This document shows, piece after piece, positions 1-64,000 of a stretch of 64,000 bases of DNA (positions within the stretch are counted from its first letter, which is position 1; the number at the start of each line of letters is the position of its first letter). This stretch comes from Pseudoxanthomonas sacheonensis (GTDB lineage Bacteria; Pseudomonadota; Gammaproteobacteria; Xanthomonadales; Xanthomonadaceae), in the NCBI RefSeq assembly GCF_010093305.1, contig NZ_PDWS01000022.1:1-64000 (forward strand), in the 5' to 3' direction. Position numbers and translations under genes: made by a program. The notes under the pieces were generated by a model that worked only from the letters and a program-made list of their open reading frames with translations, made no database searches and was not told the DNA's origin.

Positions 1-150
1 TGCATATCTAGTGCTGTCACAGTAGCGGCTTATGTCACGTTCAATGATATGTTATTGTCGATTATGCAATAGTTCAGTCGAGTATACAGATATGATTTTG
101 TTTACTTTTGGGGTATATTGACTACTTGTGCTTTGTTTTTTTTTTTTTTT
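1..150. other. AT-rich gene-free left edge ending in a 16-T run
   Basis: No convincing coding frame is seen here. The segment is clearly AT-rich while everything to its right is GC-rich, and the change occurs abruptly at a homopolymer of 16 T (136-151). That run lies directly behind the stop codon of the first leftward gene. It may be the prophage edge, a gap between phage modules, or a junction artefact; the sequence alone does not decide. Confidence 0.5.
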
Positions 151-513
151 TCACTGCAAATCTTCGATGTCGCTGCCGACCCATCCGTTTGCGTAGTGGC
201 CGATCACCGCACAGTTGCGGCCTGACTTCCATGGCTGGAACAACAGGACCGCAATACCTGTTCTCGGCGCGCTCTCAATCGGCCTCCACCCACCAGCCCG
301 CGAGGCGAGGGCGCGGGTGTTCCAGGCTTTGCGTGCGCCGTCTGCACCGTAGCCAACACACATCCAGCCGCAATCGCCTCCGGTACAGGAGACCTTGTAC
401 AACTGACGCTCTCCGCCGCCGAGAATGTATGGGCCGCTCGGATACGGACATTCTTCCTGATCGACAACAGCACCGCAGATGCACGGCGCCAACTCCACCA
501 GCTCGGTCGTCAT
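151..513 (-). CDS. Lar-like zinc-ribbon protein with DUF551-like tail
   Basis: A protein of about 120 residues. The N-terminal half resembles the Lar restriction-alleviation family: a Cys pair near the start (PCICG), a later Cys pair around CTGGDCGW and the hallmark AWNTR ending. The C-terminal half begins WRPIESAPRTG, the signature of DUF551-like phage proteins. The start at 513 is chosen because ATG overlaps the previous stop (ATGA) and AAGGAAA lies upstream. Lar of the Rac prophage relieves type I restriction, but that role is only an inference here. It is a paralogue of the C-terminal part of the helicase at 3074-5299; a 37-bp stretch is identical (313-349 and 3425-3461). It is the last gene of the leftward operon. 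Confidence 0.65.
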   Translation of the reverse strand: MTTELVELAPCICGAVVDQEECPYPSGPYILGGGERQLYKVSCTGGDCGWMCVGYGADGARKAWNTRALASRAGGWRPIESAPRTGIAVLLFQPWKSGRNCAVIGHYANGWVGSDIEDLQ

Positions 514-839
514 GGGGTTTCCTTGTTTGCGATTTGGATCAATAGGTCTGCGTGGCACGGTGTACCGATGCGGCACCAGCAAGCGAGATTCTTTCCGCGC
601 AGTTGCTCACGGTTCGCCACGACGTAATCGCGCACGGCCACCTGCTCATCAAAGTTGTCAGTGCCCAGGGCGATATAGCCGCCGACGGTCAATTCAAACA
701 GTCGGACGCATTCGGCCTGCGTGCCGTGCTTGCCTACGATGAAGGGGTTTCCCCACTTGGTGGTGCGATCCACCTTCACCGTATCGGCAGGCATGCGCCA
801 TCCCTTGGCGCGTCGTAGCTGGATGCGTTCAACCGTCAC
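510..839 (-). CDS. DUF4326 domain phage protein
   Basis: A protein of 109 residues matching the DUF4326 pattern of small phage proteins: an N-terminal KVDRTTKWGNPF motif, a middle helix and a C-terminal LACWCRIGTPCHADLL motif with conserved Cys and His. The molecular function of the family is not known to me. The Cys/His pattern suggests metal binding or a thiol-dependent role (inference). The start overlaps the stop of the gene before it and its stop overlaps the next start, so it is translated as part of the leftward early operon. No signal peptide or membrane segment is seen. Confidence 0.75.
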   Translation of the reverse strand: MTVERIQLRRAKGWRMPADTVKVDRTTKWGNPFIVGKHGTQAECVRLFELTVGGYIALGTDNFDEQVAVRDYVVANREQLRGKNLACWCRIGTPCHADLLIQIANKETP

Positions 840-1060
840 TTCACCCCCTCCGCGCCGGGCTTGGCGGTGAGTTCTGCTGCGGATATGACCTTGCGAATTT
901 CATCGTCCGGAACGTCATCACCCGATTTGCCGGGAGCTAGTAACAGGACAATATCCGCGCCGGTCTCGCGTGAAGTGCTGACCATCGACGGCGTATGGAA
1001 GCCCTGGAAGTAGCTTTCCGAGTCAACGAACGCCACCGTGTATCCGTCAACCGTCCTCAT
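836..1060 (-). CDS. small phage protein, unknown function
   Basis: A soluble protein of 74 residues with no recognised domain and no cysteines. It is kept as a gene because ATGA overlaps link it at both ends to its neighbours (stop/start pairs at 836-839 and 1057-1060) and because it lies in an unbroken leftward operon. Codon use is similar to adjacent genes. The function is not known; its position after the recombination genes suggests an accessory role. Confidence 0.6.
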   Translation of the reverse strand: MRTVDGYTVAFVDSESYFQGFHTPSMVSTSRETGADIVLLLAPGKSGDDVPDDEIRKVISAAELTAKPGAEGVK

Positions 1061-2028
1061 GCCGAATCCCCCGCATCACCGCCAGCCGGGGCCGGGTGGG
1101 CGCGCCACTGAATCCCAAGTTCGCGCTCCCATGTGTAGGGCAGGCGATTGATCGGCTTCCATTCGTTGGCGTTGGCGTCCAGCCATTCGTAATCGCCGAA
1201 CACCGGGAGCGTAAGCAGTCCCCGCTCGGCTATGGCGTCGGCAAGTTCCGGGTTGAAAATCACGTAACGATCCTGCTTGGAATCGAATACGACCCACGCG
1301 ACTGCCTCCCCGCCGCTGCCGGTGGCCGGGGTTGGGGTGGTGGTGTAGTCATCCGGTAACGGGGTGGCTGTTTCCAGCACGAGTATCTGTTCGCCGTATC
1401 GAGCCGCATCGTCGCGCCGAAGTTGTGACTCCTTGCGATACAGGTCGTGCCAATGCTTCGCGTTAGGCGGCATGGCGTATAGCTTCGTGCCTTGCGGCAG
1501 GTGGACGTAACTCGGTGACTCCAGCCACGAAATAAGCCAGTTCGGATAGCCGCCAATCCCGACAACCGCAACCGGCACTGCCTCCCCACCCTGCGCAACC
1601 TGAGCTTCCAGCTTTGCCACCGTGCGCGTGAAGTCATTGAGACGGACGTATCGGCCTTTCCCTTCATCGCCGAAATCGACCTCATAGATGAATGCGCCAT
1701 ACTTGTGCAGCATTCCTCGCGCTGCCGAAGTATCGTCATCGTTCGGGACTGCACCCTGCCCAACCGATTCGGCGGGGCGGGTGGAGAGGGCAGCAAGATG
1801 GTCGGCCCATTTGTGCATGGCGTTGTAACATCCACCCGTTGGCATGCTGAACCTGTCGTTTGCATCCTTCCGCAAACCATCGATCACCTCCTGCAACCCG
1901 CCCACCCCAGGCGCGGGCTGCGCTGCGAGGGCTTGGCGGATCATTTCTCCCGTGATCGCCACTCCTCCGATAAACGCGACGAAATCTTCCCCGGGCCCAC
2001 TCGCGGCGGGGGTGGTGGAGTTGTTCAT
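1057..2028 (-). CDS. 323-residue phage accessory protein with DUF551-like features
   Basis: A long hypothetical protein. Visible pieces are a low-complexity N-terminus, a central segment with PQGTKLYAMPP (a motif common in phage proteins carrying the IESAP-type domain), a coiled-coil-like stretch around HWHDLYRKESQLRRDD, and Gly/Thr/Pro-rich linkers. A C-terminal segment ends IQWRAHPAPAG. The module-plus-linker make-up resembles mosaic accessory proteins in leftward early operons of Burkholderia and Xanthomonas phages. I cannot assign a function. It is coupled to the genes before and after it by ATGA overlaps. Confidence 0.65.
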   Translation of the reverse strand: MNNSTTPAASGPGEDFVAFIGGVAITGEMIRQALAAQPAPGVGGLQEVIDGLRKDANDRFSMPTGGCYNAMHKWADHLAALSTRPAESVGQGAVPNDDDTSAARGMLHKYGAFIYEVDFGDEGKGRYVRLNDFTRTVAKLEAQVAQGGEAVPVAVVGIGGYPNWLISWLESPSYVHLPQGTKLYAMPPNAKHWHDLYRKESQLRRDDAARYGEQILVLETATPLPDDYTTTPTPATGSGGEAVAWVVFDSKQDRYVIFNPELADAIAERGLLTLPVFGDYEWLDANANEWKPINRLPYTWERELGIQWRAHPAPAGGDAGDSA

Positions 2029-2201
2029 GGCTTATCCTTCTTCGAGCTGCAAGTGATGTGCTTGAATTTGTCGGGATTGTTTCGCCTGTAGAGGTCATCC
2101 AGTGCGCGATAGCAAGCGACTTCGGTCGGGTAGTCGTACTTGCGCTCCTGCCCACACAGAACCCATCCGGACGTGCAAATTGTCAGTACCCAAGTAATCA
2201 C
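2025..2201 (-). CDS. 58-residue small protein with hydrophobic N-terminus
   Basis: The start is placed at GTG 2199-2201, which overlaps the preceding stop (GTGA) and has GGGAGG about seven bases upstream. A start 27 bases further out would overlap the previous gene needlessly. The N-terminus (MITWVLTICTSGWVLCG) is a short hydrophobic stretch that could be a signal or membrane anchor. The remainder is charged with two further Cys. No family is recognised. Membrane localisation is inferred from hydrophobicity only. Confidence 0.55.
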   Translation of the reverse strand: MITWVLTICTSGWVLCGQERKYDYPTEVACYRALDDLYRRNNPDKFKHITCSSKKDKP

Positions 2202-2611
2202 GTTCCACCCTCCCCAGTAGTGGCGCACCCAAGGGCTGCGCGGCGGAGTTGTTTCGCGAACTCTTTCCTCTTTGGGTGGGTCCAGTTCGCTCGACCTATC
2301 CCTTCCATCTCATCCGCCAACGCATCCACCGCATCCAGCCGCGATTGGAGGGCGAGGTTTTGCTCCACCAAGTCAGCGCAGCCACGATGCAAGTTATCGG
2401 CCTCGCGCAATGCCTGGTCACGCTCCATCTCAGCCTCGGCGAGCAGGGACTCGGCTGCGTGGAGGGCGGATTGGTGGTCAGCGAATAGGACGAACCTGCC
2501 TTCCGTGTAGGGGTCCATAGATGCAACCTTGGTTCCGTCCATACTTTCGTCATCATTGAGTGCCGGGGTGTACCGCTGGATAGCCACCGCCTTCGATTCT
2601 TTCGAGGTCAT
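2198..2611 (-). CDS. phage protein with central coiled coil
   Basis: A protein of 137 residues. The first third carries the phrase YTPALNDDESMDG, often seen in small early phage proteins, followed by FVLFADHQSAL. The middle, from LLAEAEMERDQAL on, is a predicted coiled coil of roughly 55 residues. The C-terminus has a basic KRKEFAKQLRRAA stretch. The start at 2611 was chosen for its ATGA overlap with the upstream stop. It probably oligomerises (inference from the coiled coil); the function is unknown. Confidence 0.6.
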   Translation of the reverse strand: MTSKESKAVAIQRYTPALNDDESMDGTKVASMDPYTEGRFVLFADHQSALHAAESLLAEAEMERDQALREADNLHRGCADLVEQNLALQSRLDAVDALADEMEGIGRANWTHPKRKEFAKQLRRAALGCATTGEGGT

Positions 2612-2823
2612 GCTGCAATCTCCCATTGCGTCGTCATGCTGGGACCGCCCTTTGAGTTGTCGCGGGGCACCCGTGACCGCCTGACTACCCCGCAGTCCTC
2701 AATCCACTTCATGGAAGAAATAGCTTGCGCGGCGCTCGTGCAGTTGCAGTTAGCCCGCACGTCGCCAACCGTCACCGGTCCAAGTTGCAGCATTTCCAGA
2801 ATCACTCCCTTGCGCTTACTCAT
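2608..2823 (-). CDS. small winged-helix-like DNA-binding protein
   Basis: A protein of 71 residues starting MSKRKG, with ATGA overlap at both ends. Residues about 7-50 have the shape of a small winged helix: a hydrophobic first helix, the turn PVTVGDVRANC, and a recognition-helix-like SAAQAISSMKWIED, followed by basic strands. Phages often carry such proteins at this place as accessory regulators. No database family can be named with certainty. It may regulate early transcription or bind DNA structurally. Confidence 0.55.
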   Translation of the reverse strand: MSKRKGVILEMLQLGPVTVGDVRANCNCTSAAQAISSMKWIEDCGVVRRSRVPRDNSKGGPSMTTQWEIAA

Positions 2824-3071
2824 CCCTTGGCCCTCTTCTTTGTTTTCGCGGTTTTGGTTTCCACCGGCTCCGGGAACGGGTCTGGCGGGCCGCTCTCGTC
2901 GTAGCCTTCGGCGCTTGCGTACTTCGCCAGCGTTCGCAAGTGATCTTCCAGCCGTAACAGGCGACCACACATCTCGTCGCAGTTTTCAGCCAGCACTGCA
3001 CTGTGAGTGCGCTCGGCTTCAAGTTCGGCGATCAGCTCGGAACGCTCTTCGGGATAGGTGTAGGCGTCCAT
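2820..3071 (-). CDS. 83-residue charged phage protein
   Basis: The start is placed at ATG 3069-3071 because GGGAGG lies six bases upstream; a TTG six bases earlier would touch that Shine-Dalgarno. The first half is an acidic helical region (ERSELIAELEAERTHS and onward), likely a coiled coil. The last 25 residues are Pro- and Lys-rich. No family is recognised. It follows the helicase gene with a two-base gap and overlaps the next gene by ATGA. Confidence 0.55.
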   Translation of the reverse strand: MDAYTYPEERSELIAELEAERTHSAVLAENCDEMCGRLLRLEDHLRTLAKYASAEGYDESGPPDPFPEPVETKTAKTKKRAKG

Positions 3072-3073
3072 CC

Positions 3074-5299
3074 TCAACCTCCCTGCTGCGGGGGTAGGGC
3101 GGCGTCTTTCGGTTCGGCGCGCCAGTGCGTGTACCCGCTATTGGGGCCGAACTTCCAGCGCGATTCCCATTCCTTTTCTGGCAGCCAGTGGCAGAAATAA
3201 ACGCCTGCTGGCCTTCCCTCATACGAACACCATGGCTCGCCATCGCGAATGTCCCATGGGCCATCATCTTCATCTTCGGCAAGCACTTCAAAGTGACCGT
3301 GCAAAACGTCAAATAGTTGACCGTCTTCAATCGCCGCGATCAGGACCGGCGTACCGTCTTCCGGCGCACTCTCAATTGGCAACCACTCCCCACCACCAGC
3401 GCCGGGCAGCGTGGGGGCGGTCTTGCGGGTGTTCCAGGCTTTGCGTGCGCCGTCTGCACCGAATCCGATGGCCTGCCATCCGCATTCCGGATTCGTGCAG
3501 TTCACGACGAACACGGCGCGACCGGGACCCGGATCGCCGAGCCTGCCTGTCGGATACGGACATTCATCCTGATCGACAACTGCGCCGCAGATACACGGCA
3601 ACAGCTCAATCAACGCCTGTAGGTCGGGGGTGGTCATGCCATGCTCCTGTAATGCGCCATCACAGGACGGCGCGCGATCGAGGTTTGTGGGTTCGCTCGC
3701 AGGCACAACGGCCGCTTGTTCTTGGCGCTCGGCAAACGTGTGCGCAACGATGGATGCGTACTTGTCCGTCTCGTCCACTTGCACCGACAACGGCGAGGGC
3801 AACTGATAGGCCAGCTCCAGCGCGTCATTGACATTCGCCGGCACGGCGCCAGACCCTGCACGCACGCGCCACCACTCGACCGCCTTGGCCAGCGCAAAGC
3901 CGCGGTGCTCCAGGCATACCCACTCATTGAACCGGCGCATGCCGCACTGATAGGTGACCTTCATAGACACGGGCTTGCCGGGCTTCTCGTGGCGCGCGTA
4001 TTTGACGCTGTCGACTACGTACTGATTGACGACGCGCTCGCGCTCGGTAGACAGCACCGCAGCGCCCGTGGGGCTGGCAAGGTGCGTCGGCCCAATCACC
4101 GGCCATGCGTAGCCGCACGCGCACAGGCGCGTTTGGATCGCCACAAGCGTCTCGCACTGCGGGCACTCTTTCGTCTTGCCGGTCGTGACAGCGGCAGCAC
4201 GTCCAGGCCGCGCACTCTGCACACGGATCTCGTCGACCGCACCGTGCTCTGTCACGTTCATGGCGTAGTCGAGCACCATGCAGTCCGTTTTCCCGGGGCA
4301 CAGTCGCAGGCCACGGCCGACCTGCTGGTAATAAAGCCCCGGGGACTTCGTCGGCCGCTTCATGGCGACCACGTCGATCATCGGGTTGTCGTAACCTTCC
4401 GAGGCGATGTTCACGTTCACCAGCCACCGATAGCGGCCTTCCTGATGCCCGTCGATCGCGTCCTGTCGGCCGGGGCTTCCTTGGTAGAGGACGGCCACTT
4501 TCTCGCCGTGACCGCGCAGCTCGTCGGCGACCGCGACCGCATGTTTCACGTTGACGCAGAACACGATGCCCGAGCGGCGTCCCTGCGTGCGTGCCAAGAG
4601 GTCAGCCACCGAACGCTCGACCAGCGGCAGCATGGCGTCGGCCAGCGCGTCCTCGATGTACTCTCCGCCGCGCTTCGCGACGCCGGAGAGGTCGGGACAC
4701 TCGCCCGCCTTGCTCACGAGCGGGCTAAGGTAGCCGTCGCGGATCAGGTCAGGAATGCGGGCCTCGAATGCGATCTCCGTGAGAATGTGCCCCGGGCCGC
4801 ACACCGGAACCGCTTGCCCCTGCAGGCGGTACGGCGTGGCCGTCATGCCCACCACGCGCACATTCGGGTTGGCTTGCTGGCATGCCTCGATAAACTGCAG
4901 GTACAGGCCTTCGCCGCGCAGCGGGATGCGGTGCGCCTCGTCAATCAGCAACAGGTCGAACCGGCCCAGCTCGTGCGCACGCTTGGCGACGCTCTGAATC
5001 TGGGCAAAGATGATGGGGTCGAACCGGTCGCGCCTTTTGAGCCCGGCCGCGTAGATGCCCATCGGCGCTTCGGGCCACACGACTTGCATTTTGGCTGCAT
5101 TTTGGCTGACCAATTCTTGGCTGTGCGCCAGCACGGCGACACGGCCGTTCCACTGCTGCACGGCGTCCTGCGCCATTGCCGCCATCAGTGGAGACTTGCC
5201 GGCACCGGTGGGCAGCACAATGGCAGGGTTGCCCTCCGAGTGCCTCAAATAGTCCCAGGCGCATTCTTTGGCGAGCTGCTGGTAGGGGCGGAGGATCAT
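3074..5299 (-). CDS. superfamily 2 DEAH helicase fused to a C-terminal Lar-like/DUF551-like module
   Basis: A protein of 741 residues. Residues 1-450 are a superfamily 2 helicase: Walker A PTGAGKS (30-36), DEAH box (120-123), motif III-like GMTATPYR (151-158) and a C-terminal helicase domain with QVGRGLR. A Cys-rich knuckle (CPQCETL, then CACGYAW) follows. From residue 555 (MTTPDL) the chain is a second copy of the Lar-like zinc ribbon plus WLPIESAPEDG domain found at 151-513. No stop separates the two parts. An internal ATG at 3635-3637 has AGGAG six bases upstream, so the 187-residue Lar part may also be made alone. The start at 5299 gives ATGA coupling to the exonuclease gene. It probably acts with the exonuclease and annealing ATPase in phage recombination or replication restart (inference). 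Confidence 0.85.
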   Translation of the reverse strand: MILRPYQQLAKECAWDYLRHSEGNPAIVLPTGAGKSPLMAAMAQDAVQQWNGRVAVLAHSQELVSQNAAKMQVVWPEAPMGIYAAGLKRRDRFDPIIFAQIQSVAKRAHELGRFDLLLIDEAHRIPLRGEGLYLQFIEACQQANPNVRVVGMTATPYRLQGQAVPVCGPGHILTEIAFEARIPDLIRDGYLSPLVSKAGECPDLSGVAKRGGEYIEDALADAMLPLVERSVADLLARTQGRRSGIVFCVNVKHAVAVADELRGHGEKVAVLYQGSPGRQDAIDGHQEGRYRWLVNVNIASEGYDNPMIDVVAMKRPTKSPGLYYQQVGRGLRLCPGKTDCMVLDYAMNVTEHGAVDEIRVQSARPGRAAAVTTGKTKECPQCETLVAIQTRLCACGYAWPVIGPTHLASPTGAAVLSTERERVVNQYVVDSVKYARHEKPGKPVSMKVTYQCGMRRFNEWVCLEHRGFALAKAVEWWRVRAGSGAVPANVNDALELAYQLPSPLSVQVDETDKYASIVAHTFAERQEQAAVVPASEPTNLDRAPSCDGALQEHGMTTPDLQALIELLPCICGAVVDQDECPYPTGRLGDPGPGRAVFVVNCTNPECGWQAIGFGADGARKAWNTRKTAPTLPGAGGGEWLPIESAPEDGTPVLIAAIEDGQLFDVLHGHFEVLAEDEDDGPWDIRDGEPWCSYEGRPAGVYFCHWLPEKEWESRWKFGPNSGYTHWRAEPKDAALPPQQGG

Positions 5300-6390
5300 G
5301 CCGCTTCTTTGACCCACTGCGCATCCGGCAGGTTCTGATTCCTGATCGCCTGCAGCTCATCGCTGCGCAACGCCGCCAGCGGAATGGCCGCCAGTTCCGT
5401 ACTTGAATAGCTCCCAACAGCACGCGGCCCGTTCCTGAACTTGAACCCGTCCGAGCACACGTACTGAACCCAGCCCTCCGACTCGCTTGCATCGTCCACC
5501 GCGCCCCAGGTAACAAGCGCCGGGATGAACAAGTGATCCGGGCATGCGGTGAACTGGTTCGTCAGAGTGAGATCGTGGCCATGCTTAGCGCACGACCACC
5601 GACCGTCGCCTTCCGGCTCGGGGGTGGCATGCAGGCACGTGCGGCAACTTACCTGGGGCATTTCGCCGCGATGGCAGACGCCCTGAGAAGGGCACCATTT
5701 GCACTTGAAGAACGCGGGGTCTGCCGACAGCTTCGGAAGAGGCTCGGCCGCGAAGATGATGCGCTCGGCCTTCTCCTCCAACTTCAGCGCGATCTCCTTA
5801 TTCGCATCCGTGCGCACGCTCACCGTCGTGCGGCCGCCAGGAGTGTCGCAGGTCAGGTAATGGCGGTCCATGCCGCTGTAGTGCATGTAGCAGATGGCCT
5901 GCGCGTAGTAGGTCGGGTTCCATGCGGCGAGTGCGTCTTTCTCGCCGTGCTTCGCCTTCAGGTTCTGCAAGCCGGAAGCCTTCTCGCTGACCTTGTGCTC
6001 CCATACGTGCCATGTCTTAGGCGCCTGCAGAATGCCCAGGATCGCCCCGTCGATGTTGCCGCGGAAGTGCCCCCCCAGCGCCTGAAACCCGAACTGCTTG
6101 CCGTCCTGCGGATTGTGCGTGTGCAGCTTCAGGCCCGGCACCATGCGAAGGCGCGCGGCCATCAGCTCTTCGCCGCGGTGCCCGTCTTCGAAGCGCCTTA
6201 AAGTCTCGGCGTCGAAGTTGTTCTCGTTCGTGAAGCGGAAGCTGTACCACTGCCGGCGCTCGCATTCCTCACCGATGAACGACATGCCCAGATAGCCGCG
6301 CTTCGGCTCGTTTTTCTGACGCGCGACGATGCTGCCGTCAATGGCGGCGAGGGTCGGGTCAGCGGTTGCGAGTTGCGGAAGCGCGGCCAT
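5296..6390 (-). CDS. PD-(D/E)XK (RecB/Cas4-like) phage exonuclease
   Basis: A protein of 364 residues with the core of the PD-(D/E)XK nuclease fold. The acidic residue of GNIDG (about 110-114) and the EHK of WHVWEHK about twenty residues later supply metal and catalytic positions. A Cys-rich region follows (CKWCPSQGVC, CRTCLH), as in Cas4/AddB-type nucleases that hold an iron-sulfur cluster or zinc. It is grouped with a DUF669 protein, a Sak4-like ATPase and a helicase, the usual recombination set of such phages. The likely role is 5'-3' resection for single-strand annealing (inference from context). Confidence 0.85.
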   Translation of the reverse strand: MAALPQLATADPTLAAIDGSIVARQKNEPKRGYLGMSFIGEECERRQWYSFRFTNENNFDAETLRRFEDGHRGEELMAARLRMVPGLKLHTHNPQDGKQFGFQALGGHFRGNIDGAILGILQAPKTWHVWEHKVSEKASGLQNLKAKHGEKDALAAWNPTYYAQAICYMHYSGMDRHYLTCDTPGGRTTVSVRTDANKEIALKLEEKAERIIFAAEPLPKLSADPAFFKCKWCPSQGVCHRGEMPQVSCRTCLHATPEPEGDGRWSCAKHGHDLTLTNQFTACPDHLFIPALVTWGAVDDASESEGWVQYVCSDGFKFRNGPRAVGSYSSTELAAIPLAALRSDELQAIRNQNLPDAQWVKEAA

Positions 6391-6426
6391 GGGTTCTCTC
6401 GTTCGGGTTCGTGTGAGGGTAGGAGG

Positions 6427-6933
6427 CTAGGCGGCTTGCTTTTTCCAGGGCGACGCGCCGGCCGATGAGGTCGACTGCGAAACCTGCTGAGTCGTGTTGG
6501 TCTCGAACGGAATGCCATCGCCCTTCTTCCAGCCGCGGATCTCGTTCTGGTCCTTCTGTGTGACATAGCCGTTCTTCTGCGTGGTGCCGGCCGGGATGAA
6601 GTCGACGCGCACGACGTGCGGCTTGTTGTGCAGCTCCTGCGAGTCGCGCGGCTGTGCGACGCCGGTGGCTTCGCGGATCGAAGCCATTTGGCGATTGGCG
6701 ATCTCGACGGTCTGGTCGTTCTTGTTTTCCAGGTTCAGGCGCGCCCACAAGCGGCGCTTGGCGTACTCGCCGTCCATGATTTCGTAGACCAGCTCCAGGT
6801 ACTGGCCGTCGTTGTTCTTGGTCGGCTTCATGTCCGACTCGACGATGCGCGCCAGGTATTCGCCGGCCGGGATCGGTGCGAAGTCCTGCTGGGCTTCGGC
6901 CTCGGGGTTGTACATGCCAGTGAGATTGGCCAT
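6427..6933 (-). CDS. DUF669 protein, probable phage single-strand DNA-binding protein
   Basis: A protein of 168 residues. The start is at ATG 6931-6933 with GAGGAAA upstream. The N-terminus (MANLTGMYNPEAEA, then PIPAGEYLARIVES) and the following beta-rich segment with YLELVYEI match DUF669, a family found next to Sak4 and phage nucleases. The C-terminus is Ser/Thr-rich and ends with lysines. The family is generally regarded as a single-strand-binding partner of the recombinase, which is inferred rather than visible here. Confidence 0.8.
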   Translation of the reverse strand: MANLTGMYNPEAEAQQDFAPIPAGEYLARIVESDMKPTKNNDGQYLELVYEIMDGEYAKRRLWARLNLENKNDQTVEIANRQMASIREATGVAQPRDSQELHNKPHVVRVDFIPAGTTQKNGYVTQKDQNEIRGWKKGDGIPFETNTTQQVSQSTSSAGASPWKKQAA

Positions 6934-6980
6934 TTGCGTTTTCCTCGTTGTTGAAATCAATCGGTGAGTTGAATTTGCAG

Positions 6981-6998
6981 GGTTCAACCTGCGGGTTG
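6981..6998. repeat. short perfect hairpin between recombination genes
   Basis: TTCAACC-TGC-GGGTTGAA forms a seven-base stem three bases downstream (leftward) of the ATPase stop codon. Further GTTGAA copies lie within the next 40 bases. No T-run follows, so it is unlikely to be a strong terminator; it may adjust the ratio of the two proteins. Confidence 0.35.
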
Positions 6999-7000
6999 AA

Positions 7001-7762
7001 TCAGGCCGCTTTTGCTTCCTGCGCAGGCGCCATCGCATTGACCAGCGCCGACCATTCGAGCGGCAGCACGTCGGGCAGGGAGTAGCGATTGCCGGCAATG
7101 AATGACGGCTTGGCGTTGGTGTTCATGATTCGGCGACCGGTGGAGATGCCGCGCGCGCGGGTGTTCTGGCCGACGACTTCCTTCTTGATCGCGGTTTCTT
7201 CCTGCGCGAACAGGATGGCGTCGGCCCATTCGACGATCAGACCGAGCGCGCCCTTCTGCATTTTCAGCTCGTAGCGGTCGAAGGCTTCGGTGTCGGGCGC
7301 CTTGAAGTTCTTCACCGCGCTGTGCGCGATCAGGATGATCGCCATGCCTTTTTCCATGCGCAGCGTATTGAGCTTGTCCAGGAAGTCTCGCCACACGGCA
7401 TTGGCTTCGACATACCCGCGGCCGTAGCCAGGCGTTTCAATGCTGGCCCACTGGTTCTTGTCGCAGACGTGCTTCCAGATCAGCGGCTCCAGCCAGTCGG
7501 TGGAATCGACCACGACCGTGCCGAAGTCGTGAGCTTCGGAATACAGGGAGAGCAAAGCTGCTTCAACCTCCGCGTACGTCTGGAGCAGCGGAAACGAGTT
7601 CGTCTCGATACCCGAAAGACCGTCTTCCAGCGGCAGGAAAATCGGGTTGAAACTACCGGCCGCGAACGTGCTCTTCCCAACTTTTTGCGCGCCATGTATG
7701 ACCACGCGCGGCGGCAGGCTGTTGCGCTGGGTTTTGCTGATTGATGCGAGGGAGATGGCCAT
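7001..7762 (-). CDS. Sak4-like AAA ATPase (phage single-strand annealing/recombinase family)
   Basis: A protein of 253 residues, start at ATG 7760-7762. It has Walker A GAQKVGKST (24-32), Walker B VVVDS (82-86), and a later ILIAHS strand typical of RecA-fold proteins. Size and order match the Sak4/AAA_24 family, RecA-core proteins that help phage recombination with a partner SSB. The DUF669 gene immediately downstream and the nuclease beyond it support this. A general phage nucleotide-binding protein is the weaker alternative. Confidence 0.8.
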   Translation of the reverse strand: MAISLASISKTQRNSLPPRVVIHGAQKVGKSTFAAGSFNPIFLPLEDGLSGIETNSFPLLQTYAEVEAALLSLYSEAHDFGTVVVDSTDWLEPLIWKHVCDKNQWASIETPGYGRGYVEANAVWRDFLDKLNTLRMEKGMAIILIAHSAVKNFKAPDTEAFDRYELKMQKGALGLIVEWADAILFAQEETAIKKEVVGQNTRARGISTGRRIMNTNAKPSFIAGNRYSLPDVLPLEWSALVNAMAPAQEAKAA

Positions 7763-7773
7763 GGGTTCAGGTC

Positions 7774-7983
7774 TCAGTAGTTTTTCGTGGTTTGATATTT
7801 CGGGAGGCGAATGCGGATTTCGATCACCGGCTCTCGCTCGAATACGGATTGGTCGATGCCCATCGCGATGCACTGTTCGTTGTCATCGCGCCTGAATTCC
7901 TCGACACGCGAATCGTCTGGGAGCTGCAAAAGACCTGCGACTAGCAACTTGACCGTCATCGGCCCGCCGTTGAACACGTTCAC
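7774..7983 (-). CDS. 69-residue phage protein of unknown function
   Basis: A small soluble protein (start MNVFNGGPM) with no recognised domain. The start overlaps the stop of the upstream gene (ATGA at 7980-7983), and eleven bases separate it from the ATPase. Charge is mixed, with a C-terminus rich in basic residues. It is kept as a gene on operon context alone. Confidence 0.55.
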   Translation of the reverse strand: MNVFNGGPMTVKLLVAGLLQLPDDSRVEEFRRDDNEQCIAMGIDQSVFEREPVIEIRIRLPKYQTTKNY

Positions 7984-8387
7984 GCCGCCTCCCGCACTTC
8001 GACCGCCAGCACCGAAACCTCGACCGCAGGCTTGCCAGGCGTCGCGGTGATCGCTTGCGCGGCGATGGCGTAGAGTTCTGGCTCGTTCTGCTGCAGGTAG
8101 CGGATGCCGGCCGTGATCACTTCGGGCTTATAGCGGAACACCTGCTCGAACATGGTCGGCGACAGTGCCGAGCGCACTGCGGCCAGCGCCGCTTCGTCCA
8201 CCTTGCGGTACATGGTCCCGGTGGTCATGACCTTGTAGCGCTCGCCCTTGTGCGTGCTGCTGCCTTCGGCCTTACAGCCGACCAGCTTGATCAATGCCTG
8301 CTCGGCCTCGATGCGCGCGGCCTTCGCCTGGTTCTCTTGCAGCTTCAAGCCAATGACGCGCTCGGCTGCTTCGTCTATCTGGTTCAT
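7980..8387 (-). CDS. 135-residue helical phage early protein
   Basis: The N-terminal 40 residues form an amphipathic, possibly coiled helix (EAAERVIGLKLQENQAK). A compact segment containing YKVMTTGTMYRKVDEAAL and VFRYKPEV follows. Proteins of this shape are common just upstream of Sak4 in phage recombination operons, but I know no assigned function. It is joined to both neighbours by ATGA overlaps. Confidence 0.6.
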   Translation of the reverse strand: MNQIDEAAERVIGLKLQENQAKAARIEAEQALIKLVGCKAEGSSTHKGERYKVMTTGTMYRKVDEAALAAVRSALSPTMFEQVFRYKPEVITAGIRYLQQNEPELYAIAAQAITATPGKPAVEVSVLAVEVREAA

Positions 8388-8587
8388 ACGAACCTCCGCG
8401 TTTTTGAATCGCGCTTGGTTGCATTGCGACCGACGTTATAGGTCTCGCCGTGGAGCGGGAGATATTCGGGACCCAGGATGCGAATGAATCGCTTGCTGAC
8501 GTGCATCATCTGCTCGCGGCTGCGATAGAACTGGCCGAGCGATCCACCGCCCGAGTTGAGCTGCTTCTTGTCATTTGGGGTCTTCAT
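8384..8587 (-). CDS. 67-residue basic phage protein
   Basis: The start is at ATG 8585-8587, overlapping the upstream stop (ATGA). The protein is strongly basic, ending KRDSKTRRFV, with a central FIRILGPEYLPLHGETY segment. A nucleic-acid-binding role is plausible from charge alone. No family is recognised. Confidence 0.55.
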   Translation of the reverse strand: MKTPNDKKQLNSGGGSLGQFYRSREQMMHVSKRFIRILGPEYLPLHGETYNVGRNATKRDSKTRRFV

Positions 8588-8784
8588 ATGCCTCTCCTGT
8601 CCGCGTAATTCATAATCACCGGCTGAGGACCGCCGTGGTCGTAGGTCTGTGCGCGAGCGGGCAGGGTGCCGAGCAGCGCGACTTTCGTGCTTGCGCTCTG
8701 CGCGATATAGCGCTCGCGGTTCTCGAAGCGCAGCACGTCGTCTGCGTAGCGTTCGAGTGGGGTCAGGCGCAGGGGGTCGGTCAC
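8584..8784 (-). CDS. 66-residue phage protein of unknown function
   Basis: The start is at GTG 8782-8784, overlapping the previous stop (GTGA). It shows a short acidic/basic helix (LERYADDVLRFENRERYI) and a Gly/Pro-rich C-terminus. Nothing points to a function. The ATGA overlap with the next gene supports expression. Confidence 0.5.
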   Translation of the reverse strand: MTDPLRLTPLERYADDVLRFENRERYIAQSASTKVALLGTLPARAQTYDHGGPQPVIMNYADRRGI

Positions 8785-8972
8785 GCGCCACCCCACCAAG
8801 CGGCAGCTACCAGACCCGCGAAGAAAAAGAAGCAACCGACCACGATGGAGCCGAGGATGTCGGCGGCGTCTCGCTCGATACGCCCCCATGCGCGCCAGAA
8901 GGACCAGCCAAGCCGAGCGGTCAACGGCGCGCGGTCAGTCCAGCGGCGGTTCTTGTGGGTCAGAGTGCTCAT
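8781..8972 (-). CDS. 63-residue single-span membrane protein
   Basis: The N-terminal half is basic (HKNRRWTDRAPLTARLGWSFWR). Residues about 40-60 form one hydrophobic segment (ILGSIVVGCFFFFAGLVAAA), so an inner-membrane protein with a cytoplasmic N-terminus is predicted. It is coupled by ATGA and GTGA to its neighbours. Small membrane proteins in the early operon could act in superinfection exclusion, but that is speculation. Confidence 0.6.
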   Translation of the reverse strand: MSTLTHKNRRWTDRAPLTARLGWSFWRAWGRIERDAADILGSIVVGCFFFFAGLVAAAWWGGA

Positions 8973-9244
8973 CGACGTATCTCCGTCTGGTGACCTTCTT
9001 CGATCTGTTCGGCGCTCAGCCGGCCATAGTCCATGCGCGGCGTGCGCCCGGCGTTTTCCTCGGCTTCGCAGCTGTCGCGGATCTCGTTTATCGACTCGTT
9101 GTTCATGTCGATCACGTCCAGGTTGTCAGGACGCGAGATCGCGGGCAGTGAGTCGGGGAAGGTGTTCGCGGCTGGCGGCGTCGGCCTTTCTGGCGTGCCG
9201 AAGATGGCCGTGAAGATGGTCTCGAAGACTGGGTGCGCACTCAT
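8969..9244 (-). CDS. 91-residue acidic phage protein
   Basis: The start is at ATG 9242-9244 (ATGA overlap with the first gene of the operon). It has a Pro-rich middle and an acidic helical C-terminal half (NNESINEIRDSCEAEENAG). No family is recognised. It is the second gene of the leftward early operon, so it would be made first after induction or infection. Confidence 0.55.
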   Translation of the reverse strand: MSAHPVFETIFTAIFGTPERPTPPAANTFPDSLPAISRPDNLDVIDMNNESINEIRDSCEAEENAGRTPRMDYGRLSAEQIEEGHQTEIRR

Positions 9245-9423
9245 TCCGCGTACTCCGCGCAGCGCTTGCACATCCCCCAGCCCGTCGGCGCATACTCGCC
9301 GCAGTCCTGGCAGAGGAAACCGAAGGTGCGAAATCCGATCGGCTGTGCGTCGGCGGGCAACAAGGCGGAAGCGGTGTCGAAATCGTATTCGGGAAGAAGG
9401 TTCTGGTTCGCGTTCGGGTGCAT
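9241..9423 (-). CDS. 60-residue zinc-ribbon protein, first gene of the leftward operon
   Basis: The start is at ATG 9421-9423 with GGAG seven to eight bases upstream. The C-terminal half has two Cys pairs (CQDCGEY and CKRCAEY) separated by about ten residues, a classic zinc knuckle. The N-terminal half is Asn/Pro-rich. It is the promoter-proximal gene behind the operator pair at 9450-9499, where an anti-terminator or early regulator would sit in lambda. That role is a positional inference only. Confidence 0.6.
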   Translation of the reverse strand: MHPNANQNLLPEYDFDTASALLPADAQPIGFRTFGFLCQDCGEYAPTGWGMCKRCAEYAE

Positions 9424-9449
9424 GTTCTGGCTCCGGCCCATTGATTGGG

Positions 9450-9466
9450 CGTAACACACCGTAACG
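9450..9466. promoter_or_regulatory. phage operator, left control region, copy A
   Basis: A 17-bp site CGTAAC-ACACC-GTAACG. Its left arm fits the consensus exactly and its right arm differs from GTTACG at one position. It lies 27 bases upstream of the first leftward gene, 33 bases centre to centre from copy B. It is probably bound by the phage repressor and Cro-like protein. Confidence 0.7.
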
Positions 9467-9482
9467 CATCACCTACCCGGAA

Positions 9483-9499
9483 CGCAACACACCGTTACG
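9483..9499. promoter_or_regulatory. phage operator, left control region, copy B
   Basis: A 17-bp site CGCAAC-ACACC-GTTACG, one change from a perfect palindrome. On the minus strand a TATAAA (9501-9506) lies just upstream, and a TTGCGT/TACGGT pair with an 18-base spacer spans copies B and A. Either could be the leftward early promoter controlled by these sites. Confidence 0.7.
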
Positions 9500-9550
9500 A
9501 TTTATAACAGAAAACAGTATCCCAAAAATAGAATTATTGATTTAGGCCAT

Positions 9551-9574
9551 AAAAAAGCCCGCGATGGCGGGCTT
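9551..9574 (-). terminator. Rho-independent terminator of the repressor operon
   Basis: On the minus strand the hairpin GCCCGC-loop-GCGGGC is followed by a run of T. It lies about 20 bases beyond the stop codon of the secreted-protein gene. It would end the leftward repressor transcript before it enters the leftward early operon. Confidence 0.85.
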
Positions 9575-9595
9575 CGTAACGGATGAAACTAGTTC

Positions 9596-10033
9596 TCAGA
9601 ACTCAGATTGGCATTCATCCACCTTGTCCACCAGGTCACAGACCGCGTATTCACCATCCTGACGTGCGCCGGATGGCCAAGGCACATACTGCGTGAAGAC
9701 CGTGTCGGCGCCGCGAATCTCGCTCAGCAAAGCCTGCGAAGCGGCCCCAGAGATGAACGTATCGCCGTGGTACGGCTTCCCTTTGCCGACGCGGATCCCG
9801 ATCTCCTCACGGCCAGGGTAGGGCTCGCCGGCGACGCCCAGGACCAGCTTTCCTGGCCCAGTAACAGCCGCGGTCACGGTGCCCTTTACCGACGAGAGGA
9901 CGATGCACGTCTTGGCGTCGGTCATCGCATCTACCTTGACCACCTTCCGGTAATGAATCAGCTCGCACTCTGTAGGCTCCTGAGCCTGCAGGCCAACCGG
10001 CGCCAGCGCCAGGCCAAGCAATAGCGCCCTCAT
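9596..10033 (-). CDS. secreted cysteine-containing protein co-transcribed with the repressor
   Basis: A protein of 145 residues with a clear Sec signal (MRALLLGLALAPVGLQAQ, cleavage likely after AQA or close by). The mature part has four Cys, enough for two disulfides, and is otherwise beta-rich with Gly turns. The start overlaps the repressor stop (ATGA) and a terminator follows the gene, so it is made in the lysogen. That expression pattern fits a lysogenic-conversion or superinfection-exclusion protein acting in the periplasm (inference). No family is recognised. Confidence 0.65.
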   Translation of the reverse strand: MRALLLGLALAPVGLQAQEPTECELIHYRKVVKVDAMTDAKTCIVLSSVKGTVTAAVTGPGKLVLGVAGEPYPGREEIGIRVGKGKPYHGDTFISGAASQALLSEIRGADTVFTQYVPWPSGARQDGEYAVCDLVDKVDECQSEF

Positions 10034-10362
10034 GCGGCCTCCTCGGCATCCGTCTTGGGACCGACCACGTCACGGCCGATCGCCACCCATCGCTGACGCT
10101 GCTCCGGCGTCATCAACCTATAGAGCTCGACCAGCTCCATCTCGTCACGTACTTCAATAACCACAGCGTCATCCCCTAATGCTTCCGCCACAGACATGCC
10201 CGCCCATCGGGCCATGACTTGAATCTCGTTCACATACGTGGGTCGCTTCCCCTGCAACTTCAGGGTGATGGCTTGGCCGGTAATTCCCAATTCCCGACCC
10301 ACTTCAGCACGGTTGACGTTCCGTGCGTCGAAGGCGGCAGCGACGCGGTTGAACCAGTTCAT
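10030..10362 (-). CDS. HTH phage repressor (CI-like, no peptidase domain)
   Basis: A protein of 110 residues starting MNWFNRV. A helix-turn-helix is visible at about 18-45 (RAEVGRELGITGQAITLKLQ), followed by NEIQVMARWAGMSVAEALG, the usual XRE-type repressor fold. No S24/LexA-type autoproteolytic domain is present, so RecA-triggered self-cleavage is not expected. It faces the Cro-like gene across three copies of a 17-bp palindrome. An upstream in-frame ATG (10381-10383) exists, but the fold begins at 10362. No good Shine-Dalgarno is seen for either start. Confidence 0.75.
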   Translation of the reverse strand: MNWFNRVAAAFDARNVNRAEVGRELGITGQAITLKLQGKRPTYVNEIQVMARWAGMSVAEALGDDAVVIEVRDEMELVELYRLMTPEQRQRWVAIGRDVVGPKTDAEEAA

Positions 10363-10381
10363 GATCGGAGGAGACTCTCTC

Positions 10382-10409
10382 ATTAAGTGCGACGGAAAGC
10401 GTAACCCAA
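10382..10409 (-). promoter_or_regulatory. candidate repressor-maintenance promoter
   Basis: On the minus strand TTGGGT (10404-10409) and CTTAAT (10382-10387) are separated by 16 bases. Operator copy C covers the -35 element, so the repressor could control its own synthesis. The predicted leader is only about a dozen bases. This was read by eye. Confidence 0.45.
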
Positions 10410-10416
10410 CGTTACG
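10400..10416. promoter_or_regulatory. phage operator, right control region, copy C
   Basis: CGTAAC-CCAAC-GTTACG, with both arms perfectly palindromic. It is nearest to the repressor gene, and its centre is 25 bases from that of copy D. Confidence 0.75.
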
Positions 10417-10424
10417 CATCACTT

Positions 10425-10441
10425 CGTAACACCCCGTTGCG
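10425..10441. promoter_or_regulatory. phage operator, right control region, copy D
   Basis: CGTAAC-ACCCC-GTTGCG, one mismatch from perfect symmetry. It is the middle of three sites and overlaps the likely -35 element of the rightward promoter. Confidence 0.75.
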
Positions 10442-10465
10442 AACGTCGTGACGGTGTGTTACGGT
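10437..10465 (+). promoter_or_regulatory. candidate rightward early promoter (PR-like)
   Basis: TTGCGA (10437-10442) and TACGGT (10460-10465) are separated by 17 bases, and both are covered by operators D and E. The Cro-like start codon is only eight bases past the -10, so the message would be nearly leaderless; indeed no Shine-Dalgarno is present. Confidence 0.55.
10447..10463. promoter_or_regulatory. phage operator, right control region, copy E
   Basis: CGTGAC-GGTGT-GTTACG, one mismatch from symmetry. It lies 22 bases centre to centre from copy D and immediately upstream of the Cro-like gene. Confidence 0.75.
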
Positions 10466-10472
10466 TCCGTGC

Positions 10473-10739
10473 ATGAGAGCCATCACGCGCCTTAGACAAA
10501 CCGGAATGACCACGGCGGAGATCGCTGCTGGCATTAAAGACAAGTCGGGTGGGCACCTGGTCCGCATGTATGAGAACTACACGCGCTTTCCTGGTCGCGA
10601 ACGATTCGTCTGCCTCATAGAGCTTGCCGAACTGCGTGGCATCACACTGGTTGCTCGCGACTTCATTCCGCCTGCATCCGAAATAGCTTGCGAGGATTCG
10701 GTCAGCAAGCCTGCGCGCAGTAAGCGAAAGAAGGGTTGA
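10473..10739 (+). CDS. Cro-like regulator
   Basis: A protein of 88 residues, the first rightward gene opposite the repressor. The N-terminal segment GMTTAEIAAGIKDKSGGHLVRMYEN reads as a helix-turn-helix, and the C-terminus is strongly basic (KPARSKRKKG). Position, size and the overlapping operators fit Cro. There is no Shine-Dalgarno and the start is close to the predicted -10, so leaderless translation is likely. It is separated from the CII-like gene by a terminator, as in lambda. Confidence 0.65.
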   Translation: MRAITRLRQTGMTTAEIAAGIKDKSGGHLVRMYENYTRFPGRERFVCLIELAELRGITLVARDFIPPASEIACEDSVSKPARSKRKKG

Positions 10740-10746
10740 GTTCACG

Positions 10747-10777
10747 GGTCGGTCTCTTCGGAGGTCGGCCTTTTTTT
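10747..10777 (+). terminator. tR1-like terminator between cro-like and CII-like genes
   Basis: A ten-pair stem (three G-T pairs) with a TTCG loop occupies 10747-10770 and is followed by seven T. The position between the Cro-like and CII-like genes matches tR1 of lambdoid phages. An anti-termination mechanism is implied if the downstream replication genes depend on this transcript. Confidence 0.85.
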
Positions 10778-10834
10778 GTACATCGAAACACATGTCCGCC
10801 GCTGTACCCCGCGGCCGGACACAAGGGGAAGACC

Positions 10835-11224
10835 ATGGAGAACACACAGGTGCCGCTGTTTGTGGAAGACCTCAATGAGGCAATCCGCGCGACGGTCAAC
10901 TGTCTGGGTGGTTTCAAGGCCGTGGGCGTTGAACTGAAGCCGGAGAAGTCTGCAGTGGATGCCGGTAAGTGGTTGGCCGACTGCCTGAACTCCGCCAAGC
11001 GCGATCGACTGGATCCGGAACAGCTGGCTTATATCCGGCGGCGCGCGCGCGCGGCAGGGTGCCATGTGCTGGCCGCGTTCGAGATGCAGCAGGCGGGCTA
11101 TGCGCCGCCGGTCGCCATCGCGCCGGCTGATGAAGCGGCGGAACTCAAACGGCAGTTCATCGAGTCCACCAAGATGCAGGCACTGATCGTGCAGCGTCTT
11201 GAGCGTTTGGGGATGCACGCATGA
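10835..11224 (+). CDS. CII-family phage regulatory protein (CP76-like)
   Basis: A protein of 129 residues; start at ATG 10835 with AAGGGGAAG upstream. The segment from LNEAIRATVNCLGGFKAVGVELKPEK through DCLNSAKRDRLDPEQLAYIRRRARAAGCH follows the pattern of the Phage_CP76/CII regulatory family, which has a helix-turn-helix near its start. It sits in the cII position, just after the terminator. A role in choosing lysogeny by activating repressor or integrase transcription is inferred from the family and position. Confidence 0.7.
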   Translation: MENTQVPLFVEDLNEAIRATVNCLGGFKAVGVELKPEKSAVDAGKWLADCLNSAKRDRLDPEQLAYIRRRARAAGCHVLAAFEMQQAGYAPPVAIAPADEAAELKRQFIESTKMQALIVQRLERLGMHA

Positions 11225-11409
11225 ACTCCCGCCTCTGCACCCACACCGGCGCCATCGACCTGATCGCCACCCTGATCGCGCGAAGTTGCCAGTTCGCCGT
11301 CGTGCCCATGGGCGATGAGTACCAGGTCAGCTGGCCTGACCTGTCGCGCGCGCCGGCACAGGTGCCGACCGAGTATCCGACGCCGCCGAACGGGCCGAGG
11401 GCTGCGTGA
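11221..11409 (+). CDS. 62-residue small early protein
   Basis: A small soluble protein with a Pro-rich C-terminus. The start overlaps the CII-like stop (ATGA) and its stop overlaps the methyltransferase start (GTGA), which is the main evidence for a gene. No domain is recognised. Confidence 0.5.
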   Translation: MNSRLCTHTGAIDLIATLIARSCQFAVVPMGDEYQVSWPDLSRAPAQVPTEYPTPPNGPRAA

Positions 11410-12053
11410 ATACTCCCGTCATCATCGGAAACGCCACGCTGTACCTAGGCGACTGCCGCGAAATCCTGCCGACCTTGCCGAAGGTGGACGCGGTGATTAC
11501 TGATCCGCCGTATGGGCTGGGAATCGACGGACAGAAGGAGTCGATGCGCCGCGACGGCTCCCAGCTTCGGAAGCATCACGAAAAGCTGGGATGGGATGGG
11601 GCCATTCCCGATGGCGAACTGATGCAGGCCGTTCTGGCTGCGGGAACGCAGCAAATCGTCTGGGGAGGCAACTATTTCTCTGACGACTTGCCGAGCAGTA
11701 GAGGCTGGCTGGTTTGGTTCAAGGGACAGACCGGCCTGACGATGAGCGACGGCGAGCTGGCTTGGACGAGCTTATCGATCCCTTTGCGGGTCAAGAACCT
11801 GCACCGCACCCACTTGTGGCAAGAGTCGCCAGAGCACCCGACGCAGAAGCCGACCGAGCTGATGATCTGGTGCCTGTCGTTTGTGCCGGACGCACAGACC
11901 ATCCTCGACCCATTCATGGGCAGCGGCACAACCGGCGTGGCCGCGATGAACCTCCAGCGGTCATTCATCGGGATCGAGCGCGAGCCCAAATACTTCGACA
12001 TAGCCTGCCGCCGCATAGACGATGCGCAGAGGCAGGGGAGGCTGATCGCGTGA
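11406..12053 (+). CDS. phage DNA methyltransferase (N6-adenine or N4-cytosine)
   Basis: A protein of 215 residues starting at GTG. The catalytic motif DPPY is at about residue 34 and the SAM-binding motif FMGSGTTG at about 170-177. That order is typical of beta-class amino-methyltransferases. No restriction endonuclease gene lies nearby, so it is an orphan enzyme. It probably protects phage DNA from host restriction or marks it for regulation (inference). The target sequence cannot be read from the protein. Confidence 0.9.
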   Translation: MNTPVIIGNATLYLGDCREILPTLPKVDAVITDPPYGLGIDGQKESMRRDGSQLRKHHEKLGWDGAIPDGELMQAVLAAGTQQIVWGGNYFSDDLPSSRGWLVWFKGQTGLTMSDGELAWTSLSIPLRVKNLHRTHLWQESPEHPTQKPTELMIWCLSFVPDAQTILDPFMGSGTTGVAAMNLQRSFIGIEREPKYFDIACRRIDDAQRQGRLIA

Positions 12054-14197
12054 GCGCAGTGCTCGATCAAGCGGACGATCTGCCCTTCGAGATGCGCGAG
12101 GCCTTGCGCTGGCTCGTGTGGCTCAGCGTGCCTGTGCCCGGCAAGAAACCGCGCAAGGTGCCGTTCTATGCCAACGGCCAGCCGCGCCATGGCGCATTGG
12201 ACACCGCAGCCGACCAGCAATACCTGGTCAGCTTCGACGATGCCCAAGCCGCACTGGCCCAAGGCAACTACACCGGGCTGGGGTTCGCGCTCGGCCCAGA
12301 TGGCTCGGGCAGCTACTGGCAGGGGGTCGACCTCGACAACCTGTCCGAGCATCCCGACCTGGCGATGCTGGCCGAGGACTTGCCCGGGTACACCGAAACT
12401 TCACCGTCAGGTAAAGGCGTGCACGCGATCGGCTACGGCCGCGCGTTCCAGGCGCTAGGCTCCAACGCCACAGGCATCGAAGCGTACTCAGCCGGGCGTT
12501 ACTTCACGGTCACCGCGGACGGCGCCGGCCTGTCGAATCCCGTGTGTATTGCTGATTTTGTAGAGCGCGTGCTCAGGCCGAAGCACAGCCCCGCGGCGCC
12601 AACACACACCAGCGCCGAGATACTGGAATACATCGACCCCAAGACGATCACCGAACTGCGCAGCGCGCTGTCCAGCATGCGCGCGGATGATCGCGATAGC
12701 TGGGTAGCGAACGGCCAGCGTCTGAAGAAGCTGGGCGAGCGGGGCAGGGCGCTCTGGCTGGAATGGTCGCAGCAATCGGACAAGTACGACCCGGCCGACG
12801 CCGCGCGCGTATGGGACAGCTTCACGGCGGACCACACCGGCTACCAGGCCATTTTCAAGGCGGCCCAGGCCCAGGGTTGGCTCAATCCGCTGTCAGGCGC
12901 CGTTCCCAGCCCAGCCCAGCCCGCACCCACGGAGATCGCCCAGGCAATCGCCAACGCGCTGCAGCCCCTCAACGCCGACGACATCGCCCGGGCGGCCATC
13001 CCTCACCCGCACGCTTTCACGAAGGGCGATGCCGGGCTATTTCCCGAGGCCGAGGTGACCGTGATCGGTGCGCCGGGCCGCGAGGGCAAGACCACGCTCA
13101 TGATGGCGATCGCCACGCACTACGCGCTGGGTCGTCCGCTGGCCGGCCTGGCCCCCGCGGAAGTGCGCTCAGTGCTGATCTACTCAGGCGAGGATGACCG
13201 CGGCCAGTACGCGCGCAAGGCGGCGGCGCAGTGGGCCCGGCTGGGCACCACGGACCAAGCGCTGCTGCTCAACAACCTGCTGATCCCCGACCTGCATAGT
13301 CCTGAGCTGTCGGCCTGGCGCGAGATCGTGCGGCTTGAGAACCGCGCGCCCGTGCGTGGCCCGGTGGTCGAGACGCTGATCGAGGCCATCCAGGCGCTCA
13401 GTACGCGCGAGTTCCCGCCGGGCCTGGCCATCTTCGAGACCGCGTCGACACTGTCTGATGCCGAGGAGGACAACCCGGGGCATAAGGCGCTGATCGCCGC
13501 GCTCAAGCACATCGCCAAGCGCACGGGCCTGGCCGTGATCCTGGTTCACCACACCAGCCAAGCCGCGGCCAGCAGCTTGCCCGACCTGACCATTTCCGAG
13601 GCCGACATCCGCGGTGGCACCACCCTCGTCAACAACGCGCGGCAGACGCACCTGGTCGTGAACCTGGCCTCGGTGGCTGATGCCTTCCCCGAGAGCGACG
13701 CGCGCACCGTCCTACGCAGCCTGGTGGCGCCCGGTGAGCAAGACCGCATCACGGCGCTGATCTGCCTGTCCAGCTCCAAGGCGGCCGACCCCGCGCCCAT
13801 CTTCATGCGCTGGGAGAACGTAGCGCCCTACGGCCCGCGGATGGTTGAGGTCACGGTGCCTGCCCGACTGGCTGGCCGGAGCTGGCGTGCGCTGCGTGGG
13901 GAGCTGTCCGGCGCGCGCGCCGAGATGAAGGCCGACAAGAAGGCCGAGAGCGGCCTGGCCAACGTGCGGCTGGTGGTGAAGGCGGTGGCCGACATCCAGG
14001 AGAACGCTGAGCAGCCGACCGCCAACAAGGTCTCCACGGCCTGCGGCCGGAATCCGGGCTGGGCAAAGCCGTACCTCAATGCTGCGGTCGAACAGGGTGA
14101 ACTGGTGCGGTCGACCGAGAGTGTTCCACGCTCGAACGGGCTGGTTGACGTGTACCGGCTGGCCGGTGAGGTCGTTATCCCCTGGAAATCAGAGTGA
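12050..14197 (+). CDS. phage primase-polymerase/RepA-like helicase fusion
   Basis: A protein of 715 residues starting at GTG 12050 (GTGA overlap). Residues 1-165 resemble the bifunctional primase-polymerase domain: GVDLDN (92-97) supplies the acidic pair and SPSGKGVH (118-125) the Ser/His motif. Residues about 195-285 look like PriCT_2. Residues about 335-600 are a RecA-type ATPase with Walker A GAPGREGKT (340-348) and an ILVHHTSQ strand, as in RepA helicases. The C-terminal 100 residues have a winged-helix appearance. It probably starts replication at the adjacent iterons. Confidence 0.9.
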   Translation: MSAVLDQADDLPFEMREALRWLVWLSVPVPGKKPRKVPFYANGQPRHGALDTAADQQYLVSFDDAQAALAQGNYTGLGFALGPDGSGSYWQGVDLDNLSEHPDLAMLAEDLPGYTETSPSGKGVHAIGYGRAFQALGSNATGIEAYSAGRYFTVTADGAGLSNPVCIADFVERVLRPKHSPAAPTHTSAEILEYIDPKTITELRSALSSMRADDRDSWVANGQRLKKLGERGRALWLEWSQQSDKYDPADAARVWDSFTADHTGYQAIFKAAQAQGWLNPLSGAVPSPAQPAPTEIAQAIANALQPLNADDIARAAIPHPHAFTKGDAGLFPEAEVTVIGAPGREGKTTLMMAIATHYALGRPLAGLAPAEVRSVLIYSGEDDRGQYARKAAAQWARLGTTDQALLLNNLLIPDLHSPELSAWREIVRLENRAPVRGPVVETLIEAIQALSTREFPPGLAIFETASTLSDAEEDNPGHKALIAALKHIAKRTGLAVILVHHTSQAAASSLPDLTISEADIRGGTTLVNNARQTHLVVNLASVADAFPESDARTVLRSLVAPGEQDRITALICLSSSKAADPAPIFMRWENVAPYGPRMVEVTVPARLAGRSWRALRGELSGARAEMKADKKAESGLANVRLVVKAVADIQENAEQPTANKVSTACGRNPGWAKPYLNAAVEQGELVRSTESVPRSNGLVDVYRLAGEVVIPWKSE

Positions 14198-14432
14198 CTA
14201 CTTGATGGACTCCTTGATGAGCAAATCAGACAGCAAGCAGTGGAGGCAAGTCATTGATTTTGATGATAACGACTCCTTGATTGACTCCTTGGTGACTACC
14301 TGGAAACCGAAAGGGCGAGAACTGGGACAAAAAGCCGCGCTCAGCAAGGCGCTTTTGTCCGTTCCTCGCCCCGCCGACTACTACTCCTTGGTCCCTTCCC
14401 CTATAGGGGCAAGGAGTGGTGACCAAGGAGTC
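14196..14432. other. iteron cluster, candidate phage replication origin
   Basis: The core GACTCCTTG(A/G)T occurs directly at 14208, 14271 and 14283, with variants at 14196 (GACTACTTGAT) and 14382 (TACTCCTTGGT). Inverted copies lie at 14410-14417 and 14422-14432. Pairs at 14196/14208 and 14271/14283 are spaced exactly 12 bases. Between them lies an AT-rich stretch (about 14248-14270) in otherwise GC-rich DNA. It begins at the end of the primase-helicase gene. Together this looks like iterons around an unwinding element. Confidence 0.6.
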
Positions 14433-14642
14433 GATTCGGGGGTAGGGCGCCAGAACGAAGACTGCCAGACCGGCAAGACCCGACACGCGTCTCCGCAAGC
14501 GGCCTGGGCCACCTTGACCGCTGTCGTGAAACATCGGCACCGCAAACCCAAGTTCTGGCACCGCGGCAAGCCGGGCGTTTACCAGTGCCCGTTCTGCCAT
14601 GGCTGGCACACGACGAGCGCGGATCGGGGAGAGGCCGCGTGA
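14205..14642 (+). CDS. 145-residue phage protein with C-terminal zinc knuckle
   Basis: The first start with a reasonable context is ATG 14205, but ATG 14217 and TTG 14202 are possible and no strong Shine-Dalgarno is visible. The N-terminal half is low in complexity because the iterons run through it (DSLMSKS, DSLIDSLV). The C-terminal half is basic and carries CPFCHGWHT, a zinc-knuckle-like ending. It may bind nucleic acid. The iterons may have grown at the cost of protein sequence conservation. Confidence 0.55.
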   Translation: MDSLMSKSDSKQWRQVIDFDDNDSLIDSLVTTWKPKGRELGQKAALSKALLSVPRPADYYSLVPSPIGARSGDQGVDSGVGRQNEDCQTGKTRHASPQAAWATLTAVVKHRHRKPKFWHRGKPGVYQCPFCHGWHTTSADRGEAA

Positions 14643-15034
14643 GCATCGAGACGGCAGACGCGCTGATGGGCATATTCGGGTTGCACCGTGCTGTCACGGT
14701 TAAGACCGTATGGTTGCAACTCCGTACGGTTTCGGAAATGAACGTACGGACGCACTGGGCGACCCGGGCGAAGCGCACGAAGGCGGCCAGGCGCACAGCC
14801 GCGGCCCTGTGCCCGCCAGCGAGCCTGCCATGCGCGGTGTACCTGACCCGGTACTCAGCCGGAACCCTGGACGACGACAACCTGCGCTCGGCGCTCAAGG
14901 CCGTGCGCGATGGCATCGCTGATCGCCTGGGTGTGGCCGACAACGACCCGCGCGTCGAGTGGCACTACGAGCAGGCGAAGTGCAAGCGCGGCGCCTATGA
15001 CGTTTACGTGATGATCGAGGAGAAGGGGGAATGA
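14639..15034 (+). CDS. rusA: RusA-family Holliday junction resolvase
   Basis: A protein of 131 residues starting at GTG 14639 (GTGA overlap). The signature LDDDNLRSALKAVRDG followed by IADRLGVADND gives the conserved aspartates of RusA, which bind magnesium at the dimer active site. A basic K(C)K near the C-terminus is also typical. It cuts four-way junctions made during phage recombination and replication. Placement after the origin and before late genes is common in lambdoid phages. Confidence 0.9.
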   Translation: MSIETADALMGIFGLHRAVTVKTVWLQLRTVSEMNVRTHWATRAKRTKAARRTAAALCPPASLPCAVYLTRYSAGTLDDDNLRSALKAVRDGIADRLGVADNDPRVEWHYEQAKCKRGAYDVYVMIEEKGE

Positions 15035-15366
15035 CCAACCAAGAGATTCAATGCGGCTCTATCATGAAGCTGCCCATCGGCGAGGTCGCCGACCGCGCGG
15101 CTCGCGCCATTCTCACGTTCACCGGCCCGCGTGCGGTGTGCCTGGATCCGGCGGGCCGCGTATCCATCGAGTTCCCGGGCCATGCGGCCGAGTGCGACCT
15201 GGTCGGCGTGTACGCGCCTTCGGCTGGGCTACTCGCGCTCTCGCGCATGGTGATCGATGACCTGAACTTCGAGGCCATCGATCGCGGGTTCCGCAGCCCG
15301 AAGAAAACGGGCAGGCCGAGGAAGGTGATCGCAATGAACCCCGACAACTACGAGCTCGCCGCATGA
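15031..15366 (+). CDS. 111-residue phage protein of unknown function
   Basis: A small protein, coupled by ATGA overlaps to rusA and to the next gene. A mostly beta-looking N-terminal region (LTFTGPRAVCLDPAGRVS) precedes a basic C-terminal patch (RSPKKTGRPRK) that resembles an AT-hook core and may touch DNA. No family is recognised. Confidence 0.6.
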   Translation: MTNQEIQCGSIMKLPIGEVADRAARAILTFTGPRAVCLDPAGRVSIEFPGHAAECDLVGVYAPSAGLLALSRMVIDDLNFEAIDRGFRSPKKTGRPRKVIAMNPDNYELAA

Positions 15367-15869
15367 ACGCCGACACCTACGAACCCAAAGCCCCGCGCAG
15401 CTTCGAGGAGCGCCTGCAGCGGCTGTGCGGAGAGTCCGCCTACCGCATGCCCGTCGAGGGCCGCAGCACAAGGCCAGGGAGCCTGCCGGCGGCGCACCAG
15501 TTGGCTGCGGCACTGGGCATGGCGCGGCAGGGCAAGGACGACGTCGGCCCGGATATCGTGATGGACATGGTCGTCGGCAGGACGAACACTGCCGGGCGCG
15601 TGGTCAGGACGATCGCCGCCGCGATGGCCAGCGACCGGAATAGGGCAGCAAGGCGCTGCCGCGCCTACATGCGCATCATCGTGTGGGCCAGCTACGCGAG
15701 CGTGATCGGCGGACTCAGGCAGGACCAGCTGCGCCCCAGCGAAGTCGCCCAGCAAGACTGGGACTTGTTGACCGAAGCGGCGGAGCGGATCATGGGATGC
15801 CTGGCCGACGAAGCGCTGCAGCGCGCGGAGCGGGCGTTCTACGCGCAGGGCGAGAGGAGGGCGGCGTGA
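15363..15869 (+). CDS. 168-residue protein at the late-regulator (Q) position
   Basis: A largely helical basic protein. The last early genes before the terminator at 16001 often include the late-gene activator or antiterminator in lambdoid phages, and this protein occupies that place. I see no Zn motif or other diagnostic Q feature; internal segments such as RNRAARRCRAYMRIIVW are basic and helical. The regulator idea rests on position only. Confidence 0.6.
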   Translation: MNADTYEPKAPRSFEERLQRLCGESAYRMPVEGRSTRPGSLPAAHQLAAALGMARQGKDDVGPDIVMDMVVGRTNTAGRVVRTIAAAMASDRNRAARRCRAYMRIIVWASYASVIGGLRQDQLRPSEVAQQDWDLLTEAAERIMGCLADEALQRAERAFYAQGERRAA

Positions 15870-15955
15870 GGCGCCTGGGCTTGGCGTTCATCGCTTGCTT
15901 GGTCGGCCCTCGCTCGTGGCGCATGGTGCTCGCACTCTGGAACTGCAAGGCTTGA
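15866..15955 (+). CDS. 29-residue hydrophobic peptide
   Basis: The start is at GTG 15866, overlapping the previous stop (GTGA), with GAGAGGAGG upstream. The peptide has a basic N-terminus and a hydrophobic body (LGLAFIACLVG, then MVLALWNC), so it could be a small membrane peptide. The ribosome-binding site and overlap favour expression, but the length makes this uncertain. Confidence 0.4.
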   Translation: MRRLGLAFIACLVGPRSWRMVLALWNCKA

Positions 15956-16000
15956 CAGCCCCCAGATAGCTGCGCCTAATAACCCCATTGTGTACAGCTG

Positions 16001-16026
16001 CGCCCGCCCTCATCGGCGGGCGTTTT
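16001..16026 (+). terminator. terminator between early and late regions
   Basis: CGCCCGCC-loop-GGCGGGCG forms an eight-pair stem followed by TTTT. It separates the early rightward operon from the late region, the place where a Q-type antiterminator would act. Confidence 0.85.
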
Positions 16027-16038
16027 GCGTTTCTGGCC

Positions 16039-16074
16039 TGCCCATTCTGGGTAGGCCCGTACCCGAAATGGGTA
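16039..16074. promoter_or_regulatory. tandem 15-bp palindromes upstream of late genes
   Basis: TACCC-GAAAT-GGGTA (16060-16074) is a perfect palindrome, and TGCCC-ATTCT-GGGTA (16039-16053) differs by one base. Their centres are 21 bases apart, two helical turns. They lie 17 bases before the first gene of the next transcription unit, so they could be operator or activator sites. Confidence 0.5.
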
Positions 16075-16090
16075 AAGCCCTGGGGGCTCT

Positions 16091-16507
16091 GTGAACTCAC
16101 TACCGACTGACGCAGCGGCCCGCAAGGCGGTCCCGCTGGCTTCCGGCTGTCTGGACTACTTTCCCGCTGCGCTCGCTGCCGTTGCAGCGCTGAGCCAGAA
16201 GGGCAACGACCAGCACAACCCGGGGCAGGCACTGCACTGGGATCGGGCGAAGTCAGGCGACGAGGCGGATGCGCTACTCCGGCACTTCCTCGAACGCGGC
16301 ACGGTTGACTCGGACGGTATCCGGCACTCGGCCAAGGTCGCATGGCGCGCACTGGCGCTGCTGCAGAAAGAACTCGAAGCGGCGGAAGGCGCGCCGTTGG
16401 CGCGTGGTGTGCGTGAGGTCTTGGAAGACTTTCTGCACAACCGCCCAGGCTGCGACGCCTACGATGCGCATCCGCTCAACCTCCCCCGCGCGGACGAGGG
16501 CAGCTGA
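16091..16507 (+). CDS. DUF5664-like protein (putative dNTP diphosphohydrolase family)
   Basis: A protein of 138 residues starting at GTG. The middle follows the DUF5664 pattern: VAALSQKGNDQHNPGQALHW, then ADALLRHFLERG and DSDGIRHSAKVAWRALALL, with regularly placed His, Asp and Glu. The family has been linked to dATP/dGTP diphosphohydrolase activity in some phages, but the activity of this protein is unproven. It is the first gene after the early/late boundary. Confidence 0.65.
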   Translation: MNSLPTDAAARKAVPLASGCLDYFPAALAAVAALSQKGNDQHNPGQALHWDRAKSGDEADALLRHFLERGTVDSDGIRHSAKVAWRALALLQKELEAAEGAPLARGVREVLEDFLHNRPGCDAYDAHPLNLPRADEGS

Positions 16508-17655
16508 TGGCCTGCCCGACCTGCGGTAGCACGCGCACGATTGGATCAGGCGGCGGTCGCCGCAAGTGCCTGTCGCCCGAGCACGTCGGCACGCGCAGCT
16601 ACAACATCGACCGCGAGGTATCGGGCGAGCTGCAGACCGAAGCGCTCGAGGCGAAGCAGGGTTGGGCGCCGGAGTTCGGCATTACGAGCCCGCTTCCGAT
16701 GGGCCAGAAGCTGAAGGGCACCAGCACGCTGGTGGACAAGCGCACCGGTGAGCAGGTGCTGCAGTGGGTCAAGACCAACGAGGACGCCGAAGCGCAGCAG
16801 GCCGTGTTAGAGGCTGCAGCGCGCGCGATGGTCTCCGACATGCCTCGCCTGGCACCGCGCAAGGCGTCAGGCACCTGGCGGCAGGATTTGCTGACTGTGT
16901 ACCCCATCGGCGATCCGCACATCGGCATGTACGCATGGGCCGAGGAGACTGGCGACGACTGGGACCTGAACATTGCCGAGCGCGTGCACTGCGGAGCCAT
17001 GGCCGAGCTGGTGCAAGCTGCGCCGGCGACCGAACAGGCCATCGTCTGGAACCTGGGTGACGCGCTGCACTACGACAGTATGGCAGCGGTAACTCCGCGG
17101 TCGGGGCACTTCCTTGACGCCGACGGCCGCTATGCCAAGATGGTCAGTGTCGCGGTCAAGATCATTCGCCAGTGCATCGAGTCCGCGCTGACCAAGCACG
17201 CCCGCGTGCACGTGGTGAACTTGCCGGGCAATCATGACGAGACTGGCGCCCTGTGGCTGAGCATTGCTTTGAGCCACATCTACGAGAACGAACCGCGGGT
17301 CACCGTCGATACGAATCCATCCGTCTTCAGCTATTACCGCTGGGGCAAGGTGCTGCTCGGCGGGCATCACGGGCATGCCTGCAAACCAGCGGCACTGGCC
17401 GGCGTCATGGCGTGCGATCGCGCGAAGGACTGGGGCGAAACCTCGCACCGGCACTGGCTGATCGGACACATCCACCACGAATCGAAAAAGGAGTTCTCCG
17501 GAGTGACCGTCGAGAGCTTCAATACCCTGGCCGCGAAAGACGCCTACGCCACCAACGGCGGCTGGCGCTCGGGCCGCTCGATGCAGGCCATCGTCTACCA
17601 CGCCGAGCACGGCGAAGTGGGTAGATCGAAGGTCTGCGCGGCGATGTTTGAGTGA
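16507..17655 (+). CDS. metallophosphoesterase with N-terminal zinc ribbon
   Basis: A protein of 382 residues. It opens with a zinc-ribbon-like CPTCGS and a later Cys. From about residue 135 the calcineurin-type metallophosphoesterase motifs appear in order: GDPHIG, NLGDALH, LPGNHD, GHHGH and GHIHH. All metal-binding His/Asp/Asn residues seem intact. The likely substrate is nucleic acid, as in SbcD-like phage enzymes, which is an inference. The start overlaps the previous stop (TGATG). Confidence 0.85.
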   Translation: MACPTCGSTRTIGSGGGRRKCLSPEHVGTRSYNIDREVSGELQTEALEAKQGWAPEFGITSPLPMGQKLKGTSTLVDKRTGEQVLQWVKTNEDAEAQQAVLEAAARAMVSDMPRLAPRKASGTWRQDLLTVYPIGDPHIGMYAWAEETGDDWDLNIAERVHCGAMAELVQAAPATEQAIVWNLGDALHYDSMAAVTPRSGHFLDADGRYAKMVSVAVKIIRQCIESALTKHARVHVVNLPGNHDETGALWLSIALSHIYENEPRVTVDTNPSVFSYYRWGKVLLGGHHGHACKPAALAGVMACDRAKDWGETSHRHWLIGHIHHESKKEFSGVTVESFNTLAAKDAYATNGGWRSGRSMQAIVYHAEHGEVGRSKVCAAMFE

Positions 17656-18020
17656 ACGCGCCGAAGCTGAAATTCCGCGCAGCAGACCCGCTGCAGGATG
17701 CTTACATCGACAATGAGGGCAACTATTACTCGGTGGCTCGCCTCGTTGATGACTCGAAAGACCTTCCGGTGTTCGACGTTCCGTTGGCTGCGTTGAACCT
17801 TACGTCCAAGATATGGGACGACCAGAACATATTTGGCCTCGCGTTCCACGTGAAAAAGTGCATCGACGCAGACCTGCGCTTCCCCATCCTGCTGGACTGG
17901 AACGGAGCGATAGCAGACGGTCGGCACCGCATCATCCGGGCGATCATTGACGGCAAGCGCACGATCAAGGCGCGCCGCATGACTTGGAAGCCGGAACCAG
18001 ATCGCAAGGCTGAAGCGTGA
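17652..18020 (+). CDS. ParB/sulfiredoxin-like domain protein
   Basis: A protein of 122 residues, start at GTG 17652 (GTGA). The segment FPILLDWNGAIADGRHRIIRA follows the ParB N-terminal/sulfiredoxin pattern, where ADGRHR is the conserved nucleotide-binding loop. The HTH domain of true ParB is missing, so partition is unlikely. Proteins of this fold in phages may be nucleotide-dependent nucleases or regulators. The call depends mainly on one motif. Confidence 0.5.
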   Translation: MNAPKLKFRAADPLQDAYIDNEGNYYSVARLVDDSKDLPVFDVPLAALNLTSKIWDDQNIFGLAFHVKKCIDADLRFPILLDWNGAIADGRHRIIRAIIDGKRTIKARRMTWKPEPDRKAEA

Positions 18021-18604
18021 ACGCCGACGAGATCGTCCGAGAGATCACGCGGCGCAGTTGGCGCTTCGGGGTGGCGGTGTTGCTGAGCCCTGAATATTCG
18101 GTCGACTGCGGGGAGTCGAAAGTTGGCGGGTTCTTCTGTAGTAGTGAAATGCGCCTGGTCGTCGCCATGGGTAGCGAGCAGGACAAGTGGCTCGGCACTC
18201 TGCTGCACGAGTACAGCCACCTGACGCAGTGGGCTGAAGATTGCGCAATCTGGCAGCAGGACTACAAGATGCCAGGCGGCATCGATGAGTGGCTCGCCGG
18301 CAAGCCCTGTCGAAATGCAAGGGCTCAGATAGAGGTACGCCGAGAGCTTGAAGCCGACTGTGAGCGACGCACCATCCGACTCATCAAGGAGCTGCAGGCA
18401 CCGATTGACCTTGACCGATACACACGCGGCGCCAACGCATACATCCATTTTCACAATGTGATGGCCGACAAGCGCAAGTGGTACGAGGGTGGCCGCGGTC
18501 CGTACACGAGGCCAGAAGTGCTGGCAGTGGCGAACGCGACACTCGATAAGGATTTCAGGAAAACGCCAGCGCCACTACGCGCAGCGCTGCTTGCTTGCAT
18601 ATGA
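18017..18604 (+). CDS. zincin-like metalloprotease (HExxH)
   Basis: A protein of 195 residues. HEYSH (64-68) is a complete HExxH zinc site in a helix (LLHEYSHLTQW), and the acidic group ELEAD (110-114) is well placed for the third ligand. No signal peptide is seen, so it acts in the cytoplasm or virion. Phage proteins of this type may process proteins or have anti-host roles. No specific target can be read. It is linked by ATGA overlaps to both neighbours. Confidence 0.7.
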   Translation: MNADEIVREITRRSWRFGVAVLLSPEYSVDCGESKVGGFFCSSEMRLVVAMGSEQDKWLGTLLHEYSHLTQWAEDCAIWQQDYKMPGGIDEWLAGKPCRNARAQIEVRRELEADCERRTIRLIKELQAPIDLDRYTRGANAYIHFHNVMADKRKWYEGGRGPYTRPEVLAVANATLDKDFRKTPAPLRAALLACI

Positions 18605-18813
18605 ACGACTCCAGCGACGCCTCCTGGATGGAGCTCGCCGAGCACATCCGAGACAGCGATGGCGCCGCGGTGTTCCTGCTGTTCAAGCGGCCTGACGGGA
18701 GCTTCGTCTACTGCTTTCGCTCCGGCGACAAAGAAGAACTTCTCGGCGCCGTCGAGGATGCGCTGGATCGCATCGACGCTGCGCAAACTGAGCCGGCACG
18801 CCGGCTGAACTGA
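18601..18813 (+). CDS. 70-residue small acidic protein
   Basis: The start is at ATG 18601, overlapping the zincin stop (ATGA). It has an alpha/beta pattern with VFLLFKRPDGSFVYCF in the middle and an acidic helix after it. Because it is translationally coupled to the zincin it might be its partner or inhibitor, which is speculation. No family is recognised. Confidence 0.55.
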   Translation: MNDSSDASWMELAEHIRDSDGAAVFLLFKRPDGSFVYCFRSGDKEELLGAVEDALDRIDAAQTEPARRLN

Positions 18814-18826
18814 CTACGCCCGGCCG

Positions 18827-18843
18827 CAGTGCACCGCGCACTG
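18827..18843. repeat. 17-bp perfect inverted repeat before the lysis cassette
   Basis: CAGTGC-ACCGC-GCACTG lies between the small acidic gene and the leader peptide. No T-run follows, so it is more likely an operator or RNA hairpin than a terminator. Confidence 0.45.
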
Positions 18844-18895
18844 TTGTCGCCCCTGGGAACAGGGCGCCGGGCACCAATACGACAGGGGAACACCA

Positions 18896-18937
18896 ATGGG
18901 CTACTACAGGCTTACGCCATGGCGAACACCAGAATGA
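18896..18937 (+). CDS. 13-residue leader peptide coupled to the holin
   Basis: ATG 18896 has AGGGGAAC upstream, the best Shine-Dalgarno in the region. The frame encodes MGYYRLTPWRTPE and then stops at TGA 18935-18937, which overlaps the holin ATG 18934 as ATGA. The holin itself lacks a ribosome-binding site at that ATG. A leader that couples translation of the holin is therefore likely, and it may set lysis timing. Confidence 0.55.
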   Translation: MGYYRLTPWRTPE

Positions 18938-19170
18938 ACTCTGATTTGGCGCACGCCACCGGAGTGGCAATCGGCAAGAGCGCACCCCCGGCGGGCGTAT
19001 TGGGACTGGCAGCACTGGGTGCAATCGACATGACTTTTCTCGTGGGCCTACTGACCGCTGGCTACATCCTCCTGCAATCGGCCTACCTGCTGTGGAAGTG
19101 GGCCAAGGAGCGTCGCGAGAGCCAGAAGTTCATCGCCGCGATGGAAAAGCCGCCGGAGCACAAAGAGTGA
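18934..19170 (+). CDS. phage holin
   Basis: A protein of 78 residues. Two hydrophobic segments are visible (APPAGVLGLAALGAI, and MTFLVGLLTAGYILLQSAYLLW), followed by a charged C-terminus (KWAKERRESQKF, ending EHKE). The start at ATG 18934 is preferred over ATG 18919 because it overlaps the leader stop. The endolysin gene follows with GTGA overlap. It should form pores or depolarise the inner membrane at lysis. Confidence 0.75.
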   Translation: MNSDLAHATGVAIGKSAPPAGVLGLAALGAIDMTFLVGLLTAGYILLQSAYLLWKWAKERRESQKFIAAMEKPPEHKE

Positions 19171-19637
19171 GCGCGCCGCGTCTGGCAGTCGGCGCCGCGT
19201 TCGCAGGCGTGCTTGCCCTCGCAGGCGGCATCGTAGCGACGTGGGAAGGCTACGAGCCGAAGCCCTATCGCGACATCGTCAACGTGATGACCGTTTGCTA
19301 TGGCCATACCGGAAACGTAGAACAGCGCACGTACACGAAGGCAGAGTGCGACGCCTTGCTGCAGTCCGACTTGGGCAAGCACTGGAACGGAATCGAGAAT
19401 TGTGTGCACCGCCCGCTTGCCGACCATGAGGCCGCCGCCGTCCTCTCGTTGGCGTTCAACGTAGGCTATCCGACGGTGTGCCGGTCGACGATGGTGCGCA
19501 AGATCAACGCAGGCGCACCTCCGGCTGAGTTTTGCCGCGAGCTGTTCAAGTGGGTGTACGCCGGCGGGAAGAAGATCCGTGGCCTTGAACGCCGCCGTGC
19601 CGCTGAATTCAAACTCTGCATGGGGTACAGCCAGTGA
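19167..19637 (+). CDS. SAR endolysin, GH24 lysozyme
   Basis: A protein of 156 residues starting at GTG 19167. Residues 6-25 form a weakly hydrophobic, Gly/Ala-rich N-terminal anchor (LAVGAAFAGVLALAGGIVA), typical of signal-arrest-release endolysins. The GH24 triad has the canonical T4-type spacing: E27, then D36 (eight residues between), then T42 (five residues between), in a segment containing YGHTG. It cleaves peptidoglycan after release from the membrane. The holin here would then act as a pinholin or helper. Confidence 0.9.
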   Translation: MSAPRLAVGAAFAGVLALAGGIVATWEGYEPKPYRDIVNVMTVCYGHTGNVEQRTYTKAECDALLQSDLGKHWNGIENCVHRPLADHEAAAVLSLAFNVGYPTVCRSTMVRKINAGAPPAEFCRELFKWVYAGGKKIRGLERRRAAEFKLCMGYSQ

Positions 19638-20197
19638 AAACCATCTTCGCCGTTCTCTTACTGACTGGCTGCACTCAGGGCAACTCGGTCGAGACGGTTG
19701 TGTCGAAGGATTTCACGCACCGTATCGAGGACATGAAGGGCGGCGTATGCAGCGCCACCGCTATCGGCCAGCGTAGCCTTTTGACGGCGAGCCACTGCCT
19801 GGCGGAAGACCAGAAGATTCTCGTGGTGGACGGGACGGCGGTAGGCATCCTGCACATCGAGAGGGACAAGAGCGATCACGCCATCGTCGTGGTCACGAAC
19901 ACATTCAAGGCAGTGGCCTCGGTAGGCGTTACGCCCAAACAAGGCGACCGCGTGCACTGGTACGGACAGCCGATGGGGTTGGAACAGATTTACGGCGAGG
20001 GCGTCGTGGTCGGGAACAAGGACACGCGCTACCTGATTGACGGACAAATCTGGTTTGGCGTCTCGGGCGCCGGGCTGATGAACGAACGCGGCGAAGTGGT
20101 CGGCGTGGCGTCCGGCATCCTGGGCCAGCAGATTTATAAGCTCGGCTTCGCCTGGCCGCTGGCGTTTACCGCCGCGCAGTGGGCGGCAGTGCAATGA
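19634..20197 (+). CDS. trypsin-like serine protease lipoprotein in the lysis cassette
   Basis: A protein of 187 residues starting at GTG 19634 (GTGA with the endolysin stop). Residues 1-13 form a lipoprotein signal (LLTGC, lipid on C13). The chymotrypsin-fold catalytic residues are intact: H54 in LLTASHC, D81 in DHAIV and S144 in GVSGAG. C39 and C55 are placed like the disulfide that flanks the catalytic His. It would sit at the periplasmic face of a membrane. A protease between endolysin and spanins is unusual; its target is unknown. Confidence 0.8.
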   Translation: MKTIFAVLLLTGCTQGNSVETVVSKDFTHRIEDMKGGVCSATAIGQRSLLTASHCLAEDQKILVVDGTAVGILHIERDKSDHAIVVVTNTFKAVASVGVTPKQGDRVHWYGQPMGLEQIYGEGVVVGNKDTRYLIDGQIWFGVSGAGLMNERGEVVGVASGILGQQIYKLGFAWPLAFTAAQWAAVQ

Positions 20198-20613
20198 GCC
20201 TCGTGCCCTGGTACCTCCGCTATGCGCCGCAGCTCGTGGCCGCTGTCGTCGTGTTCTTGCTGGCCGTCGTGCTGGTGTTCTCGGGCGCACGCTGCTCGCG
20301 CCGCGCCGCCGACTTCCGCGACGTGAAGGCTGTCGTCAAGGCCCAGAACAGAGCCGCAGAACAGACCACCAGGTCGGTCCAGATCAGCAAGGACACGCAA
20401 GAGCGTGTCGAGAAAGAATCCGCCGATACGAGGCAGCGCACCGCGCGCGCCGTGGAGAAGATTGATGCACGTATTCAAGCTGAGCCTGCTGCTCCTGGCC
20501 CTGCTGACCCTGACGTCCTGCACATCGCGCGGGAAGCCCATCAGCGTGCCCTCAGTGCCCATTGCCGGGTGCAGCGAGCGGGCGATTGCCCTGACGCCGC
20601 CGCCACCCCCTGA
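20194..20613 (+). CDS. Rz-like inner-membrane spanin
   Basis: A protein of 139 residues starting at ATG 20194 (ATGA overlap). There is one N-terminal membrane span (LVAAVVVFLLAVVLVFSG), then a long charged helical periplasmic part (AQNRAAEQTTRS and onward) able to form a coiled coil. Size and topology match i-spanins. An Rz1-like lipoprotein is nested in another frame at its 3' end. Together they would fuse inner and outer membranes in the last step of lysis. Confidence 0.8.
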   Translation: MSLVPWYLRYAPQLVAAVVVFLLAVVLVFSGARCSRRAADFRDVKAVVKAQNRAAEQTTRSVQISKDTQERVEKESADTRQRTARAVEKIDARIQAEPAAPGPADPDVLHIAREAHQRALSAHCRVQRAGDCPDAAATP

Positions 20614-20767
20614 TACGACCGACTACCGTCCGTGGGCTAAGGCGTACGTGGGCGCAGTCGGCGCGTACGAAGACAGCGAGAACAAGCGCGGCGCGACTGC
20701 GGACTGCCTGGACTTGCACACGGTCGAGGTCAATAGCTGGATGAAACGATTCAAGGGCTGGAAATAG
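20465..20767 (+). CDS. Rz1-like outer-membrane spanin lipoprotein
   Basis: A protein of 100 residues overlapping the Rz-like gene in a different frame. It has a lipoprotein signal (MHVFKLSLLLLALLTLTSC) with the lipobox LTSC, followed by a Pro-rich stretch (TPPPPPDT) typical of Rz1. Longer than lambda Rz1, so part of the mature chain is an extension. The nested arrangement strongly supports the spanin pair. Confidence 0.8.
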   Translation: MHVFKLSLLLLALLTLTSCTSRGKPISVPSVPIAGCSERAIALTPPPPPDTTDYRPWAKAYVGAVGAYEDSENKRGATADCLDLHTVEVNSWMKRFKGWK

Positions 20768-20769
20768 AA

Positions 20770-21090
20770 ATGGCAGGCGAGAAGCACAAGAACAAGACGA
20801 CGTGGGAAAAGGGCAAGTCCGCAAACCCAGGCGGCCGCTCACCACGCACGGGACCGAACGGCGAGAGCCTGACCGAGCTGTGCCGGCTCCAGACCGCTGA
20901 TGCGGTCAAGGTGCTGACCGAAATCATGATGGCCGCTGCCAACGAGCCCAAGGATCGCATTACCGCGGCCCTGTCGCTGCTGGATCGTGGCTGGGGCAAG
21001 CCGACGGAGAAGATGGAAATGGATGCGCGCGTCGAGAACCTCGGCGTGCCGACCATCCAGATCGTGCGGTATGCAGATACCGTTAACTGA
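20770..21090 (+). CDS. terS: small terminase subunit-like protein
   Basis: A protein of 106 residues. The N-terminal WEKGKSANPGGRSP resembles DUF5681-type sequences found at the start of small terminase proteins, and the rest is helical with a pattern (LTELCRLQTADAVKVL) suited to oligomer formation. It directly precedes and overlaps terL by 20 bases. It should recognise the phage pac or cos site. The assignment is mainly by position and the N-terminal motif. Confidence 0.7.
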   Translation: MAGEKHKNKTTWEKGKSANPGGRSPRTGPNGESLTELCRLQTADAVKVLTEIMMAAANEPKDRITAALSLLDRGWGKPTEKMEMDARVENLGVPTIQIVRYADTVN

Positions 21091-22312
21091 CCCCCAGTAC
21101 GAATTCGTCACAGCGGAAGAACAATTCCCCGCGATGGTGGCGGGGTTCGGCTCGGGCAAAACGCACGCAGCGGTAGTGCGTGCAATGACCAAGAAGCTGC
21201 AGTACCCACGGCAGAACGTGGCCTATTACCTGCCGACGTACGACCTGGTGACCACCATCGGCTTTCCCAGGTTCTATGACCAGTTGGAAGAGATGGGCCT
21301 GAAGTTCAGCCCGAACAAAAACGACAAGATGATCCACGTCAAGGATGCGGGGACAATCATCTTCCGCACCATGGACAACCCCGAGCGCATCATCGGCTAT
21401 GAGGTTGCCGACAGCCTGGTCGATGAGCTGGACACGCTGCCAATCGATAAGGCGCGCGACGCCTGGAACAAGATCATCTCCCGTAACCGGCAGAAGAAGC
21501 CGGATGGTTCATTGAACACGGTGGGCGTGGCGACCACGCCGGAAGGGTTTCGCTTCGTTTACGAGCGATGGCAGCGCAACCCTGCGCCAGGGTATCGGAT
21601 CATCAAGGCGTCGACGATGTCGAACGTGCGCAACCTGCCGGATGGCTATATCCAGTCGTTGCGCGATTCGTATCCGTCGAACCTGCTGGCCGCCTACCTG
21701 GACGGCGAGTTCGTCAACCTGGTAGCCGGCTCGGTGTACCCCGAGTTCGACCGCAAGTTGAACGAGACCTACGAGCAGATTCGCCCAGGCGAGGCGCTGC
21801 ATGTGGGCATGGACTTCAACGTCGGCAAGATGGCGGCCGTGGTGCACGTCCTGCGCGAAGACAGCCCGCGCGCGGTGATCGAGTATTGCGGCGTGCTGGA
21901 TACACCGACCATGTCCGCACTATTGAAGGCGCGCCACCCCGGCCACCCGATCATCGTGTATCCCGATGCTTCGGGCCAGTCGCGCAAGAGCAACAACGCC
22001 AGCGAATCCGATCTCAGCATCCTGCGCGCGAACAGTTTCAGCGTCCGCGTCAACCCGACCAATCCCCGGGTCAAGGACCGCGTGCTGTCGGTGAACGGGG
22101 TCATTCACAAGGCCGGCGCACGGCGCTACCTCGTGAACCCCGACACGTGCCCGCAGTTGGTCGAGGGCCTGGAGAAGCAGGCATACGACAAGACCGGCGA
22201 GCCTGACAAAACAAGCGGCCTCGATCACGTCGTTGACGCCGCCGGCTACTTCATTGCGTACCGATACCCCATCGTCCAGCGGATTGCGCTGGTGCAACCA
22301 CTGAGACTCTAA
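21071..22312 (+). CDS. terL: large terminase subunit
   Basis: A protein of 413 residues, start at ATG 21071 inside the end of terS. Walker A is GFGSGKT (25-31); LVDELD around residue 117 is the Walker B-type motif. The C-terminal nuclease domain starts near HVGMDFNVGKMAAVV, whose Asp is a metal ligand, with YPDASG further on. It pumps and cuts DNA during packaging. Complete and of usual length. Confidence 0.95.
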   Translation: MQIPLTDPQYEFVTAEEQFPAMVAGFGSGKTHAAVVRAMTKKLQYPRQNVAYYLPTYDLVTTIGFPRFYDQLEEMGLKFSPNKNDKMIHVKDAGTIIFRTMDNPERIIGYEVADSLVDELDTLPIDKARDAWNKIISRNRQKKPDGSLNTVGVATTPEGFRFVYERWQRNPAPGYRIIKASTMSNVRNLPDGYIQSLRDSYPSNLLAAYLDGEFVNLVAGSVYPEFDRKLNETYEQIRPGEALHVGMDFNVGKMAAVVHVLREDSPRAVIEYCGVLDTPTMSALLKARHPGHPIIVYPDASGQSRKSNNASESDLSILRANSFSVRVNPTNPRVKDRVLSVNGVIHKAGARRYLVNPDTCPQLVEGLEKQAYDKTGEPDKTSGLDHVVDAAGYFIAYRYPIVQRIALVQPLRL

Positions 22313-22314
22313 GC

Positions 22315-23751
22315 ATGCCCATTGCCGTAAACCAACAATCCGAAGAGGTCAAAGACCTCGCGGAGCAGTGGCCCGTGCTGGAAGCCCTCATGCAGGGCAC
22401 GCCCGCCATGCGCGCGGGTGCGCAGGCGTACTTGCCGCGGTGGCCGAATGAGTCCGCAGAGAGCTTTGCGGCACGCCTGGCCACCGCCACCCTCACGCCG
22501 CTGTATCGGCGCACAGTGCGGGTGATGGCAGGCAAGCCGTTCTCCAAGGATGTCACGCTCTCGGAAGAGTCGCCGGCAAGCATCAAAACGTGGTCGGAGG
22601 ACATCGACCTGCAAGGCGTATCCCTGCATTCCTTCGCCGCCGAGATGTTCGAGGAGACCTTCTACGGCCTGGCCGGAATCCTGGTGGACTATCCCCGCGT
22701 GGGGCCGGCGCCCAATGGCGTGCGCACCGTTGCGCAGGTCGAGGCCACCGGCGCCCGCCCGTACTGGGTGCGTGTGAAGCACAACCAGATTCTTGGCTGG
22801 CGCGCGGCCAACATCGCCGGCAAGATGAAGCTGACGCAGCTGCGCTTGCTGGAATCGGTCGAGGAAGACGACGGCGAATGGGGGACGAAGGTCGTCCAGC
22901 AGGTCCGCGTGCTGACTCCCGGTGCATGGCGCATCTACCAGGCCAGCACCGTGAAGGCCGACAAGGGCGCCTGGAAGCTGGTCGGCCAGGGCGTGACCAG
23001 CCTGGCCGATATCCCGTTCGTGCCGCTGTATGGCTCGCGCATCGCCTTCATGCTGGGCGCGCCGCCGCTGCTGGACCTGGCCTACCTCAATGTGAAGCAC
23101 TGGCAGTCGCAGAGCGACCAGGACACGATCCTACACGTGGCGCGCGTGCCCATCCTGGCCATGATCGGCGCGGACGACAACAGCGAGCTGACCGTGGGCA
23201 CGTCCTCGGCGGTGAAGCTGCCAATGGGCTCGGACATGAAGTTCGTCGAGCATTCGGGCGCCGCCATCGAGGCCGGCCGCTTGTCGCTGGTCGACCTGCA
23301 GGATCAGGCGATCACCACCGGCGCCGAACTGCTAGTCAAGAAGCCGGGCGACCGCTCAGCTACTGAAGCGGCCGGCGACCAGGAGGGCAACAAATCCGAC
23401 CTGCAGCGCATGACTGAGGCGATGGAGGATTCGCTGGACCAGGCCCTGCAGTTCATGGCCGAGTACGCGCGCTTGCCGTCCGGCGGCAACGTGTCGCTGT
23501 TCAAGGACTTCGGCGCAGCCACGCTTAGCGACGCCAGTGCCACATTGATCAAGGACCTTCAAGCGGCTGGCCTGATCTCCAAGGAGACCGCCATCACCGA
23601 GTTGCAGCGCCGCGGGGTGCTGTCGCCCGAGGTGGATCCGAAGGAGGAGGCCGACAAGGTCGAAGCGGATGGCCCTCTGCCGGGCCAGATGGTCGACGGC
23701 GTCGACGCTGACGGGAACCCACTCGGTAAGCCGGTGGCCACGCAAGTTTGA
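22315..23751 (+). CDS. DUF4055 portal protein
   Basis: A protein of 478 residues in the portal position directly after terL. The pattern (YLPRWPNESAESFAARL, then LTPLYRRTVRVMAGKPF) is that of DUF4055, a family that replaces the classic phage portal annotation in many siphoviruses. The C-terminal third is helical and acidic. It should form the dodecameric ring at the capsid vertex through which DNA is packaged. Confidence 0.85.
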   Translation: MPIAVNQQSEEVKDLAEQWPVLEALMQGTPAMRAGAQAYLPRWPNESAESFAARLATATLTPLYRRTVRVMAGKPFSKDVTLSEESPASIKTWSEDIDLQGVSLHSFAAEMFEETFYGLAGILVDYPRVGPAPNGVRTVAQVEATGARPYWVRVKHNQILGWRAANIAGKMKLTQLRLLESVEEDDGEWGTKVVQQVRVLTPGAWRIYQASTVKADKGAWKLVGQGVTSLADIPFVPLYGSRIAFMLGAPPLLDLAYLNVKHWQSQSDQDTILHVARVPILAMIGADDNSELTVGTSSAVKLPMGSDMKFVEHSGAAIEAGRLSLVDLQDQAITTGAELLVKKPGDRSATEAAGDQEGNKSDLQRMTEAMEDSLDQALQFMAEYARLPSGGNVSLFKDFGAATLSDASATLIKDLQAAGLISKETAITELQRRGVLSPEVDPKEEADKVEADGPLPGQMVDGVDADGNPLGKPVATQV

Positions 23752-24851
23752 TGGCCGCCGTCAATGCCCGCCTGCAGGACGAGGCGGTAGACCACGCCGT
23801 CAACCTGCACCGGTACAGCAACGGGATCGTGCGGCGTATGGTTGCCGTGCTGAACCGTACGGATGCACGCCTCAGCGCACAGTTGGCCGAGCAGCTCATG
23901 CGCCTGGACGCTTCGACCTTCACGGTCGAGCGACTTGAAAGCCTGTTGCGCTCGGTGCGCGAGCTGAACGAGCGCGCGTACAGTCAGGTGCTGGAAGCGC
24001 TCGAACCGGAGATTCAGGGCCTGGCCGAATACGAGGCTGGGTATCAGTACCGCGCGCTGCGCGAGGCGGTCCCAGCTGCGGTGCAAATTCGCTTTGCGGT
24101 GAGCGCTGTCGGCGCCGACCAGGTATACGCCGCCGCCCTATCGCGCCCGTTCCAAGGCCGCCTGCTCAGCGGCTGGTTCCAGAACCTGCCAGAGAGCCGC
24201 ATGCGCCTGATTCAGAACACCGTGCGCGCCGGTTACATGGAAGGGCGCACCGCCGCGGAGATCGTGCGGCAGATCAGGGGAACGAAGGCGCTGAACTATG
24301 CGGACGGTATCCTTGACCGGAGCCGGCGGGAGCTGATGACCGTCGTCAATACCGCGCTGAGCCATACGGCGCAAACCGCGCGCGCCACATTCGCCGACGC
24401 GAATCGCGATCTCGTGAAGGCCACGAAATGGGTCTCGACCCTGGATGCGCGCACCTCCGAAGAATGCCGGATCCGCGACGGGCTGCTGTACGAGGTCGAC
24501 ACCCACAAGCCGATCGGCCACCGCATCCCCTGGCTGCAGGGACCCGGCCGGCTGCATTTCAATTGCCGCTCGGTGTCCACGCTGGTGACCAAATCCTGGC
24601 GCGAGCTGGGCATCGACGTCGACGACATGCCCGCGGCGACGCGCGCCTCGATGGACGGGCAGGTCCCGGCCGACACGACGTACTCCGAATGGCTGGGACG
24701 CCAGAGCGCCGAACGGCAAGACGAGGTGCTCGGCGCCGCGCGCGGAAAGCTGTTCCGGCAGGGTATCCCGATGGACAAGTTTTACAACGACAAGGGCCAG
24801 TGGTTGACGCTGGACCAGCTGTATCAGCGGGAAGGCTTGACGCGGCCGTAA
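23751..24851 (+). CDS. MuF-like minor head protein
   Basis: A protein of 366 residues starting at ATG 23751 (TGATG overlap). The long helical N-terminus is followed by a MuF domain: ELMTVVNTALSHTAQTARA, then ARTSEECRIRDG, and the ending RLHFNCRS with the usual Cys and His. It is carried with the portal and ejected or retained in the head. A further C-terminal helical region of about 70 residues has no toxin motif that I can see. Confidence 0.85.
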   Translation: MAAVNARLQDEAVDHAVNLHRYSNGIVRRMVAVLNRTDARLSAQLAEQLMRLDASTFTVERLESLLRSVRELNERAYSQVLEALEPEIQGLAEYEAGYQYRALREAVPAAVQIRFAVSAVGADQVYAAALSRPFQGRLLSGWFQNLPESRMRLIQNTVRAGYMEGRTAAEIVRQIRGTKALNYADGILDRSRRELMTVVNTALSHTAQTARATFADANRDLVKATKWVSTLDARTSEECRIRDGLLYEVDTHKPIGHRIPWLQGPGRLHFNCRSVSTLVTKSWRELGIDVDDMPAATRASMDGQVPADTTYSEWLGRQSAERQDEVLGAARGKLFRQGIPMDKFYNDKGQWLTLDQLYQREGLTRP

Positions 24852-24872
24852 GACGTGCCACCATTGACCAAG

Positions 24873-25064
24873 ATGCCGAAGTTCCGAGTCATTGAGGGCG
24901 GTGCAGCTCCAGCGCTGAAGCGCAAGCGGGCGCCCCGCCAGAAAGACCTACCGCAATGCCACCGATGCCAGGGTCGCGAGACCGTCCAGGCGTCCATCGG
25001 CAACGTGCGGAACCGCTTGTGCGTGACGTGCCTGATGAAGGGCGAGCGCGTGGTGGTGGAGTAG
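24873..25064 (+). CDS. 63-residue zinc-ribbon phage protein
   Basis: The start is placed at ATG 24873; a GTG at 24855 is possible. A basic N-terminus (LKRKRAPRQK) precedes two Cys pairs (CHRCQG and CVTCLM), forming a zinc ribbon. It has the size and position of a conserved small protein found between MuF and scaffold genes in related siphoviruses. The function is unknown. Confidence 0.65.
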   Translation: MPKFRVIEGGAAPALKRKRAPRQKDLPQCHRCQGRETVQASIGNVRNRLCVTCLMKGERVVVE

Positions 25065-25258
25065 AGATTTTCCGGATGGAATACTGAGTAGGGAGGCATC
25101 CCGAAAGGAGCTAGTTCGGAGACATTGCGAATTTCCCGGCAACGTGGCCCAGCAGGCTGCAGTCGTGGAGTACCCAGTCGCGCCGGGGTCGTAATGGATT
25201 AACCGTCTGCATGCCTCTGCTGGAGGATAAGTTGCAGGCGGAAGGCGCCGATTATTCC

Positions 25259-25286
25259 AAAGGGGTCAGCTTCGGCTGGCCCTTTT
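25259..25286 (+). terminator. TTCG-loop hairpin terminator
   Basis: A twelve-pair stem with two G-T pairs and a TTCG loop; the 3' arm ends in TTTT. It lies about 75 bases before the scaffold start and could reduce read-through from the portal genes. Confidence 0.65.
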
Positions 25287-25298
25287 CAAATTCAAACC

Positions 25299-25323
25299 AA
25301 AGCGCCCTCGGGGCGCTTTTTTT
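25299..25323 (+). terminator. second terminator in tandem
   Basis: AAGCGCC-CTCG-GGGCGCTT followed by a T-run. It is 13 bases after the previous hairpin, and the pair forms a strong double stop before the scaffold gene. Confidence 0.8.
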
Positions 25324-25360
25324 ATGCGCCAAAGGCGCCAACCAGTCCAAGGGACATACC

Positions 25361-25993
25361 GTGAGCGAAATCGACCTCAACAGCAAAGAAGTGAAAGACG
25401 CCATCGCCGCAGCGGTAGCCGAACAGGTGACCGAGCAGACCGAGGGTCTGAAGGCGAAAAACGCTGAACTGATCATCAAGCTGAAGAAGGCCAAAGAGGG
25501 ATCGACCATCGACCCTTCAGACCTCGAAGCTGTTGAGAAGGAGCGCGACGAGTGGAAGGGCAAAGCCCAGCTCGCCGAAAAGGCGGCGAAGAAAGCCACC
25601 ACCGACCTAGAAGCCGCCAACAAGCGCGCCGAAACAGCGGAAGGCTTCACCTCAAAGCTGCTGGTCGACAACGGGCTGACGGACGCACTGGTCAAGGCGG
25701 GGGTTACCAACCCAGTCCACCAAAAGGCGGCCAAAGCCATGCTCGCGGGGCAAGTGGAATTGACGGACGAGAACGGCACGAAGGTGCCAATGCTCTCCGG
25801 CAAGAAGCTGGCCGACTCCATCACCGAATGGGCAGGCACCGACGAAGGCAAGTTCTTCGTGACGGCGCCTGATGCAAACGGTGGCGGCGCACACAACAAC
25901 GGTCGCCAAGGCGATCCCCCGAAGGGTGACATGGGCGGTGACAAGGCGGCACGAACCGCACGCGCAGCCGAGTTGCTCAAACAGAACAGCTGA
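25361..25993 (+). CDS. capsid scaffold protein
   Basis: A protein of 210 residues with start at GTG 25361. The N-terminal two thirds is a charged coiled coil rich in Ala, Glu and Lys (VKDAIAAAVAEQVTEQ, then EKAAKKATTDLEAANKRAE). The rest is acidic and Gly-rich, ending in a basic helix (ARTARAAELLKQ). Position before the major capsid gene and the amino-acid make-up fit a scaffolding protein that directs prohead assembly. No protease domain is seen. Confidence 0.8.
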   Translation: MSEIDLNSKEVKDAIAAAVAEQVTEQTEGLKAKNAELIIKLKKAKEGSTIDPSDLEAVEKERDEWKGKAQLAEKAAKKATTDLEAANKRAETAEGFTSKLLVDNGLTDALVKAGVTNPVHQKAAKAMLAGQVELTDENGTKVPMLSGKKLADSITEWAGTDEGKFFVTAPDANGGGAHNNGRQGDPPKGDMGGDKAARTARAAELLKQNS

Positions 25994-26006
25994 TTAAGGA
26001 ATACGT

Positions 26007-26966
26007 ATGTCCCTCACCAACATGAAAGTGTTCAACGCCACGGTCCAGACCGCGACGATCGAATACCTCGGCCAACAGGTCGAGAAGTTCAACGCCGCTT
26101 CGCGCGGTGCCATCGTGCTGACCTCCGAAGGTTTCGAAGGCGACTATCGCTTCGAGAACTTCTGGGCCGGCATCCACGCCGCACAGCGTCGCGTCGACCG
26201 CTATGCTTCCAACGCCGCTGCTTCCGCAACCGCGCTCGCGCAGCTGCAGTCGGTCGGCGTCAAGGTCGCCGGTGGTTTCGGTCCCATCATCTGGGAGCCG
26301 GGCCAGCTGTCCTGGGTGCAGAAGTCGCCGGCCGAAGCGGTCGAGGTGATCTCGCGCAACCTGGCCGAAGCGATCATGAAGGATCAGCTGAACTCGGCCA
26401 TCGCCGCGTTGGTTGCGGCCATCGAAGCGCAGGCGTCCGCCACCCACGACACCAACACCGGTCCGATGACCTACGTCGACCTGAACCTGGCGCACGCCAA
26501 ATTCGGTGACTCGTCCAGCCTGATCGTGGCGGATGTGGTCGACGGTGCGACCTACCACTCGCTGATCGGCCAGAACCTGACCAACGCGCAGCAGCTGTAC
26601 GTCAGCTCCGGCGTGCTGGTGGTCGACATCCTCGGTAAGGCAGTGGTCGTCACCGACGCCCCCGCCCTGCGCGAGACCGGCACCGGTGCGGACGTGAAGG
26701 CGCTGGGTCTGGTGTCGGGTGCTGCGACCGTGTACGACGGCTCTGCCCTGATCGTGAACACCGAAACCAGCAACGGCAAGGAGCGCATCGAAACCACGTT
26801 CCAGGCCGACTACGACTTCGGTCTGGCGCTGAAGGGTTACGCCTGGGATACCGCCAACGGCGGCAAGTCCCCGACGTCGGCCGAACTGGCTACCGGTTCC
26901 AACTGGGACAAGGTCGCGACGGACATCAAGCACACCGCCGGTGTGCTGGTGCTGGCAACCGCCTGA
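26007..26966 (+). CDS. major capsid protein
   Basis: A protein of 319 residues, highly expressed by position and codon use. The N-terminus begins MSLTNMKVFNATVQ and the body is beta-rich with repeated Gly/Ser turns. HK97-fold assignment is by gene order (scaffold before, connector after) and size. A terminator follows immediately. No cleavage of a propeptide is expected because a separate scaffold exists. Confidence 0.85.
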   Translation: MSLTNMKVFNATVQTATIEYLGQQVEKFNAASRGAIVLTSEGFEGDYRFENFWAGIHAAQRRVDRYASNAAASATALAQLQSVGVKVAGGFGPIIWEPGQLSWVQKSPAEAVEVISRNLAEAIMKDQLNSAIAALVAAIEAQASATHDTNTGPMTYVDLNLAHAKFGDSSSLIVADVVDGATYHSLIGQNLTNAQQLYVSSGVLVVDILGKAVVVTDAPALRETGTGADVKALGLVSGAATVYDGSALIVNTETSNGKERIETTFQADYDFGLALKGYAWDTANGGKSPTSAELATGSNWDKVATDIKHTAGVLVLATA

Positions 26967-26971
26967 GCCTG

Positions 26972-27000
26972 AAGGGGGCGCTTTCGGGCGCCCCCTTTCT
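26972..27000 (+). terminator. terminator after the capsid gene
   Basis: A ten-pair stem AAGGGGGCGC / GCGCCCCCTT around a short loop, followed by a weak T-rich tail. It lies just after the capsid stop and before the methyltransferase gene. It may lower expression of what follows while protecting the abundant capsid message. Confidence 0.7.
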
Positions 27001-27002
27001 CT

Positions 27003-27560
27003 ATGGACAACACCGAAAGCGAGCGCGCCAAGTACCAGGCGGTTTGGACGGATCCGCGTTACCGCATCATCTCGCCGGGCCTGCGTCACCTGAAAGACGC
27101 GCTTGAATGGATGCAGCCCGAGGCAGGGGCCTCGGTTACGGATTGGGGATCCGGCTCCGGTCAAGCGACCGATGCGATGGTTGCGCAGGGATACGCCGTC
27201 AGGATGGTGGACATCGCGGCCAATGCCTACGAGGGCCCGAACGGGCCAGTGATTGAGGCCTGCTTGTGGGAACTGCCCGCCGAACTGGGGGCAACAGATT
27301 ACGGATTTTGCGCTGATGTGATGGAGCACTTGCCACCCGACAAGGTGGAAGAGGTGTTCGCTCAGATCGCCGCGCGCACTACGAAAGCCTGCTATTTCCA
27401 AATCGCGCTGTTTCACGACAGCTGCTTCACCGACAACGGCCCGCTGCACCTGAGCGTGTTCCCGCCCGAGTGGTGGGAGAAGCGCCTACGCGCGGCGTTC
27501 AGCGGAGTCGAGATCCGGATGGTCAAGCGCAAGCACCTCTTGGCCGTCTGCACCGTATGA
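27003..27560 (+). CDS. class I SAM-dependent methyltransferase
   Basis: A protein of 185 residues. The SAM-binding motif DWGSGSGQATDAM (about 46-58) is followed by VRMVDIAANA with the acidic residue for ribose binding, and by FCADVMEHLPPD. It lacks the DNA-methylase DPPY motif, so the substrate is more likely a sugar, small molecule or protein. It forms a pair with the next gene (ATGA overlap) inside the head module. It may modify a glycan on the virion (inference). Confidence 0.75.
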   Translation: MDNTESERAKYQAVWTDPRYRIISPGLRHLKDALEWMQPEAGASVTDWGSGSGQATDAMVAQGYAVRMVDIAANAYEGPNGPVIEACLWELPAELGATDYGFCADVMEHLPPDKVEEVFAQIAARTTKACYFQIALFHDSCFTDNGPLHLSVFPPEWWEKRLRAAFSGVEIRMVKRKHLLAVCTV

Positions 27561-28240
27561 CCGATTTTCGCGATCTGATCCTGAAGCACAAAGGCAAGCG
27601 GTTCTGCATCATGGGCGGTTCGCCCTCTTTGCCTGAGCACCTGGCGGGCGTCGAGGCGGACATCTACATCAGCACGAACGCGCACGGGATAGACCTGCAG
27701 GCGCCGGACTACCTGCTGGCGATGGATGAGCGCAACAGTCGCGAGAACTGTCCGATGGGCCCGTTCCTGCGCGAGCGCAGCGACGCATCGATCATCAGCC
27801 CGCACGCGTACGCGGACTACCAGCTCGTCAGCTGGCCGCAAGCGCCGCGCTTCGTGCTCTCGGGCATGGTCGCCGCCTGGGCCGCCTACATGATGGGCGC
27901 GAAGGTCGTGATTCTGGCCGGGTGCGATGGCTACGGCGGCGAGCACGGGTATGTGCTGGAAGCGCAGAAGATCGCGCGCGACATCGCGGTGCCGGTGCGC
28001 CTGGCCGGCGGCGGTCCGCTAACGCGGACGTGGCCTGAGTACGACCCCAGCGAGAAGTTTGGGCGCTACAGCGAGCCGGCAGCGATCAGTGCCTGGCTCG
28101 GCGTCGAGGCCCCGGTGAAGATCCGCGTGCGCAAGCCCTGCTACATCCGCGGCGCAGACAGGCTCATCGGGTGGGAAGGCATAGTCATGCGGCATGAAGT
28201 CGCACGGCAACTGAAGCATTACATGGTCGAGGTGCTCTGA
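27557..28240 (+). CDS. MptE-like/DUF115-type Rossmann protein
   Basis: A protein of 227 residues. The start RFCIMGGSPSL resembles the nucleotide-binding loop of MptE-like (DUF115) proteins, and SGMVAAWAAYMMGAKVVILAGCDGYGG matches the conserved second half. Relatives include a pterin pyrophosphokinase and motility-associated glycan enzymes, so the substrate remains open. Paired with the methyltransferase, it could act in surface or virion glycan modification. Confidence 0.6.
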   Translation: MTDFRDLILKHKGKRFCIMGGSPSLPEHLAGVEADIYISTNAHGIDLQAPDYLLAMDERNSRENCPMGPFLRERSDASIISPHAYADYQLVSWPQAPRFVLSGMVAAWAAYMMGAKVVILAGCDGYGGEHGYVLEAQKIARDIAVPVRLAGGGPLTRTWPEYDPSEKFGRYSEPAAISAWLGVEAPVKIRVRKPCYIRGADRLIGWEGIVMRHEVARQLKHYMVEVL

Positions 28241-28428
28241 TGGCAATCGTGAATGCACAGACGTTCGGAAAACGACTGTGTGATGCCGTCGGTGTCAATT
28301 CTGAACGCTGCTCGGGCCTGACCATAGAAGTCGAGTCTGGAGATTTTGTTCGCGTGATTGCCACCTACACGCTGGATGACGAGCAGGGCGACAAGGTCAT
28401 CAAGTTGCTCGGCGAGAGGTCTGAATAA
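28240..28428 (+). CDS. 62-residue small head-module protein
   Basis: A small alpha/beta protein. The start overlaps the previous stop (TGATG), and its stop overlaps the next start in the same way. It begins MAIVNAQTF. No family is recognised. Position suggests a head-completion or accessory protein. Confidence 0.55.
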   Translation: MAIVNAQTFGKRLCDAVGVNSERCSGLTIEVESGDFVRVIATYTLDDEQGDKVIKLLGERSE

Positions 28429-28922
28429 TGGCAATCGTGGTCGAGGACGGCACCGGCAAAGCGGACGCCGAGGCCTACATCACCGTCGCCGATGCGGATG
28501 CCTACTTCGCCGCGCGCGGTAACGCCGCCTGGGCCGCTTTGACGACGGGCCAGAAAGAGCAGGCCCTGCTCCTGGGCGCCGACTACATGGAAGCGGTCTA
28601 CGGCTCACGCTGGAAGGGCGACCGCGTCTCGATGACGCAGGCGCTGTCTTGGCCGCGCGATGGCGTATGTGTGAACGGGTTCGAGGTTCCGGATGACGTA
28701 GTTCCAGTCGCAGTCCAGCGCGCCAACGCCGAACTGGCCGTGCGCGCTTCGGCGGGTACTTTGCTGGTGGACCAGGGCGCGCAAGTAGTGTCCGAGACGG
28801 TCGGTCCGATCTCGGTGACCTATGCAACTGGCGCGCGGCAGTACACGAAATATGCCTACGTTGATGGTCTGCTGGGGCAGTACATGACGGGAAGCGGTCA
28901 GATTCCGGTGGTGCGGGCGTAG
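28428..28922 (+). CDS. head-tail connector, DnaT-like family
   Basis: A protein of 164 residues. The opening AIVVEDGTGKADAEAYITVADADAYFAARG followed by a helical section with ALLLGADYMEAVYG and RWKG is the pattern annotated as DnaT-like or gp6-type connector proteins. Position after capsid and before neck genes favours the connector role; DNA replication is unlikely. Confidence 0.75.
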   Translation: MAIVVEDGTGKADAEAYITVADADAYFAARGNAAWAALTTGQKEQALLLGADYMEAVYGSRWKGDRVSMTQALSWPRDGVCVNGFEVPDDVVPVAVQRANAELAVRASAGTLLVDQGAQVVSETVGPISVTYATGARQYTKYAYVDGLLGQYMTGSGQIPVVRA

Positions 28923-29275
28923 TGGCGAGCTTCAACTACCCCGCCACCGCAGCCACCGCAACGCGCCTACTCACCAGGTTCGGCGCTACCTGCACGCTGG
29001 TGCGTACGACAACTGGCGCCTACGACCCGGCGACTGGTAGCAACACGGTCACGGTCGAGAACCTGCCGACCACGGCCGCAGTGTTCGCCTACGACCAGAA
29101 ATACATCGACGGCACGCTGATCCTTGCGGGCGACCAACTCGCCTACTGCGCACCGGCGGTGACTCCGAAGCAAGGCGACAGCTTCACGTGGAACAGCGCG
29201 ACGTTCACGGTCATCGCCGTGAAGCCCATCTCGCCGGCGGGCATCCCCATCTTGTTCGAGGTGCAGATTCGGTGA
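28922..29275 (+). CDS. head-tail joining protein (stopper-like)
   Basis: A protein of 117 residues starting at GTG. Beta-rich with Thr/Val strands (GATCTLVRTTTGAYDPATG) and the segment GDSFTWNSATFTVIAV, as in small head-closure proteins of siphoviruses. Gene order (connector, stopper, neck, tail terminator) supports this. No enzyme motif. Confidence 0.65.
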   Translation: MASFNYPATAATATRLLTRFGATCTLVRTTTGAYDPATGSNTVTVENLPTTAAVFAYDQKYIDGTLILAGDQLAYCAPAVTPKQGDSFTWNSATFTVIAVKPISPAGIPILFEVQIR

Positions 29276-29715
29276 GCACGTTCGCCTTAGACCTGACGCG
29301 CTTCGCTGAGAAGGCGGAAGGCAACGCCGAGAAAGTCGTGCGCAAGATCGGCATCGATCTATTTTCCCGGACGGTCGAGCGCACGCCGGTTGGCAATCCG
29401 GAGAACTGGGCTTCGCCCGCACCCGCTGGCTACGTCGGTGGCCGTGCACGCGCGAACTGGAATTGCAGCATCGGCGCGGCGAGCTTCAAGGTCACCGACG
29501 AAACCGACAAGAGTGGCAACGCCACGCAGGCGAAGATCCGCAACACGCTGCACGACTGGAAGCAGGGCGACATCTACCTGATGAACAGCCTGCCGTACAT
29601 CCGCCGGCTCGAATACGACGGATGGAGTGGCCAGGCTCCGCAAGGCATGGTCCGCATCACCGTCACCGAGTTTCAGACGTTCGTCGACGCAGCGGCGCGG
29701 TCGGTCAACCCATGA
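29272..29715 (+). CDS. HK97 gp10-like neck/tail-completion protein
   Basis: A protein of 147 residues starting at GTG 29272 (GTGA). The pattern FSRTVERTPVGNP, then GGRARANW, and later LPYIRRLEYDGWSGQAPQGMVRITV is characteristic of gp10-type proteins that complete the head-tail interface. It is coupled to the tail terminator gene by ATGA. Confidence 0.8.
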   Translation: MSTFALDLTRFAEKAEGNAEKVVRKIGIDLFSRTVERTPVGNPENWASPAPAGYVGGRARANWNCSIGAASFKVTDETDKSGNATQAKIRNTLHDWKQGDIYLMNSLPYIRRLEYDGWSGQAPQGMVRITVTEFQTFVDAAARSVNP

Positions 29716-30128
29716 GCAATAAGCGGATCCGCGCGCTGTACGAGGGCAGGCTGGCGACGTGGGCGGCTGCGCGCAGCACACCGCTCCGGGTGTCCTACCA
29801 GAACCAGTCGTTCGTTCCGGTGACCGGACAGACGTACCTGCGCGCGATCCTGTTGCCGGCCGATACCAGCAGCGACGACCTGCAGGGCGCGATGCGCACC
29901 TACCGCGGCGTGTTCGGGGTCAACGTCGTGGCACCGATCAATACGGGCGCGGGCGCCGCCGAAGGCATCGCCGACGAGCTGGCTGCGCTGTTCACCATGA
30001 ATGCGCGCCTCACCGCCTCAGGTTTCACCGTCCAGCAGGTCACCCCGGCCACGCAAGCGCCCGCGCTGCAGGACGCCAGCAGCTACATCGTTCCCGTCTC
30101 ATTCCAATACCGCGCCGACACGGCGTAA
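29712..30128 (+). CDS. tail terminator protein (DUF4128-like)
   Basis: A protein of 138 residues starting at ATG 29712. A helix (IRALYEGRLATWAAA) is followed by alternating strands with QTYLRAILLPADT, GAMRTYRGVFGVNVV and VSFQYRADT at the end, as in DUF4128/tail terminator proteins. It would cap the tail tube. A transcription terminator follows the gene. Confidence 0.75.
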   Translation: MSNKRIRALYEGRLATWAAARSTPLRVSYQNQSFVPVTGQTYLRAILLPADTSSDDLQGAMRTYRGVFGVNVVAPINTGAGAAEGIADELAALFTMNARLTASGFTVQQVTPATQAPALQDASSYIVPVSFQYRADTA

Positions 30129-30151
30129 CGCTTCACCCCCGCAAGACCACA

Positions 30152-30175
30152 ACGGCCCCGAAAGGGGCTTTTTTT
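30152..30175 (+). terminator. terminator before the tail tube gene
   Basis: GCCCC-GAAA-GGGGC followed by seven T. It separates the connector genes from the highly expressed tail tube gene, which has its own good Shine-Dalgarno (GAGGAAAG). Confidence 0.8.
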
Positions 30176-30212
30176 GTGCCCGCTTGCCGGGCTTATACCG
30201 AGGAAAGACCCC

Positions 30213-30860
30213 ATGGCTGTTTCGCTTCCGAACGGTTCCATTGTCGCCATCGCAAGCGGCTATGGTTCGCCCGTCGCAATTTCTGCAATCTCCAACGCCA
30301 ACCCGGGCGTCGCCACGGCCGCCGCGCACGGCTTCACCGACGGCGACATCGTCGAGGTCGTCAGCGGCTGGTCGCGCCTGACCGACAAGATCGTGCGCGT
30401 GGATGACTCCGCGACCGGCACGTTCGACCTGGAAGGCATCGACACCACGCTGACTTCCATCTATCCGGCCGGCGGCGGTGTGGGCACGGCTCGCGAGATC
30501 ACCGGCTGGACCCAGTTGGCGCAGATCACCGGCTCCACCTCCAGCGGCGGCGAGCAGCAGTTCCTGACCTACCAGTTCCTGGAAGCTGACGCCGAAAAGC
30601 GCATCCCGACGTTCAAGTCGGCCGCGGGCATCGAGTTCACCGTTGCCGACGATCCCACCCTGCCGGGCTTCGTGCTGGCCAAGGCCGCCAACGACGACCG
30701 CGTCGCGCGCGCCGTGCGCATCACGCTGCCGAACGGCGGGCTGCTGTTCTACAACGCGTACATTTCGCTGAGCACCATCCCGTCGCTGACGGTGAACCAG
30801 CTGATGACCAACCAGGTCACGCTCTCGCTGCTGGCCGAACCCGTGCGTTACGCCGCCTGA
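30213..30860 (+). CDS. major tail tube protein
   Basis: A protein of 215 residues with start at ATG 30213. Mostly beta with a small central immunoglobulin-like stretch (HGFTDGDIVEVVSGWSRL), then EQQFLTYQFLEADAEKRIPTFKS, typical for tail tube proteins of non-contractile tails. Position before the frameshifted chaperone pair is diagnostic. It assembles into the hexameric tube rings. Confidence 0.85.
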   Translation: MAVSLPNGSIVAIASGYGSPVAISAISNANPGVATAAAHGFTDGDIVEVVSGWSRLTDKIVRVDDSATGTFDLEGIDTTLTSIYPAGGGVGTAREITGWTQLAQITGSTSSGGEQQFLTYQFLEADAEKRIPTFKSAAGIEFTVADDPTLPGFVLAKAANDDRVARAVRITLPNGGLLFYNAYISLSTIPSLTVNQLMTNQVTLSLLAEPVRYAA

Positions 30861-31171
30861 TGGCCAAGCTCATCCTAACGGCTGAGCCCACGTTCAAGGC
30901 ACCGGTCGCAATACCGGTGCCGGGCGGGAAGACGACTACGGTCAGCTTCACGTTCACGTGGCGCACGCGCGACCAGGCCAAGGACTGGATGGAGTCGATC
31001 GAGAAGATGAGCGACGAGGAAATCGTCCTGTCCGCGGCCACTGGCTGGGAGCTGGACGACGACTTCAACGCGGAGAACGTCAAGGCGCTCTGCCAGAAGT
31101 TCGGCGGATCGGCCCGGGCCATCTTTAACACCTACGTAGACGAGCTCCGCGGGGCCAAAGCAAAAAACTGA
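30860..31171 (+). CDS. tail assembly chaperone (gpG-like part)
   Basis: A protein of 103 residues starting right at the tail tube stop (TGATG). It contains a helical TWRTRDQAKDWMES segment. The frame ends GCA AAA AAC TGA, so the slippery heptamer A-AAA-AAC lies directly before the stop. A fraction of ribosomes should shift by -1 and produce the longer gpG-T fusion with the next frame. It helps tail tube subunits assemble around the tape measure. Confidence 0.85.
   Translation: MAKLILTAEPTFKAPVAIPVPGGKTTTVSFTFTWRTRDQAKDWMESIEKMSDEEIVLSAATGWELDDDFNAENVKALCQKFGGSARAIFNTYVDELRGAKAKN
31162..31168 (+). other. -1 ribosomal frameshift site
   Basis: The heptamer A AAA AAC is in the correct phase (zero frame gcA AAA AAC tga). 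After a -1 slip reading goes on through CTG AGG GGC in the downstream frame without a stop until 31488. GC-rich sequence follows and could form a stimulatory hairpin. The arrangement matches gpG/gpGT of lambda. Confidence 0.85.
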
Positions 31172-31488
31172 GGGGCGCTGCCCGGGCGATCTACCACAAG
31201 GAACCGTCGGCCACCGAACTGGCGGCCATCGGTCTCTTGCCGGAAGACATCGGAAGCAGCGCCTTCGAAGTGTGGCCCGAAAACCACCGCGCGGTCGAAA
31301 CCTTCATCTCCCTATCTACGCAATGGCGCACCGGCGCCATGGGCGCCACAGGCCTGGACTACGGCGTCTTGCCGCAGGTCCTGCGCCTGCTGGGCGTACC
31401 GCGCGCTGAGTGGCCCGAATTGTTCGAACAGCTGCAAGTCATCGAATCCGAAGCACTGACCATCATGAGCGAGGCGCGCCAAAAATGA
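31168..31488 (+). CDS. tail chaperone extension (gpT-like, made by frameshift)
   Basis: The downstream frame has no start of its own near the slip site; an internal TTG at 31237 is a poor candidate. Read as an extension it adds about 106 residues, giving a fusion of about 209. The part from MPEDIGSSAFEVWPEN to LEQL-like helices resembles the DUF1799 chaperone tail. The fusion is made at low level and controls tail length assembly together with gpG. Confidence 0.8.
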   Translation: MRGAARAIYHKEPSATELAAIGLLPEDIGSSAFEVWPENHRAVETFISLSTQWRTGAMGATGLDYGVLPQVLRLLGVPRAEWPELFEQLQVIESEALTIMSEARQK

Positions 31489-33743
31489 CCGATCTGGCGA
31501 GCCTGGGCATTGTCGTCAAGACCACGGGCGTCAAGGAAGCCACGCGAGAGCTGGGCGGACTGACCAAAGAAGGCGCCGCGGCCGAGAAGCAAGCGGCCCG
31601 CGTAGCCGACGGCTGGAAGAAAGCCGGCAAGACCATCGGTGTGGGAATTGCCGCCGGTGTGGGCATCGCCTCGCTGGCGCTGCGCAAGTATTTTCAGAAC
31701 ACCATCGAGGCCGAGCGCGTGCAAGCGCAGCTCGAAGCCCGCATCAAGTCGACCGGCAACGCCGCGCGGCTGTCGATCAACGACCTGAACAAGATGGCAA
31801 AAGCCCTCCAGTTCAAGACTTCGTTCGACGACGAAAGCATCGGTGAGGTTCAGGCTATGCTCCTGACCTTCACAAAGATCGGCCGGGAGACCTTCCCGGA
31901 CGCCACTGCCGCTGTGCTCGACCTTTCGACGGCGATGGGCACCGACCTCAACAGCGCGGCCCTGCAAGTGGGTAAGGCGCTCAACGATCCGGTTAAAGGG
32001 CTCACGGCCCTATCGCGCGCCGGCATCCAATTCTCCGCTGCACAGAAAGCCATCATCAAGGATCTGGTCAAAACCGGCGATGTCGCCGGCGCCCAGACCG
32101 TCATCCTGAAAGAGTTGGAAACCCAGATGGGCGGTTCGGCAGAAGCCGCGCGCAACACGCTGGGCGGTGCGTTGAAGGCTCTGGAAAACTCGTTCAACAA
32201 CTTGCTCGAAGGCGATTCCGGCTCAGCTGGTATCAAGGGCACGCGGGATGCCATCGAGGCGTTGAACCGCACGCTGAACGATCCGGCTATCAAGCGTGGC
32301 GTCGATGACCTGATCGCGGGCTTCCTGTCCATCGCAAACGCCGCTGTGCAAGCCATCGGACAGATCAACACGCTGCGCCAGGTGTCGCAGCTCGGTAGTG
32401 GCTCGCTGGGCATCAAGGACGCCAGCACCGAAGCGCTGAAGGAGCGCCGCAAGCAGTTGATGGCGAACATCGACGCCGGGCGCGAGTGGCGCAAGGAAGA
32501 AGGAAACATCTTCGAGCGCCTGACTGGCGGCCGTGACGTTGCTGCCTACGACTCGATGGTGACTGAGGTCGAGAAGATCGACGCGCGCCTGCGCGCTAGC
32601 CGAAACGCGCGCGGCGGCAGCAATCGCCCTGAGACCGGCGGCGAAGTGTTTGCGCCTATCGCTAGGGGTGTGGGCGGCGCCGAAGATGACGACAAGAAAA
32701 AGGGCCGCGCGCGCAAAGAGCGCGAAAGGCCCGACTTCAGCAAGGAGGACGCCGAAGACCTGCGCCGCTTGATCGAAGCGACTGCAGAGGCAGACACCGC
32801 GTTCGAGGGGCTGGCCGCGACGCTTGCCGGCCCGCTGCAGGCCGCGCAGTTCCAGTACAAGCAGAACTTGGAGGAGATCACCGAGCTGGGTAAGATCGCC
32901 GGCCGTTCGTCCGAGGAGATCGCCGCTGCCAAGGCGCTGGAAACCCAGCGCTATGAGGAGGAGCGGATCGAGATTGAAAAGAGCCTGGATGTGTTCGGGC
33001 AGCTGATCGAAGACAAGCAGTTCGAGCTCGACCTGATGGGGCTTTCGAACGCTGAGCGTCAGACCGCTATCGACTTGCAGCGCCTGGGGCGCGCGGCCAC
33101 GGAAGAAGAAACCAAGGCCATCCGTGACCTGAACCAGGCGTATGAGGACACCAATCGCACGGTCGAGATGATGGACGACTTCCGTCGCTCGGCGGCGGAC
33201 AACCTGTCGGACTTCGTCAAGGGCACCAAGTCGGCGAAAGACGCTGCGCTCGATTTCCTGGGCTCGGTGGCCGACATGCTGATCGAGATGGCGGCAAAGC
33301 AGCTGGTCGCCAAGGCGTTCGGAGACCAGGGCAGCACCGGCGCAGGGACTGGCGGCGGCGACTGGATATCGCAGTTGTTCGGTCTGTTCGGAGGCGGTGG
33401 TGGATCTGACGCCGGAAGCGTGGCCGACTTGTTCTCCGGAGACTGGGGTTTCGCGAAGGGTGGCTGGACCGGCAGTGGCGCGCGCAACAAGGCGGCAGGC
33501 ATCGTGCACGGACAGGAAGGCGTGTTGAATGCCGATGCCATGCAACGGGTGGGGATCGAGAATCTCAACCGCCTGAATGCCGGCGCTCATCTATCGCAAG
33601 TGGCGTCGTCAGCTTCTAACGGAGACACCTACATCGGCGGCACCACCTTCGTCCTGCCCAACCAGTACACCCCGCAGACCCAAGCGCAGATCGACCAGTA
33701 CAACGCTCGCGTGCAACAGCGCGCCACGGCGAGGAACAGCTGA
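31485..33743 (+). CDS. tail length tape measure protein
   Basis: A protein of 752 residues starting at ATG 31485 (ATGA overlap). Long helices with a central coiled-coil region rich in Glu, Lys and Ala, an early hydrophobic segment (TIGVGIAAGVGIASLALR), and a Gly-rich C-terminus (FAKGGWTGSGARNKAAGIVHG) are the usual tape measure features. At about 0.15 nm per residue the tail would be near 110 nm (estimate). It determines tail length and enters the cell at infection. Confidence 0.9.
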   Translation: MTDLASLGIVVKTTGVKEATRELGGLTKEGAAAEKQAARVADGWKKAGKTIGVGIAAGVGIASLALRKYFQNTIEAERVQAQLEARIKSTGNAARLSINDLNKMAKALQFKTSFDDESIGEVQAMLLTFTKIGRETFPDATAAVLDLSTAMGTDLNSAALQVGKALNDPVKGLTALSRAGIQFSAAQKAIIKDLVKTGDVAGAQTVILKELETQMGGSAEAARNTLGGALKALENSFNNLLEGDSGSAGIKGTRDAIEALNRTLNDPAIKRGVDDLIAGFLSIANAAVQAIGQINTLRQVSQLGSGSLGIKDASTEALKERRKQLMANIDAGREWRKEEGNIFERLTGGRDVAAYDSMVTEVEKIDARLRASRNARGGSNRPETGGEVFAPIARGVGGAEDDDKKKGRARKERERPDFSKEDAEDLRRLIEATAEADTAFEGLAATLAGPLQAAQFQYKQNLEEITELGKIAGRSSEEIAAAKALETQRYEEERIEIEKSLDVFGQLIEDKQFELDLMGLSNAERQTAIDLQRLGRAATEEETKAIRDLNQAYEDTNRTVEMMDDFRRSAADNLSDFVKGTKSAKDAALDFLGSVADMLIEMAAKQLVAKAFGDQGSTGAGTGGGDWISQLFGLFGGGGGSDAGSVADLFSGDWGFAKGGWTGSGARNKAAGIVHGQEGVLNADAMQRVGIENLNRLNAGAHLSQVASSASNGDTYIGGTTFVLPNQYTPQTQAQIDQYNARVQQRATARNS

Positions 33744-34336
33744 TGGCGTTTCTCGATTTTCGTCTGCCCACTCGTGTGGAGGCAGGCTTCAGCGCCATCC
33801 CCACCCATAAGACCCGCATCAAGACGCTGGTCGGCGGCAACGAGAAGCGAAACGCTGGGTGGACTGGGTCGAAGCGCCGCTACACCTCCGCCTATGCCGG
33901 GTTCAACCGTGCCGAGCGTGCTGAGCTGCTGAACGCAGCCGAGGCAACCGATGGCATGGTCTACGCGTTCCGCTTCAAGGACTGGAACGACTTCCGGGTC
34001 GAACTGCAGACATTGGGTGTGGCGCCAGCCGGCAGCACGCCCATTCAGCTGATCAAGACCTACACGTTCGGTCCGCGCACCAAGACCCGCACGATTACCA
34101 AGCCGGTCACTGCGACGGTCGTGGTGTATGAGAACGACGTGCTGAAGCCGGGATCCACCAGCAGCCTGACGGGGTTGTTCACGCCGACCGATCCCTGGAC
34201 GCCTGCCGCGGTCATCTCTGCGACCTTCGACTTCGACGTCCCCGTTCGTTTCGCGACCGACGAGATCGAGTTCGTGCTGCCTCACAAAGACATCTGCCAG
34301 GTGAAGTGCGAGCTGGTCGAGGTCTTCAACGAATGA
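33743..34336 (+). CDS. DUF2460 distal tail protein
   Basis: A protein of 197 residues in the DUF2460 family: WTGSKRRYTSAYAGF, VYAFRFKDWNDFRV and the ending CQVKCELVEVF are diagnostic. These proteins form the distal ring that joins tail tube and tip in GTA-like and siphovirus tails. The start overlaps the tape measure stop (TGATG). Confidence 0.9.
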   Translation: MAFLDFRLPTRVEAGFSAIPTHKTRIKTLVGGNEKRNAGWTGSKRRYTSAYAGFNRAERAELLNAAEATDGMVYAFRFKDWNDFRVELQTLGVAPAGSTPIQLIKTYTFGPRTKTRTITKPVTATVVVYENDVLKPGSTSSLTGLFTPTDPWTPAAVISATFDFDVPVRFATDEIEFVLPHKDICQVKCELVEVFNE

Positions 34337-35286
34337 GCCTGCGCACGATACCGATCGCGCTCGCTGACGCAATGGCCGAGCCGACCACGCACGACTGCCG
34401 CCTGTGGAAAATACGGCCTCGCCTTGGTGGCGCTGTGTTCGGCCTAACAAGCCTGGATGTCGACGTTCCGTTCGACGACGGTAGTGCCGATGGCGAGGTG
34501 ACTTACAAGGCGTTCCGGGGCTATGCACCGTATGCCATAGAGAGCACCGCGGACCTTTCCGTCGACAACTCCGAAATGGAGGTCCTGATCGCCGAGTACG
34601 AGGTGGACGGTTTCACTTCAGAAGCCATCGACCGGGGTGTCTACGACGATGCCCGCTTCATCGAGTACCTAGTCGACTACACCGACCTGAGCAAGGGCAA
34701 GGCGATCACCAACAGCGGCACGGTCGGGCGCATCGTGAAAGTGGACAACATGGTCTGCTTCCCCGAGACCCGGTCGCTGACGCAAACCCTGAAGCAGAAA
34801 TCGATCATCGAACTGGGTTCGAACAGCTGCAGGGCAACGCAGGGTGACGAACGTTGTGGGGTGGATGTCGAGGCGTTATTCGTCGCCACGACGATCACTG
34901 AAGTTGGAGTCGAGACCGATCGTGTTTTCGTCGTGGCAGGAGTGGGGGTCAGTACTCAAGACAGCTTCTACGCACCAGGTCTGTACCGGTTCGCTGTTGG
35001 CGCCAATGCGGGCAAGTCCTTCGAGATCGAGTCTTACGACGGCACGACCCAGACAGTCACTCTGCTGCGGCCGACGCCTGCGCCAATCACGACAGACGAC
35101 ACCGGCGAGATCCGCGACAACTGTACGAACCTGTGGGCCGGCTATCACAGCTGCGACTACTACGGCGCGCGGTTGAACTTCCGCGGCGAGGCATTCCGCC
35201 CGGTCTCCGATACTTCCAATCTAATGGCCGCTGGTGCCGGTAGCAACAACACCGGCCAGAACACACCACCGGCGGCTGAAGCCTAA
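34333..35286 (+). CDS. DUF2163 tail tip hub protein
   Basis: A protein of 317 residues of the DUF2163 (BR0599-like) family: early LGLTSLDVDVPFDDG-type segment, a central block around KAITNSGTVGRI, and a Cys-rich part including SCRATQGDERCGVDV and HSCDYYGARLNF. It follows DUF2460 and precedes NlpC/P60 as in GTA-type tail tips. It forms part of the hub and links to the baseplate. Confidence 0.9.
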   Translation: MSLRTIPIALADAMAEPTTHDCRLWKIRPRLGGAVFGLTSLDVDVPFDDGSADGEVTYKAFRGYAPYAIESTADLSVDNSEMEVLIAEYEVDGFTSEAIDRGVYDDARFIEYLVDYTDLSKGKAITNSGTVGRIVKVDNMVCFPETRSLTQTLKQKSIIELGSNSCRATQGDERCGVDVEALFVATTITEVGVETDRVFVVAGVGVSTQDSFYAPGLYRFAVGANAGKSFEIESYDGTTQTVTLLRPTPAPITTDDTGEIRDNCTNLWAGYHSCDYYGARLNFRGEAFRPVSDTSNLMAAGAGSNNTGQNTPPAAEA

Positions 35287-35726
35287 TGCGCGCAATAGGG
35301 CCGCCACTGACTGCTGAGGAATCAGCGGCATTCGTAGCTGCTGCGCGCTCTTGTATGGGCGTGCGATTCCGTCATCAGGGCCGTAACCCCGCTATCGGGC
35401 TCGACTGCGCTGGACTCCCGCAGTGGGCGATGCAGCAGATCGGTCGGCCCATCTGGGACATCCACGCCTATGGCACAGAACCACACAAGGACGGGCTGTA
35501 TGAGGCAATGGTCCGCAACATGGGAGGTCCTGTGCCGCTGAAGTCTATCCAGCCAGGCGACGTGGTCTTGATGCGATTCCACGGCGCCCCTCGGCATGTA
35601 GGGATTGTCACGGACCTTGGAGGCGGCCGGCTCGGATTGCTTCATGTGCATGCCGAGAACAAGTACGTCGCTGAGCACGGCTTGGCTGGCTATCACGCTG
35701 ATCTCGTCGCGGCGTTCCGCCCATGA
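35286..35726 (+). CDS. NlpC/P60 family tail peptidase
   Basis: A protein of 146 residues. The catalytic Cys is C41 in GLDCAGL; the His is in APRHVGIV (about residue 103) and a polar residue follows in LLHVH. Such enzymes cut peptidoglycan stem peptides and help the tail pass the cell wall at infection. The start overlaps the previous stop. Confidence 0.9.
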   Translation: MRAIGPPLTAEESAAFVAAARSCMGVRFRHQGRNPAIGLDCAGLPQWAMQQIGRPIWDIHAYGTEPHKDGLYEAMVRNMGGPVPLKSIQPGDVVLMRFHGAPRHVGIVTDLGGGRLGLLHVHAENKYVAEHGLAGYHADLVAAFRP

Positions 35727-38689
35727 GCGGCGCACAGATAGGCGCAGCGGTAGGCTTCGTAGTCGGAGCGTTCTTTGGTGCGCCACAACTAGGCGCAATG
35801 ATCGGCGGCATGATCGGTGGGTGGATCTCGCCCACCCAGGTCAACGGTCCGCACATCGGCGACGGCGCGGCGCAGACCTCTCAGGAAGGTCAGCCCATCC
35901 CCTGGATCATCGGAACCGCTGGGTGGGTGCAGGGCAACATTGTCCAGATCAGTCCGCGTCGCGAGGTAAAGAAGACCGACGACGGTAAGGGCTCAGGCAC
36001 AGAGGTCAACACCTTCGAAGCGCACCAGGACTACTGCATCCTGATATGCGAATCAAGTGAGCACCGTAATAGCCTCATGACCGGCGTGCTCATTGTGAAG
36101 GTAGACGGAAAGATCGTCTATGACATGCGGCCTGACAAGAATTTCTCGGCCGAGAATGCAAAGTTCCTTCGCAATCATACGTTCTACGATGGCAATGAAT
36201 CACAGCTACCAGATCCGACGATGGAAGCGATCACGGGTGTGGGCAATACTCCTGCCTATCGTGGTGTTTACACGATGGTCGCCCGGGACATCAACCTGTC
36301 GCAGTACGGCGAGCGTATCCCGGTTTATGAATTCGTCATGGTCGGTGCTGGGGAAGAAGTTACCACTGAAGTAACATCCCTTGCTGGCCCGGTATATGGA
36401 AACTTCAAAAATGATGACTGGCCACTGGCCTCTCTTCCGAGCTTTTACAGCTATCGTGCGTTTTGGCAGGGCCCCGATGGAGCTATCCAGTCCGACTATT
36501 TCACAAGCATCTCTGAATGCAATGAATGGTTCGAGGATGAAACTGGGATGCAGGCTCCGTCGCTCTACATGGGGTATGCGGCAACAACGCAGGAAAATGC
36601 AGGAAACATAGGTGGCAATAACACTAGCGGAAACCCAGTCAAAAGCAACCGCGTTGCTGAGCAGCCTGACATCACAGATTTCGCTCGCGTCGTCCTCCTA
36701 TATCAGTTTGAGCAGCCGCAAACATTAAACGACGTCGCACCCACTGATGATATGTGCCCTCTTTCCGAAGACTGGTCAATGGCATGGAACGGCACTGTTC
36801 TAAAGAAGATGAGTTTCGATGACGCAGCGGCGCAGAACCTTCTGATTTTCGCTAATTGCGACTTTCCCAATTGCGTAGCCGGCTATTATCCGTACTGCAT
36901 TTCTGTCTCGAGGTCGGCTAAGCCGCCTGACGACCCTCCTATAGGTGATCCGTGTCTGCTGGGAGTTCCTGTCCAGCTTCCTGATGTTCCAGGATATATG
37001 ATCGATTGTGATGGAGTGGTATCACCGATCGCCAGTTACACCCCGGTTTCTGGCGATTATCTCGCATTGCGAGAAGAGAGCACGTCCGGGGCGGGAGATT
37101 TTCTCCTGTTGGTACATAAGACCTTAGGGCCAATTATTGATTTGACTGATGCAGACAACACCGAAGCATTCTGGGAATCTGCATACGATGCTGCCGTTAC
37201 TGCAGGAACCATGCCAGCTGGATTAGTCTATCCAACGGATTATCCAACTACTATTTTCAATGCGTTCGAGCAGACCTATTCGACTACGACGTTGACTAAC
37301 AACACAGTCACAGTCGCCACAGCCATCACGCGAATTTCGTTGCGCGGTGGCCTGTCAGAGGATGACATAGACGTCGTCGATATGGACCAAGAGCTTCTTG
37401 GGTATCCAATCCTCCAGTCTTATAACGCAGCGGATTGCCTACGCCCGTTGATGACTGGATTCACCAGCTATGGAAGCGAGTATGACGCGAAACTACGCTT
37501 TCACAAGATGGGTGAGGATATCGAGATTGTCGTCGACTCCCAAGATTTCATAGACGGAAGTGAGGCCGACAAGGATACCCGAGAACAACAAGTCGAGTTC
37601 CCGCGCTCGCTTAGTGTCACAACCATTGATCCGACACAGGATTACATAGCACGGCCTCAGACAGATCAAAGTAACAGTCCGGACAGTGCTTCGTTGGGCC
37701 AGGAGTCCATGCAAGTCGGTGTTGTCATGATGCCTGATACGGCGCGTCAGCTTGCCGCCAAGGGGCGGAAAATAGCCGGTGCCAGGGCTCAGGGCTTCCG
37801 CGAGTTTTCGTTGCCCTATGCGACAAACCAAGCCGTCTATTTGAAGCTGGTTGCGGGGTCTCCGTTCGCGCTGGATGGCAAGCGATACATCGCCGCTGAA
37901 TATGGCCTGCTGGACGGAGAGCTCCGCATAAAGGCGCTGTACGACCGCCAGAGCGCGTATACGTCGGCTGTCACCGCTACCCCGGCACCGGCACCAACTT
38001 CTCCACCTACCAGCCTGGGTGGCGTAACGTTGTTCGCCGCTATGAACTTGCCGAGGTTGCGATCGAAGGACAATTCCCCTGGCATGTACATAGCGGTAGA
38101 CGGCCTGCTTGATTCCTGGGCCGGATGCTTGCTGCAGATGTCTATCGACGATGAGGCAACCTGGACGACAGCTATCGCCTCGATGACCCAGTCCTCGGTG
38201 ATGGGCTACCTGACGGCTCCAATCGGCGTCCTCTTTACTGACATACTCAGTGTTGCGGTGCACGGCGGCCAGCTCAGCAGTATCACATCCGACAAGTTCG
38301 CAGACGGCGGCAATCCATGCGCAGTCGTAACTTCCGGCGTAGCCGAGATGTTGCAGTTCCAGACCTCAGATGAGACTGAGGTGGACAAGTACAACTTGAC
38401 TGACCTTGGCCGTGCACGGCTGGGGACCACTGCCGCGGCGCATCTCCAGGGAGATCGGTTCGTGCAGCTGGAGAACGTTTACTTCTTGCCTTTGGATATC
38501 AATCTGGCCGGTCGATCAATCAAGTTCCGTCCAGTCACATTCGGGACCTCGCCAGACAACAACGCGGTCTATGAAGTCACGTTCTCGCCGTTATTCACCG
38601 GCCCACAGATCGTTGAGGCCTATGTCAATGAATCCGGCGATCAGTACGTCAACGAATCCGGTTCCACCTATTACAGGATCATCAACTGA
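35723..38689 (+). CDS. large tail tip/host-specificity protein
   Basis: A protein of 988 residues. The N-terminus has a Gly-rich hydrophobic region (AAVGFVVGAFFGAPQLGAM) followed by IPWIIGTAGWVQGNIVQ, typical of GTA-like and siphovirus tip proteins. The long C-terminal part has lower similarity and should hold the receptor-binding region, ending in a repeated YVNESG. From about 36,000 to 37,700 the base composition is markedly less GC-rich than the flanks, which suggests module exchange. It is likely the host-range determinant. Confidence 0.85.
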   Translation: MSGAQIGAAVGFVVGAFFGAPQLGAMIGGMIGGWISPTQVNGPHIGDGAAQTSQEGQPIPWIIGTAGWVQGNIVQISPRREVKKTDDGKGSGTEVNTFEAHQDYCILICESSEHRNSLMTGVLIVKVDGKIVYDMRPDKNFSAENAKFLRNHTFYDGNESQLPDPTMEAITGVGNTPAYRGVYTMVARDINLSQYGERIPVYEFVMVGAGEEVTTEVTSLAGPVYGNFKNDDWPLASLPSFYSYRAFWQGPDGAIQSDYFTSISECNEWFEDETGMQAPSLYMGYAATTQENAGNIGGNNTSGNPVKSNRVAEQPDITDFARVVLLYQFEQPQTLNDVAPTDDMCPLSEDWSMAWNGTVLKKMSFDDAAAQNLLIFANCDFPNCVAGYYPYCISVSRSAKPPDDPPIGDPCLLGVPVQLPDVPGYMIDCDGVVSPIASYTPVSGDYLALREESTSGAGDFLLLVHKTLGPIIDLTDADNTEAFWESAYDAAVTAGTMPAGLVYPTDYPTTIFNAFEQTYSTTTLTNNTVTVATAITRISLRGGLSEDDIDVVDMDQELLGYPILQSYNAADCLRPLMTGFTSYGSEYDAKLRFHKMGEDIEIVVDSQDFIDGSEADKDTREQQVEFPRSLSVTTIDPTQDYIARPQTDQSNSPDSASLGQESMQVGVVMMPDTARQLAAKGRKIAGARAQGFREFSLPYATNQAVYLKLVAGSPFALDGKRYIAAEYGLLDGELRIKALYDRQSAYTSAVTATPAPAPTSPPTSLGGVTLFAAMNLPRLRSKDNSPGMYIAVDGLLDSWAGCLLQMSIDDEATWTTAIASMTQSSVMGYLTAPIGVLFTDILSVAVHGGQLSSITSDKFADGGNPCAVVTSGVAEMLQFQTSDETEVDKYNLTDLGRARLGTTAAAHLQGDRFVQLENVYFLPLDINLAGRSIKFRPVTFGTSPDNNAVYEVTFSPLFTGPQIVEAYVNESGDQYVNESGSTYYRIIN

Positions 38690-39468
38690 TGGCAACTTTC
38701 GCAACCAATCCTGCCGCTAGCCCGTTGGATGGATCGGAGATCATCCCGATCACACAAGGTGGAGTAGATAAGAGAACCACTCCGCTCGGCTTAGCGATTC
38801 AGCTGGTGAACGCACAGACCGGCACCAGCTACACCTATGTGACAGGCGACAAGGCCAAGTTGGTAACCCATGCCAATGCCGCGTCGATCGCCGGGACGCT
38901 GCCCGAAGCGGACTCGACTGATTTTCCGTCTGGCTGGTGGATGGATGTGCAGAACACTGGAGCTGGCACGCTGACCATAACACCCACGACAAGCACGATC
39001 GATGGCGCATCGTCCTTGGCGCTGGCCACTGACCAGGGCGTTCGCATCGTCAGCGACGGCACGAACTATTTCACGCAGCGAGGCAAAGGTGCCGGGCTCT
39101 CAGATGCTCCCAGCGACGGCAACACCTACGGGCGCAAGGATGGCGCATGGGAGGTCGTCGCGGGTGGCTCTTCGACTGTCACCATAAACACTTATGCCAG
39201 CGCGACCACAATGGACCCGGCGACAGACGCAGGGAGAGACCACTACAACCGCTGTGCCGACGACGTGACGTTCGACAACGCCGAAGGCTACGCGGCAGGC
39301 GAGGTCTACAACATCCGCGCGACGGCGGCGCTGACGTTGATCGGAACCGGCGTTACCTTGACCGCGCCCGCAGGCGGCACGCTCACTCTAGACGCGGCCA
39401 TGTCCGTCACCGTCGTCATGACCACCAGCAGCGCCGGAGACGTGATCGGCCAGACGGTGGCGGCATGA
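38689..39468 (+). CDS. tail fibre-like protein
   Basis: A protein of 259 residues with Thr/Ala/Gly-rich beta repeats. The phrase GLSDAPSDGNTYGRKDGAWE is a common motif of tail appendage proteins. The N-terminus (ATNPAASPLDGSEIIPITQGG) is also typical for fibres in this phage group. The C-terminal part is beta-helix-like. It may form a receptor-binding or accessory fibre with the next protein. Confidence 0.75.
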   Translation: MATFATNPAASPLDGSEIIPITQGGVDKRTTPLGLAIQLVNAQTGTSYTYVTGDKAKLVTHANAASIAGTLPEADSTDFPSGWWMDVQNTGAGTLTITPTTSTIDGASSLALATDQGVRIVSDGTNYFTQRGKGAGLSDAPSDGNTYGRKDGAWEVVAGGSSTVTINTYASATTMDPATDAGRDHYNRCADDVTFDNAEGYAAGEVYNIRATAALTLIGTGVTLTAPAGGTLTLDAAMSVTVVMTTSSAGDVIGQTVAA

Positions 39469-40010
39469 TGCCCGGGGTGTTCGCTGGTGGATCCGGTGGA
39501 GGAACGCCCCCACCCTCCGGCACCTGGGTTCCCTTCACCATACAAAACGTCACCGCTGAATCCGGCATACCCGACGACAGCACCATTCGCCAGGTCGTTC
39601 CTTCCGGATCCCTTACCCCCTGCACGAAGGTCCGGGTAACGGTCAGGTCGTCGCCGGGCAACGCAATGGTGGTCGGCGCGATCACAGTCGGCCAACAGGC
39701 GGCCTCGGGGAACTTCTACGACTTCGCCACGACTCCGGAGACCGGCGCATTCTCTGGCAGTGCCGGCGTCACGATCCCGGCGAACGACGAGAGGGTGACC
39801 GACGCGATAGACCTGGTGGTCGGCTCCGGCGATGTGCTGGTCGTCGCTATCTACATGGTTTCTGGCCGCACGTTCTACGGCAACGCAGCCAACGGCGCTT
39901 TTCTTGGAAGCGGCGGAAACGACGTGGCGACAGTGGATGCCAGCGGCTACAGCGAGTTCGCGTCCAACGGGTTCGCGGTGATCAAGATTGAGTGCTTTGT
40001 GCCGGATTGA
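39465..40010 (+). CDS. tail accessory/fibre protein, last structural gene
   Basis: A protein of 181 residues starting at ATG 39465 (ATGA overlap; ATG 39468 is also possible). Gly-rich start, then a beta-rich domain with GNAMVVGAITVGQQ and VLVVAIYMVSGRT, a carbohydrate-binding-like style. No family is named. It is the last gene before the integrase and could form a small side fibre. Confidence 0.65.
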   Translation: MMPGVFAGGSGGGTPPPSGTWVPFTIQNVTAESGIPDDSTIRQVVPSGSLTPCTKVRVTVRSSPGNAMVVGAITVGQQAASGNFYDFATTPETGAFSGSAGVTIPANDERVTDAIDLVVGSGDVLVVAIYMVSGRTFYGNAANGAFLGSGGNDVATVDASGYSEFASNGFAVIKIECFVPD

Positions 40011-40161
40011 GGAAACCCCCTACACCCCATCGCGGATAATTCCCAGCTAATTTTCAGATTACCCCCAGATAATTACCCGGTGATTTCGGGTAAATTAACC
40101 GTGCCCAGCGCGGGCCATAGGCCGCTCAACCGCGCAATGCCCCCGTGAGCTGGGGGAGGGG
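40011..40161. other. AT-rich region with repeats downstream of the integrase
   Basis: Three related words, CGGATAATTCCC, CAGATTACCCCC and CAGATAATTACCC, lie within 40033-40078, and TTACCC-nine bases-GGGTAA forms an inverted repeat next to them. The region separates the converging tail and integrase genes. These could be integrase arm-type sites or a bidirectional control region. No clear terminator is seen. Confidence 0.45.
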
Positions 40162-41121
40162 CTAGAGCCGGTCGGCGAGGTCGTCGGGGTCGGTGTTGTA
40201 GTAGATCAGCAGGCTCCTCAAATCCCGGTGGCCGATCATCCGGGCCAGCTCCATCACGTCCAGCTTCTTCGACAGTCGCCAAATCGCCTCGGCCCGGCTG
40301 TCGTGGAAGTGCAGGTCGCCCAGCTTTGCCGAATCTCGGGCCTGCCGCCAAAGGGTGTCCCGGCTCCCGGCATCCAGGTTGAACACCGTGGGTTGATCGC
40401 GGGGCAGGGCGGCCAGTATCTCTCGCGCCCGCGCCGACAAGGGGACCACGCGAGCATCCCCATTCTTCGTGTCCGGCAATCGGGCCGACTTCGCGCCAAC
40501 GTCGGGCCACGTCAGGCCCAATATCTCCCCCGCACGCATAGCCGTCTCGAGCGCGAACAGGAAGGCCAAGCCGGTACGCTGGGCGGCCGTCTCCGATTCC
40601 AGGTCAGTCAGGCCCAGGGCCAGCGTTACGCGCTCGATTTCGTCCTCTGTGATCCGCCGTTTCCGGCTGGGCGCATGGGGCGGCTTCTTCACTCCTCGAG
40701 CCGGGTTCGCCCGGAGCCAGCCCCACTCGGTCGTCGCCAGCTCGAGCACGGACAGCAGAAGGTTCATTTCCCGGCGCACGGATGGCCCTGTAACGTCCAG
40801 CAAGCGGCGCTGCTTCCATTCGGCTATATCGGCCGCCCGAAGCACGGGAAGGCGCACAGACGCCAGCGGATCGCGCTCCATCGCCAATAGCCGGGCCTGC
40901 TCCCACTTCTTGCCCTTGCGGCCCGCCGATACCTCCTCTGAAAACCGCTGCAATGCGTCCTTGACCGACTTGTCCGGTAGGCGCTCGCCAGTGAGTTCGG
41001 CCTCGCGCTGGGTTGCCCATGCGGCGGCCTGTTGCTTGGTCGGAAAGCTGGCGGACTCGCGCTTGCCGCCCTTGTAGAGTTCTACGCGCCAGGTTGCCCC
41101 GCGCTTTCGGATGGACGCCAT
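40162..41121 (-). CDS. int: tyrosine recombinase integrase
   Basis: A protein of 319 residues. It has an arm-binding N-terminal domain (MASIRKRGATWRVELYKGGK), a SAM-like core-binding domain and a complete catalytic set: R196, K219, H273 and R276 in HDSR, H298 and Y307 or Y308. It catalyses integration and excision of the prophage. It is transcribed towards the tail genes, with its start facing nuoA, so the attachment site should lie between 41,122 and the nuo promoter. No excisionase was recognised. Confidence 0.95.
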   Translation of the reverse strand: MASIRKRGATWRVELYKGGKRESASFPTKQQAAAWATQREAELTGERLPDKSVKDALQRFSEEVSAGRKGKKWEQARLLAMERDPLASVRLPVLRAADIAEWKQRRLLDVTGPSVRREMNLLLSVLELATTEWGWLRANPARGVKKPPHAPSRKRRITEDEIERVTLALGLTDLESETAAQRTGLAFLFALETAMRAGEILGLTWPDVGAKSARLPDTKNGDARVVPLSARAREILAALPRDQPTVFNLDAGSRDTLWRQARDSAKLGDLHFHDSRAEAIWRLSKKLDVMELARMIGHRDLRSLLIYYNTDPDDLADRL

Positions 41122-41428
41122 GGCGGCATCGTGGCGTAGCCGCTGGCGTAATGGAACCCGGGGTAGGGCACTTATCCACAGATTGGGGCGGAAGTGAGCC
41201 GATGCCGGAATTCCGACATCGCCAGCAATAGCAAGGGTTGGCGTTCAATGACCCCCTCCGGCTACAATGCGCGGCTCCCACGAGACACCCCTCTTGGGCA
41301 CCAAGATGCGAATTCTTCTCGAAGCCCCCGTGCCGACGCGCGGACTTGTGAGGGAAAACGCGAATCCGGCGGAACCCGTGCGCGCACCGGCGCGCGCATT
41401 CCGCAGGCCAACCAACCGAGGACCACGC
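41122..41428. other. intergenic region between integrase and nuoA, likely right attachment side
   Basis: The region holds a consensus DnaA box TTATCCACA (41172-41180), a near-perfect 20-bp palindrome GATGYCGGAATTCCGRCATC (41201-41220) and the nuo promoter. No tRNA is found here, although related genomes have a tRNA-Leu near this place. From 41,270 on it is a GC-rich leader without a convincing gene. Confidence 0.6.
41238..41268 (+). promoter_or_regulatory. candidate nuo operon promoter
   Basis: TTGGCG (41238-41243) and TACAAT (41263-41268) are 19 bases apart, somewhat longer than ideal. The start codon of nuoA is about 160 bases downstream. It would be the main promoter of the fourteen-gene operon. 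The prophage ends just upstream, so the original upstream control may be changed. Confidence 0.5.
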
Positions 41429-41785
41429 GTGCTGGCCGAATACCTGCCGACCCTGTTGTTCCTGATCGTCGCTACCGGCATCGGCGTTTCGCTGATGGTG
41501 ATAGGACGGTTCCTCGGCCCCCGTCGTCCCGACGCGCAGAAGCTCTCCCCGTACGAATGCGGCTTCGAGGCCTTCGAAGACGCGCGCATGAAGTTCGACG
41601 TGCGCTATTACCTCATCGCCATCCAGTTCATCGTCTTCGACCTGGAAATCATCTTCATCGTGCCCTGGACCCTGGTCTGGCAGGAGCTGGGGGCGCGCGC
41701 GCTGGTCACCATGGGCCTGTTCGTGGGCATGCTGTTCCTCGGTTTCATCTACGTCTGGAAGAAGGGAGCCCTGGAATGGGAGTGA
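41429..41785 (+). CDS. nuoA: NADH-quinone oxidoreductase subunit A
   Basis: A protein of 118 residues starting at GTG 41429 with GAGG seven bases upstream. Three membrane helices are visible, with the conserved loop PYECGFEAF between the first two. It is a membrane subunit near the quinone site of complex I. It overlaps nuoB by ten bases. Length and sequence are normal. Confidence 0.97.
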
Positions 41786-42330
41786 TCCAAACCATCGATC
41801 GCCTGATGACCAACCCGATCCCGGAAGGGCGGGTGGACGACATCCTGCGGCCCGAAGGCGAAAACCCGCTGCTGGAAAAAGGCTACGTGACCACCAGCGT
41901 CGATGCGCTGATGAACTGGGCGCGCACCGGCTCGATGTGGCCGATGACCTTCGGCCTGGCCTGCTGCGCGGTGGAAATGATGCATGCCGGCGCCTCGCGT
42001 CTGGACCTGGACCGCTATGGCGTGGTGTTCCGCCCGTCGCCGCGCCAGTCCGACGTGATGATCGTGGCCGGCACCCTGGTCAACAAGATGGCCCCGGCGC
42101 TGCGCAAGGTCTACGACCAGATGCCGGAACCGAAGTGGGTCATCTCGATGGGCAGTTGCGCCAATGGCGGCGGCTATTACCATTATTCGTATTCGGTGGT
42201 GCGCGGCTGCGACCGCATCGTGCCCGTCGATGTCTACGTGCCGGGCTGCCCGCCGACCGCAGAAGCGCTGGTCTACGGCATCCTGCAGCTGCAGAAGAAA
42301 ATCTGGCGCACGCAGACCATCGCACGCTGA
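41776..42330 (+). CDS. nuoB: NADH-quinone oxidoreductase subunit B
   Basis: A protein of 184 residues starting at ATG 41776 inside the end of nuoA. It carries ligands of the terminal [4Fe-4S] cluster N2: the Cys pair in ACCAVEMM, and cysteines in GSCANGGG and [11 protein letters not shown]2 donates electrons to quinone at the interface with NuoD. Complete. Confidence 0.97.
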
Positions 42331-42366
42331 TCCATCCCTACTTATTACCGAGCACGCCACGCCCCC

Positions 42367-43095
42367 ATGGCCGAGCAAGCTGCAACCTACATCGAACAAC
42401 TGCAGGCGCGTTTTCCGGACGCGATCCTCAGCATCGCCGAAGCGCGCGGTGAAGTGACGCTGGAAGTGCCTGCCGACAGTTGGCACGCCGCCTGCCTTTC
42501 GCTGCGCGACGACTTCGGTTTCGAGCAACTGGTGGACCTGTGCGGCGTGGACTATCTGGGCTACGGCAGCGACGAGTGGGAAACCGCCAACGTCTCTTCC
42601 GAAGGCTTCAGCCGCGGCGTCGAACTGGGCTTCGGCCCGGGCCGCTTCACCTGGGAAAACCGTCCACGCGGCGAAGGCCCGGAGCACCGCTTCGCCACCG
42701 TCGCCCATCTGCGCTCCTACCGGCACAACCGCCTGTTGCGCGTGCGTTGCTACGCCGCCAACGACGAACTGCCGATGGTGGCCTCGGTCACCGACATCTG
42801 GCCGGGCGCCAACTGGTTCGAGCGCGAGGCGTTCGATCTGTTCGGCATCCTTTACCAGGGCCACCCGGACCTGCGCCGCATCCTGACCGACTACGGTTTC
42901 GTCGGCCATCCGTTCCGCAAGGATTTCCCGCTGATCGGTAACGTGGAAGTCCGCTACGACGAAGAGAAGAAGCGCGTGATCTACGAACCGGTGACTTCGG
43001 TCGAACCCCGCGTCGGCGTGCCGCGCGTGATCCGCGACGACGCCCGCTACGCCACTGCGGCTGGCGAAGCCGCCCTGAGGGAGCCCGCCAAGTGA
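42367..43095 (+). CDS. nuoC: NADH-quinone oxidoreductase subunit C
   Basis: A protein of 242 residues with the subunit C motifs [20 protein letters not shown] and [10 protein letters not shown]. It is a separate protein, unlike the fused NuoCD of Escherichia coli. The C-terminal tail of about 40 residues after the core is Arg/Ala-rich. It belongs to the peripheral arm. It overlaps nuoD by GTGA. Confidence 0.97.
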
Positions 43096-44396
43096 CCGCG
43101 CAGCAATCCGGCGTCGCCTTCGCCAGCAATCCTGCCGAAAGCCGTCAGGAAATCCGCAACTACACGTTGAACTTCGGCCCCCAGCACCCGGCCGCGCACG
43201 GTGTGCTGCGCCTGATCCTGGAAATGGACGGCGAGACCGTGGTCCGTGCCGATCCGCACATCGGGCTGCTGCACCGTGGCACCGAGAAGCTGGCCGAGAG
43301 CAAGCCGTTCAACCAGTCGATCGGCTACATGGATCGTCTCGACTACGTGTCGATGATGTGCAACGAACATGCCTACGTGCTTGCGATCGAGCGGCTGATG
43401 GGCATCCAGGCGCCGGAGCGCGCCCAGTACATCCGCACCATGTTCGACGAAATCACCCGCATCCTGAACCACCTGATGTGGGTCGGCTCCAACGGCCTGG
43501 ACCTGGGCGCGATGGCGGTGATGCTGTACGCCTTCCGCGAGCGCGAAGAACTGATGGATTGCTACGAAGCGGTCAGCGGCGCGCGCATGCACGCCACTTA
43601 CTACCGTCCGGGCGGCGTGTACCGCGACCTGCCGGACCACATGCCCAAGTACAAGGAATCGCCCTGGCGCAAGGGCAAGGCGCTGAAGCGCTTCAATGCC
43701 GCGCGCGAAGGCTCGCTGCTCGACTTCCTTGAGGATTTCACCAACGAATTCCCCAAGCGCGTCGACGAATACGAAACCCTGCTCACCGACAACCGCATCT
43801 GGAAGCAGCGCACTGTCGGCATCGGCGTGATAACGCCGGACGAAGCGCGCGCCTGGGGCATGACCGGCGCGATGCTGCGCGGTTCCGGCGTGGCCTGGGA
43901 CCTGCGCAAGAAGCAGCCGTACGCGAAGTACGACACGGTCGATTTCGAGATTCCGGTCGGCACCAACGGCGATTGCTACGACCGTTATCTGGTGCGCGTG
44001 GCCGAAATGCGCCAGTCCAACCGCATCATCGCCCAGTGCGTGAAGTGGCTGAAGGCCAATCCGGGTCCGGTGATGGTGCAGAACTTCAAGGTCGCTCCGC
44101 CGTCCCGCGAGGAGATGAAGGACGACATGGAAGCGCTGATCCACCACTTCAAATTGTTCAGCGAAGGCTATTGCGTGCCTGCCGGCGAAACCTATGCCGC
44201 GGTCGAAGCGCCCAAGGGCGAATTCGGCTGCTATCTGGTTTCCGACGGTGCCAACAAACCCTTCCGCGTGCATTTGCGCGCACCGGGCTTCGCCCATCTT
44301 TCGTCGATGGACCACGTCGTCAGCGGCCACATGCTGCCGGACGTCGTGGCCATGATCGGCACCTACGATCTCGTTTTTGGTGAGGTGGACCGGTGA
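43092..44396 (+). CDS. nuoD: NADH-quinone oxidoreductase subunit D
   Basis: A protein of 434 residues starting at GTG 43092. The signature [15 protein letters not shown] near residue 28 and HRGTEKLAE are intact. The C-terminal half is related to NiFe hydrogenase large subunits, and it forms most of the quinone pocket with NuoB. A 151-base gap with a family-specific repeat follows before nuoE. Confidence 0.97.
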
Positions 44397-44397
44397 A

Positions 44398-44540
44398 GCT
44401 GGGAATCCGGAATCGAGAATCGGGAACCGGTAGCTTGGTCGTGCGCGGACGCCTCGCTATTGCTGTCCAACTGTCAAACCTGTCGATGCGTGCTAGTGCT
44501 TCTTTGCTCTTCCCCATTCCCCATTCCCCATTCCCGGATT
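44398..44540. repeat. Xanthomonad GGGAATC / CCATTCCC intergenic repeat in the nuo operon
   Basis: The left part (44402-44430) has degenerate GGAATC units and the right part (44511-44535) has four CCATTCCC-type units. The two could pair as a long hairpin around an unrelated middle of about 80 bases. A second element of the same kind precedes rbfA. Such elements are common in Xanthomonadaceae genomes. Confidence 0.75.
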
Positions 44541-44547
44541 TCAAGCC

Positions 44548-45075
44548 ATGAGGGCCACGGGTAATTTCGAAGCGGCTCGCGATGTCGATCCGCTGGTCGC
44601 GTTGAACGACAAGACGCGCGCGCACATCGACCACTGGCTGGCCAAGTTTCCGCCGGACCGCAAACGTTCGGCCGTGCTGCAGGGTCTGCATGCGGCGCAG
44701 GAACAGAACGCCGGCTGGCTCAGCGACGAGCTGATCGTCGCCGTCGCCAAATACCTGGAATTGCCGCCGGTCTGGGCTTACGAGGTCGCCAGCTTCTACT
44801 CGATGTTCGAGACCAAGCAGGTGGGCCGCAACAACGTAGCCTTCTGCACCAACATCAGCTGCTGGTTGAACGGCGCCGAAGACCTGGTCGCGCATGCGGA
44901 GAAGAAACTCGGCTGCAAGCTGGGTCAATCCACCGCCGACGGCCGCGTCTACCTGAAGCGCGAAGAAGAATGCGTGGCCGCTTGCTGCGGCGCGCCGGTG
45001 GTCGTCATCAACGGCCATTACCACGAGAAGCTCACGCCCGCGAAAGTGGACGAACTGCTGGACGGGTTGGAATAA
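44548..45075 (+). CDS. nuoE: NADH-quinone oxidoreductase subunit E
   Basis: A protein of 175 residues. It holds the [2Fe-2S] cluster N1a: CTNISCW and later [12 protein letters not shown] supply the four Cys. It sits at the tip of the peripheral arm with NuoF. The repeat directly upstream takes the usual place of a Shine-Dalgarno, and no strong one is seen (ATTTCAAGCC precedes ATG). Confidence 0.97.
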
Positions 45076-45079
45076 GCGC

Positions 45080-46434
<1,355 letters not shown>

Positions 46435-46438
<4 letters not shown>

Positions 46439-48672
46439 GTGCGCAACCCGTCAACCCGAATCTCGCGCCCGACCACGTCACCGTCTTCATCGACGGCGTG
46501 GAACTGGCCGCACCCAAGGGCTCGATGATCATCCAGGCCGCCGACAAGGCCGGCATTCCGATCCCGCGTTTCTGCTACCACGACAAGCTGGCCATCGCCG
46601 CCAACTGCCGCATGTGCCTGGTGGAAGTGGAAAAGATGCCCAAGCCCGCGCCGGCCTGCGCCACGCCGGTGATGGACGGCATGAAGATCGCCACGCGCAG
46701 CGACAAGGCCTTGAAGTCGCAGCGCAACGTGATGGAGTTCCTGCTGATCAACCATCCGCTGGACTGCCCGATCTGCGACCAGGGCGGCGAGTGCGAGCTG
46801 CAGGACCTGTCGCTGGGTTACGGCCGTTCGGTCAGCCGTTTCCAGGAACGCAAGCGCGTGGTGCCGGACGAGGACATCGGTCCGCTGGTCGCCACCGAGA
46901 TGACACGCTGCATCCAGTGCACGCGTTGCGTGCGCTTCACCGCGGACATCGCCGGCACCTACGAGCTGGGCGGCATGTACCGCGGCGAGAATCTGCAGAT
47001 CGGCACCTACGACGGCAAGCCGCTGACCACCGAGCTTTCCGGCAATGTCGTGGACGTGTGCCCGGTCGGTGCGCTGACCAACAAGGTGTTCCAGTTCCGC
47101 GCACGTCCGTGGGAACTGATTGCGCGCGAATCCGTCGGTTACCACGATGCGATGGGCTCCAATCTGTTCACCCATGTGCGCCGCGGCGAAATCCTGCGTA
47201 CCGTGCCGCGCGACAACGAAGCGGTGAACGAGTGCTGGTTGTCCGACCGCGACCGCTATTCGCACCAGGGTTTGTACGCCGAAGACCGCGCGGTCAAGCC
47301 GCTGCTGAAAGTCGGCGAAGATTGGAAAGAAGTGTCCTGGGCCGAAGGTCTGGCCGCAGCCGCCGAAATCCTGCGTGCCAACCAAGGCGATGCGCTGGGC
47401 GTGCTGGCGCATCCTGCCACGCCTAACGACGAAGGCAGCCTGCTGGCGCGTCTGGCCGAAGCGCTGGGCAGCGGCAACATCGACCATCGCATCTTCAACC
47501 GCGATTTCTCCGATGGAGCGGTGGCCGAACCCTTCGCCATGCCGCTGGCCGAGATCGAACAGGCCGACGCCATCGTCCTGCTCGGAACCAACATCCGTCA
47601 CGAACTGCCGCTGCTGCACCAGCGCATCCGCAAGGCCAACACGCAGCGCAAGGCCAAGGTCTACGCGGTCAATCCGGTGGATTTCGACTTCGCGTTCACG
47701 CTGGCGGGCAAGCAGATCGTCGCACCGTCGGCTTTCGCCGGCGCGCTCAACGATGCGGCTCTGCTGGAAGCAGTGAAGGGCGCCAGCCGTCCGGTGCTGA
47801 TCGTCGGTGGCTTGGCCGAGAACCATCCGCAGGCCGCATCGATCCGTGCTGCCGCCAAAGCATTCGCTGCTGCGACCGGCGCCGCTCTTTGCCGCATTCC
47901 CCAGGGGGCCAACGCGGTTGGCTTGGCGCGCAAGGGCGTGCTGCCGTCCAAGCGCGACGTTGCCGGCATGTTCGCCGAGCCGCGTTCGGCCTATGTCATC
48001 TACGGCATCGAACCGGGCCTGGACTTCGCCGACGGCGCCGCTGCGCAGAAGGCATTGAAAGCGGCCAAGGTCGTGGCTTTCAGCCATTTCGCCTGCAAGT
48101 CCACGCGCAACGTGGCCGATGTGATCCTGCCGATCGGCGCGCTGCCTGAAATCGAAGCGGTGCTGACCAATCTGGACGGCGTCGAACAGCGTACCCAGGC
48201 CGGCGGCAAGCTGCCGGGCGAAGCACGCGAAGGCTGGAAAGTGCTGCGTGCGCTCGGCGGCGAATTGCAATTGCCGGCGTTCGAATTCACCGACCTGGCC
48301 GGCGCGCGCGCGGTCGGCAAGTCCAGCGGGCCGGCCAGCATCGCCAGGTCCGCGGCTCCGTCGACAACGGGCGAAGGCCTTGAGTTGGCCGCTACGGCGG
48401 CCATCTATCGCACCGACGGCGTGGTCCGCCGTGCGCAAGCGCTGCAAGCGCACCCGCTCAATGTGTCGCCGCGCATCACCTTGAACCCGGACGATGCCCA
48501 GGCCGCCGGCCTGAGCCAAGGTCAGGTCGCCAAGGTCGGCGCGCCGGATGGCACGGCGACCTTGCCGGTCTTCATCGACAAACGGGTGGCAAAGGGCGTG
48601 GCCTGGATAGAAAGCGGCCATGGCGCGACCGCGCCGTTGGGCGCCGGACGGGTGACGGTGGTGGGCGCATGA
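46435..48672 (+). CDS. nuoG: NADH-quinone oxidoreductase subunit G
   Basis: A protein of 745 residues. The N-terminal ferredoxin-like domain has [15 protein letters not shown] for N1b, then the His/Cys segment [14 protein letters not shown] for N5 and [10 protein letters not shown] for N4. The long C-terminal part is a degenerate molybdopterin-oxidoreductase fold. It relays electrons in the peripheral arm. The last 100 residues are poorly conserved in this family. Confidence 0.97.
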
Positions 48673-49760
48673 ACGAGTTGCTATTGAACGCCATCGATCC
48701 GCTGCGCGAATGGTTCTTCGCGCTCGGCGATATCGGCGTTGTGCTGTGGATCGTGCTGAAGATCCTGCTGATCGCGGTGCCGGTGATCGTGGCTGTCGCG
48801 TTCTACGTGGTCTGGGAGCGCAAGCTGATCGGCTGGATGCACGTGCGCCACGGACCGATGTACGTGGGCATGGGCGTCTTCCAGGCCTTCGCCGACGTGT
48901 TCAAGCTGCTGTTCAAGGAAGTCCTGATGCCTGCCAGGGCACAGAAGACCATGTACATCCTTGGACCGCTGATCACGCTTGCGCCGGCCTTCGCCGCATG
49001 GGCCGTGGTGCCTTTCGACGCGAAGGTCGTGCTGTCCAACGCCAACGCCGGTTTGTTGTACCTGCTGGCGATGACCTCGCTGGGCGTGTACGGCATCATC
49101 ATCGCCGGCTGGGCGTCCAACTCGAAGTACGCTTTCCTGGGCGCGATGCGTTCGGCCGCTCAGGTAGTCAGCTACGAAATCGCGATGGGCTTCGCCCTGG
49201 TCGGCGTGCTGATCGCGGCGGGCAGCATGAACCTCAGCGACATCGTGATGGCGCAGGCGGGCAACAATGGTCCGTTCGAGTGGTTCTGGCTGCCGTTGTT
49301 CCCGTTGTTCATCGTGTACTGGGTGTCCGGCGTGGCCGAGACCAACCGCGCGCCGTTCGACGTGACCGAAGGCGAATCGGAAATCGTCGCCGGCCACATG
49401 GTCGAATATTCGGGGGCGGCGTTCTCGCTGTTTTTCCTGGCCGAATACGCCAACATGATCCTGGTCAGCTTCCTGGTGTCGCTGTTCTTCATGGGCGGCT
49501 GGCTGAGCCCGCTGCAGGGCTGGATTGTCGCCGACGTGTCGCCGTGGGTGAACTGGATATGGCAGGGCGGCTGGCCGTGGCTGCTGCTGAAGGTGGGTTT
49601 CTTCGCCAGCGCGTTCATCTGGTTCCGCGCCAGCTTCCCGCGCTACCGCTACGACCAGATCATGCGCCTGGGCTGGAAGGTGTTCATTCCGCTGACCATC
49701 GCCTGGATCGCGGTTACCGCATTGATGGTGTTTTTCGGCGTGTTCGAGAAGGGCGTCTGA
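48669..49760 (+). CDS. nuoH: NADH-quinone oxidoreductase subunit H
   Basis: A protein of 363 residues with about eight membrane helices. The motifs [14 protein letters not shown] and [16 protein letters not shown] are conserved and form part of the quinone channel between the membrane and peripheral arms. Overlaps nuoG by ATGA and is followed by nuoI after three bases. Confidence 0.97.
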
Positions 49761-49763
49761 GTA

Positions 49764-50252
49764 ATGAATAAAGTTGCCCACTACTTCAAGAGCCTGATGC
49801 TGCTGGAGCTGCTCCAGGGCCTGTGGCTGACCTTCAAGTACACCTTCAAGCCGAAGTACACGGTGATGTACCCGATGGAGAAGTTCCCGCAGTCGCCGCG
49901 CTTCCGCGGGCTGCATGCGCTGCGCCGCTATCCCAACGGCGAAGAGCGCTGCATCGCCTGCAAGCTGTGCGAGGCGGTGTGCCCGGCGCTGGCCATCACC
50001 ATCGATTCGGAAAAGCGCGAGGACGGCACCCGCCGCACCACCCGCTACGACATCGACCTGTTCAAGTGCATCTACTGCGGTTTCTGCGAGGAAAGCTGCC
50101 CGGTGGATTCCATCGTGGAAACCCACATCCTGGAATACCACTTCGAAAACCGTGGCGAGAACATCGTCACCAAGCCGCAGCTGCTGGCGATCGGGGACCG
50201 GTTGGAAACCGAGATCGCCGAGCGCCGCGCCGCCGACGCCGCCTTCCGCTGA
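49764..50252 (+). CDS. nuoI: NADH-quinone oxidoreductase subunit I
   Basis: A protein of 162 residues with two ferredoxin motifs, [12 protein letters not shown] and [12 protein letters not shown], which bind the [4Fe-4S] clusters N6a and N6b. The amphipathic N-terminus attaches it to the membrane near NuoH. Complete and of usual length. Confidence 0.98.
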
Positions 50253-50259
50253 GGTCACG

Positions 50260-50916
50260 ATGGATCTGCTGCTCGCTTCCTTCTACGCATTCGCCGCCAT
50301 CGCGGTAGTCGCCGCCGGCGGCGTGATCAGCGTGCGCAACCCGGTGCATGCGGTGCTGTGCCTGATCCTGACCTTCTTCTCCATCGCCTGCATCTGGCTG
50401 CTGGTGGGCGCCGAATTCCTGGGCGTGGCGCTGATCCTGGTGTACGTGGGCGCGGTGATGGTGCTGTTCCTGTTCGTGGTGATGATGCTCGACATCGATA
50501 TCGTCAAGCTCCGCGAGGGTTGGGTGCGCTACCTGCCGGTCGGCCTGGTGGTGGCGGTGGTCATGCTGGCGGAAATCCTGGCCCTGATCGGCTTCAAGGC
50601 CAAGCTGGCCGTGCCGTACGCGGCCAATGCGGCCTCCGAGGCGGCCGACGTTTCCAACACCGCGTGGCTGGCGCGCACGCTGTTCACCAAATTCCTGCTG
50701 CCGTTCGAATTCGCGGCCGTCATCCTGACCGTGGCGGTGATCGCGGCGGTGATGCTGACCCTGCGCAAGCGCGAAGGCAGCAAGACGCAGAACCCTGCCG
50801 AGCAGTCGCGGGTGAAGGCCGGCGACCGCCTGCGCATGATCGACGTGGCGGTGGAAACGCCGACCCGCGAGACCCTGATCGTGCCGCCGCCGGCCGAACC
50901 GGAGACCAAGCCATGA
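50260..50916 (+). CDS. nuoJ: NADH-quinone oxidoreductase subunit J
   Basis: A protein of 218 residues, start at ATG 50260. Five membrane helices are visible, including [21 protein letters not shown] with its pi-bulge region. The hydrophilic C-terminal tail of about 40 residues is longer than in the E. coli protein. It is part of the proton-pumping arm and overlaps nuoK by ATGA. Confidence 0.96.
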
Positions 50917-51218
50917 TCGCCCTGGGCCACCTGCTCGCGCTGGGCGCGGTGCTGTTCTGCATCAGCGTCGCCGGCATCTTCCTCAACCGCAAGAACATCA
51001 TCGTGCTGCTGATGTCGATCGAGCTGATGCTGCTGGCGGTGAACATCAATTTCATCGCCTTTTCGCGCCAGTTCGGCGACCCGGACGGGCAGATCTTCGT
51101 GTTCTTCATCCTGACCGTGGCCGCTGCGGAAGCCGCGATCGGCCTGGCCATCCTGGTCACCCTGTTCCGTACCCGGCGCACGATCAACGTGACCGAAGTC
51201 GATTCCTTGAAAGGCTGA
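50913..51218 (+). CDS. nuoK: NADH-quinone oxidoreductase subunit K
   Basis: A protein of 101 residues, start at ATG 50913. Three membrane helices with the two conserved membrane glutamates (in [10 protein letters not shown] and [10 protein letters not shown]) that take part in proton transfer. Length is typical. Confidence 0.97.
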
Positions 51219-51225
51219 TGCACCG

Positions 51226-53346
51226 ATGACGGGCATGGAAATCATCATCTCCAAGAACATGCTGCTGGCGATCGTGCTGGCGCCGTTGCTGGGAAGTATC
51301 GTGGCCGGTCTGTTCGGACGGCAGGTAGGCCGTGCCGGCGCGCACTGGGTCACCATCCTGGGCGTGGCGGTCAGCTGCGCATTGTCGGGGTGGGTGCTTT
51401 ACCAGCTGGTCGGAGGCGCCGCGCCGTTCAACGAGAACGTCTACACCTTCTTCCAGATCGGCAACTATTCCGGGCATGTCGGCTTCATGATCGACAAGCT
51501 GACCGCGATGATGATGGTGGTGGTCACCTTCGTGTCGCTGCTGGTGCACGTCTACACCATCGGCTACATGGCCGACGATCCGGGCTACCAGCGGTTCTTC
51601 AGCTACATCTCGCTGTTCACCTTCTCCATGCTCATGCTGGTGATGAGCAACAACTTCCTGCAGCTGTTCTTCGGCTGGGAAGCGGTGGGTCTGGTGTCGT
51701 ACCTGCTGATCGGATTCTGGTTCAAGCGCCCCAGCGCGATCTTCGCCAACCTCAAGGCCTTCCTGGTCAACCGCGTCGGCGACTTCGGCTTCCTGCTGGG
51801 CATCGCGGCGGTGCTGTTCTGGTTCGGCACGCTGGATTACGCCACGGTGTTCGCCAATGCGCCCATGCTGAAAGGCGTCACGGCGCAAGTGATCACCGGG
51901 CATCCGTGGAGCGTGGCCACGATCATCTGCATCTGCCTTTTCATCGGCGCGATGGGCAAGTCCGCGCAGGTGCCGTTGCACGTCTGGCTGCCCGACTCGA
52001 TGGAAGGCCCGACCCCGATCTCGGCGCTGATCCATGCCGCGACCATGGTCACCGCCGGCATCTTCATGGTGGCGCGCATGTCGCCGCTGTTCGAGATGTC
52101 GGAGACGGCGCTGAATTTCGTGCTGTTCATCGGCGCCACCACCGCGTTCTTCACCGGCCTGATCGGCATCGTGCAGAACGACATCAAGCGGGTGGTCGCC
52201 TATTCCACGCTGTCGCAGTTGGGCTACATGACCGTGGCGCTGGGCGTGTCGGCGTATTCGGCCGCGATCTTCCACCTGATGACCCACGCGTTCTTCAAGG
52301 CGCTGCTGTTCCTGGGCGCCGGCTCGGTGATCATCGCTCTGCACCACGAGCAGGACATGCGCAAGATGGGCGGCCTGCGCAAATACATGCCGATCACCTT
52401 CATCACCATGTGGATCGGCACCCTGGCGCTGGTGGGCACGCCTTTCTTCTCCGGTTTCTATTCGAAAGACACCATCATCGAAGCCGCCGCGCATCACGCG
52501 CACGAAGCGCACAGCTGGGTTGCGACCTACGGTTACTGGGCGGTGCTGGGGGGCGTGTTCGTGACCAGCTTCTACAGCTTCCGCCTGCTGTACCTGACCT
52601 TCCACGGCAAGGAGCGCTTCCGCGATGCGCACGACGACCATGGCCACGGCCACGAGGCGCACGCGCATGACGACCATGCGCACGATGATCATGGTCATGG
52701 CGCCCATGAGCCTCATGAGTCTCCGTGGGTCGTGACCGTCCCGTTGATCCTGCTGGCGATTCCCTCCATTGCGATCGGCTTCTTCACCATCGGTCCCATG
52801 CTGTTCGGTACCGACTGGATGGGCCATCACGTGGCGGCGTCGGTCCCCGGTCAGGCGCTCACTTTCTTCAGTGGGGCGATCGATTTCATGGACCCGGCGC
52901 GCGACACGGTGATGGCGTTGAAGGAAGGGTTCCACGGCCCGGTCAAGTTCGCTCTGCACGGCATGACCGCGTTGCCTTTCTGGCTGGCGCTGGCGGGTTT
53001 CCTGGCAGCGACCGGGTTGTACATCTTCGCCTCCCCGGAACTGCCGGCGCGCATGCGCCACAGCAAGCTCGGCGCGTTCCTGGCCAACATCCTGGACAAG
53101 AAGTACTGGATGGACACGTTGTGGATCGGCGGTTTCGCCGGTGGCGGCGTGGCCCTGGGCGATCTCTCGAACGCCATCGACAGCAAAGTGATCGATGGCG
53201 TCGCGGTCAACGGCAGCGCCAAGCTGGTGGACATGGCCGCCAACCTGTTGCGACGCACCCAATCGGGTTTCCTCTACCACTACGCCTTCGCGATGATCCT
53301 CGGCCTGATTGCACTGCTGGCCGTGCTCATCCGGTTTTGGCAATGA
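51226..53346 (+). CDS. nuoL: NADH-quinone oxidoreductase subunit L
   Basis: A protein of 706 residues, an antiporter-like proton pump with about sixteen helices and the long lateral C-terminal helix. Conserved membrane motifs include FFGWEAVGLVSYLLIGFW and HAATMVTAG. Residues about 466-497 form an unusual His/Asp-rich loop (repeats of DDHGHGH and HAHDDHA). Such a loop could bind metal; it is not needed for the pump fold. Confidence 0.97.
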   Translation: MTGMEIIISKNMLLAIVLAPLLGSIVAGLFGRQVGRAGAHWVTILGVAVSCALSGWVLYQLVGGAAPFNENVYTFFQIGNYSGHVGFMIDKLTAMMMVVVTFVSLLVHVYTIGYMADDPGYQRFFSYISLFTFSMLMLVMSNNFLQLFFGWEAVGLVSYLLIGFWFKRPSAIFANLKAFLVNRVGDFGFLLGIAAVLFWFGTLDYATVFANAPMLKGVTAQVITGHPWSVATIICICLFIGAMGKSAQVPLHVWLPDSMEGPTPISALIHAATMVTAGIFMVARMSPLFEMSETALNFVLFIGATTAFFTGLIGIVQNDIKRVVAYSTLSQLGYMTVALGVSAYSAAIFHLMTHAFFKALLFLGAGSVIIALHHEQDMRKMGGLRKYMPITFITMWIGTLALVGTPFFSGFYSKDTIIEAAAHHAHEAHSWVATYGYWAVLGGVFVTSFYSFRLLYLTFHGKERFRDAHDDHGHGHEAHAHDDHAHDDHGHGAHEPHESPWVVTVPLILLAIPSIAIGFFTIGPMLFGTDWMGHHVAASVPGQALTFFSGAIDFMDPARDTVMALKEGFHGPVKFALHGMTALPFWLALAGFLAATGLYIFASPELPARMRHSKLGAFLANILDKKYWMDTLWIGGFAGGGVALGDLSNAIDSKVIDGVAVNGSAKLVDMAANLLRRTQSGFLYHYAFAMILGLIALLAVLIRFWQ

Positions 53347-53380
53347 ACGCCGCGGCGTTGAACTGACGGATTAATAACAC

Positions 53381-54892
53381 GTGTCGAACTGGCCTTTATT
53401 GAGTGTATTGATCTGGCTGCCCATGTTGGGCGGCGCGCTGATCCTCGCGCTGGGCAATGCCCGGGCGCGCGCCGCGCGCTGGACCGCGCTGGTGGTGGCG
53501 CTGCTGACCTTCGTGGCCAGCATCGGTCTTCTGACCGGCATCAACCCGGCCGATCCAGGCATGCAGTTCGTCGAAACGCACGCGTGGATCCCGGCCTACG
53601 ACATCGGCTACAACCTGGGCGCCGACGGCATTTCCATCGCCCTGATCGTGCTGACCACGCTGACCACGGCGCTGGCGCTGATCGGCGCGTGGACGGTGAT
53701 CGAGAAGCGCGTGAGCCAATACGTGGCGGCGTTCCTGTTCCTGGAAGGCATGATGATCGGCGTGTTCTGCGCCACCGACGCCATGCTGTTCTACGTGTTC
53801 TTCGAGGCGATGCTGATCCCGATGTTCCTGATCATCGGCGTCTGGGGCGGGCCGCGCCGCATCTACGCTTCGGTCAAGTTCTTCCTGTACACCTTCCTCG
53901 GCTCGGTGCTGATGCTGGTGGGCCTGATCTACCTGTACCTGAAGGGCGGCAGCTTCCAGTTCGCCGATCTCTACCAGCTGTCATTGAACGCAAAGGAGCA
54001 GACCTGGTTGTTCTTCGCCTTCCTGATCGCGTTCGCGGTCAAGGTGCCGATGTTCCCGGTGCACACCTGGCTGCCGGATGCGCACGTGGAGGCGCCGACC
54101 GCCGGTTCGGTGATCCTGGCGGCGATCATGCTGAAGATAGGCGGCTACGGTTTTCTGCGCTTCACCTTGCCGATCCTGCCCGACGCAGGCCACGAATGGG
54201 CCTGGCTGGTGATCGTGCTGTCGCTGATCGGCGTGGTCTACGTGGGCCTGGTGGCGCTGGTGCAGGACGACATGAAGAAGCTGATCGCCTATTCGTCGGT
54301 TTCGCACATGGGCTTCGTGACCCTGGGTATCTTCATCGCGTTCGGTCTCATCCGCGATCACGGCAACCTGGATGGCGCCCGCCTGGCCTTGCAGGGCTCG
54401 ATGGTGCAGATGATCTCGCATGGCTTCGTTTCCGGCGCCATGTTCTCCTGCGTCGGCGTGCTGTACGACCGCATGCATACGCGCATGATCCGCGACTACG
54501 GCGGCGTGGCCAACGTGATGCCGTGGTTCGCGGTGCTGTTCGTGTTCTTCGGCATGGCCAATGCCGGCCTGCCGGGCACCAGCGGTTTCGTCGGCGAGTT
54601 CATGGTCATCGTGGCCAGCTTCCAGAAGCATCCGTACCTCGCGCTGACTGCAGCCTCGACCCTGATCATCGGCGCGGCCTACACCCTGTGGCTGGTGAAG
54701 CGCGTGATGTACGGCGAAGTGGCCAACGCGCATGTGGCGGAAATGGAGGATCTCAACGGCCGGGAAATACTGGTGCTCGGGGTGTTCGCGTTGGGCGTGC
54801 TGGCGATCGGCATCTGGCCGAAGCCGCTGACCGACCTCATGGAGCCCTCGATCGCGCAACTGGCGATGCAGCTCGCCACCAGCAAGCTGTAA
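53381..54892 (+). CDS. nuoM: NADH-quinone oxidoreductase subunit M
   Basis: A protein of 503 residues starting at GTG 53381. Antiporter-like subunit with about fourteen helices; motifs FFEAMLIPMFLIIG and FPVHTWLPDAHVEAPTAGSV are conserved and contain key Glu and His residues. The Shine-Dalgarno is weak (ACGGA). It is the second proton pump of the arm. Confidence 0.97.
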   Translation: MSNWPLLSVLIWLPMLGGALILALGNARARAARWTALVVALLTFVASIGLLTGINPADPGMQFVETHAWIPAYDIGYNLGADGISIALIVLTTLTTALALIGAWTVIEKRVSQYVAAFLFLEGMMIGVFCATDAMLFYVFFEAMLIPMFLIIGVWGGPRRIYASVKFFLYTFLGSVLMLVGLIYLYLKGGSFQFADLYQLSLNAKEQTWLFFAFLIAFAVKVPMFPVHTWLPDAHVEAPTAGSVILAAIMLKIGGYGFLRFTLPILPDAGHEWAWLVIVLSLIGVVYVGLVALVQDDMKKLIAYSSVSHMGFVTLGIFIAFGLIRDHGNLDGARLALQGSMVQMISHGFVSGAMFSCVGVLYDRMHTRMIRDYGGVANVMPWFAVLFVFFGMANAGLPGTSGFVGEFMVIVASFQKHPYLALTAASTLIIGAAYTLWLVKRVMYGEVANAHVAEMEDLNGREILVLGVFALGVLAIGIWPKPLTDLMEPSIAQLAMQLATSKL

Positions 54893-54898
54893 GGAAGA

Positions 54899-56347
54899 AT
54901 GATGACCACCCCGACGTTATCCGCCACCGCCGACCTGATGCCGCTGCTGCCCGAACTGGTGCTGATCGGAGGCGCTTTCGCGCTGCTGATGCTGGATCTG
55001 TTCCTGGACAACCAGCGTCGCGTGGTCACCCATGCGCTGACGCTGGCTTTGCTGGCCGGCGTGCTGGCCATGATCGCCTGCGGGATAGGCGGGCAGGGCA
55101 CCGTGTTCGGCGGCATGTTCGTACGCGATGTGATGGCCGACGTCAGCAAGGTGGTGATCCTGCTGGTGAGCGGGCTGTCGCTGCTGTACGCGTGGCCCTA
55201 CCTGCGCGAACGCAAGCTCTACCCGGGCGAAGTACCGGTGCTGGTCCTGTTCGCCACGGCCGGCATGATGATGCTGGTGTCGGCGGGCAATATGGTGCTG
55301 GTCTACCTGGGTCTGGAACTGCTGGCGCTGTGTTCCTACGCGCTGGTCGCGCTGGACCGCGACAACGGCCTTTCCACCGAGGCGGGCATGAAGTACATCG
55401 TGCTCGGTTCGCTGGCGTCGGGACTGCTGCTGTACGGCATGTCGCTGGTCTACGGCGCCACTGGAACCCTGGACCTGGCCGGCATCCATGCCGCGTCCAC
55501 CCAGGTCGGCGACAAAGCCCTGCTGCTGACCGGCGTGGTGTTCCTGGTCGCGGGCCTGGCGTTCAAGCTGGGCGCCGCTCCTTTCCACATGTGGCTGCCC
55601 GACGTGTACCAGGGCGCGCCGACGCCGATCACCTTGTTCATCAGCGCCGGCCCCAAGCTGGCCGCCTTCGGCATGGCCTACCGCCTGCTGGAAAACGGCG
55701 TGGGTCCGATGTCCGAGCAATGGCACCTGATGCTTGCCGGGCTGGCCGCCGCCTCGCTGGTGATCGGCAACGTGATCGCCATCGCTCAGACCAACCTCAA
55801 GCGCATGCTGGCTTACTCGACGGTCTCGCATGTCGGTTTCCTGTTGCTGGGCCTGGCCGGCGGCGAAGCGCGCGGCTACGCGGCTTCGCTGTTCTACGGC
55901 ATCAGCTATGCGGTGATGTCGGCGGCGGCGTTCGGCGCCATCGTGGTGCTGTCGCGACAGGGTTTCGAAGCCGACAAGATCGACGATTTCAAGGGCCTGA
56001 ACGCGCGCAATCCGTGGCAGGCGGGGCTGGTGTTGTGCGTCATGGCCTCGCTGGCCGGCGTGCCGCCTTTCCTGGGTTTCTGGGCCAAGCTGGTGGTGCT
56101 AGGCGCGGCGCTGGATGCCGGACTGGTGTGGTTGGCCGTGCTGGGCGTGGTCTGCGCGGTGATCGGCGGTTTCTACTACCTGCGCGTGATCAAGGTGATG
56201 TACTTCGACGAGCCTGTGGGCCAGCTGCCGCCGCCGCGCGGCGATCGCGTGGTTCCGGTGGTGTTCGGTGTCAATGCGCTGGCGTTGCTGGTGTTGGGAA
56301 TCTTCTGGAATCCCATCATGGCGTGGTGCCAGCAAGCCTTCGCCTGA
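54899..56347 (+). CDS. nuoN: NADH-quinone oxidoreductase subunit N
   Basis: A protein of 482 residues; the start may be ATG 54899 or, with better spacing to AAGGAAG, ATG 54902. About fourteen helices with the antiporter motif AAPFHMWLPDVYQGAPTPIT. It is the third antiporter-like pump and the last gene of the complex I operon. Confidence 0.97.
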   Translation: MMTTPTLSATADLMPLLPELVLIGGAFALLMLDLFLDNQRRVVTHALTLALLAGVLAMIACGIGGQGTVFGGMFVRDVMADVSKVVILLVSGLSLLYAWPYLRERKLYPGEVPVLVLFATAGMMMLVSAGNMVLVYLGLELLALCSYALVALDRDNGLSTEAGMKYIVLGSLASGLLLYGMSLVYGATGTLDLAGIHAASTQVGDKALLLTGVVFLVAGLAFKLGAAPFHMWLPDVYQGAPTPITLFISAGPKLAAFGMAYRLLENGVGPMSEQWHLMLAGLAAASLVIGNVIAIAQTNLKRMLAYSTVSHVGFLLLGLAGGEARGYAASLFYGISYAVMSAAAFGAIVVLSRQGFEADKIDDFKGLNARNPWQAGLVLCVMASLAGVPPFLGFWAKLVVLGAALDAGLVWLAVLGVVCAVIGGFYYLRVIKVMYFDEPVGQLPPPRGDRVVPVVFGVNALALLVLGIFWNPIMAWCQQAFA

Positions 56348-56465
56348 AGTCGCTTTTTGCCTGACTGCAGGGAAAACCATCCCCATCCCGGCCTTCCCCT
56401 TGAAGGGGAAGGAGAGAATGCGGGCTTGCAATAAAAGCACCGAGTCACCATAATTCCGCTTCTGA
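56348..56465. other. spacer between nuoN and the initiator tRNA
   Basis: It contains a palindrome CCTTCCCCTT-AAGGGGAAGG around 56389-56412 within a repeat-like GC-rich stretch, then an AT-richer part before the tRNA. The palindrome could end the nuo message although no T-run follows. No gene is seen. Confidence 0.5.
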
Positions 56466-56542
56466 TGCGGGGTGGAGCAGTCTGGCAGCTCGTCGGGCTC
56501 ATAACCCGAAGGTCGCAGGTTCAAATCCTGCCCCCGCTACCA
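56466..56542 (+). tRNA. initiator tRNA-Met (CAT)
   Basis: 77 bases ending with encoded CCA. The anticodon loop CTCATAA sits on a stem with three G-C pairs (GGG/CCC), the initiator hallmark. The T-arm GGTTCAAATCC is standard. The first base is T and position 72 is T, so the ends cannot pair, as required for formylation, but the usual C1-A72 is replaced. It lies upstream of rimP-nusA-infB, as metY does in E. coli. Confidence 0.95.
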
Positions 56543-56561
56543 AGCTTTTCGGTTTCATGGA

Positions 56562-56585
56562 AAGCCTCTTGCAGAGGCTTTTTTA
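56562..56585 (+). terminator. terminator after the initiator tRNA
   Basis: AAGCCTC-TTGCA-GAGGCTT followed by TTTT. It lies 20 bases after the tRNA end and should separate it from the rimP operon or allow only partial read-through. Confidence 0.9.
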
Positions 56586-56653
56586 GCGACCAAGGCCTGG
56601 GCTCGTGAAGGCGAATGTTCCCGCCTGAACACCGGAATCCAGCAGTATCGGAC

Positions 56654-56680
56654 AAGGGGCCCATCAGGGCCCTTTGTTGT
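56654..56680 (+). terminator. second hairpin in the rimP leader
   Basis: A nine-pair stem (including GGGCCC) with loop ATCA, followed by TTGTTGTTT. It looks like an attenuator-type terminator about 90 bases before rimP. Three CACGAT words follow at 56705, 56717 and 56733. Confidence 0.55.
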
Positions 56681-56768
56681 TTCCGGGCCGTCACTTTCCT
56701 TATTCACGATTTCATTCACGATTCCCTTCAATCACGATCTTCTTCCACTGCCGGCGAATCATCACCAC

Positions 56769-57434
56769 GTGAGCGACAAGGCAAAACAAATCGCGAACCT
56801 GCTGTCCCCCACGGTGCAGGCCCTGGGCCTGGAGCTGCTGGGCGCCGAATATCTGCCTGCGCCGGGCAGCGCCACGCTGCGCCTGTATATCGACGTGACC
56901 GAGGCCGAGCGCGACACGCGCATCGTCAATATCGAAGACTGCGAGGCGGTGAGCCGCGAGGTTTCCGCCCAGCTCGATGTCGAGGACCCGATCACCGGCA
57001 ACTACACGCTGGAAGTGTCTTCGCCCGGCATCGAGCGTCCGCTGTTCGCCCTGGCCCAGTTCGCCCGCCACCAGGGCGAGTCGGCCAAAGTCGTGCTGAG
57101 GCTGCCGCAGGAAGGGCGTCGCCGCTTGCAGGGCCAGATCGTCCGCGTGGAAGGCGGCAATATCGTGTTCCTGGTCGACAACGCCGAGATGACGGTGGCT
57201 TTCGAGAACGTGGACAAGGCCAGGATCATGCCCGACTGGGTGGCGCTGGGTTTCGCGCCGCAGCCCAAGAAGGCGGGCCCGGCCAAGAAGGCCGCCCCCC
57301 AGAAAGCAGCGCCGGCCAAGAAGGCGGCCAAGAAAAAACCGGCCGGGAAACCGGCTTCCAAAAAACCGGCCCCAAAGCAACCGGGCCAGGCGAAAACCAA
57401 CCAACCGGCGGCCAAGCGGCCGCGCGCGGAGTAA
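56769..57434 (+). CDS. rimP: ribosome maturation factor RimP with lysine/alanine/proline tail
   Basis: A protein of 221 residues starting at GTG. Residues 1-160 are the RimP fold: [12 protein letters not shown], then [22 protein letters not shown]. The remaining 60 residues are a low-complexity basic tail of AKK, APK and KPA units, absent from the 150-residue E. coli protein. RimP helps 30S maturation. The tail probably binds rRNA in a non-specific way (inference). Confidence 0.97.
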
Positions 57435-57437
57435 ACG

Positions 57438-58949
57438 ATGAGTAAGGAATTATTGCTGGTAGTGGATGCGGTGGCCAACGAGAAAGGCGTGCCGCGCGAA
57501 GTGATCTTCGATGCCATCGAGGCAGCGCTGGCCTCGGCGGCGAAGAAGCGCTATCCGGACCAGGAAGTGCTGACCCGCGTGACCATCGACCACAAGACCG
57601 GCGAGTACGAGACTTTCCGCCGCTGGGAAGTGGTGGCCGACGACGTGGTCATGGAATCGCCCGACTTCCAGATCCGCCTGATGGACGCGCTGGACGAAAG
57701 CGATGGCGCCGAAGTGGGCGACTACGTGGAAGAACAGATCGAGAACCCCGACTTCGGCCGTATCGCCGCCCAGGCCGCCAAGCAGGTCATCGTGCAGCGC
57801 GTGCGCGAAGCCGAACGCGCGCAGGTGGTCGATGCCTGGAAGGACCGAGTGGGCGAGCTGGTCACCGGCATCGTCAAGCGCGCCGAGCGCGGCAACATCT
57901 ACGTGGACCTGGGCGGCAATGCCGAGGCCTTCATTCCCAAGGACAAAGGCATCCCGCGCGACACCCTGCGCGCCGGCGACCGCGTCCGCGGCTATCTGTT
58001 CGACGTGCGCACCGAGCCGCGCGGCCCGCAGCTGTTCATCAGCCGCGCCGCCCCGGAGTTCATGATCGAGCTGTTCAAGCTGGAAGTGCCGGAAGTGGGC
58101 CAGGGCCTGGTCGAGATCAAGGCCTGCGCGCGCGACCCCGGCGACCGCGCCAAGATCGCGGTGCTGGCGCACGACACCCGCACCGATCCCATCGGCGCCT
58201 GCATCGGCATGCGCGGTTCGCGCGTGCAGGCGGTGTCCAACGAGCTGAACGGCGAGCGCGTGGACATCGTGCTGTGGAACGACAGCGCCGCCAATTTCGT
58301 CATCAACGCCATGGCCCCGGCGGAAGTGCAGTCGATCATCGTCGATGAAGAGAAGCACTCCATGGACCTGGCCGTGGCCGAAGACCGCCTGGCCCAGGCC
58401 ATCGGCAAGGGCGGCCAGAACGTGCGCCTGGCCAGCCGCCTGACCGGGTGGCAGCTGAACGTGATGACCCAGGACCAGGTCTCGGCCAAGTCCGAAGCCG
58501 AGCAGGCGGTCGCCCGCCAGCTGTTCGTGGACAAGCTTGAGGTGGACGAGGAAATCGCGGCCATCCTGGTGGCCGAAGGCTTCAATACGGTCGAGGAAAT
58601 CGCCTACGTGCCGGTCGGCGAGCTGCTGGCAGTGGAGGGCTTCGACGAGGATATCGTGGAAGAACTGCGCGCCCGCGCCCGCGATGCGCTGCTCAACGAA
58701 GCCCTGGCCGAGGAAGAGGAAGTCGACGAGAACCAGCCGGCCGAAGACCTGCTGGCCCTGGAAGGCATGGACGACGAAACCGCCTATGCATTGGCCGGTC
58801 ACGGCGTGCGCACCAGCGAGGATCTTTCCGACCTGGGCACCGACGAGATCGTCGAATTCGGCATCGAAGGGCTGGACGAGGATCGCGCCAAGGCGCTGAT
58901 CCTGGCCGCCCGCGCCGAGGAGATCGCTCGTCTGGAGCGTGGCGAATGA
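57438..58949 (+). CDS. nusA: transcription termination/antitermination factor NusA
   Basis: A protein of 503 residues: N-terminal RNA polymerase-binding domain, S1 domain (RGNIYVDLGGNAEAFIPK), two KH domains with GACIGMRGSRVQAV and GKGGQNVRLASRLTG, and acidic repeats at the C-terminus as in Gammaproteobacteria. It controls pausing, termination and rRNA antitermination. The gene follows rimP after three bases. Confidence 0.98.
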   Translation: MSKELLLVVDAVANEKGVPREVIFDAIEAALASAAKKRYPDQEVLTRVTIDHKTGEYETFRRWEVVADDVVMESPDFQIRLMDALDESDGAEVGDYVEEQIENPDFGRIAAQAAKQVIVQRVREAERAQVVDAWKDRVGELVTGIVKRAERGNIYVDLGGNAEAFIPKDKGIPRDTLRAGDRVRGYLFDVRTEPRGPQLFISRAAPEFMIELFKLEVPEVGQGLVEIKACARDPGDRAKIAVLAHDTRTDPIGACIGMRGSRVQAVSNELNGERVDIVLWNDSAANFVINAMAPAEVQSIIVDEEKHSMDLAVAEDRLAQAIGKGGQNVRLASRLTGWQLNVMTQDQVSAKSEAEQAVARQLFVDKLEVDEEIAAILVAEGFNTVEEIAYVPVGELLAVEGFDEDIVEELRARARDALLNEALAEEEEVDENQPAEDLLALEGMDDETAYALAGHGVRTSEDLSDLGTDEIVEFGIEGLDEDRAKALILAARAEEIARLERGE

Positions 58950-59079
58950 TCGCCACGCTGGCACGTCTGGAACCCGGCCTATGAGCCGGCAATGAACTCC
59001 GCCCTGCAGAATACAGGGCTAGAATCCGCGTTCCCTTCGCAATAGGCGCAGGGACGCCTACGAAGGTCACAGGATCCGA

Positions 59080-61704
59080 ATGACGCAGCAAACCACCATC
59101 CGCAAGCTCGCCGAACTGGTCAACACGCCGGTCGAGAAACTGCTTGAGCAGCTGGCCGAGGCCGGCATGAGCTTCAGCGGCCCCGACCAGCCCGTGACCA
59201 GCACCGAGAAGATGAAACTGCTCGGTTTCCTGCGCCGCACCCATGGCAAGGCCGACAAGCCCGCCGAGGACGACGCTGCGCCGAAGAAGATCACGCTCAA
59301 TCGCCGCAAGGTGCAGGAAGTGACGGTTGCCGCCGGCCGCACCAAGACCACGGTCAACGTGGAGGTCCGCCAGAAGCGCACCTACATCAAGAGCGACGAG
59401 GTCGAAGCGCCGCCCAGCGACGAGCGCGCCGATGCCTTGCGCAAGCTGGAGGAATCCAAGCAGCGCAACCTGGAAGAACAGCGGCGCCTGGCGGAAACCG
59501 ACAAGAAGCGCGCCGACGAGCGCGAGCGCCTGCGCCAGGAAGAAGAGGCCGTACGCCTGAAAGCCGAGGCCGAACGCCTGCAGGCCGAAGCCGAGGCCAT
59601 CGCCGCAGCTACCGGCGCCACGCCGGCCGACGAGGACGAAGCCGCTCCGCGCGCCGCCAAGCCCAGCGGCCACCACGTTCCCAAGCCGCCGGTGCGCAAG
59701 GATCCGCCGCGCGCGGACGACCGCAGCGCCACCACCGCCAGCAAGCACAAGACCCGCGGTTCGCACGCGATGGTCGCCGGCGTGGAAGACGACGACAGCA
59801 CCCAGCGTTTCGCCGGCCAGCTGCACCTTTCCGCGGCCGATCGCGCGCGCCGCACGACCACCCGCGGCAAGCCCAAGCCGCGCCGCCAGGAACAATCGCG
59901 CGGCGGCACCGGCACCCATGGCTTCGAACGTCCCACCGCACCGGTGGTGCGCGACGTAGCCATCGGCGAAACGATCACGGTGGCCGACCTGGCGCAGAAG
60001 CTCGCGCTGAAGGGCGGCGACGTGGTCAAGGCGCTGTTCAAGATGGGCGTCATGGCCACCATCACCCAGACCATCGACCACGACACCGCCGCGCTGGTGA
60101 CCGAAGAACTCGGCCACAACGTGGTGCGCGCCGACAGCGGCGACGTCGAGGACCACCTGATCGCCCACAGCGAAGCCGACCAGGGCGAACAATCGCCGCG
60201 TCCGCCGGTGGTCACCATCATGGGCCACGTCGACCACGGCAAGACCTCGCTGCTGGATTACATCCGCCGCACCAAGGTCGCCAACAGCGAAGCCGGCGGC
60301 ATCACCCAGCACATCGGCGCCTACCACGTCGAAACCGACAAGGGCGTGATCAGTTTCCTGGATACGCCCGGCCATGCCGCCTTCACCCAGATGCGCGCCC
60401 GCGGCGCCAAGCTCACCGACATCGTGGTGCTGGTGGTGGCCGCCGACGACGGCGTCATGCCGCAGACCATCGAGGCGGTGAAGCTGGCCAAGGGCTCCAA
60501 CGTGCCGTTGATCGTGGCCATCAACAAGATGGACAAGAGCGACGCCGATCCGGGCCGGGTGAAGAACGAGTTCCTGACCCACGACGTGGTCGCCGAAGAG
60601 TTCGGTGGCGACACCCAGTTCGTCGAGGTTTCGGCCAAGACCGGCGCGGGCGTGGACAACCTGCTCGATTCCATCCTGCTGCAGGCCGAAGTGCTGGAGC
60701 TGAAGGCTTCCTACACCGGCCGCGCCAGCGGCGTGGTGATCGAATCCTCGCTGGACAAGGGTCGCGGCCCGGTGGCGACCGTGCTGGTGCAGCAGGGCCT
60801 GCTGAAGAAGGGCGATTACCTGGTCTGCGGCACCCAGTACGGACGCGTGCGCGCGTTGTTCGACGAAACCGGCGGCCAGCCGGCCGAAGCCGGCCCGTCG
60901 ATCCCGGTGCAGGTGCTCGGCTTGTCCGGCGTGCCGGACGCGGGCGACGATTTCGTGGTCGTCGCCGACGAGCGCCTGGCCAAGGACGTGGCCCAGCAGC
61001 GCGACGCCAAGCGCCGCGAATCGCGCCTGGTGCAGTCCGCCGGCAGCCGCATGGAAGACATCATGTCGCAGCTGGGCAAGGGCGAAGGCCAGCTGGTCCT
61101 GAACCTGGTGATCAAGGCCGACGTGCAGGGTTCGGTGGAAGCGTTGAAGCAGTCGTTGGTCGCCTTGTCCAACGACATGATCCGCATCAACATCATCCAT
61201 TCCGGCGTGGGCGGCATCACCGAGTCCGATGCGAACTCCGCATTGACCTCCAAGGCCACCATGATCGGCTTCAACGTGCGCGCCGATGCGGCCGCGCGCC
61301 GGATCGTCGAATCCAACGGCATCGACCTGCGTTACTTCTCGATCATCTACGACGTCATCGACCAGGTGAAGCAGGTGGCTTCCGGTTTGCTGGGCGTGGA
61401 GATCCGCGAAGAGATCATCGGTATCGCCGAAGTACGCGATGTGTTCCGCAGCTCCAAGTTCGGCGCGGTCGCCGGCTGTATGGTCGTGGAAGGCACGGTC
61501 AAGCGCAGCAAGCCGATCCGCGTGCTGCGCGACAGCACGGTGGTGTTCGAAGGCGAGCTGGAATCGCTGCGCCGCTTCAAGGAAAACGTGGACGAAGTGC
61601 GCAACGGCACCGAATGCGGCATCGGCGTGAAGGCGTACAACGACGTGCAGCCGGGCGACCAGATCGAGTGCTTCGAACGCATCGAAGTGCAGCGCACGCT
61701 GTGA
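59080..61704 (+). CDS. infB: translation initiation factor IF-2
   Basis: A protein of 874 residues. An IF2_N domain at the start, then a long charged helical and Ala/Arg-rich linker (about 60-290), and the GTPase core with [13 protein letters not shown] and NKMD motifs. The C-terminal domains bind initiator tRNA. It has its own start with GGTCACAGG upstream; 130 bases separate it from nusA. Complete. Confidence 0.98.
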
Positions 61705-61789
61705 GGCCGGGAATCGGGAATCGGGAATCGGGAATGGCAGAAGCCGGTGCTTTGCTTTTCCCATTCTCCATTCCCCGTTCTCCATTCCC
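61705..61789. repeat. Xanthomonad GGGAATC / CCATTCCC repeat between infB and rbfA
   Basis: Four direct GGGAATC/G units begin eight bases after the infB stop, and CCATTCTCC/CCATTCCC units occupy the last 35 bases up to the rbfA ATG. The two halves are complementary and could form a long hairpin. The right half takes the place of the rbfA ribosome-binding site. Confidence 0.8.
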
Positions 61790-62155
61790 ATGAAGACATT
61801 CCACCGCAGCGACCGCGTCTCCGCCCAGCTCCGCCGCGAGCTGGGCAAGCTGGTGCACGAGTTCGTGCGCGAGCACGGCCTGCCGTCGGTCAGCGTGTCC
61901 GACGTCGAGGTCACTCGCGATCTGGCCCACGCCAAGGTGTTCGTCACCGCGCTGATGCAGGAAAAGTCCGCCGAAGCGGTGAAGGACCTGAAGGAATTAT
62001 CTCCGCAGATCCGCTACCAGCTGGGCAAGGCGATGAAACTACGCCACGTGCCCGAGCTGCATTTCCATTACGACGATTCGGTGGACCGCGGCGAGCGCAT
62101 TGAGAACCTGTTGCGGGATCTGCCCCCGCCGCCGGCCGACGAAGACGAATCGTAG
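61790..62155 (+). CDS. rbfA: ribosome-binding factor A
   Basis: A protein of 121 residues of the KH-like RbfA family: RVSAQLRRELGKLVHEFV, DVEVTRDLAHAKVFVT and LRHVPELHFHYDDS are conserved. It helps process and mature 16S rRNA. No Shine-Dalgarno is present before the ATG because the repeat abuts it. Its stop codon TAG is part of a long inverted repeat. Confidence 0.97.
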   Translation: MKTFHRSDRVSAQLRRELGKLVHEFVREHGLPSVSVSDVEVTRDLAHAKVFVTALMQEKSAEAVKDLKELSPQIRYQLGKAMKLRHVPELHFHYDDSVDRGERIENLLRDLPPPPADEDES

Positions 62156-62215
62156 GGCGGGCATTGCCCGCCGCGAATCGCCATGAACCTCGCGGCGGGC
62201 AATGCCCGCCCTACG
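62151..62215. repeat. perfect 26-bp inverted repeat overlapping the rbfA stop
   Basis: Arms 62151-62176 and 62190-62215 are exact reverse complements and enclose 13 bases. The core words GCGGGCATTGCCCGC are themselves palindromic. This is a REP/BIME-like element. It may act as a transcript-stabilising hairpin or terminator between rbfA and truB. Confidence 0.85.
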
Positions 62216-62235
62216 TCGTTTTTTCATGCAGCATA

Positions 62236-62272
62236 TGAAGAGCGTCGCGGGCAGGGCCCGCTCCTACAAGGA
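62236..62272. repeat. half REP-like element before truB
   Basis: CGTCGCGGGCAGGGCCCGCTCCTAC resembles the GTAGGAGCGGGC-type REP arm common in Gammaproteobacteria of this group. It lies 16 bases before the truB start and next to the 26-bp inverted repeat, so two different REP-like elements are adjacent. Confidence 0.6.
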
Positions 62273-62287
62273 CTACGCTGCACCCTA

Positions 62288-63250
62288 ATGTCGCTGCCCA
62301 AGGTCAAATTCCGACGCCTCGACGGCATCCTGTTGCTGGACAAGCCGCAAGGGCTCAGTTCCAACCAGGCTTTGCAGCGGGCGCGGTTCCTGTTCCGCGC
62401 GCAGAAGGGCGGGCATACCGGCAGCCTGGATCCGCTGGCCACCGGCCTGCTGCCGCTATGCTTCGGCGAAGCCACCAAGATCGCCGGCAATCTGCTGGGC
62501 GCCCGCAAGGCCTACGACACCGTCGCACGCCTGGGCGTCACCACCGACACCGACGACGCCGAAGGCCAGCCGCTGCGCGAGCGCCCGGTCGGAAAATACA
62601 CGCTGCCCCAGATCGACGCAGCGTTGCGCCAGCTGACCGGCCGCATCCAGCAGCGCCCCCCCATCTATTCGGCGCTCAAGCGCGGCGGCGAGCCGTTGTA
62701 CGCCAAGGCCCGGCGCGGCGAGGTCGTGGAAGTGGAACCGCGCGAGATCGAGGTCCACCGTTTCGAACTGCAGTCGGCCGCCGACCTGCTGGACGGCGGC
62801 GAGCCGCTGCTGCGCCTGCAGGTGGAATGCGGTTCCGGTACCTACGTGCGCAGCCTGGTCCGCGATCTGGGCGAACTGCTGGGCTGCGGCGCGCACGTGC
62901 TGGAACTGCGCCGCCTGTGGGTGGAGCCGTTCCGCGAACCGCGCATGTGGACGCTGGAGGCCCTGCAGGCCCTGGCCCAGCGCGACGAACGCAGCCTGGA
63001 TGCCTGCCTGCTACCGCTGGACGCCGGCCTGATCGGCTTCCGCCGTATCGACCTGACCGACGAGGCGGCCCGCCGCTTCAGCCAGGGCCAGCGTCTGCCG
63101 GGCATTCCGGGCCCGGTAGGGCCTTGCGCGGTCTACGACGGGGCCGGGCGGGTGCTGGGTCTGGCCCAGCTGGACGAGGGCAGGGTGCTGGCCCCGCAGC
63201 GCCTGTTCAACTGGCCCGAGCCGGGCCAAAGTCCGGCGCCGGCGCAGTAA
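62288..63250 (+). CDS. truB: tRNA pseudouridine(55) synthase
   Basis: A protein of 320 residues, start at ATG 62288. The conserved [16 protein letters not shown] contains the catalytic Asp. A C-terminal PUA-like domain follows. It makes pseudouridine 55 in the T-loop of tRNAs. The ribosome-binding site AAGGA is about 15 bases upstream, rather distant because of the repeat. Confidence 0.97.
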
Positions 63251-63254
63251 AACC

Positions 63255-63283
63255 TTGTTTTGCAAGGCTTCGGCGACTACAAT
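63255..63283 (+). promoter_or_regulatory. rpsO promoter
   Basis: TTGTTT (63255-63260), a 17-base spacer and TACAAT (63278-63283). It lies just after truB and gives a 150-base leader for rpsO. The sequence fits a strong sigma-70 type promoter. Confidence 0.75.
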
Positions 63284-63441
63284 GCCGCGGCCTTTTCGGC
63301 ATCCCCGATCGTCCATCGATCACCTTCGCGGCAATCCATCGCAGCATCCTTTAGCAAACGGCGAGCCCCGCGGTGCGCACCGCTTCCCTGTCCCGGGAAT
63401 CAGCGCGTTCCTGCAGGCCACGCATCTCAAGAGAAAAGCAC
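63284..63441 (+). promoter_or_regulatory. rpsO leader, possible S15 autoregulatory RNA
   Basis: A leader of about 150 bases with several GC-rich complementary stretches (for example around 63361-63410). In other bacteria S15 binds its own leader and blocks translation, so this region is the obvious candidate. The exact structure is not shown by eye. Confidence 0.4.
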
Positions 63442-63702
63442 ATGCCCATCGACACCCAGAAAGTCATTGAAGACAACAAGCGCGGTCCCGCCGACACCGG
63501 TTCGCCGGAAGTCCAGGTCGCCCTGATCACCGCCCGCATCGAACAGCTCAGCGGCCACTTCAAGACCCACAAGAAAGACCACCACAGCCGCCGCGGCCTG
63601 CTCCAGCTGGTGAACCGCCGCCGCAGCCTGCTCGACTATCTGAAGAAAAAGGACGGCGAGCGCTACAAGACCCTGATCGAGAAACTCGGCCTGCGTCGCT
63701 AA
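63442..63702 (+). CDS. rpsO: 30S ribosomal protein S15
   Basis: A protein of 86 residues starting at ATG 63442. The core [22 protein letters not shown] is nearly identical to other Gammaproteobacterial S15. It binds 16S rRNA in the platform. The N-terminus ([14 protein letters not shown]) differs from Xanthomonas by a few residues, which argues for a different genus. Confidence 0.98.
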
Positions 63703-63713
63703 ACCGAATACCG

Positions 63714-63744
63714 ACCGCGGCGCAGTGATGCGCCGCGGTTTTGT
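63714..63744 (+). terminator. rpsO terminator
   Basis: A ten-pair stem ACCGCGGCGC / GCGCCGCGGT with loop AGTGAT and TTTT after it. As in E. coli, it lies between rpsO and pnp; some read-through usually feeds pnp. Confidence 0.9.
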
Positions 63745-63872
63745 TTGCACACAAGAAAACCGCAAGAAAAGTTTTCCCGACATCGCAATCCCCGGCCGGA
63801 CGAACCCGGCCACCCGTCTGCGGCAAGGGCCGTAGCCGGTTCAACCGATAAAGCATCACCAAGGAACCAAAC

Positions 63873-64000
63873 GTGGCAAAAATCACCAAGACCTTCCAGT
63901 ACGGCAAGCACCAGGTCACCCTGGAAACCGGCGAGATCGCCCGCCAGGCCGGCGGCGCCGTCATCGTCAAGTTCGACGACACCGTGCTGCTGGTTTCCGC
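63873..64000 (+). CDS. pnp: polyribonucleotide nucleotidyltransferase, start only
   Basis: The first 42 codons are present, beginning at GTG 63873 with AAGGA upstream, and then the window ends. [26 protein letters not shown] matches the N-terminus of PNPase. The enzyme degrades RNA phosphorolytically and sits in the degradosome. Truncated by the window, not by mutation. Confidence 0.95.

Follow-up and report, generated by a model that had tools for sequence, protein, structure and literature searches.

A 64,000-nucleotide stretch of Pseudoxanthomonas sacheonensis DNA (contig NZ_PDWS01000022.1, positions 1 to 64,000; hereafter the window) very probably carries, as judged from its sequence, a lambda-type OL/OR switch in which a 110-residue repressor and a Cro-like protein would act on a set of predicted operators. 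Five sites matching a 17-bp palindrome, CGTAACn5GTTACG with a 5-bp centre, are conserved predicted operators linked to both regulators, and they sit in a prophage immunity region, the prophage taking up about 41 kb at the start of the window. What is new here is the operator sequence and its size, which differ from those of N15 and phiKO2; the lambda-like logic and the count of three plus two operators were already known. The sites and the genes around them are:

9450..9466: OL site, CGTAACACACCGTAACG; one mismatch to the consensus, rank 4 with the matrix built from relatives
9483..9499: OL site, CGCAACACACCGTTACG; one mismatch, rank 1 with the relatives' matrix
9596..10033, minus strand: accessory gene of 145 residues in the repressor operon, in a rex-like position; matches phrog_11231 (function unknown)
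10030..10362, minus strand: repressor gene, 110 residues; lambda-repressor-like domain plus C-terminal helices, by phrog_4583 and a structure model
10400..10416: OR3, CGTAACCCAACGTTACG; no mismatches
10425..10441: OR2, CGTAACACCCCGTTGCG; one mismatch
10447..10463: OR1, CGTGACGGTGTGTTACG; one mismatch
10473..10739, plus strand: Cro-like gene, 88 residues, Cro/C1-type helix-turn-helix, by the relatives' Pfam matches, an alignment and a structure model
40162-41121: integrase gene

The leftward operon encodes a Sak4-like annealing protein, an SSB, a Cas4-type exonuclease and a helicase, and genes for a DNA methyltransferase, a primase, a RusA-like resolvase, an exonuclease, an endolysin and a terminase lie on the rightward side. 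A 129-residue protein (10835-11224) had been considered as a CII analogue on account of a likeness; nothing was matched in Pfam or NCBIfam, so this candidate was dropped.

The original prediction had named five copies of the motif, at 9450, 9483, 10400, 10425 and 10447, and they were recovered at exactly these positions, with 1, 1, 0, 1 and 1 mismatches in coordinate order (no more than one each, as claimed) and with the same centre spacings of 33, 25 and 22. At a stringency of one mismatch or fewer, the window holds 5 copies against 0.02 expected from 100 dinucleotide shuffles; at three mismatches or fewer it holds 20 against 16.5 expected, at which stringency the motif is unremarkable, indicating that its strength resides in the near-perfect copies. 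The whole window was also scanned with a weight matrix, the check that the original prediction had proposed; the matrix was built only from 18 sites of three relatives, the window's own sites being left out. The five sites scored 20.1-22.3 and took ranks 1-5, with no equal match elsewhere in the window, and 100 simulated windows scored with the same matrix gave a mean maximum of 13.1 and a highest score of 18.6. The best non-site, at 9758 (score 13.6; 2 mismatches), lies within the accessory gene; it was also listed by the relaxed-motif scan, was the best window non-site in the leave-one-out comparison described below, and was excluded from the set of 39 sites used there. An origin of the repeats by chance, by base composition or as a tandem repeat is exceedingly improbable: the count at three mismatches or fewer, not above chance, would fit such an origin, but 0/100 shuffles gave five sites with one mismatch or fewer, and the positions are conserved in seven loci. 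Phages are generally known to use host regulators, and the sites might on that ground belong to a host protein that phages exploit. This is very unlikely, since the whole genome (4,036,284 bases, or 4.04 Mb) contains a single extra place with one mismatch or fewer, C20:17258, which lies within a 399-residue reading frame, and since the motif accompanies the phage regulators from locus to locus and, in one relative, L044, has drifted together with the repressor.

Relatives were collected by querying with each of the two regulators and with the operator pair, and comprise six diverged lineages of phages or prophages that, by sequence similarity, encode kin of both regulators. Lineage L005 includes L006, L007 and L041-L043; lineage L008 includes L025 and L045; lineage L011 includes L013, L016, L018, L026, L033, L035 and L047; lineage L027 includes L046 and L049; and L040 and L044 are one lineage each. 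Identity to the window's repressor is 64% for L005, 61% for L008 and 53% for L011/L013, and by tblastn 53% for L040 and 46% for L044; the L027 repressor is 38% identical (39% by tblastn), and its Cro-like protein 48% (tblastn). L033 is Pseudoxanthomonas dokdonensis NZ_LDJL01000011, whose repressor is 53% identical to that of the window and whose repressor and Cro-like sequences are 100% identical to those of G191, a genome placed in the same genus group as the window's host. The switch family is rare. At the family level, the repressor was matched in 3/297 genomes (one match being weak) and the Cro-like protein in 2/297, and matches were found in 2 of the 38 genomes of the genus, the window's own genome being counted each time; at the order level, the repressor alignment matched 8/397 genomes, six of them only at E 4e-4 to 1e-3.

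The operator pair alone, searched against 2.9 million viral contigs, returned three stretches, all three on contigs encoding both regulators; two of these contigs were known and the third, L027, was new. A second pair pattern returned two stretches from the viral contigs, both known already. A laxer pair pattern applied to genome contigs gave seven stretches, of which one (L033) encodes the regulators; the other six showed no regulator match by tblastn at E 0.01, and the laxer pattern thus gives chance matches in genome contigs. The first scan of genome contigs had reported no relative despite L033, and is regarded as a false negative. Several weaker matches were set aside. L009 (32% over part), L014 and L015 (29%) were rejected as useful look-alikes, with zero sites at two mismatches or fewer, and no comparable operator set was seen by eye in the repeat list of L009. 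L048, a partial Cro match, has one 3-mismatch place, at 6306, far away from that match, and of the nine loci with weak matches (L019-L024 and L037-L039; E 4e-4 to 1e-3), eight are without a site at two mismatches or fewer, L020 having one site with 2 mismatches.

The layout of the operators is conserved across the seven loci formed by the window and one representative of each lineage. Three OR sites lie between the divergent repressor and cro genes in 7/7 loci, with OR1 located 25-26 bases and OR2 47-48 bases upstream of the cro ATG in every one of them. A second operator cluster, about 950 bp from OR, precedes the window's leftward early operon, and such a cluster is kept in all seven loci; these OL sites, beyond the repressor, number two in the window, L005, L040 and L044 (OR+OL, 3+2), four in L008 (3+4), and three in L011 and in L027 (3+3). 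The "2+3 pattern" of the original prediction therefore describes the window, with two sites before the leftward operon and three between the regulators, but it is not a fixed feature of the family, as OL varies among 2, 3 and 4 sites. The 33-bp OL spacing is shared with L005, L040 and L044 and is seen a single time in the four-site OL of L008, and the OR2-OR3 spacings (25, 25, 25, 35, 35, 36 and 45) fall into classes about one helical turn apart. When matrices were built with one locus left out at a time, 38/39 sites outscored every non-site of their own locus, the exception being the off-motif OR2 of L044 (rank 10). By mismatches to the consensus, 29 of the 39 sites have one or fewer, 7 have two, and 3, all in L044, have three or four; the L044 set was accepted by relaxed motif plus position and is thus partly positional. 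The claim of a lambda-like OL/OR switch with an operator sequence of its own is strongly supported by these data, with the same layout and the same or a drifted motif in six diverged relatives.

Promoter-like and terminator-like elements were then placed relative to the operators:

9458..9487, minus strand: putative PL, TTGCGT-18-TACGGT, across both OL sites; read from sequence
9551..9573, minus strand: terminator-like hairpin and T run after the accessory gene and before OL; read from sequence, absent from the terminator scan
10380..10409, minus strand: putative PRM-like repressor promoter, TTGGGT-18-TAATGA; read from sequence
10437..10465, plus strand: putative PR, TTGCGA-17-TACGGT; seven loci aligned by eye
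10746..10771, plus strand: terminator-like hairpin and T run directly past the Cro-like gene, in a tR1-like position; found by scan

The OL site at 9450..9466 contains the putative PL -10, TACGGT (9463-9458, minus strand), and that at 9483..9499 contains most of the putative -35, TTGCGT (9487-9482, minus strand). On the other side, the right half of OR2 is most of the putative PR -35, TTGCGA (10437-10442), and the right half of OR1 is the start of the putative PR -10, TACGGT (10460-10465). The candidate repressor-promoter -35, TTGGGT (10409-10404, minus strand), overlaps OR3, so that OR3 would be the site for shutting the repressor off. A plausible promoter had been claimed at every copy of the motif. 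This part of the prediction holds less firmly: promoter-like elements are conserved across the relatives, but scanning 9400-10800 for a strict sigma-70 consensus gave no promoter, so that PR, PL and the repressor promoter were all missed. By eye, all seven loci have a -35-like element inside OR2 or at its end, together with TACGGT or TACGCT in and just past OR1, with a spacer of 17 or 18.

In all seven loci, the cro ATG lies 6-7 bases past the PR-like -10 by eye (7 in the window). With the -10 so near, the predicted mRNA start falls at or beside the cro AUG, and the cro-like mRNA is probably leaderless, its 5' end at or beside the AUG. The absence of a Shine-Dalgarno sequence at the cro starts is only a trend (median score -2.8 for 7 cro starts versus -5.75 for a hand-picked set of 26 ATG starts; p 0.08), and the L044 start scores -6.2. 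Under a strict rule, a terminator in the tR1-like position was found in 3/7 loci compared to 12/600 random 150-base windows. A hairpin with an imperfect stem is seen by eye in the tR1-like position of L044.

The 110-residue protein is, according to its structure model, a repressor with a lambda-repressor-like fold and without a self-cleavage domain. Its match to phrog_4583 (transcriptional repressor) is weak (E 1.8e-5). The model is fairly confident (mean pLDDT 83, with the final 10 residues below 50) and shows, beyond residue 70, two helices and then a low-confidence tail. VIA-align placed it with ImmR (Z 10.3, rmsd 1.8, 64 aligned), DdrO (Z 10.1, rmsd 2.1, 66 aligned), P22 c2 (Z 9.8, rmsd 2.1, 65 aligned) and the lambda CI N-domain (Z 8.9, rmsd 6.2, 79 aligned). 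The top Foldseek matches were the 434 and P22 c2 domains, with modest E values of 0.017 and 0.027, and a 102-residue chain, PDB 5d4z ("Repressor from Salmonella-temperate phage"), which we take to be SPC32H Rep, was a weak match at rank 42 (E 0.22). The protein had been described as an "unrelated short repressor"; it is short but not unrelated, given a modelled fold of the lambda-repressor-like kind and the VIA-align matches just listed. No S24 peptidase domain was matched in the repressor in Pfam or NCBIfam. Without a self-cleavage domain, an antirepressor, proteolysis or dilution would have to remove the repressor; those of the window's proteins that were scanned included no recognisable antirepressor.

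The window's Cro-like protein alone has no credible family match in Pfam, NCBIfam or PHROG. Of the three relatives tested, the Cro-like proteins of L008 and L011 lie above the Pfam HTH_31 cut-off and that of L005 below it; an alignment of four Cro-like proteins matches a lambda-repressor-like PDB chain (E 2e-4), and Foldseek matches of the Cro-like model were weak (best E 1.2). The reading head differs among the relatives, and the window's protein has a 2-residue insertion, which together make Cro binding the least certain step of the proposed switch. The accessory protein has an apparent signal peptide, judged by eye. A set of 50,697 phage records, for which the inclusion of N15 and phiKO2 was unchecked, gave no match to the Cro-like protein by tblastn, and the repressor matched 17 of these records by tblastn, in part and at E 0.06-0.07, the matched proteins being HTH proteins in Arthrobacter phages and CI-type repressors in Salmonella phages. 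The accessory protein and the DNA at 9200-11300 had no match in the same 50,697 records.

Comparison of the loci suggests, at the level of sequence, that the operator sites are read mainly by the repressor. The recognition segment of the repressor is GISGQAVGQKLSGKRG in L044 versus GITGQAITLKLQGKRP in the window, and most L044 operators are now CGAAAC/GTTTCG-like, so that recognition helix and most operators appear to have changed together in that locus. In the Cro-like protein of L044 the reading head is TPHSIRLYERG, close to the TTHSIRYYERG of L011. Residue 34 of the repressor, which by alignment presumably corresponds to the base-contacting Gln33 of 434 repressor, is Met in L027, Gln in L040 and L044, and Leu in the other four loci. 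An A at half-site position 3 occurs in 0/46 half-sites of the four Leu34 loci versus 9/32 of the three non-Leu34 loci, six of the nine belonging to L044, in what is a small sample of seven related loci.

OR3 stands apart from the other sites. The perfect GTAACn5GTTAC core is present at OR3 in 7/7 loci versus 5/32 other sites (Fisher p 5e-5), and its outer bases are non-consensus in 6/7 versus 6/32 (p 0.002), p-values that overstate independence for so few and such related loci. In L044, OR3 alone retains the family motif and has the best score of the locus (15.9), OR1, OR2 and one OL site having moved to CGAAAC. Both features fit an N15/phiKO2-like division of labour, in which the repressor would bind all five sites and Cro only OR3, repressing the repressor gene and not its own; this form is somewhat less likely than not. 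Cro of phiKO2 is exclusive to OR3, with the outermost bases decisive, in the portion of PMC4997575 drawn on here, and PY54 is alike in the portion of PMC4488713; the parallel with phiKO2 suggests that OR3 is the Cro site here as well. However, promoter constraint on the OR1 and OR2 halves could alone make OR3 look special. The classical lambda pattern, with both proteins at all sites in opposite order of affinity and Cro repressing PR and PL late, has close to an even chance of applying. It would explain the use of one motif everywhere and the overlap of the sites with the putative PR, PL and repressor promoter, but it sits poorly with a Cro-like recognition segment that is unconserved where the operator core is conserved, and with an OR3 that is consistently different. 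The Cro-like protein probably acts mainly at OR3; the comparative data agree with this no less well than with action at every site. The phiKO2-like division of labour does not compete with the best explanation, the lambda-type switch, but narrows it, and the classical lambda pattern is likewise a form of that switch.

In the lambda-type switch proposed here, a dimer of the 110-residue repressor would bind the 17-bp palindromes. During lysogeny, repressor at OR1 and OR2 would cover the -10 and -35 of PR and shut the rightward operon, in which the Cro-like gene, the DNA methyltransferase and the primase would be under PR control; repressor at both OL sites would cover PL and shut the leftward recombination operon; and the repressor's own promoter would stay active while PR and PL are silent. 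Excess repressor might also shut its own promoter through OR3. During lytic growth, the Cro-like protein would occupy OR3 and turn the repressor promoter off, and the terminator just past the Cro-like gene would attenuate the rightward operon.

A further reading extends to the whole family, and we regard it as rather unlikely as a complete statement: a repressor of about 105-110 residues and a leaderless Cro would read different features of one 17-mer, the repressor sites drifting with residue 34 (L044 and L040 being natural intermediates) and Cro holding OR3 in its ancestral form. If true, immunity specificity would change over time with the Cro arm left intact. The proposed switch is small, its operators are all predicted, and it comes in several natural variants, one of them with an apparent co-change of repressor and operators. 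Two questions thereby become accessible to experiment: how a phage can alter its immunity specificity while its switch goes on functioning, and what inactivates a repressor that lacks a cleavage domain.

No description of the operator set or of the switch was found among the papers listed, as judged from titles and abstract beginnings, in a search with most subscription journals outside it. In lambda, the operators are arranged 3+3, CI is self-cleaving, and the gene order runs leftward operon, OL, rexAB, repressor, OR, cro; the window resembles lambda in gene order, in an accessory gene occupying the rexAB-like slot, and in 17-bp operators over the putative PL, PR and PRM. Among known switches, the nearest are those of N15, phiKO2 and PY54. 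In the portion of PMC4997575 drawn on, immB of phiKO2 and N15 has five operators, two at OL and three at OR, the latter lying between the divergently oriented genes for repressor and Cro, no RecA cleavage site was detected in their repressor CB, and in phiKO2 CB binds all five operators and Cro binds OR3 exclusively. The 3+2 count and a repressor without self-cleavage, which the window shares, are thus already known there. However, the N15 and phiKO2 operators are 16 bp, T-A-(N)10-T-A, versus the 17-bp CGTAACn5GTTACG here, CB of phiKO2 is approximately 37 kDa versus 110 residues here, and those prophages are plasmids in which OL controls the plasmid replication gene repA (same portion of PMC4997575). 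Lambda has six operators (PMC4997575 and PMC4488713, in part).

For PY54, the portion of PMC4488713 drawn on reports cro and cI mRNAs mapped as leaderless, Cro acting at OR3, and two outer base pairs setting Cro specificity, and the window is similar in its predicted leaderless cro and possibly in the action of Cro at OR3. Dissimilar from the window's set, PY54 has one recognisable OR operator, with CI at sites of marginal similarity (PMC4488713, in part). OR3-specific Cro, as in PY54 and phiKO2, and leaderless cro, as in PY54, may be more widespread. Among small phage repressors, SPC32H Rep, which the window's protein resembles in size class, is undone by the antirepressor Ant and, unlike what is proposed here, binds DNA as a tetramer, according to part of PMC9638917. 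Lastly, gp33 of mycobacteriophage BPs, with 103 residues in the prophage, is like the window's protein a short repressor with several operators; however, its full operator pairs a 12-bp palindrome half site with a variable half site across a variable spacer, and BPs immunity depends on integration (PMC4557955, in part).

The Cro-like gene is followed directly, on its 3' side, by a strong tR1-like hairpin, and an early gene lies at the position that CII occupies in phage lambda:

10746-10771, strong hairpin with a T run
10835-11224, 129-residue early protein matching phrog_24214, a family annotated as of unknown function

The location of this hairpin and T run directly 3' of the Cro-like gene would imply attenuation at that point, or else an antitermination system; under a strict rule, the feature was present in three of the seven loci encoding both regulators. 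A relative of the 129-residue protein was recognized by eye at the same place in one of these loci, L044 (4270-4713), and the early protein is possibly a second regulator.

In L030, a locus from a Burkholderiaceae MAG, three near-identical CGTAACTCGTCGTTACG-type sites are spaced at exactly 25 bp (6094-6160); no relative of the repressor or of the Cro-like protein was found within the 8-kb locus, and these sites are possibly an unrelated operator or iteron.

The contig begins among prophage-like genes (1-600), and at 40162-42367 the integrase adjoins, by eye, apparent host NADH dehydrogenase genes. Near the contig start lies one further gene of the window:

513-852, gene matching phrog_464, a family annotated as of unknown function

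Over positions 729-852, its DNA shares 72% identity with records of Gordonia phages, one of which carries the annotation DUF4326.

Between the repressor gene and OL, a small gene is present in four of the seven loci:

9596-10033, slot gene of the window
4327-4548, slot gene of L008
2177-2449, slot gene of L011
2332-2619, slot gene of L027

It is absent from L005, L040 and L044, where the repressor-OL gap is just 64-87 bases. Judged by eye, the product of each of these genes appears to be secreted, membrane-bound or lipoprotein-like, and no mutual similarity was detected among the four proteins at E 1. As a lead, the slot genes may be superinfection-exclusion genes, because their position matches that of rexAB in lambda.
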